This document shows positions 1 through 43,684 of a DNA stretch of 43,684 bases, in pieces (the first letter of the stretch is position 1; the number at the start of each line of letters is the position of its first letter). The translations under genes and the position numbers were made by a program. The notes beneath the pieces are model-generated. The model was not told the origin of the DNA. It searched no databases and worked only from the letters and a program-made list of their open reading frames with translations. Origin of the DNA: an uncultured Anaerotignum sp. (GTDB lineage: Bacteria > Bacillota > Clostridia > Lachnospirales > Anaerotignaceae); assembly GCA_944381385.1 (NCBI GenBank), contig CALWKZ010000073.1, forward strand, positions 1 through 43,684, written 5' to 3'.

Positions 1-2
1 AA

Positions 3-140
3 GAAAACGGTATGTATTCCATGACTTTGAAGGGCGCATTCTATTACCATTATTACGAGAATTTCTATACGCTGTCCTATATCGACAAAATGTGGGGCAT
101 CATGCGAAAGAAAGCGTTTCCGGACAGGATTGAACTGTAA
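3..140 (+). CDS. C-terminal end of an unidentified protein (possibly HemN-like radical SAM)
   Basis: The window opens inside an open frame that runs in frame 3 to a TAA at 138-140, giving about 45 residues rich in Tyr, Phe and Trp and ending in a basic tail (ending FPDRIEL). The aromatic pattern, with YYHYYE followed by SYIDKMWG, reminds me of the C-terminus of coproporphyrinogen-III-oxidase-like (HemN/HutW type) radical SAM proteins, but none of the catalytic CxxxCxxC region is in the window, so this is only an impression. The stop is followed directly by a recombinase remnant, so the gene end is intact and the scar lies downstream. The open frame is supported; the family is not secure. Confidence 0.4.
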   Translation, partial: ENGMYSMTLKGAFYYHYYENFYTLSYIDKMWGIMRKKAFPDRIEL

Positions 141-141
141 A

Positions 142-470
142 ATGAAAGCAGCAGCATTCATGAAGCTGATATCGAAGAAATCAAAAAAGAATCAGGAAGA
201 ACTATGCGAGGGAACCCGAAAAATCCTTACCTCGCTTGCCGTGATAGAATGACATTCAGCTCCGTAGGAACGTAGCCGATTTTGTGAAAAAATCGCGGTA
301 TGCAGATATACCAGCCTCACAGAACTCGTACTATACGCCCTCAGAGAGCTTGTAAAATCGGTTTAGGCTGAGCAAGCCTGGGCGGCAGACACAAACAGAG
401 AGTATATATGGAGTATGACCTTGTTGGCCATATTCCCATGAATGAACTGATAAAAGCAGAACAGACATGA
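142..470 (+). pseudogene. Degraded C-terminus of a large serine recombinase
   Basis: Three reading frames carry pieces that line up in order with the C-terminal part of transposon-type large serine recombinases (the region with DUF4368). Starting at 142, FMKLISKKSKKNQEEL resembles the coiled-coil stretch. Around 248-345, RRNVADFVKKSRY and then, one frame over, TSLTEL and YALRELVKS resemble the typical 'F..K.rrYTdl.eLtpyaLreLVk' block. At 408-470, EYDLVGHIPMNELI resembles the usual terminal 'YDlVGfIP.nEL' segment. Stops and frame changes separate the pieces and the catalytic resolvase domain is missing, so this is a dead remnant. It marks an old mobile-element insertion between the gene at the window edge and spo0A. 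The assignment rests on remembered family patterns; a profile search would settle it. Confidence 0.5.
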
Positions 471-488
471 TCGAAATCATGTCTGTTC
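459..488. repeat. Perfect 12-bp inverted repeat with 6-nt loop
   Basis: GAACAGACATGA (459-470) and TCATGTCTGTTC (477-488) are perfectly complementary around TCGAAA. The left arm contains the stop codon of the last recombinase piece. There is no T-run on the plus strand; on the minus strand a short TTTTA follows. It could be the old terminator of the recombinase or part of the element's end. Confidence 0.6.
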
Positions 489-519
489 AAGGAAATTCAC
501 ATAGTATTGTTTTACGACT

Positions 520-548
520 GCCGGGCATTTTCGCCGGCTTTTTCTTTT
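520..548 (+). terminator. Intrinsic terminator downstream of the recombinase remnant
   Basis: GCCGG (520-524) pairs with CCGGC (534-538) around a 9-nt loop and is followed by a T-rich tract at 539-548. It separates the remnant from the spo0A promoter region. Confidence 0.55.
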
Positions 549-650
549 GGGCCAAGAGGAGTACGAAATGCACATTTTGAGGTATAAAGGGAGCGGATAT
601 TTTTTTCTGTGCCGCTGGAGGGAGGGAAGAGGCATCCGGAGGAAACCCAC

Positions 651-679
651 TGGAAGGGCAAAGACTGTCATATTATAAT
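651..679 (+). promoter_or_regulatory. Candidate promoter for spo0A
   Basis: A perfect TATAAT lies at 674-679, 45 bases before the first possible start codon of spo0A. The hexamer 17 bp upstream (TGGAAG, 651-656) matches the -35 consensus poorly, so activator help or another sigma factor is possible. Confidence 0.4.
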
Positions 680-724
680 GAATTTTGCAGAACGGAGAAG
701 GGAAGCTCCGGGAAAAAATAAGAA

Positions 725-1543
725 ATGGGGGTCCAAATGATGGAACAAAGAAAGGTAAGTGTAGTAATCGGGGACAGGGATCTTTTCTATTCCCAAAGGC
801 TCAAGTATTCTCTGGAACGCCGGGGCAGTCTCCATGTCGTGGGGATGACAGACAATGGCCCGGAGTTATTGGAGATCATCCGCAGGCACCGGCCGGATGT
901 AGTACTGATGGATGTGCTGTTGGGGGAAAGGGACGGTTTTTGGGTGCTGGAGCGGATCAAGGACAGCGGCAGCCTTTGCATTATGGTTTCGGCCATAGAC
1001 AATGATGTGCTGGTTCGCAGGGCCATTACCCTGGGCGCCGCCTATTATATGGCAAAGCCCATCCAGGGGGATCTTTTGCTGGAGCGGATAGAGCAGTTGT
1101 TGGATATTCGGGGAGAACGGAAGGAGCTGCTGCGGAGCCAGAAAACGGAGGAGCCTTTGACCGTTGTGAAAAGAGATCCTTGGGAAGGGCTGGAGGCGGA
1201 GGTATCCGTCTGCCTGAGCCGTATGGGGATTTCGGCGGGGCTGAAGGGATACCATTTCGTCAGACAGGCGGTGATGATGGCGGTAGAGGACCAGGAGGTC
1301 CTGACAGGGATCACCAAAGGTCTGTACCCGGATATTGCCAAAATGTATAAAACGACCGCCAGTAAAGTGGAGCGGGCCATCCGCCATGCCGTTTCGGCGG
1401 CGTGGAAAGCCAACGGTCAGCAGGTGTATTTTGAGATTTCCGGATGCTTGATGGCGGAAAAGCCTACCAATGGTCAGTTTATCGCTGTGATGGCGGAATA
1501 TTTTCGTATTAAGAACAGAGCGGCAATTCCTAAAATTGGATAA
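725..1543 (+). CDS. spo0A: Spo0A, master regulator of sporulation / stationary phase
   Basis: A response regulator whose effector domain is diagnostic of Spo0A. The receiver occupies about residues 10-125, with phospho-acceptor D63 (VLMDVLLGERDG), the Thr position filled by S89 and the conserved K111. The DNA-binding domain (about 155-262) contains the Spo0A recognition helix SKVERAIRHAV and the KGYHFVRQA, ITKGLYPDIA and KPTNGQFIA blocks. The usual ADD acidic pocket reads GDRD (16-19), so one acidic residue is replaced by Arg. Three starts are possible: ATG 725, or 737 and 740, which follow a GGGGG ribosome-binding-like stretch; 740 would give the more typical N-terminus (MEQRKVSVV). SpoIVB, the usual upstream neighbour in clostridia, is absent: a recombinase remnant sits there instead. 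An intrinsic terminator follows, so the gene is probably monocistronic. Confidence 0.93.
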   Translation: MGVQMMEQRKVSVVIGDRDLFYSQRLKYSLERRGSLHVVGMTDNGPELLEIIRRHRPDVVLMDVLLGERDGFWVLERIKDSGSLCIMVSAIDNDVLVRRAITLGAAYYMAKPIQGDLLLERIEQLLDIRGERKELLRSQKTEEPLTVVKRDPWEGLEAEVSVCLSRMGISAGLKGYHFVRQAVMMAVEDQEVLTGITKGLYPDIAKMYKTTASKVERAIRHAVSAAWKANGQQVYFEISGCLMAEKPTNGQFIAVMAEYFRIKNRAAIPKIG

Positions 1544-1569
1544 AAATACATGATTTTGAATATTTAAAA

Positions 1570-1618
1570 CGTCTGCAGTGAGAAGAGGAGAAATTCTTTT
1601 CGCCGCAGACGCTTTTTT
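1570..1618 (+). terminator. Terminator of spo0A
   Basis: CGTCTGC (1570-1576) pairs with GCAGACG (1605-1611), with further pairing inside, followed by C and six T (1613-1618). Confidence 0.8.
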
Positions 1619-1746
1619 CAAATAAATGGAAGAAATAGCCAAAAAACTGAACTTATGGAAAAATATTACAGTAAAGAAAGTGTAAAAATAAAGAAAACAG
1701 ACAGTTCTTAACAGGAATTTTATAGATTCTTTTGGGAGAGAATATT

Positions 1747-1752
1747 TATAAT
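1747..1752 (+). promoter_or_regulatory. -10 element upstream of the 98-aa protein
   Basis: TATAAT at 1747-1752 stands 39 bases before the start codon at 1791. The -35 region at 17 bp spacing (1724-1729) is a poor match. Confidence 0.4.
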
Positions 1753-1790
1753 ATGTAATAAAGATACAGAAGGGAGAGGGGTTGTGCAGG

Positions 1791-2087
1791 ATGGAGCAGA
1801 AAATAATCCAGACAAAACAGATCAAGGATGAAAATGACCGCATATGGACGATGCGGTACTGGCTTTTGGTTCATACCGCAGAGGGCGGAGAAGTGTTTGG
1901 TGCGGCCATAGACCAGTGCGCAGCGGAAAAGATAGTGGAACGGGATGAGGTATTGGGTCTTTCAGAACGGAAAGAAGACGCAATGCTGTTTTTGGACCGG
2001 TTGTGCAACGGGGATGCAATGCCGGTGGAATTGGTGGCTCTGGCGGATGATTATATGCTGGAGCAGGAATGGAAGTATCAAGGATGA
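1791..2087 (+). CDS. Small conserved clostridial protein (DUF6514-like)
   Basis: A 98-residue acidic protein starting at ATG 1791, placed 9 bases after GAGGGG; an in-frame TTG at 1782 is directly adjacent to the same purine run and is less likely. The layout, a short beta-rich N-terminus (RYWLLVHTAEGGEVFGAAI) followed by a helical tail with LFLDRLCNGDAMPVELVALADDYM, resembles the DUF6514 proteins common in Clostridia, whose function is unknown. There is no signal peptide and no membrane segment. It has its own -10 element and a strong terminator, so it is a separate transcription unit between spo0A and a convergent small gene. The family assignment is from memory and moderate. Confidence 0.7.
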   Translation: MEQKIIQTKQIKDENDRIWTMRYWLLVHTAEGGEVFGAAIDQCAAEKIVERDEVLGLSERKEDAMLFLDRLCNGDAMPVELVALADDYMLEQEWKYQG

Positions 2088-2116
2088 TTTGTTTTTTGCA
2101 AATGTAGTAAAGCAGG

Positions 2117-2151
2117 AAAGCCTCTGTGATATACGGAGGCTTTCTTTTTTT
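2117..2151 (+). terminator. Terminator of the 98-aa gene
   Basis: AAAGCCTC (2117-2124) pairs with GAGGCTTT (2136-2143), followed by C and seven or more T. It lies between two convergent genes. Confidence 0.8.
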
Positions 2152-2163
2152 GGCGGAAGGCGT

Positions 2164-2424
2164 TCAGAATTTTTTCAGAAGCCATTGCTGGCTGTGGCTG
2201 TGATAGGTCAGCTCGTAGATACGTTCTATGCCGTGGATGGTGCTGGCACAGCGGTAGGAAAGTGTGGGCGTTCCGCCGAACATATTTTTCTCTGTCTGCA
2301 ATATTTTTCCGATTTTAACGACCACAGGTTCCCCGTTTTCTTCCATACGAAAGCGGACCGGTGTCAGAACGCCTTCTTTCGACGTCCAGGAAATCATATC
2401 AATTTGGCGGTTTAACAGTTTCAT
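2164..2424 (-). CDS. Conserved hypothetical protein, possibly SOS-controlled
   Basis: An 86-residue protein on the minus strand. ATG at 2424 is chosen because AAGGAGGG lies 7 bases upstream of it, while the ATG at 2442 has no such site. The sequence (starting MKLLNRQIDMISWT, ending QQWLLKKF) is beta-rich and has the pattern of a small conserved clostridial family with LTPVRFR..., a VKIGKIL segment, and an FE/YELTY segment before a Trp near the C-terminus. I do not know its function. The promoter is excellent and carries a LexA-like dyad exactly between -35 and -10, which suggests induction after DNA damage. The gene converges with the 98-aa gene and diverges from the zinc-ribbon gene. Confidence 0.75.
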   Translation of the reverse strand: MKLLNRQIDMISWTSKEGVLTPVRFRMEENGEPVVVKIGKILQTEKNMFGGTPTLSYRCASTIHGIERIYELTYHSHSQQWLLKKF

Positions 2425-2453
2425 GGCGCTCCCTCCTTGCATGGTATAGCTCT

Positions 2454-2482
2454 ATTATATACGAACTTATGTTCTTATTCAA
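2454..2482 (-). promoter_or_regulatory. Minus-strand promoter with LexA-like box
   Basis: On the minus strand TTGAAT (2482-2477) and TATAAT (2459-2454) are separated by exactly 17 bp. The spacer contains AGAACATAAGTTCG (2475-2462), a GAAC-N4-GTTC dyad close to the Firmicute LexA consensus CGAACRNRYGTTYC. A repressor bound there would block RNA polymerase. Confidence 0.6.
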
Positions 2483-2612
2483 GGGGGAAATTTTTGGCGG
2501 GAACAGTTCTTAGGATTTTCTTAAAAATGGAAAAAAGTGTTGTAATCTGCCAAAGGCTTTCGTATGATGGGAAAAAAGAAACGATATGGAAAGGAAAAGG
2601 AGGGGTTGGTAT

Positions 2613-2834
2613 ATGGACGCGATGGAAAAAAGAAGGTTTGAATGTCCCAAGTGCGGCCATCACGGCTTTGTGCAGGACCAGTTCCAGGCCACAGGCGGAA
2701 CATTGGCCAAAATGTTTGACATCCAGAATAAGAAATTTATCACCATCAGCTGCGAGCGCTGCGGTTATACGGAAATCTACCGGGAGGAGACGACCATGGG
2801 TTCCAATATTCTGGATTTTTTGATCGGTGGCTGA
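2613..2834 (+). CDS. Small zinc-ribbon protein (COG3478-like)
   Basis: A 73-residue protein with two CxxC knuckles: C11-P-K-C14 (ECPKCGHHGF) and C47-E-R-C50 (SCERCGYTE), the arrangement of a zinc ribbon. This matches the small 'predicted nucleic-acid-binding Zn-ribbon' proteins widespread in Firmicutes, with the central KMFDIQNKKFITISC block and the C-terminal NILDFLIGG typical of them. ATG 2613 is preferred because AGGAGGGG ends 7 bases upstream; the longer frame from 2586 has no ribosome binding site. It is followed by a terminator. The partner and substrate are unknown. Confidence 0.85.
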   Translation: MDAMEKRRFECPKCGHHGFVQDQFQATGGTLAKMFDIQNKKFITISCERCGYTEIYREETTMGSNILDFLIGG

Positions 2835-2868
2835 AAACATTTGTATATCCTGCGGAGAAAAGACGGGC

Positions 2869-2907
2869 GGAAGGAGTTCCTTTGCAAAAGGAGCCCCTTC
2901 TTTTTTT
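2869..2907 (+). terminator. Terminator of the zinc-ribbon gene
   Basis: An imperfect stem, GGAAGGAGTTCCTTT against AAAGGAGCCCCTTC around a GCA loop, is followed by seven T at 2901-2907. Confidence 0.6.
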
Positions 2908-3008
2908 GTCCGGAAGAGACGTTCCTTTGCAAAATCACGAAAAAGAACCGGGAGAAAACAAAAAAGGTGATGGTTTCGCTGTTTTTTGCTAAGGAGGAAG
3001 GAAAATCG

Positions 3009-3037
3009 TTGCAAAAGAGAAAGCGGGTTTGTATAAT
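3009..3037 (+). promoter_or_regulatory. Promoter of glnA (TTGCAA-N17-TATAAT)
   Basis: TTGCAA (3009-3014) and TATAAT (3032-3037) are spaced by 17 bp, 51 bases before the glutamine synthetase start. Confidence 0.75.
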
Positions 3038-3087
3038 AAACATATCTGTTTTTTCATGAAATCCAGCAGGAAAGAAAGGACCGGCCT

Positions 3088-5196
3088 ATGTACGAAAAAG
3101 TATCTATTCCCGAGATTTTCGGGATGAATGTATTTAATGACAATATGATGCGGGAGCACTTGCCCAAGCCCGTATATCAGGAGCTGAAGAAAACCATTGA
3201 GCGGGGAGAAATGCTGAATTCCTCCATCGCGGATATTATCGCCAACGCCATGAAGGATTGGGCCATAGAGCGGGGAGCGACCCACTATACCCATTGGTTC
3301 CAGCCTATGACAGGGATCACAGCGGAAAAGCATGATTCTTTTTTGGCGCCGCCTACCAATGGAAAAGCCATTATGGAATTTTCCGGCAAGGAGCTGATCA
3401 AGGGGGAATCTGACGCTTCTTCCTTCCCCTCCGGCGGCCTGCGGGCGACCTTCGAGGCCAGAGGCTATACGGCCTGGGACTGCACCTCTCCCGCTTTTCT
3501 GCGTGAGGATGCCGGCGGTGTGACACTGTATATCCCCACGGCTTTCTGTTCTTATACAGGGGAATCTCTGGACAAAAAAACGCCTTTGCTGCGTTCCATG
3601 GAGGCAGTCAGCAAGCAGGCCATGCGTATCCTGCGCCTGTTCGGCAATACAACGGCCAAAAAGATCACCGTATATGCCGGGGCGGAACAGGAATATTTCC
3701 TCATTGACAGAGAGCTGTATAAGCAGAGAAAGGACCTGATCTTTGCGGGCAGAACGCTGTTTGGCGCGGCGCCGCCTAAAGGACAGGAGCTGGACGATCA
3801 TTATTTCGGTAATATTAAGGAAAGAATTGCCTGCTTCATGCATGAGCTGAATGTGGAGCTGTGGAAGCTGGGGGTTTCCGCAAAGACCCAGCACAACGAA
3901 GTAGCGCCTGCCCAGCATGAACTGGCGCCCATCTTCAGCGACTGCAATACGGCTACAGACCATAACCAGCTGATTATGGAGGCTATGAAACGAATCGCCT
4001 CTCATCATGGCATGGCCTGTCTGCTTCATGAAAAGCCCTTTGCCGGCGTAAACGGCAGCGGTAAGCACAATAACTGGTCCCTGGGCACAGATGACGGCCA
4101 GAACCTGCTGGACCCCGGCAAGACACCTCATGAAAACGCGCAGTTCCTGGTGTTCCTGACGGCGATCATCAAAGGTGTGGACAAATATGCGGATATCCTG
4201 CGTCTGGCGGCAGCCAGCCATGGCAACGACCATCGTCTGGGTTCCTCCGAGGCGCCTCCTGCGGTGATCTCTATTTTCCTGGGAGATCAGCTGGTGGATA
4301 TTTTCGACCAGATTGAGCATGGGGAAGCTACCAGCAGTATCCAGGGCGGAAAGATGCGGGTCGGCGTAAACACGCTGCCTTATCTGAAACGAGACGCTAC
4401 AGACCGAAACAGAACCTCGCCCTTTGCTTTTACGGGCAATAAGTTCGAGTTCCGTATGCCGCCTTCTTCCGGTTCTATCTCCGGCCCCAATTTTGTGCTG
4501 AATACCATTGTGGCCGATGTGCTGGAGGAATTCGCCGACCATCTGGAAAAAGCGGAGGACTTCAATCAGGCGGTCCATGATCTGATCCGGGATACCTATA
4601 TTGCGCATAAGCGCATTATTTTTGACGGCAACGGCTACTCTAAGGAATGGAGAGAGGAAGCGGAGCGCAGAGGCCTGCCCAATATCACCAATACCGTAGA
4701 CGCCATTCCGGCGCTGACGACGGAAAAGGCCATTGCCCTGTTTGAGAGACACCATGTATTGAATCGTCTGGAGCTTCACTCCAGAGCGGAGATCAATTAC
4801 GAAGCGTATATCAAGCAGATCAATATTGAGGCAAAGACCATGATCGACATTGCCTCCAAACAGATCCGTCCTGCGGTGGTCAAATACGCCGGCAGTGTGG
4901 CACAGTCTTTGGCGGCTGTGAAAGCGGTCGGCGGGGATACTTCCGTAGAGGAGGAACTGCTGAAGGAAATCAATGAAAATATGAAGCTGTTCCATGAGGG
5001 ACTGAAATACCTGGAGGAAGTGGAAGGTCAGGCACAGCTTCTGCAGGGCAGCAGCCGTTCTCAGGCCGTATTCTGCCGGGACTATGTGCTGGCGGCCATG
5101 GAGAAGCTCCGGGAGCCGGCGGATAAATTGGAAATGCTGGTGGATGAGGATGTATGGCCGTTCCCGACTTACGCGGAGCTGCTGTACAATATCTGA
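3088..5196 (+). CDS. glnA: Type III glutamine synthetase (GSIII)
   Basis: Catalyses ATP-dependent formation of glutamine from glutamate and ammonium in the cytoplasm. At 702 residues it has the length of GSIII (about 700), not GSI or GSII (about 450). Recognisable blocks are the N-terminal [17 protein letters not shown], the catalytic strand [11 protein letters not shown] (197-207), [16 protein letters not shown] (263-278), the glutamate/ATP site [13 protein letters not shown] (322-334) and, further on, [17 protein letters not shown]. The start follows AAAGGA. It has its own strong promoter and terminator. Glutamine synthetase is the main ammonium-assimilating enzyme, relevant in an organism that releases ammonia from amino acids. 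No obvious GlnR-type operator or glutamine riboswitch was seen upstream. I am sure of the family. Confidence 0.97.
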
Positions 5197-5226
5197 TATC
5201 TTGTAAGACAACTGTAAAAATAAAAC

Positions 5227-5278
5227 AAAAAGCATCGGAATTTTCGTGGAAAAAGTGCGGAGAAACCGGTGCTTTTTT
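5227..5278 (+). terminator. Terminator of glnA
   Basis: AAAAAGCATCGG (5227-5238) pairs with CCGGTGCTTTTT (5266-5277) with one G-T pair; the 3' arm merges into a six-T run. Confidence 0.75.
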
Positions 5279-5673
5279 ATTGATTTTTCGCAGAGTAAGA
5301 GAAGAATACCGCAGGAAAAATTTGTCATACAAAGCGAAAAAAGAGATAAATGATTCATGAAAAATATTTAAAAAATATAGAAATTTTACAAATGAATTTT
5401 AGATACGGGAGGCTTGTCGGAGAAAAAATTGCAGAGAGTTTATGTTTTTTTTTCGATACTTATGAAAAAATATGTTAAATTTCTTGCAATGTCACATAGA
5501 AAGGGTTATAATGTATACAGAAAGCAGAAAGCATGAACAAAATATGAAAAATAAACAGATTGTTTTTGGTTAAAATGCATATAAAAAAATAGAATAAGTG
5601 ATGTTTTGTTCAAATAGTATAATTTAAAGACTAAAAATTGAGGTTGCTTTATCGAATTTGGAGGTGAAGCGGA
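5279..5673 (+). other. AT-rich intergenic region ahead of the vor operon
   Basis: No gene is visible. The region is strongly AT-rich and holds one good promoter (5484-5512) and a second TATAAT at 5618-5623 with a weak -35. The expected transcript leader of about 155 nt shows no convincing stable hairpin. A 15-base sequence here (5471-5485) recurs upstream of pstS. Confidence 0.5.
5484..5512 (+). promoter_or_regulatory. Promoter of the vor operon (TTGCAA-N17-TATAAT)
   Basis: TTGCAA (5484-5489) and TATAAT (5507-5512) with 17 bp between them, about 160 bases before the first gene of the operon. Confidence 0.7.
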
Positions 5674-6354
5674 ATGGTTTTAGATGATAAAAGAGTTCGC
5701 ATCATTACTGGTCACTACGGCAGCGGCAAAACGGAGTTCGCGGTCAACTATGTCACACAGCTGAGAAAGCAGACGGAGCAGAAGGTTGCCATTGCCGATT
5801 TGGATATCGTAAATGTTTATTTCCGTTCCCGGGAGAAAAAGAAGGAACTGGAAGAACAGGGGATCATGGTAATTGCTTCCTCTCTGGAAGGCTCCGGCGT
5901 GGATGTTCCCGCCGTCTCAGGCGCGATGACGATGCCTGTGACCAATAAGGAGTTCCAGTATGTGGTGGATCTGGGCGGCAATGACGTAGGCACTCTGGTT
6001 CTGGGCAGAATGAAGCCCCTTCTGGACCCGGCGGAAACTGAATTTTTTATGGTAGTCAATACATATCGTCCCAATACCTCTACACCGGAAGGCGTCATCG
6101 AGCAGATGGAAAATCTGGAGTACGCGTCGGGACTGAAAGTGACTGGCTTCATCAATAACACAAATCTGGTTCGGGAAACGACGGCCCAGTGCCTTGCCGA
6201 AGGAGACGCGATATTGAGAGAAGTAACCAAACGCACAGGCGTCCCTGTGAAGTATGTTTCTTATGTCGAGGAGCTCTTGACAGAAGAACTGCCGGAAGGG
6301 CTTGCTGGGGAATTGTTCCCCATGAAGTTTAATATGCGGAAAACCTGGATGTAA
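5674..6354 (+). CDS. P-loop ATPase of the vor operon (MinD/CobQ-like)
   Basis: A 226-residue soluble ATP-binding protein. The Walker A motif GHYGSGKT (13-20) is followed by IADLDIVNVYFRSRE (about 41-55), where DLD resembles the switch Asp of MinD/ParA/ArsA-type ATPases. VVDLGGND (about 97-104) is a plausible Walker B strand. It starts at ATG 5674 after GGAGGTGAAGCGGA and is the first gene of a tight cluster: 29 bases separate it from the ferredoxin gene. Proteins of this type often precede 2-oxoacid:ferredoxin oxidoreductase genes in Firmicutes, but as far as I know the role is undefined. Delivery or insertion of an iron-sulfur cluster is a natural guess from the similarity to Mrp/NBP35-type ATPases. 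The fold is secure, the role is inference. Confidence 0.85.
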   Translation: MVLDDKRVRIITGHYGSGKTEFAVNYVTQLRKQTEQKVAIADLDIVNVYFRSREKKKELEEQGIMVIASSLEGSGVDVPAVSGAMTMPVTNKEFQYVVDLGGNDVGTLVLGRMKPLLDPAETEFFMVVNTYRPNTSTPEGVIEQMENLEYASGLKVTGFINNTNLVRETTAQCLAEGDAILREVTKRTGVPVKYVSYVEELLTEELPEGLAGELFPMKFNMRKTWM

Positions 6355-6383
6355 ATTCAAATATTTATGGAGGTGTATTTTGA

Positions 6384-6599
6384 ATGGCAAAAGGTAGAGT
6401 AACAATCAATGAAGTGATTTGCAAGGGTTGTGGACTTTGCGTATCTGTTTGTCCTAAGAACGTACTGGCTCTTTCGACAACAAAGATCAATCCCGCAGGC
6501 TACAATCCCGCAGAAATGGTAAGCGACGACTGTATCGCTTGCACAAGCTGCGCGAAAATGTGTCCTGACTGCGCAATCACAGTAGAAAAGCTCGACTGA
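6384..6599 (+). CDS. 2-oxoacid:ferredoxin oxidoreductase, 4Fe-4S subunit
   Basis: A 71-residue two-cluster ferredoxin. The first motif is CKGCGLCVSVCP and the second is CIACTSCAKMCP, each CxxCxxCxxxCP, so the protein should bind two [4Fe-4S] clusters. It is the electron-transfer subunit (delta, VorD/KorD type) of the oxidoreductase encoded by the next three genes and would pass electrons from the TPP site to external ferredoxin. The ribosome binding site GGAGGT lies upstream of ATG 6384. The gap to vorB is 21 bases, which indicates co-translation. Confidence 0.93.
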   Translation: MAKGRVTINEVICKGCGLCVSVCPKNVLALSTTKINPAGYNPAEMVSDDCIACTSCAKMCPDCAITVEKLD

Positions 6600-6620
6600 T
6601 CAAGGGAGGAGGAACAATCA

Positions 6621-7679
6621 ATGGCAAAGGTTTTAATGAAAGGCAACGAAGCAGTTGGCAAAGCAGCGATTGAGGCGGGTTGCAGATATTTCTTTGGTTA
6701 TCCCATCACTCCTCAGAGCGAAGTGCCCGAATATTTATCCGATGAACTGCCCAAGGTAGGCGGTACATTCGTACAGGCAGAATCCGAAGTAGCGGCAATC
6801 AACATGGTTTACGGCGCGGCAGCAGCAGGCGCACGTGTTCTGACCAGCTCTTCCTCTCCTGGTATTGCGCTGAAACAGGAAGGTATTGGTTACATCTCTA
6901 ACGCAGGTCTTCCCGCAGTCGTTATCAACATGATGCGCGGCGGCCCGGGCCTGGGTACCATTCAGCCCGGTCAGGCTGACTATAACATGGCAGTAAAGGG
7001 CGGTTCCAACGGTGACTACCACAACGTAGTACTGGCTCCCGCATCCGTACAGGAAGCTGTTGACATGGTTATGGAAGCATTTGATATCGCTGATATGTAT
7101 GGCACACCTGTTATCGTTCTGGCAGACGGTCTGATCGGCCAGATGATGGAACCCGTAGAATTCAACTACGTTCCCAGAGAAGGCATCCCCGCAAAGACAT
7201 GGGCGCTGACAGGCAAAGGCAAAGGCGAAAGACACAACATCAAGAACCTGGTTATCGATCCCGACGATTGTGAAGATTGGAACCATGAACACTTTGAAGT
7301 ATACGAAAAGATCGAAGCAAACGAACAGGCTTGGGAAGAATACCTGCTGGACGACGCAGAATACGCTTTCGTATCCTACGGCACAGCATCCAGAGTTGTA
7401 AGAACAGCCATCGGTTACCTGAGAGCAGAAGGCTTCAAGGTTGGTATGCTCAGACCCAAGACACTGTGGCCCTTCCCTCAGAAAGGCTTTGACAAATGGA
7501 ATGACCAGATCAAAAAGTATCTGGATGTAGAAATGTCCATGGGCCAGATGGTGGAAGACGTTGCATATGCCTGCAACGACAAGAACAAAGTAGTATTCCA
7601 CGGCAGAACAGGCGGTAACGTACCTACTGTTGACGAAGTGGTTGCATTCGGTAAAGAAGTTATGGGAGGTGGCAAATAA
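6621..7679 (+). CDS. vorB: 2-oxoacid:ferredoxin oxidoreductase alpha subunit (VorB type)
   Basis: A 352-residue subunit carrying the pyrimidine-binding half of the active site. The N-terminal GNEAVGKAAIEAGCRYFFGYPITPQSE is the standard start of this family, followed by QAESEVAAINMVYGAAAAGARVLTSSSSPG (about 53-82) and GPGLGTIQPGQADY. The short length and lack of fused domains fit the VorB/KorA group, so the substrate is likely a branched-chain 2-oxoacid or 2-oxoglutarate rather than pyruvate alone. It oxidatively decarboxylates the 2-oxoacid to an acyl-CoA and reduces ferredoxin. The stop overlaps the start of the next gene by one base (TAATG). Codon use is narrow, with many CTG, GCA, AAC and GTA, which points to high expression. 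Exact substrate not determinable from sequence. Confidence 0.93.
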   Translation: MAKVLMKGNEAVGKAAIEAGCRYFFGYPITPQSEVPEYLSDELPKVGGTFVQAESEVAAINMVYGAAAAGARVLTSSSSPGIALKQEGIGYISNAGLPAVVINMMRGGPGLGTIQPGQADYNMAVKGGSNGDYHNVVLAPASVQEAVDMVMEAFDIADMYGTPVIVLADGLIGQMMEPVEFNYVPREGIPAKTWALTGKGKGERHNIKNLVIDPDDCEDWNHEHFEVYEKIEANEQAWEEYLLDDAEYAFVSYGTASRVVRTAIGYLRAEGFKVGMLRPKTLWPFPQKGFDKWNDQIKKYLDVEMSMGQMVEDVAYACNDKNKVVFHGRTGGNVPTVDEVVAFGKEVMGGGK

Positions 7680-8431
7680 TGGCAGTTGTATTCGAAAAAA
7701 CAAAAGCGTTAACTGATGTCAAATTGCATTATTGTCCTGGTTGTGCACATGGTATCGTACATAGACTGGTAGCAGAAGTTCTGGAAGAACTGGGCGAAGT
7801 AGAAAACGCGATCGCTTGCGTACCCGTAGGCTGCTCCGTATTTGCGAACAATTATTTCAACTTTGACGCGATCCAGTGTGCGCATGGCCGTGCTCCCGCA
7901 ACAGCAACCGGTATCAAGAGAGTACATCCCGACAATATCGTTATGACATACCAGGGCGACGGCGACTTGGCATCCATCGGTACTTGTGAGATCATCCACG
8001 CAGCAGCAAGAGGTGAAAAGATCACAACCATCTTTATCAACAATGGTATCTATGGTATGACAGGCGGTCAGATGGCTCCTACCACACTGCCCGGCATGAA
8101 AGCAACAACAGCGAAAAAAGGCCGTGATCCCAAGATCAATGGTAACCCCCTGCGCGTTTGCGAAATGCTGGCAACACTGACAGGTCCCGCTTACATCGAA
8201 AGAGTAAGCATTTCCACACCTGCACAGGTTACAGCTGCAAAGAGAGCTATCAAAAAAGCATTTGAGATCCAGAGACAGGGTCTGGGCTTCACACTGGTCG
8301 AAGTTGTATCCAGCTGCCCTACAAACTGGGGTCTGACTCCTGTAAAATCCATGGAATTCGTAAGAGAAAAAATGATCCCTTACTATCCTCTTGGCGTTTA
8401 CAAAGACATTACAGCAGAGGAGGGCAAATAA
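7679..8431 (+). CDS. 2-oxoacid:ferredoxin oxidoreductase beta subunit (TPP-binding)
   Basis: A 250-residue TPP-binding subunit (VorA/KorB type). It has HYCPGCAHG near residue 18, VPVGCSVFANNYF, and the TPP/Mg motif GDGDLASIGTCEIIHAAARG ending in TIFINNGIYGMTGGQMAPTT. The cysteines in CPGC and VGCS are conserved in this family. The ATG overlaps the preceding stop, so translation is coupled to vorB. It pairs with VorB to form the catalytic site at the subunit interface. The CTG/GCA/GTA-rich codon pattern is the same as in vorB. Confidence 0.93.
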   Translation: MAVVFEKTKALTDVKLHYCPGCAHGIVHRLVAEVLEELGEVENAIACVPVGCSVFANNYFNFDAIQCAHGRAPATATGIKRVHPDNIVMTYQGDGDLASIGTCEIIHAAARGEKITTIFINNGIYGMTGGQMAPTTLPGMKATTAKKGRDPKINGNPLRVCEMLATLTGPAYIERVSISTPAQVTAAKRAIKKAFEIQRQGLGFTLVEVVSSCPTNWGLTPVKSMEFVREKMIPYYPLGVYKDITAEEGK

Positions 8432-8432
8432 T

Positions 8433-8993
8433 ATGAGTACATTTTCTTCTATCATTGCAGGTTTTGGCGGTCAGGGTTCGTTGCTGATGGGTAAGATTAT
8501 GGCTTACTCCGGTATGCTGGAAGGCAAAGAAGTATCCTGGTGTCCTTCTTATGGTCCCGAAATGCGTGGCGGTACAGCGAACGTAAACGTTATCATCTCT
8601 GACGAAGGTATCGGTTCTCCCGTTATCACAAAGGACGCAGACTGCATCGTTGCACTGAATCAGCCTTCTTTGGATAAATTCGCACCTGTTGTAAAAGTAG
8701 GCGGTTCCCTGGTAATCAATGCAGACCTTTGCTCCGCAGAAAATATCCAGATTAAAGACGGCGTAAAAGTATTCGCGGTTCCCGCAAACAGAATCGCGGC
8801 AGACGCATTCGGCGGCTCCAAGCTGGCTAACCTGGTAATGCTGGGCGCAGTTGTTTACGCAACAGGCGCAATCAAACAGGACGGCATGGATGAAACCTTT
8901 GCCCATGTATTTGAAGGCGGCAAAGCAAAATTCATCCCTGACAACAAGAAAGCCTTTGAACTGGGCTACAACTACGCAAAGGAACACTGCTAA
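8433..8993 (+). CDS. 2-oxoacid:ferredoxin oxidoreductase gamma subunit
   Basis: A 186-residue protein beginning MSTFSSIIAGFGGQGSLLMGK, the hallmark start of the gamma subunit, followed by SWCPSYGPEMRGGTANVNVIIS and SPVITKDADCIVALNQPS. ATG 8433 is chosen because AGGAGGG precedes it by 8 bases and it starts one base after the beta-subunit stop; longer upstream frames only overlap the previous gene. The gamma subunit forms the domain that completes the CoA-dependent half reaction. It is the last gene of the operon, and a strong terminator follows 50 bases downstream. Confidence 0.93.
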   Translation: MSTFSSIIAGFGGQGSLLMGKIMAYSGMLEGKEVSWCPSYGPEMRGGTANVNVIISDEGIGSPVITKDADCIVALNQPSLDKFAPVVKVGGSLVINADLCSAENIQIKDGVKVFAVPANRIAADAFGGSKLANLVMLGAVVYATGAIKQDGMDETFAHVFEGGKAKFIPDNKKAFELGYNYAKEHC

Positions 8994-9045
8994 ACCGATC
9001 CTTCGGGGCGTATTGACCTTGTGTAGGAACTAAAACAGTGTTTTG

Positions 9046-9089
9046 GCGGATAAATCATTGGAATACAGTGGTTTATCCGCTTTTTTTTT
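9046..9089 (+). terminator. Terminator of the vor operon
   Basis: GCGGATAAA (9046-9054) pairs perfectly with TTTATCCGC (9072-9080), followed by nine T. Confidence 0.9.
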
Positions 9090-9115
9090 GAAACAGGGCA
9101 AAGAGAGAGAAAATA

Positions 9116-9144
9116 TTTTCATTCACGGCGGTTTATGGTATAAT
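9116..9144 (+). promoter_or_regulatory. Promoter of zapA and probably the downstream cluster
   Basis: TTTTCA (9116-9121), 17 bp spacer, TATAAT (9139-9144), about 95 bases upstream of the zapA start. Confidence 0.6.
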
Positions 9145-9239
9145 ATCCGCAAAACGAAGTTTTGTGGCTCGCAGCGGTCTATGGACGCAGTACGCTTTTG
9201 CGGCAGGAGCCGACGGGGTGGAAGGAGAACGTGGTATTT

Positions 9240-9644
9240 GTGAAAAACAAAGTGCGGATTACGATAGACGGAAAATCATTTACCCTTATGGGCAATGAAA
9301 CAGAGGAGCATATGCAGAATGTGGCGGCTTATATCGACCAGAAGATGCGGGAGATCCGCAAAACGGCGCAGTCGGTATCGCTGGATTCCAGTTTGGCCTA
9401 TGTGCTGACTTCCATCAATGTAGCAGATGATTATTTTAAGGAAGTGGAAAGAAGTCTAGCGCTGGAGGCGGAGGTGGATGAGCTGAAGCTGCAGTGCATG
9501 ACGCTGAAAAATACCATATCGGAATTGGAAAACAAGCTGGAGCAGGCGCCAAAGGCACAGCCGGAGGAAGCCGCTCCGGAGGATGCGCCGGCGGAGAAAA
9601 ACGTACAGGAATCCGGCGGCAGATATAAAAACAGGAGAAGATGA
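9240..9644 (+). CDS. zapA: ZapA, FtsZ-ring-associated cell division protein
   Basis: A 134-residue protein starting at GTG 9240 (KNKVRITIDGKSFTLMGNETEEH); GTG 9231 is an in-frame alternative only three bases after the AAGGAG site. The N-terminal globular ZapA domain, with VRITIDGKSFTL and AYIDQKMREI, is followed by the NVADDYFK motif typical of ZapA and a coiled coil of about 40 residues (LEAEVDELKLQCMTLK..LENKLEQ). The tail is low-complexity, Ala/Glu/Pro-rich and then basic (GGRYKNRRR). ZapA bundles FtsZ filaments at midcell. It is followed by a U32 gene, a very common pair in Firmicutes. The start codon is the only uncertain part. Confidence 0.88.
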   Translation: MKNKVRITIDGKSFTLMGNETEEHMQNVAAYIDQKMREIRKTAQSVSLDSSLAYVLTSINVADDYFKEVERSLALEAEVDELKLQCMTLKNTISELENKLEQAPKAQPEEAAPEDAPAEKNVQESGGRYKNRRR

Positions 9645-9661
9645 TTATACACAGGGAAAAT

Positions 9662-9704
9662 AGCAGGGGATATTCCGCCTAAGGCGGAGAGGACTGCTGT
9701 TTTT
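9662..9704 (+). terminator. Hairpin between zapA and the U32 gene
   Basis: AGCAG (9662-9666) pairs with CTGCT (9694-9698), with CCGCC/GGCGG (9675-9687) forming an inner stem, followed by GTTTTT. It may partly terminate zapA transcription; readthrough would supply the U32 gene. Confidence 0.55.
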
Positions 9705-9742
9705 CCTTTTCTGCGGAGAGAAAAAAGGAAAGGAGAACGACC

Positions 9743-12166
9743 ATGCCATTTGGACAGAAACCGGAGCTGCTGGCGCCTGCCGGCTCTATGGAAAGCCTGC
9801 GGGCGGCAGTGAATAATGGATGTGACGCCGTATATCTGGGAGGAAAGGAATTCAGCGCCAGACAGTACGCGGGGAATTTTTCTCTGGAGGAGCTGGAGGA
9901 AGCCTGTGATTACTGCCATCTGCGCGGTGTGAAGGTGTACGTTACCGTAAATACGGTGTATAAAAATGAAGAATTGCAGGGGTTCCTTTCTTTCGTGGGC
10001 AGACTGTACCATATGGGCGTCGACGCGCTGATTATGCAGGATACAGGCGCGGCTAAGCTGGTGCAGGAGAATTATCCTGATTTTTGCCTCCATGCCAGCA
10101 CCCAGATGACGGCCAACTCTCTGGCGGATGTGGAATACTGGCATGGAAAGGGCTTTCAGAAGGTGGTGCTGAGCCGGGAACTGACATTGCCGGAGATCCG
10201 TCATATTACAGAGCATACAGAGGCGGAAGTGGAGACCTTCGTCCACGGCGCTCTCTGCGTCTGCTATTCTGGCCAGTGCATTATGAGCAGTATGCTGGGA
10301 GGCAGAAGCGGCAATCGGGGCAGATGCGCCCAGACCTGCCGGCTGCCTTATACCTTATACTGCGGCTATGATAAAGTGGCGGAGGGATACCTGCTTTCCC
10401 CGAAAGATGTGGCTACGGTGACGATTCTGCCGGAACTGATCGAGGCGGGCATCGCTTCTTTGAAAATTGAAGGAAGAATGAAAAATCCGGAATATGTGGC
10501 GGGAGTCACGAGGATTTACCGGAAATATATTGATCTGTATTTTGCGGACCCGGACCATTATGAAGTTACCGCCGAGGATATGAAGGAGCTGACCCAGCTC
10601 TTTAATCGCGGCGGTTTTACGGAAGGCTATTATACGGCCCGGGGCGGTCTGGATATGATGAGCGTGGAGCGGCCGAAAACCTGGGGATTGAAGGTAGGCA
10701 TGGTAGACGCCTATCTGCCGAAATATAAAAAAGTTACCATCCGTACCAGAGAACCGCTGATCCCCGGGGACGGCATAGAGATCTGGACGAAGCGGGGACC
10801 GCATGTAGGCTGCAATATCACAAAGCCCTCCAAGGCCGGGGAATTTATCACTTTGACTTTGGAAGGGGAGATTGAGAAGAATGATGTGGTATACCGCACC
10901 TATGGCAAGGCGCTGAACGACGAACTGCGCAAAACCTGGGAAAAAGACAGCAGAAAGCTGCCGGTCTGGGGCATTTTGAAGGCCAGAGCGGGAGAGCCCA
11001 TGGCCTTGCAGCTTTGGGACAATCTGGGCAGCAGCGTCTATGTGACGGGAGATGTGGTGGAGAAAGCCTCCAACCGGCCTTTGACAGAGGAGGCCCTGCG
11101 GCAGCAGGCGGAAAAGATGGGGGCGACGCCTTTTGTGTTCGCGGAACTGGCTGTGGAAATGGATCAGGATATTTATGTAGGTATCAGTTCCATCAACCGT
11201 CTGCGCAGAGAAGCGGCGGAGGCCTTGGAGCAGGCCATTTTGAAAAAATCCAAGCGAAAAGAGAAAGAGCAGGCGGCTCTGCCCGGCAAAAAGGCGGAGC
11301 GGAACGTATATAAAAAGAGGGTCACGGTTTTGGTGCAGACCTTAGAGCAGTTTGAGACGGCGGTGCGCCAGGCGGGCGTATCCAGAATCTATGTGGAATC
11401 CACGGCGGCCTTTGCGGAGGCACTGGAAGACTGTGTGGAAAAATGCCGCCGGAAGGAGATCGAGTGCTTTGCGGCGCTGCCTCGTATAGATCGGGAACGG
11501 CCGGAGGACGAGGAACGCCTGAAACAGTATCTGGAAAGTGGTCTGGATGGTTTTTTGGTCCGTTCCGCGGGACAGCTGGGGGCAGTGGCCCAAAGCGGCA
11601 AGAAAATCGTGACGGATCATAATTTGAATGTGATGAACCGGGCCTCTGTGGACTTCTGGAAAGAACAGGGGGCGGATGAGGTCTGTCTTTCTGTGGAAAA
11701 TAATTTGCAGGAGATCCGGGCCATGGCGGACCGGGACTGTGAGATGATCGTATACGGCTATCTGCCGCTGATGACCACACAGCAGTGCCCTGTGGGGAAC
11801 TTTGCCGGAGGAAAGACCAGCGGCCAGTATTGCAGCAAACGGTACCATAACGATCTGTATTTCCTGCGGGACAGAAAAGGAGAAAAGTTCCCGCTGATGA
11901 CGGACTGTGAACGGTGTGTCTGCGGTATTTTGAACGGGAAACCGCTCTTTACCCTGAAATTTTATGATGAGATTCTGGAAAACGCTGTAGGCAGTGTGCG
12001 GTTACAGTTTACAAAGGAAGGGCCCGGCCGGACGGAGCGGGTTCTGCGGGCCTACTGCGAAATGACGAAGGACCCTCAGCGCTGCGGCGCCGAAACGAAG
12101 CAGTTATTGCAGCAAATGAGTGAAAAAGGAAGTACCAAAGGGCATTTCTTCCGTGGAGTGGAGTGA
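9743..12166 (+). CDS. U32 family protein with C-terminal DUF3656 (RlhA-like)
   Basis: An 807-residue member of the U32 'peptidase' family. The N-terminus KPELLAPAGSMESLRAAVNNGCDAVYLGG is the family start, and the U32 signature follows as ETFVHGALCVCYSGQCIMSSMLGGRSGNRGRC (about 165-197). A second half of about 400 residues, ending in a Cys-rich CERCVCGILNGKPLF segment, corresponds to DUF3656. In E. coli the protein with this layout is RlhA, which hydroxylates C2501 of 23S rRNA, so RNA modification is more likely than collagen degradation, but the transfer to this protein is inference. The four family cysteines needed for an iron-sulfur site are present. The start follows AAAGGAGAACGACC. It ends four bases before the flippase gene. 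Confidence 0.88.
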   Translation: MPFGQKPELLAPAGSMESLRAAVNNGCDAVYLGGKEFSARQYAGNFSLEELEEACDYCHLRGVKVYVTVNTVYKNEELQGFLSFVGRLYHMGVDALIMQDTGAAKLVQENYPDFCLHASTQMTANSLADVEYWHGKGFQKVVLSRELTLPEIRHITEHTEAEVETFVHGALCVCYSGQCIMSSMLGGRSGNRGRCAQTCRLPYTLYCGYDKVAEGYLLSPKDVATVTILPELIEAGIASLKIEGRMKNPEYVAGVTRIYRKYIDLYFADPDHYEVTAEDMKELTQLFNRGGFTEGYYTARGGLDMMSVERPKTWGLKVGMVDAYLPKYKKVTIRTREPLIPGDGIEIWTKRGPHVGCNITKPSKAGEFITLTLEGEIEKNDVVYRTYGKALNDELRKTWEKDSRKLPVWGILKARAGEPMALQLWDNLGSSVYVTGDVVEKASNRPLTEEALRQQAEKMGATPFVFAELAVEMDQDIYVGISSINRLRREAAEALEQAILKKSKRKEKEQAALPGKKAERNVYKKRVTVLVQTLEQFETAVRQAGVSRIYVESTAAFAEALEDCVEKCRRKEIECFAALPRIDRERPEDEERLKQYLESGLDGFLVRSAGQLGAVAQSGKKIVTDHNLNVMNRASVDFWKEQGADEVCLSVENNLQEIRAMADRDCEMIVYGYLPLMTTQQCPVGNFAGGKTSGQYCSKRYHNDLYFLRDRKGEKFPLMTDCERCVCGILNGKPLFTLKFYDEILENAVGSVRLQFTKEGPGRTERVLRAYCEMTKDPQRCGAETKQLLQQMSEKGSTKGHFFRGVE

Positions 12167-12170
12167 GACG

Positions 12171-13550
12171 ATGTTTGATTTAGTGATCATGCTGAGCAGG
12201 TATTTATTTGTGATCTATATCGGGCTGTTTTTATGGGAGGCCATTGTATATATCGCCTATGAGCAGGGGGGCTATCTGGGCAGCCCTTACCGGGCGGTGT
12301 CCATCCAGCGGCGGCTGGTGGTGCTGATGCATCTGACGGCTTTTCTGATTCTGTCCTATAATACGGATACCCATTTGTTCCATTGGCAGGCGCTGGCCTT
12401 TGGCGCTGCGGCGCTGGTGTTCATCTTGGTCGCCATACAGCTTTTGGATCGGTTTTATTATGAAGGGTGTCCGCTGATCTGGACAGGGATGCTGTTTTTG
12501 ATGGACGTCAGTCTTATCATACTGCACCGTGTAGACGCGGCGCTGGCCTATAAGCAGCTGGTTTGGATGGCGCTGGGACTGGCGGGGATGCTGCTGCTGC
12601 CTTCTGTGCTGCGGCTGATTCCCCGGTTTGAGATCTTTGAATGGGCCTATATCATTGTGTGCTATGGTCTGCTGCTGCTGACGCAGATTTTCGGCGTGGA
12701 GCACGGCGGCTCCCAGAACTGGCTGCAGATCGGCAGTATCAGCTTCCAGCCCTCGGAGATCGCGAAATTCCTGTTTGTGTTTTATCTGGCCAGTGTGTTC
12801 CGCAAGCGTGTGGAGCTGCGGGAATTTCTGATTACTTCTATATTAAGCGCCGGGGTAGTGGCCCTTCTGGTGCTGCAGAAGGATCTGGGCAGCGCCCTGA
12901 TCTTCTTTATGACCTATATGGCTATGCTGTATATCGCCACATCCAATGAGATTCTGGTCCTGCTGGGGATGGGAGCTGCCAGTCTGGCCTCTGTTGTGGC
13001 CTACAAGCTCTTTTCCCATGTGCGTGTCCGTGTGGCGGCCTGGCGGGACCCTTGGGCGGATATCGACAGCGGCGGCTATCAGATCGTGACGTCTTTGTTT
13101 GCCATTACGACTTACGGCCTTTTTGGCAGCGGGCTGACAAAGGGGATGCCCGTCAGCATCCCGGTGGTGGAAAGTGACTGCATTTTTGCCGCCATCTGCG
13201 AGGAAATGGGCGTATTGTTCGGCGCCGGCATCATCTGTATTTTTATTATGATATTATACCGGGGCATCCGGATTACTCTGGACTGCACCAGAAGATATTA
13301 CAGTCTTTTGGCAGTGGGCATTATTGTAATGCTGTCCTTCCAGGCGTTCCTGATTATCGGCGGCGTTATCAAGCTGATTCCGCTGACAGGCGTGACTTTG
13401 CCGCTGATTAGCTATGGCGGCAGCTCCGTACTGGTGAGCCTGATGATGATGGGCATTCTCCAGTGGGTCTGCGTATACTGCGAACAGCATAATCAGGCGG
13501 CGGAGGAGCAGCGGCTGCAGTATCTGGAAGGAGGCTACGGCGATGAATAA
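12171..13550 (+). CDS. FtsW/RodA/SpoVE family peptidoglycan polymerase
   Basis: A 459-residue polytopic membrane protein of the SEDS family with about 10 or more hydrophobic segments. Family motifs are GGSQNWLQIGSISFQPSEIAKFLFVFYLA, LQKDLGSALIFF, GGYQIVTSLFAITTYGLFGSGLTKG, SDCIFAAICEEMG and LPLISYGGSSVL. ATG 12171 is preferred, with GGAG 7 bases upstream; the longer frame from 12120 lies inside the U32 gene. SEDS proteins polymerise glycan strands from lipid II and work with a class B PBP. Here the PBP gene overlaps the 3' end by 8 bases, a strong sign of a functional pair. Whether the pair serves division, elongation or sporulation cannot be told from sequence; location next to zapA favours division or general growth. 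Confidence 0.92.
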   Translation: MFDLVIMLSRYLFVIYIGLFLWEAIVYIAYEQGGYLGSPYRAVSIQRRLVVLMHLTAFLILSYNTDTHLFHWQALAFGAAALVFILVAIQLLDRFYYEGCPLIWTGMLFLMDVSLIILHRVDAALAYKQLVWMALGLAGMLLLPSVLRLIPRFEIFEWAYIIVCYGLLLLTQIFGVEHGGSQNWLQIGSISFQPSEIAKFLFVFYLASVFRKRVELREFLITSILSAGVVALLVLQKDLGSALIFFMTYMAMLYIATSNEILVLLGMGAASLASVVAYKLFSHVRVRVAAWRDPWADIDSGGYQIVTSLFAITTYGLFGSGLTKGMPVSIPVVESDCIFAAICEEMGVLFGAGIICIFIMILYRGIRITLDCTRRYYSLLAVGIIVMLSFQAFLIIGGVIKLIPLTGVTLPLISYGGSSVLVSLMMMGILQWVCVYCEQHNQAAEEQRLQYLEGGYGDE

Positions 13551-14946
13551 TATGAAAAAAAGCGCCAGACGGGTATTCTGGCTGCTGGCGTTGTGTTTCT
13601 TCCTTCTTTTGGGATATTTGGGCAAGCTGGCTCTGGTGGACAGAGAGACCATTTCCGCCAATTCTTATAATATCCGTATGCGTACGGATATGGAAGGCAT
13701 CCAGAGGGGGGATATCCTGGATCGGGACGGCGAGGTGCTGGCAACCAGTATCCAGCAGGAGGACGGCTCCTATCTGCGCCAGTATGAGAGAGCCAGAATG
13801 GCGGCCCATATTACAGGGTACAGCAGCGTAGGCAAGACCGGCGTAGAGGCAGCGGCTAATTTTGAACTGATGACGCCTTACCGGGAACTGCTCCAGAGAA
13901 TAGAGGGCCTGCTTTCCGGCACAGACCCCAAAGGGAATGACGTGGTGCTGACCATTGATATGGATATCCAGAGCATTGCCGGGGATCTGCTGGGCAGCGC
14001 CAAGGGCGCCATTGTGGTGATGGAACCTTCTACGGGGCGTGTGCTGGCTATGCAGGCATACCCGGACTTTGACCCCAATACCGTTTCCGCGGACTGGGAT
14101 TATCTGATCGCCGACGAGGACAGTCCTTTGGTAAACCGTGCCACACAGGGACTTTATCCGCCGGGCTCTACCTTCAAGACCATTACAGCCCTGGCTGCCA
14201 TGGAATATTATCCTGATTGGCAGAACTTTACGTATACCTGTACCGGCGAGGAGACCTTTGAGAACAAGGTCATCCATTGCTACAATAATAAGGCCCATGG
14301 TACGGTGGACATGGCGGGCGCGCTGGCAGCCTCCTGCAACTGCTATTTCGCGGCTTTGGCGGAGGAAATCGGCGCGGAGAATCTGAGCAAAGAAATGAAG
14401 GCCTGCGGCATTACGGCGGATTATGGCTTTGATCTGGCTTACAGCAGCAGTATTATGCACCTGGATAAAGATTCTACGGAAAGCGAGCTGGTGGAAACGG
14501 CCATTGGTCAGGGCAAGACCAGTGTATCTCCGCTGTATATGGCAATGCTGATCTCTGCGATCGCCAATGACGGTGTGATGATGGAGCCGTATATTATCGA
14601 CCATGTGCAGTATTATAATGGAGAGACGGGAAAAACGACAGTGCCCAATAAGCTGATGGATATTTGTACGGCCGAGGAAGCGGCGGTGCTGCAGGAAATG
14701 CTCATCGGCGTTGTGGAAAACGGCACAGGCACAGCGGCGCAGATCAGCGGCGTGACTGTGGCGGGCAAGACCGGTACGGCGGAAAATGCTACGGGCAAAG
14801 ACCATTCCTGGTTCATTGGCTATGCGCCGGCGGAGGACCCGCAGGTGAGCATCGCTGTGATCATCGAAAATTCGGAGGCCTATGGCAGCGCGACGCCCGT
14901 TGCCGGGAAGGTATTGAAGGCGGCACTGGAAAATATGGCGGAATAG
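13543..14946 (+). CDS. Class B penicillin-binding protein (PbpA/FtsI-like)
   Basis: A 467-residue transpeptidase anchored by one N-terminal membrane helix (about 11-31). The catalytic motifs are all present: SxxK as PGSTFK with S209 and K212, SxN as S264-C-N266, and KTG as K409-T-G411. The short N-terminal region carries RGDILDRDGEVLATS (55-69), the usual class B start, but there is no long dimerisation insert or PASTA domain, so it is a compact PbpA-type protein (such proteins are about 450-490 residues). It cross-links glycan made by the preceding SEDS partner. Translation is coupled to that gene by an 8-base overlap, and the patatin gene follows after 8 bases. Confidence 0.92.
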   Translation: MNNMKKSARRVFWLLALCFFLLLGYLGKLALVDRETISANSYNIRMRTDMEGIQRGDILDRDGEVLATSIQQEDGSYLRQYERARMAAHITGYSSVGKTGVEAAANFELMTPYRELLQRIEGLLSGTDPKGNDVVLTIDMDIQSIAGDLLGSAKGAIVVMEPSTGRVLAMQAYPDFDPNTVSADWDYLIADEDSPLVNRATQGLYPPGSTFKTITALAAMEYYPDWQNFTYTCTGEETFENKVIHCYNNKAHGTVDMAGALAASCNCYFAALAEEIGAENLSKEMKACGITADYGFDLAYSSSIMHLDKDSTESELVETAIGQGKTSVSPLYMAMLISAIANDGVMMEPYIIDHVQYYNGETGKTTVPNKLMDICTAEEAAVLQEMLIGVVENGTGTAAQISGVTVAGKTGTAENATGKDHSWFIGYAPAEDPQVSIAVIIENSEAYGSATPVAGKVLKAALENMAE

Positions 14947-14954
14947 GAGAAAAC

Positions 14955-16046
14955 ATGGAGCCAAAGCTGGATCTGACAAAAGAATACGCGGTGGCGCTGG
15001 AAGGCGGCGGCGCCAAAGGAGCCTATCAGATCGGCGTCTGGAGGGCGCTGCGGGAGGCCGGCGTGAAAATTTGCGCTGTCTCCGGCGTATCTGTAGGCGC
15101 CTTGAACGGCGCGCTGATGGCCATGAGGGATCTGGAGCGCGCGGAGGAGCTTTGGAGCAATATCCGGTTTTCTCAGGTCATGGATGTAGACGACCAGCAG
15201 ATGAGCGCATATTATAAGAAGGAACTGCGGGGCGGAGAGCTGCGGAGTTTTTTGCGGGATATGGCGGAGGTGCTTCGGGAAGGCGGCTTTTGCACAGACC
15301 CCTTGCGGCGGCTGCTGGAAGAAAATATCGACGAGGAGAAAATACGTAGGTCGCCGATGTCCCTGTATCTGGTGACTTATTCCCTCAGCGATATGGAAGA
15401 GCTGGATTTGAGCGTTGAGGAAATCCAGGAGGGCTGTCTGGTGGATATGCTGCTGGCCAGCGCCTATTTCCCGATGTTCCGGATGGAACGGCTGGAGGGG
15501 AAATATTATACCGACGGCGGCATACAGAACCTGGTGCCGGTAGACAGCCTTTTGCGGCGAGGATATGAGAATATCCTGGTGATCCGCATTTTTGGTCTGG
15601 GCTTTGAGAAGAAGGTGGAGATTCCGGAGGAGGTATCTGTTACGGAAATCGCGCCAAGAGAAAAGCTGGGCGGTGTGCTGCAGTTTGACAGCGCGCAGAC
15701 AAAACGGGATATGACCTTAGGATATTTCGATGGTCTGCGGACCATATACGGCCTTCGGGGCGAAAAGTATTATATCGACCGCCGGTGGAGCGAGGAACAG
15801 GCCTACGAGGTTCTGAAACACCTTTTGCGGAATGAGGCTGAAAAAAACGGTGAGGAAATTACGCTGCGGGAATTGAATGAGGAGCGTATTCCCAGACTGG
15901 CAAAAAAAATAAAGAGCAAAGGGGATTATTACGCTCTCACACTGCGGGTGCTGGAACGCAGAGCCGAGGAAATGGAGATTTCTCCTTTCCAGGTGTTGAC
16001 AGAAGAAGAATTGTACGCGCAGATTATCCAAAAACAGAAAAGTTAG
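14955..16046 (+). CDS. Patatin-like phospholipase
   Basis: A 363-residue soluble protein of the bacterial patatin (RssA-like) family. The oxyanion loop EGGGAKGAYQIG lies at 16-27, the nucleophile elbow GVSVG has S46, and the catalytic Asp is D187 in TDGGI. The start at ATG 14955 follows AGGAGA. No signal peptide or membrane helix is visible, so it likely acts at the inner face of the membrane as an acyl hydrolase. It is cotranscribed with the SEDS/PBP pair, suggesting membrane-lipid turnover during envelope growth, although that link is inference. A highly charged helical C-terminal extension of about 100 residues follows the catalytic domain. A strong terminator ends the cluster. Confidence 0.88.
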   Translation: MEPKLDLTKEYAVALEGGGAKGAYQIGVWRALREAGVKICAVSGVSVGALNGALMAMRDLERAEELWSNIRFSQVMDVDDQQMSAYYKKELRGGELRSFLRDMAEVLREGGFCTDPLRRLLEENIDEEKIRRSPMSLYLVTYSLSDMEELDLSVEEIQEGCLVDMLLASAYFPMFRMERLEGKYYTDGGIQNLVPVDSLLRRGYENILVIRIFGLGFEKKVEIPEEVSVTEIAPREKLGGVLQFDSAQTKRDMTLGYFDGLRTIYGLRGEKYYIDRRWSEEQAYEVLKHLLRNEAEKNGEEITLRELNEERIPRLAKKIKSKGDYYALTLRVLERRAEEMEISPFQVLTEEELYAQIIQKQKS

Positions 16047-16058
16047 AAGAAGCGTTAG

Positions 16059-16101
16059 AACGAAGCCTTTTTGCATAAAAGCAAAGGGGCTTCGTTTTTT
16101 T
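16059..16101 (+). terminator. Terminator of the cell-envelope cluster
   Basis: AACGAAGCC (16059-16067) pairs with GGCTTCGTT (16088-16096), with a TGC/GCA inner pairing, followed by a T run to 16101. Confidence 0.85.
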
Positions 16102-16451
16102 ATAGACAAAAGACAAATAGTTATGTGGATGATTAACAAATTTTTGCCGATAATTTAACAAAATCTACTAAAACAGAAGGATTTCCTATCCAAATTATTC
16201 GCATACAAAGGAGTTTTAGGCCATGCTTCCGCTAGGAATTGTATGGCGAAATCAAGCAGGAATGACGATAAGTTTTGACGGAAAAGCCTGCAACTATGGA
16301 GAATTTCACAAAAAAGAAAAAGAAATCGGCAAAAAAAGGAAGAAATTTGTCAGGAACGTCCATGGATTGTATACAAAATTCCTTCTTTTGCAGGAGCAGC
16401 GTTTTTTTTCTTTGAAAAATGGAAAATTAGAATAAATTTTTAACAATATGG
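16102..16451. other. AT-rich intergenic region upstream of the acrylate operon
   Basis: No convincing gene. A 70-codon frame at 16223-16435 has an AAAGGAG site upstream but a lysine-rich, low-complexity translation without family features, and I do not call it. Two direct copies of TTAACAAA-like sequence occur at 16133-16161. Confidence 0.4.
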
Positions 16452-16480
16452 TTGCAATCAAAATGCAAAGATGCTATAAT
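16452..16480 (+). promoter_or_regulatory. Promoter of the lcdC-lcdA-lcdB-pct operon (TTGCAA-N17-TATAAT)
   Basis: TTGCAA (16452-16457) and TATAAT (16475-16480) are separated by 17 bp. The expected transcription start, near 16487, leaves a leader of about 209 nt before lcdC. Confidence 0.75.
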
Positions 16481-16486
16481 CAAGAC

Positions 16487-16695
16487 AAATGGCAGAGGGT
16501 GGAAATTACACCAGCCATTGAGAAAATGCCAGAAAAACTTATATTTTGCAATATAGGTTTTTTGTAGCGTCCGGAAGGAGATCCTTCCGTCGGGAAACGC
16601 ATAGTTACGGGGCGCGTTTTCCGGAATGATTTATGATTTCATGTTTCATTTGTTTTTATCGCATGGTCAAATATAGATACTAAGGAGGTCAAAGG
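16487..16695 (+). promoter_or_regulatory. Structured 5' leader of the acrylate operon
   Basis: Four hairpins can be drawn. P1: AATGGC (16488-16493) with GCCATT (16514-16519), plus inner GGTG/CACC (16498-16512). P2: a 13-bp A/U-rich stem at 16533-16562. P3: CGGAAGG (16572-16578) with CCTTCCG (16583-16589). P4: CGGGAAACGC (16591-16600) with GCGTTTTCCG (16614-16623), ten pairs with one G-U. Alternative pairings exist: TGGCA (16490-16494) can pair with TGCCA (16527-16531) instead of closing P1, and GCGT (16567-16570) can pair with ACGC (16597-16600). It matches no riboswitch class I can recall. The strong site AAGGAGGT lies 8 bases before lcdC. Confidence 0.5.
16533..16563 (+). terminator. Possible attenuator hairpin in the lcd leader
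   Basis: A 13-bp stem with TTGC loop (16546-16549) ends in GGTTTTTT (16556-16563). The stem is A/U-rich and the T-run is part of it, so it would be a weak terminator at best. Confidence 0.35.
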
Positions 16696-17475
16696 ATGTA
16701 CACATTGGGTATTGACGTTGGTTCCGCTTCTTCCAAGGTTGTGATCCTGAAGGATGGGAAGGACGTTGTAGCTGCGGAGGTTGTTCAGGTAGGAACAGGT
16801 TCCACAGGTCCCCAGAGAGCTTTGGAACAGGCTTTCAAAGTGAGCGGCTTGACAAGAGAGGATATATCTTTTGTTGTAGCCACCGGCTATGGCAGATTTG
16901 CTTTTGAGGGCGCTGACAAACAGATCAGCGAAATCAGCTGCCATGCCAAAGGTATTTACCATTTGGTACCGACTGCACGCACCATTATCGATATCGGTGG
17001 TCAGGATGCGAAAGCGATCCGTCTGGACGATAAGGGTGGCATCAAGCAGTTTTTTATGAATGATAAATGTGCAGCGGGTACAGGCCGTTTCCTGGAAGTT
17101 ATGGCAAGAGTTCTGGAAACGACACTGGACGAAATGGCAGACCTGGATGCGCAGGCCACAGATACGGCGCCTATCAGCAGCACTTGCACCGTATTTGCGG
17201 AGTCTGAAGTTATTTCCCAGCTTTCCAGCGGTGAAAGCAGAAACAACATCATCAAGGGCGTGCATTTGTCCGTAGCCAGCAGAGCCTGCGGTCTTGCTTA
17301 CAGAGGCGGTTTGGAAAAGGACGTTGTCATGACAGGCGGCGTTGCCAAAAACGCAGGTGTGGTAAGAGCGGTTGCCGGCGTATTGAAAACAGACGTAATT
17401 GTGGCTCCAAATCCACAAACAACAGGCGCGCTCGGTGCAGCACTGTTTGCATACGAAGCGGCTCAAAAAAAATAA
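16696..17475 (+). CDS. lcdC: Activator of lactoyl-CoA (2-hydroxyacyl-CoA) dehydratase
   Basis: A 259-residue BadF/BcrA-type ATPase, the length of HgdC from Acidaminococcus (260). The ASKHA nucleotide-binding fold is shown by LGIDVGSASSKVVIL (4-18), IDIGGQDAKAI (98-108), and MTGGVAKN in the C-terminal half. Two cysteines, C125 (NDKCAAGTGRFLE) and C164 (SSTCTVFAES), match the pair that holds the single [4Fe-4S] cluster between the two protomers of the homodimer. The activator hydrolyses ATP to inject one low-potential electron into the dehydratase; the enzyme then recycles it over many turnovers. It is first in the operon and has a near-ideal ribosome binding site. Substrate specificity is taken from the neighbours. 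Confidence 0.93.
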   Translation: MYTLGIDVGSASSKVVILKDGKDVVAAEVVQVGTGSTGPQRALEQAFKVSGLTREDISFVVATGYGRFAFEGADKQISEISCHAKGIYHLVPTARTIIDIGGQDAKAIRLDDKGGIKQFFMNDKCAAGTGRFLEVMARVLETTLDEMADLDAQATDTAPISSTCTVFAESEVISQLSSGESRNNIIKGVHLSVASRACGLAYRGGLEKDVVMTGGVAKNAGVVRAVAGVLKTDVIVAPNPQTTGALGAALFAYEAAQKK

Positions 17476-17490
17476 GAAAGAGGGATTAGA

Positions 17491-18756
17491 ATGAGTTTAA
17501 CACAAGGCATGAAAGCAAAACAATTGTTAGGCTACTATCAGAACAAAGCCGATCAGGACGCTAGAGAAGCGAAAGAAAGAGGCGGCCTGGTATGCTGGTC
17601 CGCATCTGTAGCTCCTCCGGAATTCTGCGTAACCATGGGCATCGCTATGGTTTATCCTGAAACACATGCAGCTGGTATCGGCGCAAGAAAAGGCGCTATG
17701 GATATGCTGGATGTAGCAGAAAGAAAAGGCTACAACATCGACTGCTGTTCTTATGGTAGAGTAAACATGGGTTACATGGAATGCTTGAAAGAAGCTGCAA
17801 TCACAGGCGTTAAACCTGAAGTTCTGGTAAACTCTCCCGCAGCTGACGTTCCTCTGCCCGACCTGGTAATCACATGTAACAACATTTGTAACACACTGCT
17901 GAAATGGTATGAAAACCTTGCAGTAGAACTGGATATCCCCTGCATCGTAATCGACGTACCTTTCAACCACACAATGCCCATCCCTGAATATGCGAAGGCT
18001 TACATTGCTGATGAATTCAGAAACGCAATTTCTCAGCTGGAAGTAATCTGCGGCAGACCTTTCGATTGGAAGAAATTCCAGGAAGTTAAAGCACAGACAC
18101 AGCGTTCCGTATATCAGTGGAACAGAATCGCTGACTTCACAAAGTATAAACCCTCTCCTCTGAATGGTTTCGACCTGTTCAACTACATGGCACTGATCGT
18201 TGCTTGCCGTTCTTTGGACTATGCTGAAATCACATTCAAAGCATTTGCAGACGAGCTGGAAGAAAACCTGAAAGCAGGTATCTACGCATTCAAGGGCGCA
18301 GAAAAGACTCGTGTTCAGTGGGAAGGTATCGCTGTATGGCCTCATCTGGGTCACACATTCAAATCCCTGAAGAATATGGGTACCATCATGACTGGTTCCG
18401 CATATCCTGCAATCTGGGATCTGACCTATGACGCAAACGATGAGTCTCTGCACTCCATGGCAGAAGCATACACAAGAACATACATCAACACATGCCTGAG
18501 CAACAAAGCAGCTGTATTGATGGATATCATGGAACATGGTAAAGTTGACGGTGTAATCTATCACCTGAACAGAAGCTGTAAGCTGATGAGCTTCCTGAAC
18601 GTAGAAACAGCCGAAGTGATCAAAGAAAAGAACGGCCTGCCTTACGTAAGCTTTGACGGCGACCAGACAGACCCTCGCGTATTCTCTCCTGCACAGTATG
18701 ATACTCGTGTTCAGGCTCTGGTTGAAATGATGGAAGCTAATATGGCAGCAGAATAA
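17491..18756 (+). CDS. lcdA: Lactoyl-CoA dehydratase alpha subunit
   Basis: A 421-residue member of the 2-hydroxyacyl-CoA dehydratase D-component family (HgdA/LcdA/HadB). The length fits LcdA (about 428) better than HgdA (about 477). Candidate cluster ligands are among C35, C46, C85, C86, C98, C129 and C133, plus the Cys in HLNRSCKLMSF near the C-terminus; SYGRVNMGYMECLKE and PDLVITCNNICNT are typical family blocks. With LcdB it forms the heterodimer that removes water from (R)-lactoyl-CoA through a ketyl radical to give acryloyl-CoA. It lies 15 bases after the activator and 13 bases before lcdB, and its codon use is strongly biased (expression type). A 2-hydroxyglutaryl- or phenyllactyl-CoA substrate cannot be ruled out from sequence; the adjacent pct favours lactate. 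Confidence 0.9.
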   Translation: MSLTQGMKAKQLLGYYQNKADQDAREAKERGGLVCWSASVAPPEFCVTMGIAMVYPETHAAGIGARKGAMDMLDVAERKGYNIDCCSYGRVNMGYMECLKEAAITGVKPEVLVNSPAADVPLPDLVITCNNICNTLLKWYENLAVELDIPCIVIDVPFNHTMPIPEYAKAYIADEFRNAISQLEVICGRPFDWKKFQEVKAQTQRSVYQWNRIADFTKYKPSPLNGFDLFNYMALIVACRSLDYAEITFKAFADELEENLKAGIYAFKGAEKTRVQWEGIAVWPHLGHTFKSLKNMGTIMTGSAYPAIWDLTYDANDESLHSMAEAYTRTYINTCLSNKAAVLMDIMEHGKVDGVIYHLNRSCKLMSFLNVETAEVIKEKNGLPYVSFDGDQTDPRVFSPAQYDTRVQALVEMMEANMAAE

Positions 18757-18769
18757 GGAGGAGAAAACG

Positions 18770-19894
18770 ATGAGTAAAGTTGAAGCTATCTTATCCCAAT
18801 TAAAAGACATTGCAGCAAATCCCAAGAAAGCAATGGACGATTATAAAGCAGAAACAGGGAAAGGCGCTGTAGGTGTTATGCCTATTTACGCACCCGAAGA
18901 AATGATCCACGCTACAGGCTATCTGCCTATGGGTATCTGGGGCGCACAGGGCAAAACAATTTCCAAAGCTCGTACATACCTGCCTCCTTTCGCTTGTTCC
19001 ATTATGCAGCAGGTTATGGAACTGCAGTGCGAAGGCGCTTATGACGACCTGGCAGCTGTACTGTTCTCCGTACCTTGTGACACACTGAAATGCCTGAGCC
19101 AGAAATGGAAAGGCACATCCCCTGTAATCGTATTCACACATCCTCAGAACAGAGGCCTGGAAGCAGCAAATACTTTCCTGGTAAAAGAATACGAATTGGT
19201 AAAAGCTCAGCTGGAACACTATCTGGGCGTTAAGATCACAAACGCTGATCTGGAAAGATCCATCGCAATCTACAACGAAAACAGAGCAGTTATGCGTGAA
19301 TTCGTAAAAGTAGCAGCTGACTACCCTCAGGTAATCGACGCTGTTAGCCGTCACGCTGTATTCAAAGCTAGACAGTTCATGCTGAAAGAAAAACACACAG
19401 AACTGGTAAAAGAACTGATCGCAGAAGTAAAAGCTATGCCCGTTCAGCCTTGGACAGGTAAGAAAGTTATCGTTGCCGGCATCCTGCTGGAGCCCAACGA
19501 ACTGCTTGACATCTTCAACGAATTCGGTCTGGCTATCGTAGACGACGACCTGGCTCAGGAATCCAGACAGATCCGTGTAGACGTTCTGGATGGCGAAGAA
19601 GGCCCTCTGTACAGAATGGCAAAAGCATGGCAGCAGATGTACGGCTGCTCCGTAGCTACAGATACAAAGAAAGGCCGCGGCAAGATGCTGATGAACAAAA
19701 TGGCTCAGACAGGCGCAGACGCAGTTATTATCGCTCAGATGAAATTCTGTGATCCCGAAGAATGGGATTACCCTGTACTGTACAGAGAATTTGAAGAAAG
19801 AGGCGTTAAGAACCTGATGATCGAAGTTGACCAGGAAGTAACATCCTTCGAACAGGTTAAGACAAGACTGCAGTCCTTCGTTGAAATGATGTAA
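18770..19894 (+). CDS. lcdB: Lactoyl-CoA dehydratase beta subunit
   Basis: A 374-residue protein, exactly the length I recall for LcdB. It belongs to the same family as the alpha subunit. IYAPEEMIHATGYLPMGIWGAQG (about 40-62), then PFACSIMQQVMELQ, VPCDTLKCLSQKWKG and, near residue 325, MKFCDPEEWDYP supply the expected three or more cysteine ligands for the second [4Fe-4S] cluster. The start follows AAGGAGGAGAAAACG. Oxygen sensitivity and restriction to strict anaerobes are properties of the whole family. A GC-rich hairpin without a T-run sits between this gene and pct and may stabilise the upstream message. Confidence 0.92.
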   Translation: MSKVEAILSQLKDIAANPKKAMDDYKAETGKGAVGVMPIYAPEEMIHATGYLPMGIWGAQGKTISKARTYLPPFACSIMQQVMELQCEGAYDDLAAVLFSVPCDTLKCLSQKWKGTSPVIVFTHPQNRGLEAANTFLVKEYELVKAQLEHYLGVKITNADLERSIAIYNENRAVMREFVKVAADYPQVIDAVSRHAVFKARQFMLKEKHTELVKELIAEVKAMPVQPWTGKKVIVAGILLEPNELLDIFNEFGLAIVDDDLAQESRQIRVDVLDGEEGPLYRMAKAWQQMYGCSVATDTKKGRGKMLMNKMAQTGADAVIIAQMKFCDPEEWDYPVLYREFEERGVKNLMIEVDQEVTSFEQVKTRLQSFVEMM

Positions 19895-19942
19895 TCTAAA
19901 AACTCTTTCAGAATGAAGTAACGTAGTATAACAAACATATGG

Positions 19943-19972
19943 GACACTGGGGCAGAAAACCGCCCCAGTGTC
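19943..19972 (+). other. Intercistronic hairpin between lcdB and pct
   Basis: GACACTGGGGC (19943-19953) pairs perfectly with GCCCCAGTGTC (19962-19972) around an 8-nt loop. Only TTAGAATTAT follows, so it is a weak terminator or an mRNA-stabilising element that sets the ratio of dehydratase to transferase. Confidence 0.65.
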
Positions 19973-20012
19973 TTAGAATTATGTAACACAAAGATTTAGG
20001 AGGATTTTAACG

Positions 20013-21593
20013 ATGAGAAAAGTTAAAATTATTACTGCTGATGAAGCAGCTAAACTGGTTAAAAATGGCGATACCATTACCACCAGCGGTTTCGTTGCAA
20101 GTGCTATTCCCGAAGCGCTGAACAAAGCTGTTGAAAAAAGATTCCTGGAAACAGGCGAACCCAACAACCTGACATATGTATACTGCGGTTCTCAGGGTAA
20201 CAAAGACGGCCGTGGCGCAGAACACTATGCACATGAAGGCATGCTGAAAAGATACATCGCAGGCCACTGGGCAACTGTTCCTGCTCTGGCAAAAATGGCG
20301 CTGGAAAACAAAATGGAAGCATACAACGTATCTCAGGGCGCTCTGTGCCACCTGTTCAGAGATATCGCTGCTCATAAACCCGGTACATTTACAAAAGTAG
20401 GTCTGGGTACATTTATCGACCCCAGAAACGGCGGCGGTAAAGTAAACGATATTACAAAAGAAGATATCATCGAACTGGTAAATATCAAAGGCCAGGATTA
20501 TCTGTTCTACCCTGCATTCCCCATTCATGTAGCTATGATCAGAGGTACATATGCAGACGAGAGCGGCAACATCTCCTTTGAAAAGGAAGTATCCCCTCTG
20601 GAAGGCACTTCCGTATGCCAGGCTGTTAAAAACAGCGGCGGTATCGTTATCGTTCAGGTAGAAAGAGTTGTAAAAGCTGGTACACTGGATCCTAGACTGG
20701 TTAAAGTTCCTGGTATCTATGTTGACTATGTAGTTGTAGCTGATCCCGCTGACCATCAGCAGACACTGGATTGCGATTACGATCCTACTCTGTCTGGTGA
20801 ACAGCGCAGACCGGAAGAAGCTCCCGCTCCTCTGCCTCTGTCCGCTAAGAAAGTTATCGGTCGTCGTGGCGCAATGGAACTGGAAAAAGACGTTGCAGTT
20901 AACCTGGGCGTTGGTGTTCCTGAATATGTTGCATCCGTTGCAAACGAAGAAGGTATCGGCGACTTCATGACACTGACCGTAGAAGGCGGCGCTGTTGGCG
21001 GCGTACCCGCTGGCGGCATTCGTTTCGGTTCCGCATACAACGCAGACGCTCTGATCGACCAGGGTTACCAGTTCGACTTCTATGATGGCGGCGGTCTGGA
21101 TCTGTGCTACCTGGGTCTGGCAGAATGCGATGGCCATGGTAATATCAACGTTTCCAGATTTGGTCCTAGAATCGCTGGCTGCGGCGGCTTCATCAACATC
21201 ACTCAGAACACACCTAAGGTATTCTTCTGCGGTACCTTTACAGCTGGCGGCCTGAAAGTAGCTGTTCAGGATGGCAAAGTTGTAATTCTGCAGGAAGGTA
21301 AACAGAAAAAATTCCTGAAAGATGTAGAACAGGTTACATTCAACGGCGACATCGCGCTGAAGAACAAACAGCAGGTAATGTACTTGACAGAAAGATGCGT
21401 ATTCCATCTGCAGGAAGATGGTATGCATCTGACAGAAATCGCTCCTGGTATTGATCTGCAGACACAGATCCTGGATATGATGGACTTCGAGCCTATCATC
21501 GACAGAGACGAAAACGGCCAGATCAAACTGATGGATGCAAAACTGTTCACAGATGGTCTGATGGGCCTGAAAGAAATGAAGGAAGGCTGCTAA
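20013..21593 (+). CDS. pct: Propionate CoA-transferase
   Basis: A 526-residue class I CoA-transferase with both halves (alpha and beta type) fused in one chain. The N-terminal ITADEAAKLVKNGDTITTSGF and the VYCGSQGNKDGRGAEH block are typical of Pct, and the catalytic Glu is E324 (TVEGGAVGGVPAGG), the position reported for the C. propionicum enzyme (524 residues), which this protein resembles along its whole length. It transfers CoA between propionyl-CoA or acetyl-CoA and (R)-lactate, supplying lactoyl-CoA to LcdAB and releasing propionate. It is preceded by TTAGGAGG and followed by a perfect terminator. The acrylate-pathway assignment is strong because the dehydratase genes are directly upstream. 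Confidence 0.96.
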   Translation: MRKVKIITADEAAKLVKNGDTITTSGFVASAIPEALNKAVEKRFLETGEPNNLTYVYCGSQGNKDGRGAEHYAHEGMLKRYIAGHWATVPALAKMALENKMEAYNVSQGALCHLFRDIAAHKPGTFTKVGLGTFIDPRNGGGKVNDITKEDIIELVNIKGQDYLFYPAFPIHVAMIRGTYADESGNISFEKEVSPLEGTSVCQAVKNSGGIVIVQVERVVKAGTLDPRLVKVPGIYVDYVVVADPADHQQTLDCDYDPTLSGEQRRPEEAPAPLPLSAKKVIGRRGAMELEKDVAVNLGVGVPEYVASVANEEGIGDFMTLTVEGGAVGGVPAGGIRFGSAYNADALIDQGYQFDFYDGGGLDLCYLGLAECDGHGNINVSRFGPRIAGCGGFINITQNTPKVFFCGTFTAGGLKVAVQDGKVVILQEGKQKKFLKDVEQVTFNGDIALKNKQQVMYLTERCVFHLQEDGMHLTEIAPGIDLQTQILDMMDFEPIIDRDENGQIKLMDAKLFTDGLMGLKEMKEGC

Positions 21594-21620
21594 TCGCTTG
21601 ATTTCTGCATAATGGAACGA

Positions 21621-21650
21621 AAGGAACTCTCGAAAGAGAGTTCCTTTTTT
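21621..21650 (+). terminator. Terminator of the acrylate operon
   Basis: AAGGAACTCTC (21621-21631), a GAAA tetraloop and GAGAGTTCCTT (21636-21646), running into a T run to 21650. Confidence 0.92.
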
Positions 21651-22608
21651 GTGGAAAAAAATAAAATACATTTTTTATTCAAATTTGGAACACTCTATTG
21701 AATTTTCTCTGATAAATCTCTGTAATGTGACAGGATGTAAAAGTATATTTCTAAAGGGCTACGAATGGAATCATATAGATCTGTCTCATGGCATTTCCGG
21801 CTTGTTCCAGATGCACCCTATGTGGAATGCGGAAGGGAATACTGGTGCGGGAACGCCATTTATTCCTGTGTTTTTTGTAACGGTGGCTTGCGGCATCACC
21901 TCCGGTTTCCATTCCACACAATGTACACTGATTGGACGCAGTGTGACGTCGGAAAGAGAAGGGAAATTTACATTTTACTGGATGATGATTCTGGAAGGTC
22001 TGATCGCCATGATCTGGGCAGCGGCGGCCATGGGGATTTACAACGCAGGTTCTGTCAGCGGCACCACTAATGTGGTCGGTGAAGTGGCTATGGATCTGCT
22101 GGGGCCCATTGGCGGCATTATCGCGATTCTAGGCGTTATTGTTTTGCCGATTATTTCTGGGGATACGGCAATGCGTTCCTGTCGCCTGATGGTGGCGGAA
22201 TATCTGCACATTAGCCAGAAAGAAAAAAGAAATCGAATCGCCGTGACGCTGGGGATTTTTATTCCGGTTGTTGCGATTCTGGTCTTTGCGAAGCTGAATG
22301 CCCAGGGCTTCAATATATTGTGGCGGTATTTTGCCTGGGCAAATCAGACCATTGCCGTATTTGCCTTCGCGGCCATCAGTGTATATCTGATTTCCAAAAA
22401 GGGAGCGCCAAAGCTGGCCTTTCTCCTTTCTCTGGTGCCGGGAACGTTTTATCTGTTTATTATCTCCTCTTTCCTGCTGAGTCAGTCCATCGGATTTGGT
22501 CTGCCGCTGTACACAGCCTACGGGATTGCCGGAGTGATTTCTATCATCTATTTTATTTGTATCATTCGGCTGAGGAAAAAATATGCCTCTCATACAATGG
22601 AAGAATAA
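21649..22608 (+). pseudogene. cstA: 5'-truncated cstA (CstA-type peptide/pyruvate transporter)
   Basis: The C-terminal part is a clear CstA protein: PFIPVFFVTVACGITSGFHSTQCTLIGRSVTSEREGKF followed by a five-helix block with AMRSCRLMVAEYLHI, FNILWRYFAWANQTIAVFA and further membrane segments. Complete CstA proteins have about 480 or more residues with many helices; only about 260 residues of the family are present here. The upstream 150 bases are AT-rich, read as unrelated sequence, have no ribosome binding site before any in-frame ATG, and begin inside the pct terminator. It is therefore most likely a truncated, non-expressed gene. The C-terminal frame is undamaged, so the truncation is probably recent. 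Intact CstA/BtsT proteins take up peptides or pyruvate, which would have suited the neighbouring fermentation genes. Confidence 0.7.
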
Positions 22609-22613
22609 AATTT

Positions 22614-22639
22614 GGCGGAGCGAGTACGCTCCGCCTTTT
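22614..22639 (+). terminator. Terminator after the cstA remnant
   Basis: GGCGGAGCG (22614-22622), an AGTA loop and CGCTCCGCC (22627-22635), followed by TTTT and a further T-rich stretch. Confidence 0.85.
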
Positions 22640-22716
22640 CTGTTTTTGTTTATGGTGGAAAAACAAAGCGTTTTATGATATGCTGAACAAAATAGAGGAA
22701 AAAAGGAGGAAAAACG

Positions 22717-24636
22717 ATGCAGTTTTCACCATATCATATCAGAACCATGGAATTAAAAAACAGATGGATTATGCTGGCGGCCCATACGGGTTTTGGAGAA
22801 GGAAACGCTTTGGGCGAGCGTGAGTTTGCCTTTTATGAGGAACGGGCTAAGGGCGGCGCAGCCGCTGTGACCATGGTGTTGGCCGTCAATGAGGCGGGCG
22901 CGTTAAAAGGCATGTACCACGGGGATACGCTGGAGCAGGAGAGCCTGCGAACACTGGCGGAAAAAGTCCATGCCTATGACTGTAAGCTGATGGTACAGCT
23001 GTTTCACTGCGGACGGAATGAAAGCGGAAAAAACCATGGGGAGAAGCCTCTTCTGGCGCCTTCCGCCGTCAGCTCTCCTATTTTCCGGACGGAACCGAAG
23101 GAAATGACAGCGGAGGAACTGGCAGAAACAAAGGAGGCTTTTGCCAAAACAGCTGCTCTTTGTAAAGCCTGTGGTGTGGATGCGGTGGAGGTCAGCGCTT
23201 CCGCCGGTTATTTGTTATCGGAGTTTTTGTCTCCTTTGACCAATCTGCGGGAAGATGCCTATGGCTATGGAACGGACAAGGGCATGACGTATCCGCTGGA
23301 GGTTCTCCAGGCTGTTCGTGAAGCTGTAGGGGATTTTCCGGTGCTGGTAAAGGTATCCGGCGCGCAGATGGTGGAGGGCGGTTACGATCTGACGGATACC
23401 ATCGTATTCTGCCGGAAGGCTCGAGATTGGGCCGATGGGTTTACCGTTACCGGCGGCTGGCATGAGTCCCCTGTGGAGCAGATCTCTTATTTTGTAGAGA
23501 AGGGGGCCTATGGGCCTTTCGCGGCGGCGGTACGGAAATATACAGAGCTTCCGGTAATTGCCTGCAACAGGATACAGGACCGGGAGACAGCGGAAAAGCT
23601 GCTGGAGGAAGGCGCCTGTGATCTGGTAGGCTCTGCCCGGGCGTTTCTGGCAGATCCTTATTTCGTGGAAAAGATAGAAAAGGAAGAGATCTATAACCCT
23701 TGTCAGGGCTGCAACCGCTGTATTATGGATGTACTTAAGGGCAAGGAGCTGCGCTGTGCCTTCTGTCCGGAAACAGGACGGGAGTATATGGAAAACCAGC
23801 GCAGGAAGATTGCGACAAGAAAAGAGGTTCTGGTGATCGGCGGCGGGCCGGTGGGAATGTACGCCGCAAAGAAAGCGGCGGAGCGCGGATTTGTGACAAC
23901 TCTGGTCAGCCAAGAGGAAACTCTGGGCGGTCAGCTGCATCTGGCAAAACTGCCGCCCCATAAGCAGGATTTGGGCCGGTTTGTGGAATGGCTGGAACAT
24001 GAACTGGAACGGCTGGGTGTGCATGTTTTATTGGGGCAGAAAGGCGATACCGATTTTGTGATGGAGAAAAAGCCTTATCTGACGGTAATCGCCACCGGCA
24101 GCAGTCCTGTGTTCCCGCAGATAGATGGCCTGGAAAGAGAAAAGGTCTGTCTGGCACAGGAAGTTTTATCCATGACACAGGAGGAATTAGAAGTCTACCG
24201 CCAGGGCCAGACCATCATCATCGGCGGTGGCGCGCTGGGGCTGGAGACGGCGGCTTATCTGGCGGAGAAGGTGCCCGGTGCGAAAATAAAGGTGCTGGAA
24301 CAGAGCAGTAAAATGGGCGCTGCGCTGGGTGCTTTGGCCAGACCGCTGCTGCGGGAGCTGAAGCAGGCAGGTGTGCAGCTGATGGCGGATACGACGGCTG
24401 TTTCCGCGGAGGAGAAGAAAGTATTTATTTCTTTGGCGGGCCAGACCTTTTTTGTGCAGGCGGATCATATCATTACAGCGGCAGGAGCGGAGGCGGCTCC
24501 GGAGCCGGAGATCGCCATGGCGCTGATGGATGAACGGCTCTCTTATGCGGTGGTGGGAGACGCGGATCACCCGGCAGATGTGGGAGAGGGCCTGGAAAGT
24601 GTATTTTCCCTGTTTTCCCGTTTCTATCTGGCATAA
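22717..24636 (+). CDS. Old Yellow Enzyme-type enoate / 2,4-dienoyl-CoA reductase homologue
   Basis: A 639-residue flavoprotein with three parts. Residues 1-320 form an OYE TIM barrel for FMN, with VQLFHCGR (93-100), FLSPLTNLREDAYG (170-183) and SARAFLADP. A [4Fe-4S] motif C329-x2-C332-x2-C335-x11-C347 follows. From 370 there is a pyridine-nucleotide-disulfide-type domain with GGGPVG (375-380) and a second GGGALG, for FAD and NAD(P)H. This is the layout of 2,4-dienoyl-CoA reductase (FadH) and clostridial 2-enoate reductases. The usual catalytic-pocket HGAHGYLL reads SASAGYLL (160-167), so both His are missing and the natural substrate may differ. It could reduce an unsaturated acid, but nothing ties it to acryloyl-CoA. 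The start follows AAAGGAGG. Confidence 0.88.
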   Translation: MQFSPYHIRTMELKNRWIMLAAHTGFGEGNALGEREFAFYEERAKGGAAAVTMVLAVNEAGALKGMYHGDTLEQESLRTLAEKVHAYDCKLMVQLFHCGRNESGKNHGEKPLLAPSAVSSPIFRTEPKEMTAEELAETKEAFAKTAALCKACGVDAVEVSASAGYLLSEFLSPLTNLREDAYGYGTDKGMTYPLEVLQAVREAVGDFPVLVKVSGAQMVEGGYDLTDTIVFCRKARDWADGFTVTGGWHESPVEQISYFVEKGAYGPFAAAVRKYTELPVIACNRIQDRETAEKLLEEGACDLVGSARAFLADPYFVEKIEKEEIYNPCQGCNRCIMDVLKGKELRCAFCPETGREYMENQRRKIATRKEVLVIGGGPVGMYAAKKAAERGFVTTLVSQEETLGGQLHLAKLPPHKQDLGRFVEWLEHELERLGVHVLLGQKGDTDFVMEKKPYLTVIATGSSPVFPQIDGLEREKVCLAQEVLSMTQEELEVYRQGQTIIIGGGALGLETAAYLAEKVPGAKIKVLEQSSKMGAALGALARPLLRELKQAGVQLMADTTAVSAEEKKVFISLAGQTFFVQADHIITAAGAEAAPEPEIAMALMDERLSYAVVGDADHPADVGEGLESVFSLFSRFYLA

Positions 24637-24707
24637 GATAATGTTAGACAAGTGTTGTAGAATATGATGAATATTTGTGGAGTGAAGATAATATTTTTCA
24701 TAGAATA

Positions 24708-24736
24708 TTGTAAAAAACAGTGGAATGTGCTACAAT
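24708..24736 (+). promoter_or_regulatory. Promoter of alr
   Basis: TTGTAA (24708-24713), 17 bp, TACAAT (24731-24736). A short dyad ACTGAA-ATA-TTCAGT (24774-24788) lies between promoter and start codon and could be an operator. Confidence 0.65.
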
Positions 24737-24809
24737 TAGTACAACGTTTTGGCTAATCTGACGTTATCAATGGACTGAAATATTCAGTAAGTGAAAGGAA
24801 GCGGATGAA

Positions 24810-26003
24810 ATGGATTTTATTAGAAGAACTTGGGCAGAAATTGATTTGGATGCATTGGATTATAACATCAAAAGCATCAAATCCAAAATGAAAGACGGTC
24901 AAAAGGTAATGGGGATCGTAAAGGCGGACTGCTATGGTCATGGAGACGGCTTTATTTCCCGCAAATTGCAGGATGCAGGTTTTGACTGGTTCGGCGTTTC
25001 CAATATCGAGGAAGGCATGAGCCTGCGCAACGAAGGCATTGAAAAACCGATTCTGGTTTTGGGTTATACACCTGTGGACTGCGCTTCCATTATGGCAGAC
25101 AAAAAGATCACACAGGCTTTGATCGGTATGGAATATTGCCGTGCGCTGCAGGATGCCGCTGCAAAAGCTGGTGTTGTGGTAGACGGTCACATTAAACTGG
25201 ATACCGGTATGACACGTGTCGGCTTCCAGACAGACGACGAAAACTTCGAGGAATCCCTGAAAGAGATTCAGGAAGTAAGCAAAATGCCCAATATCCATAT
25301 TACAGGTATTTTTACCCATCACGCAGTAGCGGACGCATATCAGGGCGACAACCCTCAGTTTACAGATATGCAGTTCACACGCTTCACAAAAATGATCGAA
25401 GCGCTCCAGGCTGCCGGCGTGGATGTAGGCCTGCGCCACTGCGCAAACAGCGCTACCATCATTTCCTATCCTGAAAAACATCTGGATATGTGCCGTTCCG
25501 GTATCATTACATATGGTATGCTGCCCTCCGGCGAATGCGAAGGCCGCATCGATCTGAAACCTTTGATGACATTAAAGACCTCCATCGGTCTGGTAAAACA
25601 TGTAAAGGCCGGTTCTCAGCTGTCTTACGGCAGAACCTACACAGCGGAAACAGACCGTGTGATCGCGACGGTACCCATTGGCTATGCGGATGGCTATAAC
25701 AGAAACCTGTCCAATAAAGCAAGAATGCTGGTTAATGGCAAGTTTGCTCCCGTGGTTGGACGTGTCTGCATGGACCAGTGCATGATCGACGTAACAGATA
25801 TTCCCGATGTAAAAATGGGCGATGAAGTTGTTGTATTCGGTAAGCAGGGCGATCAGTGCCTGCCCATTGAAGAACTGGCAGATATGCTGGGCACCATCAA
25901 CTATGAGCTGACCTGTGTCGTTACTAAGAGAGTACCTCGTGTATATCTGGAAGGCGGCAAAATCGTTGGCATCGTAGACCACGTTCTGCATCAGTATAAA
26001 TAA
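24810..26003 (+). CDS. alr: Alanine racemase
   Basis: A 397-residue PLP enzyme interconverting L- and D-alanine. K38 in GIVKADCYGHG forms the internal aldimine (this motif is usually KANAYGHG), and Y273 in SYGRTY is the second catalytic base. KLDTGMTRVGF (129-139), HHAVADA, HCANSAT and VPIGYADGYNR are further family blocks, and MDQCMIDVTD marks the C-terminal beta domain. D-alanine is needed for the cell wall; in an alanine fermenter the racemase can also bring D-alanine into catabolism. It is monocistronic, with its own promoter and a shared bidirectional terminator. The start at 24810 follows AAAGGAAGCGG; an ATG five bases upstream is out of frame. Confidence 0.96.
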   Translation: MDFIRRTWAEIDLDALDYNIKSIKSKMKDGQKVMGIVKADCYGHGDGFISRKLQDAGFDWFGVSNIEEGMSLRNEGIEKPILVLGYTPVDCASIMADKKITQALIGMEYCRALQDAAAKAGVVVDGHIKLDTGMTRVGFQTDDENFEESLKEIQEVSKMPNIHITGIFTHHAVADAYQGDNPQFTDMQFTRFTKMIEALQAAGVDVGLRHCANSATIISYPEKHLDMCRSGIITYGMLPSGECEGRIDLKPLMTLKTSIGLVKHVKAGSQLSYGRTYTAETDRVIATVPIGYADGYNRNLSNKARMLVNGKFAPVVGRVCMDQCMIDVTDIPDVKMGDEVVVFGKQGDQCLPIEELADMLGTINYELTCVVTKRVPRVYLEGGKIVGIVDHVLHQYK

Positions 26004-26016
26004 GATAAATTCAAAA

Positions 26017-26061
26017 AACGGAGCGGATCTCGGAAGAAGAGATCTGCCCCGTTCTTTTTTT
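26017..26061. terminator. Bidirectional terminator between alr and the EamA gene
   Basis: AACGG and GATCTC arms pair with GAGATC and CCGTT in an imperfect long stem. Seven T follow on the plus strand, and six T follow on the minus strand, so it serves both convergent genes. Confidence 0.75.
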
Positions 26062-26109
26062 GCGCTTTTTTCATTGTATAGTCTTTTTTCTTTCTGCCAA
26101 GAATATATC

Positions 26110-27024
26110 TCAAGAAGAAGGCTCTGCGGCAGGGCGTCTTTTCAAAGAAAGAACAAAAACGGTAGCCACAATAAACAGAAAGCCTAAATAGTCGATCCAT
26201 TCCAGTTTTGTTTGGAGCCAGAGCACCGAAGCCAGGGTGGAGGAAAGGGGTTCCACACTGGCCAGCAGGCTGGATTTGGTGGGCCCGATGTATTTTACGC
26301 CATAAAGAAAAGTAATGTACGGCAGCATAGCGCCGAAAAATACCACAAACAGCAGACAGCCTATGGAAAGGACACTGACGGTACCCTCGATCTGCCAGAA
26401 GGGCTTGACGAAAGTGGTGCAGATGCCGCCCAGCAGCATTCCCCAGGCGATCAGATGGATGGTGTTGTACCGCCGCAGCAGACGCTGGGGGTAGGCGGTA
26501 TAAAAGGCCAGGGCCACAGCGGAAAGCAGGCCCCAGAACAACGCCGCGCCGGAAATATTCAAGGTATGGATGTTGCCGTGGGTCGCCAAAAGGAAAGTGC
26601 CAATGAGAGCAAAAGCCACAGCAATGATTTCCGCAAAAGAGGGCGCTTTGCGTATACGGATGGTACCGTATACCACCAGCATCACCGGCGCCAGGTATTG
26701 CAGCACCGTAGCGGTGGCGGCATTGGAATAGCCAATGGCTACAAAATAGCCGTACTGTACAAAAAGCATCCCGAAAAGAGAAAACAGCAAAAGTTCTTTG
26801 ACGTCTTTTTTTCTCTTCCATATATAAAAGATCTTTTTTCCTGATTTGTAAAATAAATAGGATAAAAGAAATGTACCAGCCAGAAGCATACGCACAGAAG
26901 CCAGCCATTTGGAGGAAAAGCCCATTTCCTGAAAGAGGAACTGGCCGACGGTTCCAGTGACGCCCCAGAGGCAGGCACTGAAGATACAGAGTGCGGAGCC
27001 TACAAAAGCCCGATTGTGAATCAT
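26110..27024 (-). CDS. EamA/DMT-superfamily transporter
   Basis: A 304-residue membrane protein with ten predicted hydrophobic helices arranged as two EamA repeats. The first repeat starts ALCIFSACLWGVTGTVGQFLF and contains FVQYGYFVAIGYSNAATATVLQYLAPV. The second contains GLLSAVALAFYTAYPQRLL and GPTKSSLLASVEPLSSTLASVLWL, the standard EamA closing segment. Members export or import amino acids, nucleobases or other metabolites; the substrate cannot be read from sequence. The start at 27024 follows AAAGGA. It stands alone on the minus strand between alr and pstS and converges on alr. An amino-acid exporter would make sense here, but that is only suggestion from context. Confidence 0.88.
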   Translation of the reverse strand: MIHNRAFVGSALCIFSACLWGVTGTVGQFLFQEMGFSSKWLASVRMLLAGTFLLSYLFYKSGKKIFYIWKRKKDVKELLLFSLFGMLFVQYGYFVAIGYSNAATATVLQYLAPVMLVVYGTIRIRKAPSFAEIIAVAFALIGTFLLATHGNIHTLNISGAALFWGLLSAVALAFYTAYPQRLLRRYNTIHLIAWGMLLGGICTTFVKPFWQIEGTVSVLSIGCLLFVVFFGAMLPYITFLYGVKYIGPTKSSLLASVEPLSSTLASVLWLQTKLEWIDYLGFLFIVATVFVLSLKRRPAAEPSS

Positions 27025-27051
27025 AGGAGATACAGTCCTTTCTTTATAATT

Positions 27052-27057
27052 ATTATA
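27052..27057 (-). promoter_or_regulatory. -10 element of the EamA gene
   Basis: TATAAT on the minus strand, 28 bases before the start codon. The best -35 match (TTGTGA) is only 15 bp away, so the promoter is weakly defined. Confidence 0.4.
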
Positions 27058-27154
27058 GGCAGAGGTATGCTATCACAAAAATGTCGAAAAGTCAATCAAT
27101 TAGGAGAGTTTATGTTAAATTTCTTATTTTTATAAAAATGGGAGAGTTATCTTT

Positions 27155-27209
27155 TTTACATGGATTTAACATAAAGAAGATTTTGGATTTAACAAAGCAG
27201 GATTATATT
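27155..27209 (+). promoter_or_regulatory. Candidate Pho boxes and promoter of pstS
   Basis: TTTACA (27155-27160), TTAACA (27166-27171) and TTAACA (27189-27194) resemble the TT(A/T/C)ACA repeats bound by PhoP in Bacillus. The first two start exactly 11 bp apart and the third 23 bp further on. TATATT (27204-27209) is a plausible -10, with no separate -35, as usual for PhoP-activated promoters. Confidence 0.5.
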
Positions 27210-27249
27210 GTAGAAGAAAGAAAAAAGCAGAAAAAAAGGAGAGAAAAAT

Positions 27250-28143
27250 ATGAAAAAGTTTTTAGCATTGGCATTAACCATGGTAGTTGCAGTATCTGCA
27301 CTGGCAGGCTGCGGCGGCAGTGAAGAAACAACAGGCGGCGATACAGCGGAAAGCACAGCTATGAGCGGTCCGATTTCCGTAGTATCCAGAGAAGACGGTT
27401 CCGGTACCAGAGGCGCATTTATCGAACTGTTCGGCATCGAAGAAGAGAACGAAGCAGGGGAAAAGGTAGACAATACGACCACCGCTGCGGAGATCACCAA
27501 CAGCACCGCTGTTATGATGACAACAGTAGCAGGCAATACAAGCGCTATCGGCTACATTTCCCTGGGTTCCCTGGATGACAGTGTAAAAGCGCTGAAGATC
27601 GACGGTGCAGAGGCAACTGTAGACAACATCAAAAGCGGCACTTACAAAGTATCCCGTCCTTTCAATATCGCAACAAAAGCGGATATTTCCGAGGTGGCAA
27701 GCGACTTTATCGCATTTATTCTGAGTGATGAAGGCCAGGCTGTGGTAGAAGAAAACGGCTACATCAGCGAAGGCAGCACAGGTGCATACACAGCATCCGG
27801 CATGAGCGGCAAGATCGTTGTGGCTGGTTCCTCTTCCGTAACACCTGTTATGGAAAAACTGAAAGAGGCCTATGTAGCGCTGAATCCTGACGTAACCATC
27901 GAAGTACAGCAGAACGACTCCACCACAGGCATGACTTCCGTAGCAGAAGGCGGCTGTGATATCGGTATGGCTTCCAGAGAAGTAAAAGACAGCGAACTGG
28001 AAAAGGGTCTGCAGCCCACAACCATCGCTCTGGATGGCATCGCAGTGATCGTGAACCAGGAAAATACTGTAAGCGATATGACAAGTGATACAGTAAAAGC
28101 AATCTTCACAGGCGCTGTAACAGACTGGTCCGAAATTGCCTAA
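27250..28143 (+). CDS. pstS: PstS-type phosphate-binding lipoprotein with swapped halves
   Basis: A 297-residue secreted lipoprotein with a signal peptide ending in SALAGC, lipidated C21. It is the extracellular phosphate receptor of the Pst ABC transporter. Order is unusual: residues 41-172 contain the blocks that normally form the second half of PstS (SREDGSGTRGAF at 46-57, AIGYISLGS at 99-107, SRPFNIATK), while residues 187-297 contain the normal first half (VAGSSSVTPVMEKL at 191-204, DSTTG at 223-227, CDIGMASRE at 236-244, ALDGIAVIVN at 260-269, IFTGAVTDWSE). All phosphate-contact blocks are kept, so it should bind phosphate after circular permutation. The start follows AAAGGAGAG. A terminator-like hairpin follows, as expected when the binding protein is needed in excess. 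Confidence 0.92.
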   Translation: MKKFLALALTMVVAVSALAGCGGSEETTGGDTAESTAMSGPISVVSREDGSGTRGAFIELFGIEEENEAGEKVDNTTTAAEITNSTAVMMTTVAGNTSAIGYISLGSLDDSVKALKIDGAEATVDNIKSGTYKVSRPFNIATKADISEVASDFIAFILSDEGQAVVEENGYISEGSTGAYTASGMSGKIVVAGSSSVTPVMEKLKEAYVALNPDVTIEVQQNDSTTGMTSVAEGGCDIGMASREVKDSELEKGLQPTTIALDGIAVIVNQENTVSDMTSDTVKAIFTGAVTDWSEIA

Positions 28144-28180
28144 CCACATAAGATAAAAAGTGAAAAGAGAAGGAATATTT

Positions 28181-28215
28181 TATGCCGAAAGAGTACTTCT
28201 TTCGGCATAATTTTT
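28181..28215 (+). terminator. Hairpin terminator / attenuator between pstS and pstC
   Basis: TATGCCGAAAGA (28181-28192) pairs perfectly with TCTTTCGGCATA (28198-28209) around a 5-nt loop, followed by ATTTTT. It probably limits pstCAB expression relative to pstS. Confidence 0.85.
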
Positions 28216-28237
28216 CAGAAAGGAGCGAAGAGAGCCA

Positions 28238-29077
28238 ATGAAAGAAGGCGTGATGAAGATAGTTTTCTTGTTGGCGGCGTGTTTCTCCATACTGGCGGTA
28301 GCGTTGATTTGTGTCTTCCTGTTTGCCAACGGCGTACCGGCGATTTTGAAGATTGGTGTGTTTGATTTCCTGCTGGGACAGAAGTGGATGCCTTCCAATA
28401 ATATATTTGGCATTTTCCCCATGATCGTCGGCAGTGTATACGTAACGGCAGGGGCCATCATCATCGGTGTTCCTATGGGGATATTATGCGCGGTTTTTCT
28501 GGCAAGATTTTGTCCCGAGAAATTATATAAAGTAATAAAGCCAGCGGTTTCCCTGCTGGCGGGTATCCCTTCCATCGTATACGGTTTCTTTGGCCTGGTG
28601 GTCATTGTGCCCATCATGCAGGATCTGGTGGGAGGCAGCGGGAAAGGTGTTTTGACGGCATCTATTCTGCTTGGCATTATGATTTTGCCGACAGTCATCG
28701 GCGTTTCGGAATCAGCGATCCGTGCTGTGCCCAATTCTTATTATGAAGGTGCTTTGGCTTTAGGGGCTACCCATGAGAGAAGCGTATTTTTTACACTTTT
28801 GCCTGCGGCGAAGCAGGGGATTCTGGCCGGTGTGATTTTGGGCGTTGGCCGTGCCATCGGTGAGACCATGGCGGTGGTTATGATCGCCGGGAACCAGCCG
28901 GTTGTACCGGACAGCATTTTCGGCGGCGTGCGTACCCTGACAGCGAATATCGTTATGGAAATGGGCTATGCGGCGGATCTGCATAGAGAAGCGTTATTAG
29001 GCACCGGTGTGGTACTGTTTGTATTTATCCTGTTGATCAATCTGTCCTTCTCGGCTTTGAAAAGGAGGAAATCCTGA
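28238..29077 (+). CDS. pstC: Phosphate ABC transporter permease PstC
   Basis: A 279-residue inner-membrane permease with about six helices. The family pattern is clear: FGIFPMIVGSVYVTAGAIIIGVPMGILCAVFLA, then [18 protein letters not shown], and the EAA loop [44 protein letters not shown], which contacts PstB. It forms the channel together with PstA. The start follows GAAAGGAGCGAAGAGAGCCA. Its TGA overlaps the ATG of pstA by one base, giving coupled translation. The N-terminal helix begins almost at once (VFLLAACFSILAVALICVFLF), so no long cytoplasmic extension is present. Confidence 0.95.
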   Translation: MKEGVMKIVFLLAACFSILAVALICVFLFANGVPAILKIGVFDFLLGQKWMPSNNIFGIFPMIVGSVYVTAGAIIIGVPMGILCAVFLARFCPEKLYKVIKPAVSLLAGIPSIVYGFFGLVVIVPIMQDLVGGSGKGVLTASILLGIMILPTVIGVSESAIRAVPNSYYEGALALGATHERSVFFTLLPAAKQGILAGVILGVGRAIGETMAVVMIAGNQPVVPDSIFGGVRTLTANIVMEMGYAADLHREALLGTGVVLFVFILLINLSFSALKRRKS

Positions 29078-29946
29078 TGCAAGTACAAAATAGAGAAAGA
29101 TTTTCACAGCGGCTGCGCAGTTATAAAAAACGGCCCTTATCTGCCTTTTTGTTCCTGCTGGTATTGATTTCCGCCGTTGTTACGCTGTCGGTGCTGATTG
29201 CGTTGATTGCCTATATCCTAATCAAGGGTATTCCTAATCTGAGTCCGGAGTTGTTTGCCTGGGAATATACCACAGAGAACGTTTCCATGATGCCTGCTAT
29301 TATCAATACGCTGATGATTACGGCACTATCTCTGCTGTTTGCGCTGCCCGTAGGCATCGCCTCCGCCATTTATCTGGTGGAGTACGCCAAACGGGGGAAC
29401 AAGCTGGTTTCTCTGGTACGAATCACCACGGAGACTTTGTCCGGGATTCCTTCCATCGTATATGGTCTGTTCGGCTATTTGTTTTTTAATATTTTCCTGG
29501 GATGGAGCTATACCATCTTAGGCGGTTCCCTGACTTTGGCTATCATGATTCTGCCTTTGATTATGCGTACCACGGAGGAAGCGCTGATCGCCGTTCCCGA
29601 TTTGTACCGGGAAGGCAGCTTTGGTCTGGGGGCAGGTAAATTGCGTACCGTATTTCGTATTGTACTGCCTTCGGCGGTACCTGGGATTCTGGCCGGCGTG
29701 ATTCTGGCAGTAGGCAGGATCGTAGGGGAAACGGCGGCGTTATTATATCCCGCCGGTACAGCGGCACAGGTGGCCGACGGGCTCATGTCCTCCGGCCGTA
29801 CCCTGGCGGTGCATATGTACGCGCTGCTGAATGAAGGTTTGTATATAGAGCAGGCTTATGCTACGGCAGTAGTTCTGCTGGTGATCGTTATCGGTATCAA
29901 CGCGTTGTCCGGGTTGATCGCGAAGAAGGTAGGAGTGAAGGATTAA
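29077..29946 (+). CDS. pstA: Phosphate ABC transporter permease PstA
   Basis: A 289-residue membrane protein, the second half of the Pst channel. It shows [48 protein letters not shown] and the EAA loop [44 protein letters not shown]. Its first helix is preceded by a basic stretch ([10 protein letters not shown]). It starts at ATG 29077 inside the pstC stop region and ends two bases before pstB. Six helices are expected. The gene order pstS-pstC-pstA-pstB-phoU is the classical one. Confidence 0.95.
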
Positions 29947-29948
29947 GC

Positions 29949-30698
29949 ATGGATAAATTTGAGATTTCTAATTTGGATCTGCATTACGGCGACTTTAAAG
30001 CGCTGAAAAATATCAATTTGAATATACCGGCGGGGGATATCACGGCCTTTATCGGGCCTTCCGGCTGCGGCAAGTCTACCCTTCTGAAGTCCCTGAACCG
30101 GATGAACGATCTGGTGGAAGGCTGCCGTATCGACGGGAAAGTGCTGCTGGATGGCGAGGATATTTATGGGAATATGGACATCAACCTGCTGCGCAAACGA
30201 GTAGGCATGGTATTCCAGAAGCCCAATCCCTTCCCTATGAGCATTTATGATAATGTGGCATATGGTCCCCGTACCCATGGCATCCATTCCAAGGTAAAGC
30301 TGGATGAGATCGTGGAGAAAGCCCTGCGGGACGCGGCCATTTGGGAGGAGGTAAAGGATCGTCTGAAAAAGAACGCCCTCGGCATGAGCGGCGGCCAGCA
30401 GCAACGTCTTTGCATCGCGCGCGCTCTGGCGGTGCAGCCGGAGGTACTGCTGATGGATGAGCCTACTTCGGCTCTGGACCCCATTTCTACCTCCAGGATC
30501 GAGGAACTTGCGGTGGAATTGAAAAAAGACTATACTATCATTATGGTAACGCACAATATGCAGCAGGCAGCCCGCATTTCTGACAGAACGGCATTTTTCC
30601 TTTTAGGGGAAGTGGTGGAATTTGGAGAAACGGAGCAGATTTTCTCCATGCCACAGGATAGACGTACAGAGGATTATATTACAGGGAGGTTTGGCTGA
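29949..30698 (+). CDS. pstB: Phosphate ABC transporter ATPase PstB
   Basis: A 249-residue ABC ATPase that powers phosphate import. Walker A is GPSGCGKST (36-44), the Q-loop lies in [20 protein letters not shown] (87-106), which is the PstB-specific sequence, the signature is MSGGQQQR (146-153), Walker B is [12 protein letters not shown] (166-177), and the switch His is in VTHNMQQA. The length is standard. It starts two bases after pstA, ends one base before phoU, and forms the cytoplasmic dimer under PstCA. Confidence 0.97.
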
Positions 30699-30699
30699 T

Positions 30700-31365
30700 A
30701 TGCGTACTAGATTTGATGAGCAGCTGGATCAGCTGCATATAGAACTGATAAAAATGGGGGCGCTTTGTGAGGAAGCGATCACGGCGGCGCTGCGGTCTCT
30801 TTTTGAACGGGATATGAGTCTGATTCCCGTGGTGCTGGAAAAGGACGGCGAAATCGACCGGAAGGAACGGGAGATCGAAGCCCTGTGCATGCGGCTTTTG
30901 CTGCAGCAGCAGCCTGTGGCCAGAGACCTTCGCACCATTTCCTCCGCCTTAAAGATGATTTCCGATATGGAGAGAATCGGTGACCAGGCGGCGGATATTG
31001 TGGAGATTACGGAAAACATGCACGACAAGAATTTCGAGATCGCCAGCAGCATCCATATCCATTCCATGTCCAAGGAAGCGGTAAAAATGGTGACAAACAG
31101 TGTGGATTCCTTCGTAAAACGGGACTTGGCCCTGGCGGAGGAAGTGATCCGCTACGATGATATCGTGGATGATCTGTTTGCCAAGATCCGGGAAGAACTG
31201 ATCGAGCTGATGCGCCAGGGCGGCACAGAAGGAGAAGTGTACATTGACCTTTTGATGATCGCCAAGTATCTGGAGCGTATTGCTGACCATGCCACCAATA
31301 TCGCGGAATGGGTAGAATATTCCATCACAGGCGTCCATGGAAAAATGGACGGAGGAGAAGCATGA
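30700..31365 (+). CDS. phoU: PhoU, negative regulator of phosphate signalling
   Basis: A 221-residue all-helical protein with two PhoU repeats. RFDEQLDQLHIELIKMG opens the first repeat, and DMERIGDQAADIVE (about 88-101) and YLERIADHATNIAEW are the two metal-binding ExxxD helices. ATG 30700 is chosen because AGGGAGGT precedes it; the longer frame overlaps pstB. PhoU links the Pst transporter to PhoR and keeps the kinase off when phosphate is plentiful. Its stop overlaps the next start as ATGA, so the HD-domain protein is translationally coupled to it. Confidence 0.95.
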   Translation: MRTRFDEQLDQLHIELIKMGALCEEAITAALRSLFERDMSLIPVVLEKDGEIDRKEREIEALCMRLLLQQQPVARDLRTISSALKMISDMERIGDQAADIVEITENMHDKNFEIASSIHIHSMSKEAVKMVTNSVDSFVKRDLALAEEVIRYDDIVDDLFAKIREELIELMRQGGTEGEVYIDLLMIAKYLERIADHATNIAEWVEYSITGVHGKMDGGEA

Positions 31366-32021
31366 TCACATTTGAAGAAATACAGAAAAACGAAGATATC
31401 CGTACCTATATTCAAAGGGCGGATGAATCCTTGAGCGCTTTGGGCTACACGGAGCACTCTTTTGCTCATGTAACGAAGGTGGCGGAAACAGCGAAATACA
31501 TTCTGGAGACACTGGGGTATTCCGCTCATGAGGTGGAACTGGCCAGGATCGCCGGATTTATGCATGATATTGGCAATGTGGTAAATCGGGTCGATCATTC
31601 CCAGAGCGGCGCTGTCATGGCCTTTCGTATTTTGGATAAGCTGGGAATGCCGGCGGCGGATATCGCCACGGTAGTGGCGGCCATCGGCAATCATGATGAG
31701 GGCCACGGCGTTCCGGTCAATGCCATTGCGGCGGCACTGATTCTGGCGGATAAATCCGATGTGCGCCGGTCCCGCGTGCGCAACCGGGAGCAAAAGACAT
31801 TTGATATCCACGACAGAGTGAATTACTCTGTGGAAAAATCTGTTTTGAAGATCAACGAAGCTCATACGCTGATTAAGCTGAAGCTGACGGTAGACACCCA
31901 TTACAGTTCCGTCATGGACTATTTTGAAATTTTCCTGGAACGGATGATGCTCTGCCGAAAGGCCGCGGAGACCTTAGGACTGCGGTTTCAGCTGATGATC
32001 AACGAACAGTCATTGATGTAA
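31362..32021 (+). CDS. HD-domain phosphohydrolase inside the pho operon
   Basis: A 219-residue cytoplasmic protein with an HD metal-dependent phosphohydrolase domain: H36 (EHSFAHVTKV), H68-D69 (GFMHDIGN) and D130 (LILADKSDV), the H..HD..D set that binds the metals. Extra histidines H79 and H111 sit near the site. The start is the ATG of an ATGA overlap with phoU, so it is a true operon member rather than a chance neighbour. It lies between phoU and the phoP-phoR pair. Possible substrates are nucleotides or signalling nucleotides such as (p)ppGpp or cyclic dinucleotides, but the DNA does not say which. The second half is a mixed alpha/beta region with HTLIKLKLTVDTHYSSVMDYFEIF, not assigned to a known domain. 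Confidence 0.85.
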   Translation: MITFEEIQKNEDIRTYIQRADESLSALGYTEHSFAHVTKVAETAKYILETLGYSAHEVELARIAGFMHDIGNVVNRVDHSQSGAVMAFRILDKLGMPAADIATVVAAIGNHDEGHGVPVNAIAAALILADKSDVRRSRVRNREQKTFDIHDRVNYSVEKSVLKINEAHTLIKLKLTVDTHYSSVMDYFEIFLERMMLCRKAAETLGLRFQLMINEQSLM

Positions 32022-32035
32022 GAGGTGAGAAAAGA

Positions 32036-32719
32036 TTGATCTATCTGGTGGAAGACGATAAAAGCATACGGGAGCTGGTAGCTTATACTTTGAACAGTAC
32101 GGGGCTGGAGGCGGAGGGCTTTGAACGGCCTTCTGCGTTTTGGGCGGCCTGCGAAAAGCAGCTACCGGATCTGGTCCTGCTGGACATTATGCTGCCGGAG
32201 GAGGATGGCATACAGATTTTGCAGAAGCTGCGGCAAAACGAGGCGACCAGACGGATGCCGGTCATTATGCTGACGGCAAAGGGCAGTGAGTATGACAAGG
32301 TATTCGGTCTGGAAAACGGCGCCGACGATTATGTGGCGAAGCCCTTCGGCATGATGGAGCTTTTGGCCAGAGTGAAGGCACTGCTGCGCCGGACGGAAGA
32401 GCTGCGGCCCAATGGCGGGGAAAAGATTTACCGTCTGGAAGGGCTGGAAGTCAATGTGGACCAGTACCGGGTGCTTTCACAGGGGGAAGAAGTCGCTCTG
32501 ACGCGCAAGGAATTCGAAATGCTGTGTTATTTATTGGAAAACAAAGGCAGGGTCCTGACCAGGGACCAGCTTTTGAACAAGATCTGGGGTTACGCCTTTG
32601 ATGGGGAGAACCGTACGGTCGATGTGCATATCCGAACCCTGCGCCAGAAATTGGGCGAGTGCGGGAAATACATCGAAACCATCCGGGGCATAGGGTATAA
32701 GATAGGAGGAAACGGATGA
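32036..32719 (+). CDS. phoP: PhoP, phosphate response regulator (OmpR family)
   Basis: A 227-residue response regulator. The receiver has acidic pair D7-D8 (LVEDDKS), phospho-acceptor D50 ([11 protein letters not shown]), T80 and K102. The C-terminal winged helix contains [26 protein letters not shown] and [16 protein letters not shown]. Translation starts at TTG 32036, with GAGGTGAG 6-7 bases upstream; no ATG fits. It is expected to bind the TTAACA-type repeats upstream of pstS. The stop overlaps the phoR start as ATGA. The phosphate-specific assignment comes from position in the operon. Confidence 0.92.
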
Positions 32720-34374
32720 CAAAGAGGATTTTCCGTGCCATATTCTATGTGACACTGGTCATACTGATTGCGGCGATGGTAATTATTTTGGCCTTTATCC
32801 GGGATTTCAACAAAAATAATTATCGTGAGCAAATGAAAAATGAAGCGGAGTATATCGCTGATGGGCTGTCCTATGGCGGTATCTCCTATTTGGAAGGACT
32901 GCCCAAGGACAGCAACCGCATTACATGGATTGATGAGGACGGCGTAGTGCTTTACGATTCCCAGGCGGACGCCTCTACCATGGAAAACCATAAGGAAAGG
33001 GAAGAGGTCCAGGAAGCGTTGGCTACGGGCCGGGGAGAAAGTTCCCGCTACTCCACCACCCTGGCGGAGAAAACAGAAAACTACGCCTTGCGGCTGGATG
33101 ACGGCACGGTGCTGCGTATTTCCGCCACAACGCTGACGACGCTGAGTATTTTTCTTTCCATGACACAGCCCATGGCGGTGGCGCTGGTGCTGGCCTTGGT
33201 ATTGGCTTTGTTCCTGGCCTCCAAAACATCCAAGCATATTACAAAGCCATTGGAGGAAGTGGATCTGGAGCATCCGGAACAGGCGCTGGTTTACGATGAG
33301 CTGTCTCCCTTCCTGCGGCGGATCTCCGCGCAGAACCGGCAGATCCAGCGGCAGATGCGGGAGATGCAGCGCAGACAGAGGGAGTTCCGTACCATTACGG
33401 AGAATATGCAGGAGGGGATACTGGTGCTGGATACCAGAGGAGAGGTCCTTTCCTATAATACGGGCGCTATGCGGCTGATGGGCATAGACAGCATTACGGA
33501 AAAGGAAAATATCTATACCTTAAATCGAAGCGAAGGCTTCCGTACCTGCGTAGAGGCGGCCCTCCATGGGAAACACGAGGAAATTACCATGGAACAGGGG
33601 GGCAGAAGCTATCAGCTCTTAGCCAATCCGGTCATGGAAGAGAACACGGTGGTTGGCGCGGTGCTGGTGCTGTTTGACAATACGGAAAAGGCGGAGCGGG
33701 AGAAGCTGCGCAGGGAATTTACGGCTAATGTGTCCCATGAGCTGAAAACGCCGCTGACCTCTATTTCCGGTTTTGCGGAAATCATCAAAAATGGCATGGT
33801 TCGTCAGGAGGATGTGCCGCGTTTTGCGGAAAATATTTACCAGGAGGCCCAACGGCTGATTTCTATGGTACAGGATATCATACAGCTTTCCCGGCTGGAT
33901 GAGGGCGACAGCGGTATGGAAAAGATACCGGTGGATTTGGCGGCGGTAGCCCAAAGTGCCATTTCCCGCCTGCGTCCGCTGGCGGAGCAAAAGGGCATCA
34001 GCCTTCAGACAGATACAGAGCCGGCACAGATCATGGGAGTTCCTCATGTGCTGGAGGAAATCATTTATAATTTGTGCGATAACGCGATCTTGTATAACAG
34101 AGAAAAGGGAAGTGTGCATTTGCAGGTGAAAAAAGAAGGCGATCAGGCTGTTGTGATCGTCAGTGATACGGGTATCGGCATTCCTTATGAGGAGCAGGAG
34201 CGGGTATTTGAACGGTTCTACCGTGTCAGCCGCAGCCGTTCCAAAGAAGTGGAAGGGACCGGGCTGGGCCTGTCTATTGTCAAGCATGGGGCTATGCTCC
34301 ATAATGCGTCACTTTCTCTGGAGAGTGAACCGGAGAAGGGCACAGTAATCCGGCTGATTTTTCCTGCAAAGTAA
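32716..34374 (+). CDS. phoR: PhoR, phosphate sensor histidine kinase
   Basis: A 552-residue membrane kinase. Helices at about 7-28 and 148-168 flank an extracytoplasmic sensor of about 120 residues, followed by a short HAMP-like linker ([15 protein letters not shown]), a PAS-type domain (about 225-325, [20 protein letters not shown]), the H-box [12 protein letters not shown] with H341, the N-box [15 protein letters not shown]1 DTGIGIP, F-box [10 protein letters not shown] and G2 [13 protein letters not shown]. This is the architecture of Firmicute PhoR. It phosphorylates PhoP when phosphate is scarce. It is the last gene of a nine-gene phosphate regulon and is followed by a strong terminator. 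Confidence 0.95.
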
Positions 34375-34432
34375 GGAACGAAATATAAAGGTTCTATAAA
34401 GCTGTCTTTTGGCAGTGTTTGTAAATAAGAAA

Positions 34433-34480
34433 AAAGTACGAATTTTCTGAATTTTCGGAATAATTCGTACTTTCTTTTTT
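34433..34480 (+). terminator. Terminator of the pho operon
   Basis: AAAGTACGAATT (34433-34444) pairs perfectly with AATTCGTACTTT (34462-34473), followed by C and seven T. The loop contains TTCTGAA and TTCGGAA repeats. Confidence 0.9.
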
Positions 34481-34845
34481 TGTGCGTCATAACAGAACCC
34501 AAAAAATGGGAATTTTCTCTTAGAAAAAACGGGCCAAAACTGAAAAAATAGAGGGTTTTTCAAAAATAGAAGAAAAACCCTTCTGTGCGTTTTTGCAAGC
34601 CATAACGCTGCGTTCTTTAATTTTTTGGGAGAGTTTTCCCCATACGAAAAAAGTAAAATGTACTAAAACAAATACATGAAAATTGTGAGGAAAAACCATA
34701 AAAAAAAGAAATAAATTGTTTTTGACGGAATTTCTGCAAAAAAACAGGGATTTACGGAAAAAATGCAGAACCAAAAACGCGGCAGGAGGGGGAAACTTTA
34801 CAGAAATAAACCGCCAAAATATGGATAAAAATAGGTTTTTTCGTA
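34481..34845. other. AT-rich non-coding stretch upstream of the permease promoter
   Basis: No gene is supported; open frames on both strands are of lysine- or phenylalanine-rich low complexity. A 10-bp inverted repeat, AGGGTTTTTC (34552-34561) with GAAAAACCCT (34572-34581), is followed on the minus strand by a T-rich tract. Confidence 0.4.
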
Positions 34846-34875
34846 TTGACTGTCCATTTGAGGTATCCATTATAT
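34846..34875 (+). promoter_or_regulatory. Promoter of the APC permease
   Basis: TTGACT (34846-34851) and TTATAT (34870-34875) are 18 bp apart. The start of transcription near 34882 would leave a leader of about 215 nt. Confidence 0.6.
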
Positions 34876-34884
34876 TGAGAAATA

Positions 34885-35100
34885 ACAATAGAATATCGCC
34901 CGAAGACGCTCGGTTTTTCCTCCCTTTTGTGAAGGAAGTGCAGAGCTGAGTATGACCGCGGATACTGGCGGCGATATTTTACGGTTCATTTATGTTTTTG
35001 CCGGACGCTATCGCGGCGACTGGGTAAAACAACATTTGGTTCTTAGGAACACGGCAATTATTTACTCCATTTATATTATGATACAAAAGGAGGTTTGTCT
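34885..35100 (+). promoter_or_regulatory. Riboswitch-like structured leader of the APC permease
   Basis: A 9-bp helix joins AATATCGCC (34892-34900) and GGCGATATT (34970-34978). It encloses three small hairpins: CCGA/TCGG (34900-34913), TTCCT/AGGAA (34917-34937) and AGTAT/ATACT around 34949-34966. The 3' strand of the closing helix, GCGATA (34971-34976), can pair instead with TATCGC (35009-35014) further down, which makes two mutually exclusive folds. The ribosome binding site AAAGGAGGT lies at the end of the leader. This is the outline of an aptamer with a switching helix. I recognise no known class. Confidence 0.5.
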
Positions 35101-36549
35101 ATGTCTGGAAAACAACAACAAGAAGGTGCGTTTAAGAAGGATTTGCGTAAGATTGACATTTGGGCGTTAGCCCTTGGCGCAATCATCGGTTGGGGCTGCT
35201 TCGTTATGCCCGGTACTAACTTCCTGCCCAAAGCGGGCCCCATTGGTTCCATTGTGGGTCTGATGCTGGGTGCCTGCATTATCTGTATCATCAGTATCAG
35301 CTACGGCTACATGATTCGGAAATTCCCTCTTTCCGGCGGTGAGTTCGTATATGCTGACTCCGCTTTCGGCAAAAAACACGCTTTTGTCTGCGGCTGGATG
35401 ATCGTTTTGGCATACTGGTCCCTGATCCCTCTGAACTCTACGGCTCTTGCCATGGTTTCTCGGTATATCATTCCCGGTTCGCCTTTCCAGGTAGGTTACC
35501 TGTATACCATTGCCGGCTGGGACGTATATCTGGGTGAGATCGCTCTGGCGTATGCGTTTATCATTGGTCTGGGTATTGTCAACATCAAAGGCGTTAAAAG
35601 CGCCGGCTGGTTCCAGACACTGGTTGCGGTTGCCCTGTTTGGTTCCGTTATGTTCGTATTGATAGGCGTATTGCTGACAAAACCTGACTTTACCAATCTG
35701 CAGCCTCATTTCCTTTCCACAGAAGATGGCGGCAGCAAATTTGCACAGATCATGGCCATCGTTGCATTTACACCATATTGCTTCGTAGGTTTTGACTGTA
35801 TCCCGCAGGCGGCGGAGGAATACAGCTTCTCCCATAAGGCTGCTTTGGGACTGATGATTACGGCGATCCTCATCGGCGGTATCATCTATTCCGCAGTTGT
35901 ATTCGTTACATCTGTTGTAGATCCTTGGCAGACTATGCTGGCTTCCAATCCTGACTGGGCGACTGGCGAAATGATTTTGAAATCTATCGGTTATGTGGGC
36001 GTATTCTTTATCGGTCTGGCGATGCTGTGTGCCGTTGTTGCTAGTATCAACGGTTTCTACCTGGCATCCAGCCGTCTGCTGTACTCCATGTCCTATGCAG
36101 ACGCTCTGCCCGCAAAATTTGCGCACCTGTCTCCTCAGGGCACACCGAAAACAGGTATTATCTTCATGATGGTTCTGGCGCTGATCGCTCCTTGGTTCGG
36201 CCGTCAGGTACTGACATGGATCGTAGATATGACTTGTGTAGGCGCTGGTATGGGCTTTACATATACCTGCGCATCTGCAGCAGTTGTTGCGAAAAGAGAC
36301 GGCGAAACAAAACAGATGTGGATCAGTATCCTGGGTGTTGCGGTAGCTTCCGTATTCCTGATCATTACATTTGTACCCGGCATGCCCGGCTTCCTGTCTG
36401 TACCTTCCTTCATCATTCTGGGTGTTTGGGTGGTTATCGGTATCATCTTCTACTTCTCCATCAAGCAGCGTTATATCAATGGTAAGTGGAAGGGAGTATC
36501 CGTTGAACAGATTCTGTATTCTAAGATGAAAGAAGAAGGCAAGATCTGA
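35101..36549 (+). CDS. APC-family amino acid permease
   Basis: A 482-residue integral membrane protein with about 12 helices. The first helix LALGAIIGWGCFVMPGTNFLPKAGP has the unwound GxG-type motif of the APC superfamily, followed by YGYMIRKFPLSGGEFVYADSAFGKKHAFVCGW and AFTPYCFVGFDCIPQAAEEYSF. ATG 35101 is used because AAAGGAGGT precedes it by six bases. Probable substrates are amino acids; the next gene cluster degrades beta-alanine, so alanine or beta-alanine is a fair guess but not shown by sequence. It has its own promoter, an unusual structured leader and a strong terminator. Confidence 0.9.
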   Translation: MSGKQQQEGAFKKDLRKIDIWALALGAIIGWGCFVMPGTNFLPKAGPIGSIVGLMLGACIICIISISYGYMIRKFPLSGGEFVYADSAFGKKHAFVCGWMIVLAYWSLIPLNSTALAMVSRYIIPGSPFQVGYLYTIAGWDVYLGEIALAYAFIIGLGIVNIKGVKSAGWFQTLVAVALFGSVMFVLIGVLLTKPDFTNLQPHFLSTEDGGSKFAQIMAIVAFTPYCFVGFDCIPQAAEEYSFSHKAALGLMITAILIGGIIYSAVVFVTSVVDPWQTMLASNPDWATGEMILKSIGYVGVFFIGLAMLCAVVASINGFYLASSRLLYSMSYADALPAKFAHLSPQGTPKTGIIFMMVLALIAPWFGRQVLTWIVDMTCVGAGMGFTYTCASAAVVAKRDGETKQMWISILGVAVASVFLIITFVPGMPGFLSVPSFIILGVWVVIGIIFYFSIKQRYINGKWKGVSVEQILYSKMKEEGKI

Positions 36550-36613
36550 TCTCTGACAGCTTCGGTTGTTTCGCGGTAGAGAAAGATTTTGCAAAAGAAT
36601 CATAAGTTGTTCC

Positions 36614-36650
36614 AGAGTATGACGTCGAAATAAGACGTCATACTCTTTTT
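36614..36650 (+). terminator. Terminator of the APC permease
   Basis: AGAGTATGACGTC (36614-36626), loop GAAATAA, GACGTCATACTCT (36634-36646), then T to 36650. The stem is a perfect 13 bp. Confidence 0.92.
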
Positions 36651-37291
36651 ATATGGAAAAATCAAAAGGGGCATCTGCGCAGGAAAGAGAGAAACATGTC
36701 TTATACTTCCATAGGATAGCTGGGGCTGTTAATGCCGCTGGGAAGAGCCCATTTCCTTTTGGCAATAAAAAACCTGGGTGAGCAAAAGAGCGCCTGAAGA
36801 GCCATAAGAGGCGGCAGAACCGTTTTGCCGCACCGCAGAAGGAGAAAGAACCAGGCAGGGGGCGGAAAGAAGGGCCAGACAGAGAAATGACGAAGACAAA
36901 GGGATATTTTTGAGGAGTGGGAAAGGCTGTTGTCAGGAGCTGAGGAAGAAGGAAAGGTCTGTGGGAGAAGTTAATTTGACAGGGGAAAAGGAATACTGTC
37001 CCTACGGAAAGAAGGATGCTGCATAGGATCGGGAGCTCCTTCGTGGTTATTGCATAAGCCCTGAGATGTTTTTCCGATAGAAATGGAGCTGGCAGCGGAG
37101 GGAAAGGAGATAAAGCAGGTTTTTATCCATAAAAAAAGCCCTCTGAAGGAAGGGAAGGCGTGTGGAATGGATCGCCGCAGAGATTCCCTGTAAGAAGTCA
37201 GTATTTCCGTTTGAACTGCTCCTTACAGGGAATTCATTGGCCTGTTTCTTTATGGAGTTGTGTTTTTTTGGCCGATTACTTTTTGTGTAAC
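36651..37291. other. Purine-rich gap without a recognisable gene
   Basis: About 640 bases, unusually rich in A and G on the plus strand, with no credible open frame on either strand. Only a pyrimidine-derived Ser/Leu/Pro-rich minus-strand frame without a start is seen around 36735-36920. It may be decayed coding sequence or hold an RNA gene. The 12-bp inverted repeat at 37183-37233 is its most definite structure. Confidence 0.4.
37183..37233. repeat. 12-bp perfect inverted repeat with 27-nt loop
   Basis: ATTCCCTGTAAG (37183-37194) and CTTACAGGGAAT (37222-37233). There is no T-run on either side, so it is not an ordinary terminator. It sits 58 bases beyond the end of the MerR gene on the opposite strand. 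Confidence 0.6.
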
Positions 37292-38155
37292 CTACGCTTT
37301 TTTTACGGGGATGATTATTTTTGTGATATGGTTTTCCTCGTTACCAATATCAACTGGGGAAATGACGTATTCTTCTGAAATAGGACCAGAAATTTCATAG
37401 CCGTGTTGATTGAGCCATTTAATGGCTTTGGCGTGGACCTGAATGATCTCGTCATTCTTTCCGACGTGGATGGCGGTTACCGCCGTAAAACCGCCGAATT
37501 TTTTAAATTCGGGGCTGGGTCTGGATTCGCTAACCTGAATACTGGCTTCCAGATCGCAGTCCTTGTTGAAAAATTGCTCCAGAGGAGCGTTATGATAAGT
37601 TAGGATAACGGGACCGGTGACGTTCAGATTTTGCTTGCTTGCCATTTCAAACAGCTCAAACCAGCGGTCTACCGATACATCTGCATTGTGATAATCAGAT
37701 TTGATTCTGCGTGTGAAGATTACGTCTGTGACAGGGATTTTTTCAATGCGTATGCCGCCGTCATCTGCATTTTCCGTATCGGCTGCCTGAAGGATCATAT
37801 CGCCTTCGTGGAGCCGTTCCAGAAGCCGTTCACCGACGGCATACTGCTCTTGAAGCTCATGGATCGTTTGAGAAATTTCGTCCATCCTCGTAACGATACA
37901 CTGTTCCATGACAGTAGTATCGCTATTATAAATGATGGACTGAATCTCTTTCAGAGAAACGCCCAGCAGCCGCAGCTTCCGAATGATGAACAGGGTCAAA
38001 AGCTGGGTATGTTCATAATAGCGATAGTTACTGCCTTCTTTTCGGTACTGCGGAACAAGCAGACCGATCTTATCGTAATAACGTAGTGTTTTTACCGGCA
38101 CATTACAAAGTGAGGATACTTTGCCTATGGAATAATAATTTGAGCGCTCAGACAT
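37292..38155 (-). CDS. MerR-family regulator with GyrI-like effector domain
   Basis: A 287-residue transcription activator/repressor. The N-terminal MerR domain (6-75) is textbook: YSIGKVSSLCNVPVKTLRYYDKIGLL and the wing NYRYYEHTQLLTLFIIRKLRLLGVSLKEI. A dimerising helix (about 85-120) leads to a C-terminal GyrI-like/BmrR-type ligand-binding domain (about 130-287) containing VILTYHNAPLEQ, FKKFGGFTAVTAIH and ISEEYVISP. ATG 38155 is chosen because AAAGGAG precedes it and the upstream residues are not MerR-like. It has its own promoter and lies directly downstream of the CoA-transferase gene on the same strand, so it may control the beta-alanine genes. The effector is unknown. Confidence 0.9.
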   Translation of the reverse strand: MSERSNYYSIGKVSSLCNVPVKTLRYYDKIGLLVPQYRKEGSNYRYYEHTQLLTLFIIRKLRLLGVSLKEIQSIIYNSDTTVMEQCIVTRMDEISQTIHELQEQYAVGERLLERLHEGDMILQAADTENADDGGIRIEKIPVTDVIFTRRIKSDYHNADVSVDRWFELFEMASKQNLNVTGPVILTYHNAPLEQFFNKDCDLEASIQVSESRPSPEFKKFGGFTAVTAIHVGKNDEIIQVHAKAIKWLNQHGYEISGPISEEYVISPVDIGNEENHITKIIIPVKKA

Positions 38156-38207
38156 GGCTGTTACTCCTTTCTTCGTAGTGTATCCAGTGGGTTTTTGCCC
38201 ATAGCTT

Positions 38208-38237
38208 ATTATATCGAATGGACAAAAGAAATTGCAA
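38208..38237 (-). promoter_or_regulatory. Promoter of the MerR gene (TTGCAA-N18-TATAAT)
   Basis: On the minus strand TTGCAA (38237-38232) and TATAAT (38213-38208) with 18 bp between them. The -35 lies inside the palindrome ATTGCAAT, and it overlaps the noncoding gap behind the CoA-transferase stop. Confidence 0.65.
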
Positions 38238-38256
38238 TATTTTATACTGTGAAGTA

Positions 38257-39450
38257 TCAAATCGTATTATTCTTGCGAAGTTCTTCCAGTTTTTCAGGAG
38301 AATAGCCCAAAAGCTGGCTGTAAACGGCATCGTTGTCCTCGCCCAGCAGAGGAGCGCCTTTCTGTACTTCGTCCGGTTCTCCATGAATCTTGATAGGGGT
38401 GCCGGGGATACGAATTTCTGTATCCATACCTTTCTGGTATACGTTCCAAAGCATATTTCTGGATTGCAGCTGAGGATGCTCTGCTGCTTCGGGGATATTC
38501 AGGATTACGCCGAAGGGGATTGCCAGAGCAGTGATGATGTCTTCCAGTTCAGCGATAGTCTTTGTCATGGTCCATTCTTCAATGATGGGCTTCAGACCGT
38601 TCAAATAGTTGTCGCAGCGATCCAGGTTTGTTTTGTACAGAGGGTTTTCGATAAGATCCTCTCTGCCCATGGCGCCGCAGAGACCTGCGAACATCTTGTC
38701 TGTGCCGCAGCCCATAACAAATTCGCCGTCCTTCGCCCGGAAGGAGTCAAAAGGTGCGATACTGGGGTCCTGATTGCCTGCACGATGAGGGGTTTTGCCG
38801 GCGATAGTATATTCCACAACAAAGTTTTCCATAACGGAGAACAGTGTGTCAACCATGGCAACGTCGATACGGCGGCCTACACCTGTTTTTTCCCGTTCAT
38901 ACAGGGCCATCAAAATGCCCATGCAAAGCTGTGCGCCGGAGTAGTTATCCGCGATGGAAGGACCGATTTTGCACGGAGGGCCATCTGCAAAGCCTGTAAC
39001 GCTCATCATGCCGCTCATAGCCTGTGCAACGATGTCGTAGCAGGGGCGGGAAGCCAGAGGGCCTTCCAAACCGAAGCCGCTGATGGAGCCGTAAATAATA
39101 CGAGGGTTGATTTCTTTCAATACTTCATAAGAGAAGCCCAGTTTTTCCAAAACGCCTACTTTGTAGTTTTCGCAGACAACGTCGGCGGTTTTTACCAGTT
39201 CCCGGAAGATTTCTTTGCCTTCATCGGAAGCCAGATTCAGTGTGATACCTTTTTTATTACGGTTGATGTATGCGTAGTAGCCGCTGAAATCATTTTTCAT
39301 GGGGCCCCAGCCGCGGGTCTGGTCGCCTGTGCCGGGACGTTCGATCTTAATAACTTCTGCACCGTGATCCGCCAGGTTCATTGTGCAGTAGGGGCCGCTG
39401 TAAGCCTGTGTCAAGTCTAATACGCGGATACCTTCCAATGGTCTGTTCAT
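38257..39450 (-). CDS. CaiB/BaiF-type (class III) CoA-transferase, probably for beta-alanine
   Basis: A 397-residue class III CoA-transferase. Family blocks are MNRPLEGIRVLDLTQAYSGPYCTMNLADHGAEVIKIERPG (1-40), RNKKGITLNLASDEG (64-78) and GRRIDVAMVD; the catalytic Asp should be D168 in IADNYSG. Enzymes of this class activate 2-hydroxy or beta-substituted acids in amino-acid fermenters (for example HadA and FldA). The upstream gene encodes a beta-alanyl-CoA ammonia-lyase, so the likely reaction is transfer of CoA to beta-alanine from acetyl-, propionyl- or acryloyl-CoA. The start at 39450 follows AGAGGTGT. A hairpin terminator separates it from the lyase gene. Family certain, substrate inferred. 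Confidence 0.88.
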   Translation of the reverse strand: MNRPLEGIRVLDLTQAYSGPYCTMNLADHGAEVIKIERPGTGDQTRGWGPMKNDFSGYYAYINRNKKGITLNLASDEGKEIFRELVKTADVVCENYKVGVLEKLGFSYEVLKEINPRIIYGSISGFGLEGPLASRPCYDIVAQAMSGMMSVTGFADGPPCKIGPSIADNYSGAQLCMGILMALYEREKTGVGRRIDVAMVDTLFSVMENFVVEYTIAGKTPHRAGNQDPSIAPFDSFRAKDGEFVMGCGTDKMFAGLCGAMGREDLIENPLYKTNLDRCDNYLNGLKPIIEEWTMTKTIAELEDIITALAIPFGVILNIPEAAEHPQLQSRNMLWNVYQKGMDTEIRIPGTPIKIHGEPDEVQKGAPLLGEDNDAVYSQLLGYSPEKLEELRKNNTI

Positions 39451-39512
39451 AGGGTGACACCTCTTTCTTTGGTTGTAGTATGGACAATGATCTTTGAAAA
39501 GGGTATGTATAC

Positions 39513-39548
39513 AAAAATCCCAAAACGAAGATTCGTGATGGGATTTTT
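39513..39548 (-). terminator. Terminator between the ammonia-lyase and CoA-transferase genes
   Basis: AAAAATCCCA and TGGGATTTTT (10 bp) with an inner ACGAA/TTCGT pairing. The flanking GGTATG and CATACC could extend it. On the minus strand the stem ends in TTTTT, so it may uncouple high lyase expression from the downstream genes. Confidence 0.6.
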
Positions 39549-39590
39549 GGTCATACCGTTATGCCGCTTTTTTTTGGGAGGGCAAAGGAA

Positions 39591-40040
39591 TTATTCGGGA
39601 TGTTTTGCATCCTTGAAGGAAGATTCCTGAGGACCTCTCTGGTCTTTCTTTGCGATGTACAGGCTGCCTGTTGCTCTACCGCACAGTACAGGAGGTTCAC
39701 AAGCTGTTGCTGCTGTGTGCGCGATGCCTGTCATATCTGCGTCTGTCTGGTTCAGCATAGTAGCAACCTTCCATGCTTCAAATTTGCAGGTGTAGGACTG
39801 ATTGCCAACTTTTTCGATCCAGCCGTGGTATTCCATGAAATCGCCTACATAAACAGGAGCTGTGAATTCGATGTCTTTGTAGCCCAGGAACAAGCTGATG
39901 TCGCCGTCAACATAAACCATCAGTTCTGTACCAACATCGCCCCACTGGTTTACGATTCTAGCGCCGTTTACCAGATCGCCAACATAGTGACCGTCTTTTG
40001 CGCTCATCATCAGATGATGTACTACCTTTTTACCTACCAT
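39591..40040 (-). CDS. acl: Beta-alanyl-CoA:ammonia lyase
   Basis: A 149-residue single-domain hot-dog protein. It opens MVGKKVVHHLMMSAKD and contains NGARIVNQWGDVGTELMVY, DISLFLGYKDIEFTAPVYVGD and FMEYHGWIEKVGNQSYTC. From memory it is nearly identical over long stretches to the beta-alanyl-CoA:ammonia lyases (Acl1/Acl2) of C. propionicum, about 145 residues, which form pentamers. The enzyme reversibly eliminates ammonia from beta-alanyl-CoA to give acryloyl-CoA, the same intermediate the LcdABC dehydratase makes from lactate. A related enzyme, 3-aminobutyryl-CoA ammonia-lyase (Kal) of lysine fermentation, is the main alternative; no kamA, kce or other lysine genes are here. The ribosome binding site AAGGAGGAA is strong, as expected for a protein that can be very abundant. 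Confidence 0.88.
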   Translation of the reverse strand: MVGKKVVHHLMMSAKDGHYVGDLVNGARIVNQWGDVGTELMVYVDGDISLFLGYKDIEFTAPVYVGDFMEYHGWIEKVGNQSYTCKFEAWKVATMLNQTDADMTGIAHTAATACEPPVLCGRATGSLYIAKKDQRGPQESSFKDAKHPE

Positions 40041-40093
40041 AACAAATTCCTCCTTTTTATTTTTAGTGGCTTGTTGTTTTCTATGTCTTTACT

Positions 40094-40121
40094 TTAGTAC
40101 ATACTCCAAATGGAAAGTCAA
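40094..40121 (-). promoter_or_regulatory. Candidate promoter of acl
   Basis: On the minus strand TTGACT (40121-40116) is followed after 16 bp by TACTAA (40099-40094), a weak -10. The spacer carries the dyad TCCA-TT-TGGA, a possible regulator site. Confidence 0.4.
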
Positions 40122-40156
40122 CAGGGCATAAAAACTTTTTTTCGAGGGTTTTAATG

Positions 40157-40192
40157 AAAAAATAAAGAAACTCTCCATTTACTGGAGGTTTC
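40157..40192 (-). terminator. Second terminator-like hairpin behind ilvN
   Basis: On the minus strand GAAACCTCCA-GTAAA-TGGAGAGTTTC (one bulged base) is followed by TTTATTTTTT. It stands upstream of the acl promoter and would insulate acl from ilvN readthrough. Confidence 0.6.
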
Positions 40193-40325
40193 AAAAAGGC
40201 GGAAAACATATGTTTTTCAGGGGGAGACGGGGGAAAATAAGGAGAAAATACATGATTTTCGGGGAGAGTTTTTTTTGAAAAAAATATGGGGGTTTTTATG
40301 GAAAAATGGGAAAAAATATAAAATT

Positions 40326-40362
40326 AAAAACATCCTCCACCTTTGTGCGAGAGGATGTTTTT
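40326..40362 (-). terminator. Terminator of the leuB-ilvB-ilvN operon
   Basis: On the minus strand AAAAACATCCTC pairs with GAGGATGTTTTT (12 bp), followed by AATTTT, six bases after the ilvN stop. Confidence 0.85.
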
Positions 40363-40367
40363 CATAG

Positions 40368-40856
40368 TTAATTCATGGAGGCGGAGCCTTTTTGTACGGC
40401 GATCAGGCCGGTACGAGCCACCTCGACGATGCCGAAGGGCTGGAGCATTTCCAAAAACAGATTGATCTGCTGAGGTACGTCCGCCAGCTCCACCGTCAGT
40501 GTGGCGGCGGAGATATCATCGATTTTGGCGTGCATGATATCGCAGAGGTCTTTGATATTGCGGCGGGTGGAGGGGGTAGCGGATACCTTGACCAGAATCA
40601 GCTCTCTGCCGGTCATCTCCACATTGTCCAGCCGTTTGATCTTTAATACACAGATCAGCTTATTCAGCTGCTTTTCCAGCTGGTCTACGGCGTTATGGCC
40701 GATATCAATAATCATGGTGATACGGGACACGCTTTCGTCCTCCGTGACGCTGACAGCGAGGCTTTCAATGTTAAAGCCTCTCCGGGAAAACAGCCCTGTG
40801 ATTTTATTCAATACGCCTGGTTGATTTTCAACCAGTACGGATATAACCTGTTTCAT
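40368..40856 (-). CDS. ilvN: Acetolactate synthase small (regulatory) subunit
   Basis: A 162-residue regulatory subunit. The N-terminal ACT domain is clear: KQVISVLVENQPGVLNKITGLFSRRGFNIESLAV (2-35), followed by VSRITMIID and the C-terminal RELILVKVSATPSTRRNIKDLCDIMHAKIDD and VELADVPQQINLFLEMLQPFGI. ATG 40856 is used because AAGGAGG lies before it; the upstream residues of the open frame belong to the ilvB tail. The ACT domain binds valine and inhibits the enzyme. It follows ilvB by 13 bases in the usual order. Confidence 0.95.
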   Translation of the reverse strand: MKQVISVLVENQPGVLNKITGLFSRRGFNIESLAVSVTEDESVSRITMIIDIGHNAVDQLEKQLNKLICVLKIKRLDNVEMTGRELILVKVSATPSTRRNIKDLCDIMHAKIDDISAATLTVELADVPQQINLFLEMLQPFGIVEVARTGLIAVQKGSASMN

Positions 40857-40869
40857 CTGGAACCCCTCC

Positions 40870-42501
40870 TTACATATTGACCTTGGAATTTTCCGCTTCC
40901 GATACAACGCATTCCAGCAGATAAGGACCGTCATAGGCCAGCATTTCGGCAATGGCGGAGGCCATATCCTCGTCCTGGCTGATGCGGCGGCTCTTTACGC
41001 CAAAGGCGTCCGCCAGCTTTCCGAAATCCGGAGTATCCGGCAGAGCGACGCCGAATTTATGGCGTTTGGCAATGCGCTGCAGTTCGCATACCATACCTAA
41101 TGTACGGTTGTTCAGCAGGACGATCTTTACGTCGCAGCCTTGCTCCACCATTGTGGACAACTCATTGTTGGTCATCTGGAAGGCGCCGTCGCCGCAGACA
41201 ACGACAGTCTGTTTTTCCGGCTGGGCGATTTTTACGCCAATGGCGGCAGGCAGGGCGTAGCCCATGGTGCCCAGACCGCCGGTGGTCAGGAAACGCCCCT
41301 GCTGCATGGGCAGATATTTCGCAGCCCAGATCTGATTCTGACCAACGTCAGCGACAACACAGGCATCGGGGAAAATCTGCTTTCCAATTTCTGCCATCAG
41401 ACGCTTGGGCTGAATGGTGCTGGGGCGAGCCTCCGGCATGGTGTGTTTTTCCGCATCCGCTTCTTTTTGCAGATATTCCGACCACTGGGTGCAGTTGGAA
41501 CTGGGATGCTCCGCCAGCAGGCTTTCCAGTACGACACGCAGGTCGCCGACCAAGGGTACCGTAGGGCTGACGTTTTTGCCGATCTCCGCCGGGTCGATGT
41601 CGATATGAATGGTTTTGGAATGGCTGCTGATTTTTTCCGGAGCGGTGATAGCACGGTCGCCGACACGGGCGCCGACCAGGATCAGCAGGTCTGTCTGGGA
41701 CAGGGCCATGTTGGCTGTTTTATGGCCAAAGGAACCGATCATGCCGATATTCAGGGGATGGGAAGTGGGCAGTACACCCAGACCCATCATAGTGGTGACC
41801 ATGGGGATTTTTGTTTCCTCGCAGAGCCGGCGTACCTGCTCCTGAGCTTTGGCACAGAAAGCGCCGCCGCCGACACAGATCAGCGGGCGTTCTGCTTTGC
41901 CGATGGTTTCCACCACTTTTTTCAGCTGCTTCAGATTGCCGTTGACTGTAGGTTTATAGCCGCGGATATTGACTTCCTCCGGATAGGAAAAGTCGATTTC
42001 CGCTTCCTGCATATCAATGGGCACATCAATGAGCACAGGGCCGGGACGTCCTGTGGTGGCGATATGGAAGGCTTCTTTAAAGACGCGGGGGATATCCGCC
42101 GCTTTTTTGATGAGGTAAGTATGCTTGATAAAAGGAGATACGGCACCGGTAATATCTATCTCCTGGAAAATATCCCTGCCCAGCAGATAGCTCTGTACCT
42201 GGCCGGTAATGGCGATGAGGGGGATACTGTCCATATAGGCGGTGGCAATGCCGGTGATCAGATTGGTGGCTCCCGGGCCGGAAGTTACCACACATACGCC
42301 GGCTTTGCCGGTGATGCGGGCGTAGCCCGATGCCATATGGGCGGCGTTTTGCTCCTGCCGCACCAGAATATGCCTAATGGATTCACTGTGATACAACGCT
42401 TCGTAAAAAGGACAGATGGTGGCGCCTGGATAGCCGAAAATGTGGCTTACATCCTCTTCTTCCAAACAACGTACCATACTTTGCGCGCCTGTCATATTCA
42501 T
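40870..42501 (-). CDS. ilvB: Acetolactate synthase large subunit
   Basis: A 543-residue TPP and FAD enzyme that condenses two pyruvates to 2-acetolactate (or pyruvate with 2-oxobutyrate), the first common step of valine and leucine synthesis. It has FGYPGATICPFYEAL, catalytic Glu E50 (VRQEQNAAHMASGYAR), GPGATNLITGIATAYMDSIPLIAITGQV, and the TPP/Mg motif GDGAFQMTNNELSTM ending in LLNN. ATG 42501 follows GGAGG by eight bases; the longer frame to 42720 runs into leuB. The C-terminal end is short compared with enteric enzymes. It is cotranscribed with ilvN, with an attenuator-like hairpin between leuB and this gene. Confidence 0.96.
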   Translation of the reverse strand: MNMTGAQSMVRCLEEEDVSHIFGYPGATICPFYEALYHSESIRHILVRQEQNAAHMASGYARITGKAGVCVVTSGPGATNLITGIATAYMDSIPLIAITGQVQSYLLGRDIFQEIDITGAVSPFIKHTYLIKKAADIPRVFKEAFHIATTGRPGPVLIDVPIDMQEAEIDFSYPEEVNIRGYKPTVNGNLKQLKKVVETIGKAERPLICVGGGAFCAKAQEQVRRLCEETKIPMVTTMMGLGVLPTSHPLNIGMIGSFGHKTANMALSQTDLLILVGARVGDRAITAPEKISSHSKTIHIDIDPAEIGKNVSPTVPLVGDLRVVLESLLAEHPSSNCTQWSEYLQKEADAEKHTMPEARPSTIQPKRLMAEIGKQIFPDACVVADVGQNQIWAAKYLPMQQGRFLTTGGLGTMGYALPAAIGVKIAQPEKQTVVVCGDGAFQMTNNELSTMVEQGCDVKIVLLNNRTLGMVCELQRIAKRHKFGVALPDTPDFGKLADAFGVKSRRISQDEDMASAIAEMLAYDGPYLLECVVSEAENSKVNM

Positions 42502-42532
42502 AATAATCGCCTCCGTTTTTTCTTTCGTATGT

Positions 42533-42567
42533 AAAAATAAAACAGCGGACTGGATACAGCCCGCTGT
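42533..42567 (-). terminator. Hairpin between leuB and ilvB
   Basis: On the minus strand ACAGCGG and CCGCTGT pair around a 12-nt loop and are followed by TTTATTTTT. It is a partial terminator or attenuator within the branched-chain operon. Confidence 0.65.
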
Positions 42568-42595
42568 CTTTTGCTTCCGTGTGTTTTTATATCGA

Positions 42596-43666
42596 TCAGA
42601 TCTCCGCGCAGACCAGTCTGCCGGCTTCTTTGGTGCCCACCAGGGTGGTGCCTTCCGTATAGATGTCCGGTGTGCGGTAGCCCTTTGCCAGAACGGCCTT
42701 GACGGCGTTTTCGATGGCATCGGCTTCCTTGGAAAGACCGAAGGTATACCGCAGCATCATAGCGGCGGACAGAATGGTAGCCAGAGGATTGGCCTTATCC
42801 TGTCCGGCAATATCGGGCGCAGAGCCGTGTACAGGCTCGTACATGCCGAAATTGCCTGCCGCCAGGCTGGCGGAGGGCAGCATGCCGATGGAACCGGTAA
42901 TCATGCTGGCTTCATCGGAAAGAATGTCGCCGAAGATATTCCCTGTGACGATGACGTCAAACTGTTTGGGGTTGCGTACCAGCTGCATAGCTGCATTGTC
43001 GATATAAAGATGTTCCAATGTGACCTCGGGATAATCTTTTGCTACTTCCGTTACCACGCGTCTCCATAGGCGGGAGCTGTCCAGCACGTTGGCTTTGTCA
43101 ACGCTGGTAACTTTTTTATTGCGTTTCATGGCCATATCAAAGGCTGTGACGGCGATCCGTCTGACCTCTTCCTCGGCGTACTGCTCCACGTCATAAGCGG
43201 CAAGACCCATAGGAGTCTCCTTGGTGCCTCTTTCGCCGAAGTAGATGCCGCCGGTCAGCTCTCTGACGACGACGATATCCAGACCGCCTTCCACGATTTC
43301 CGGTTTCAGAGGACAAGCCTCCGCCAGAGCGTCAAAGAGCAGAGCGGGACGGATATTGGCAAATAGGCCCAGTTCCTTCCGCAGACCCAGCAAGGCCCGT
43401 TCGGGGCGTTTGTCACCGGGCAGGGTATCCCATTTCCAGCCGCCTACGGCACCCAAAAGAACGGCGTCCGCTTTTTTGCAGGCGTCGATGGTCTCCTGGG
43501 GCAGGCATTCACCTTTTGCGTCGATGGCACAGCCGCCGGCCAGCAAGGGGGTATAGCAGAATTCATGACCAAATTTCTTTGCGACAGTATCCAGCACGTT
43601 GACGGCCTCATTGACGACCTCAGGGCCGATGCCGTCGCCGTGGATCAAAGCGATATTATATTTCAT
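42596..43666 (-). CDS. leuB: 3-isopropylmalate dehydrogenase
   Basis: A 356-residue NAD-dependent enzyme that oxidises 3-isopropylmalate to 2-oxoisocaproate in leucine synthesis. [14 protein letters not shown] opens the protein, and [46 protein letters not shown] and the metal-binding [22 protein letters not shown] are all diagnostic for LeuB rather than isocitrate dehydrogenase. The C-terminal [18 protein letters not shown] binds NAD. ATG 43666 follows AAAGGA. Only 18 bases remain in the window upstream, so the promoter and the probable leuA/leuC/leuD neighbours lie outside. Confidence 0.96.
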
Positions 43667-43684
43667 AAGGCAAAATCCTTTCTT

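Follow-up and report, generated by a model that had tools for sequence, protein, structure and literature searches.

Sequence support for an uncatalogued structured leader RNA ahead of an amino acid permease gene in Anaerotignum and its relatives

The plus-strand gene at positions 35101-36549 of the DNA analysed here, a 43,684-nucleotide stretch from an uncultured Anaerotignum sp. (the window), has a domain match to the APC-family amino acid permeases (PF13520). Its leader, positions 34885-35100, was described in a first-pass annotation as riboswitch-like: a closing helix around three hairpins, of no recognised class, whose 3' strand could pair alternatively with a segment further downstream. 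The locus raises two questions, whether the leader is a structured RNA at all and, if it is, whether the structure senses a metabolite or does something else for the permease mRNA. The permease is nearest among solved structures to transporter 5oqt and reaches no NCBIfam equivalog cut-off, and alanine or beta-alanine as its substrate, the suggestion of the annotation, is neither supported nor excluded.

The closing helix in the window and in related leaders

The two inner strands of the closing helix (P1), 34892-34900 (AATATCGCC) and 34970-34978 (GGCGATATT), are both present as annotated and are exact reverse complements, forming the longest Watson-Crick stem, of 9 bp, within 34885-35100. Outward growth through a G-U, an A-U and a U-A pair extends P1 to 12 bp, with its 5' strand at 34889-34900 and its 3' strand at 34970-34981 (both plus strand), and in the full leader its pair probability is 0.93-1.0. 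As a feature of a single sequence the stem is not significant, a stem of at least 9 bp arising in 19 of 300 dinucleotide shuffles (6%) of the same leader. P1 is accepted as real because of comparative evidence, namely its occurrence in relatives and an arm-swap test.

A protein search returned 20 permease loci. In leaders L004-L010 and L012 a matching helix was found just 3' of the promoter; a variable hairpin comes next, and after it a hairpin with an nnCCGCGG loop. A covariance model built from nine leaders matched 10 of the 58 family genomes once each, at E ≤ 1e-4 or better and in every case ahead of the orthologous APC permease; L027 (genome G021), which lay outside the model, scored 84 bits, and its match is at the homologous position. 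Permease orthologs occur in 12 of the 58 genomes, including all ten that bear the element, and the two family permease loci without it belong to Chakrabartyella (L011) and to a MAG (L013). Samples of 246 genomes at order level and 391 at class level yielded no further match outside the family. Two candidates were rejected: a model match at L034 (E 0.08), which is terminator-like and comes from a genome without the permease, and L003 in genome G044, a chance 29-bp DNA match at an unrelated gene. The element-free Chakrabartyella leader (L011, 2895-2960) carries two simple stable hairpins at its predicted 5' end.

Conservation within the leader is uneven. Between the window and its sister species (L004) the permeases are 99% identical and the leader cores only 67% identical; P1 and the second enclosed hairpin, P3, are the same in the two, while the sequences of the first, P2, are unrelated. 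Pairing was compared between the arms of each species' own helix and arms taken from another species, better pairing of a species' own arms indicating compensatory change. For P1 the own arms scored 88.0 against 68.5±6.0 for swapped arms (p=6e-4, 10 species), so that the annotated closing helix is borne out and the compensatory changes that the annotation had proposed to look for among related leaders are present. A stable P1 is absent in L007, and P1 is poor in L009. Column-wise covariation in an unguided alignment is weak, with 80.6% of cells paired versus 78.4±1.0% (19/500), and a covariation score computed on the unguided alignment of ten sequences was no higher than in shuffles; the whole comparison comprises 10 sequences only, a size at which column counts are modest.

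The Rfam scan proposed in the annotation agrees with its statement that the leader falls into no known riboswitch class. At gathering score there was no match in the window or in four relatives, a loose search gave none with E ≤ 5 in 34700-35250, and the L010 and L006 leaders produced chance matches only. A search of the literature for Anaerotignum riboswitches or for the permease returned nothing relevant, and the permease leader is not mentioned in the text of two published ncRNA surveys that a word search covered. T-box leaders likewise stand ahead of amino acid genes and contain an ACCGCGG-like string; unlike them, the leader here has no T-box match in Rfam and no terminator, and the string lies inside an 8-nt hairpin loop. 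Judged on its sequence record, the element is a real, lineage-specific structured leader RNA, uncatalogued and with a structure that is evolutionarily supported in ten related gut or anaerobic bacteria.

The three-way junction and the conserved P3 loop

P1 closes a three-way junction with P2 and P3, so that the annotated arrangement of hairpins enclosed by a helix holds, with two conserved hairpins in place of the three proposed. An A/G-rich linker and P2 occupy 34901-34947 (plus strand), the outer stem of P2 being formed by GCTC at 34908-34911 with GAGC at 34943-34946. The sequence of P2 is unconserved even in comparison with L004, yet the hairpin itself is retained (swap test 69.9 vs 46.1±6.8, p=0.001). 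P3, AGTAT-GACCGCGG-ATACT at 34949-34966 (plus strand), has an 8-nt loop at 34954-34961 whose form, nnCCGCGG, is kept in 8 of 10 species. Its stem covaries, the fifth pair being A-U in the window, G-C in L004 and U-A in L005, and its own arms scored 61.1 against 29.1±6.8 when swapped, with 0 of 20,000 swaps reaching the observed value. Apart from the P3 loop and the A-rich linker, few unpaired bases are conserved.

When the leaders are folded one by one, 8 of 10 sequences have P1 and P3 in the minimum fold or close to it, the exceptions being L007 and the P1 of L009. P3 is part of the minimum fold in L004, L005, L006, L008, L010, L012 and L027; in the window it lies within 1.1 kcal/mol of the minimum, losing to a longer P2, and because of this cost the relatives illustrate the fold better than the window does. 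Of the two strands, the plus strand gives the more stable fold in 9 of 10 cases.

These comparisons bear on the reading in which P1 is a functionless inverted repeat, inherited or due to chance. The frequency of 9-bp stems in shuffled leaders and the weak column-wise shuffle counts speak for such a repeat, and compensatory pairing in all three helices, a loop conserved at 40-79% leader identity and a constant distance to the promoter (see below) speak against it; the reading is already disfavoured, and we regard it as extremely unlikely.

The palindromic CCGCGG, lying near a promoter region that is itself conserved, would also be compatible with an operator at the DNA level, in which P1 and the palindrome are protein-binding sites and the RNA fold is incidental. 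In an unbiased offset scan, however, the P3 stem is shifted against CCGCGG (left 2/right 0), and an asymmetric stem, two bases off the palindrome centre, is expected of an RNA loop and not of a symmetric DNA operator or dyad. The P3 arms moreover vary in sequence yet remain complementary, G-U pairs occur in both P1 and P3, and the plus strand is the favoured one, all of which make a DNA operator very unlikely.

A different use of the same palindrome would be pairing between RNA molecules. With two 5' unpaired bases followed by a six-base palindrome, the P3 loop resembles retroviral dimer-initiation loops in layout; its six bases are self-complementary in 10 of 10 species if G-U pairs are allowed (CCGCGG in eight, UCGCGG in L027, AUAUGU in L006). 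P3 might be a homodimerising (kissing-loop) or trans-pairing hairpin, its six loop bases joining it to a second transcript or to some other RNA. The copy number of an mRNA is low for dimerisation, however, the L006 loop lies within an AU repeat where palindromes arise easily, no partner RNA was found, and stem-loops with the P3 stem recur no more often than a reversed control pattern. We consider this reading improbable.

Repeats of the P3 motif elsewhere were as frequent as those of the reversed control, apart from rRNA-like copies (GTATTACCGCGGCTGC), which we take to be the 530-loop region of 16S rRNA. Positions 34950-34961 of the window (GUAUnnCCGCGG) resemble the reverse complement of this conserved region; the likeness is probably a coincidence, as the flanks vary in other species.

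Promoter, regulator and the question of switching

A -35 element, a 19-bp spacer and a -10 element precede the permease at all 12 family loci. In the window the promoter is TTGACT-19 bp-TATATT (34846-34876, plus strand), with the -35 at 34846-34851 and the -10 at 34871-34876, and in the seven genomes where the near-consensus pattern matched, it does so only ahead of the permease. From this conserved promoter the transcription start is predicted at about 34883, and not downstream of 34978, where according to the annotation a start would have spoken against the leader structure. The distance from the -10 to P1 is 12 nt in nine species and 11 nt in L009, though the intervening bases vary; by this measure the predicted transcript reaches P1 after about 5 nt.

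MerR-family regulators are described as activating promoters with 19-20 bp spacers (PMC8113463), and the permease promoter is like these in its 19-bp spacing, its dyad-like sequence and the presence of a regulator gene nearby; the likeness accounts for the control of transcription, not for the RNA fold, and binding at this promoter is putative. The candidate activator in the window is a MerR-family regulator with a GyrI-like domain (37295-38188, minus strand). Orthologs with at least 60% identity accompany the permease in 12 of 12 genomes, so that MerR-type spacing and a MerR-family regulator are found together throughout, and the regulator gene adjoins the permease in most loci. At L005, L006, L008, L009 and L010 the gene order is CaiB-type CoA-transferase, MerR, permease, both genes lying upstream of the permease; the window has its MerR and CaiB genes downstream, on the opposite strand. 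Given this promoter type and the nearby MerR/GyrI gene, substrate-responsive control need not come from the RNA.

Whether the RNA nevertheless switches depends on what follows P1. The annotated competitor TATCGC (35009-35014, plus strand) does offer a 6-bp complement to GCGATA, and that part of the proposal stands; the mutual exclusivity of the two pairings is not conserved, the motif having no equivalent at that position in L004, ahead of a permease that is 99% identical, and not being kept in the other leaders. Across 10 species the P1 3' strand paired with its own downstream leader (74.3) much as with those of other species (71.6±4.3, p=0.26); limited to the first 100 nt downstream, the same comparison gave p=0.04. 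The pairing with TATCGC is probably due to chance. No intrinsic terminators were found in the leaders of the window and seven relatives, although several relatives, the window not among them, have a weak hairpin and a U-run just after P1 (e.g., GGCC-GGCU-TTTTT in L010). The leaders show no common sequestration of the Shine-Dalgarno sequence, whose accessibility varies among them without pattern, and no conserved small ORF for a leader peptide. Separately, CUCC at 35065-35068 can pair with GGAG at 35089-35092 of the Shine-Dalgarno sequence, as it can in L004; this is not evident in the others.

A new metabolite riboswitch, in which the junction, the A-rich linker and the P3 loop bind the permease substrate or a related compound and the stability of P1 controls downstream transcription or translation, would explain several of these features. 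The leader resembles the purine, TPP and similar three-way-junction riboswitches in having a P1-closed junction with two arms beside a transport gene, and its fold is conserved and covaries across 10 species, as that of an aptamer should; the lack of an Rfam match would suit a new class, and the weak hairpins and U-runs of some relatives also count in its favour. It differs from those riboswitches in having no Rfam match, no recognised binding-pocket bases and no conserved alternative helix or terminator, and in being confined to one gene in one lineage. None of the usual expression platforms (exclusive helix, terminator or Shine-Dalgarno sequestration) was found as a shared feature of the leaders compared, few unpaired bases are conserved, the MerR regulator can supply substrate control, and an aptamer has no need of a constant distance from the promoter. 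Of the first-pass description, then, a structured, permease-specific leader without an Rfam family remains, while its expression platform and metabolite sensing are unsupported; a metabolite riboswitch is on balance unlikely.

A candidate role at the 5' end and further features of the leader

With its fixed 5' position, its replaceable arm and no platform, the element fits a metabolite aptamer less well than a 5'-terminal structure acting on decay or access. The reading that we prefer, with a probability of roughly 0.4, is a structured 5'-terminal cis-acting leader that governs the stability or recognition of the mRNA and makes contact through the P3 loop. A MerR-family activator would turn on transcription at the 19-bp-spacer promoter, and the transcript would begin about 5 nt before P1, so that P1 would seal the 5' end of the mRNA. 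The sealed end may slow 5'-end-dependent decay or otherwise set the lifetime of the permease mRNA, and the conserved P3 loop may contact a protein or RNA partner able to modulate decay, the leader thus acting in cis once transcription has begun. Computation shows four things behind this proposal: how the leader folds, that the fold has evolved by compensatory change, that it is tied strictly to a single permease, and that it keeps a set distance to the promoter.

Bacterial mRNAs can carry 5'-terminal stabilising stem-loops, such as those of the Bacillus aprE leader and of E. coli ompA. The permease leader is similar to these in having, within several nucleotides of its predicted 5' end, a stable structure with an arm of variable sequence; it differs from them in that the structure is a three-way junction and one loop sequence is conserved, and its stabilising effect is putative. 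A plain stabiliser would not require a conserved loop sequence, which counts against our preferred reading, and the conserved sequence of the P3 loop calls for a partner, protein or RNA.

More speculative, and rather unlikely in our estimate, is the idea that the permease mRNA, already under MerR control, begins with an RNA of a new class that adds a second layer of control, either by kissing of the self-complementary P3 loop or by a junction that binds a ligand. If such a two-layer arrangement were true, protein would decide transcription and RNA would decide the lifetime of the message or the pairing of transcripts. The locus poses in compact form the question why a transporter regulated by a protein, with a promoter laid out as a MerR switch, keeps an RNA structure too, and the leader RNA has a defined gene, testable helices and a species range that includes cultured Anaerotignum species.

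The region between P1 and the start codon has features of its own. Leaders L005-L008, L010 and L027 contain about 75-110 extra nt there, with semi-conserved strings (CCTTCG..., GGCAGGGTTCTC...) that are missing in the window. A further box, GCAATTATT at 35054-35062 (plus strand) in the window, occurs in 9 of the 10 element-bearing leaders; this GCAATWAT-like box is absent from L009 and from the element-free loci L011 and L013, and is shared with the window by L004-L008, L010, L012 and L027, at 42-77 nt before the start codon.
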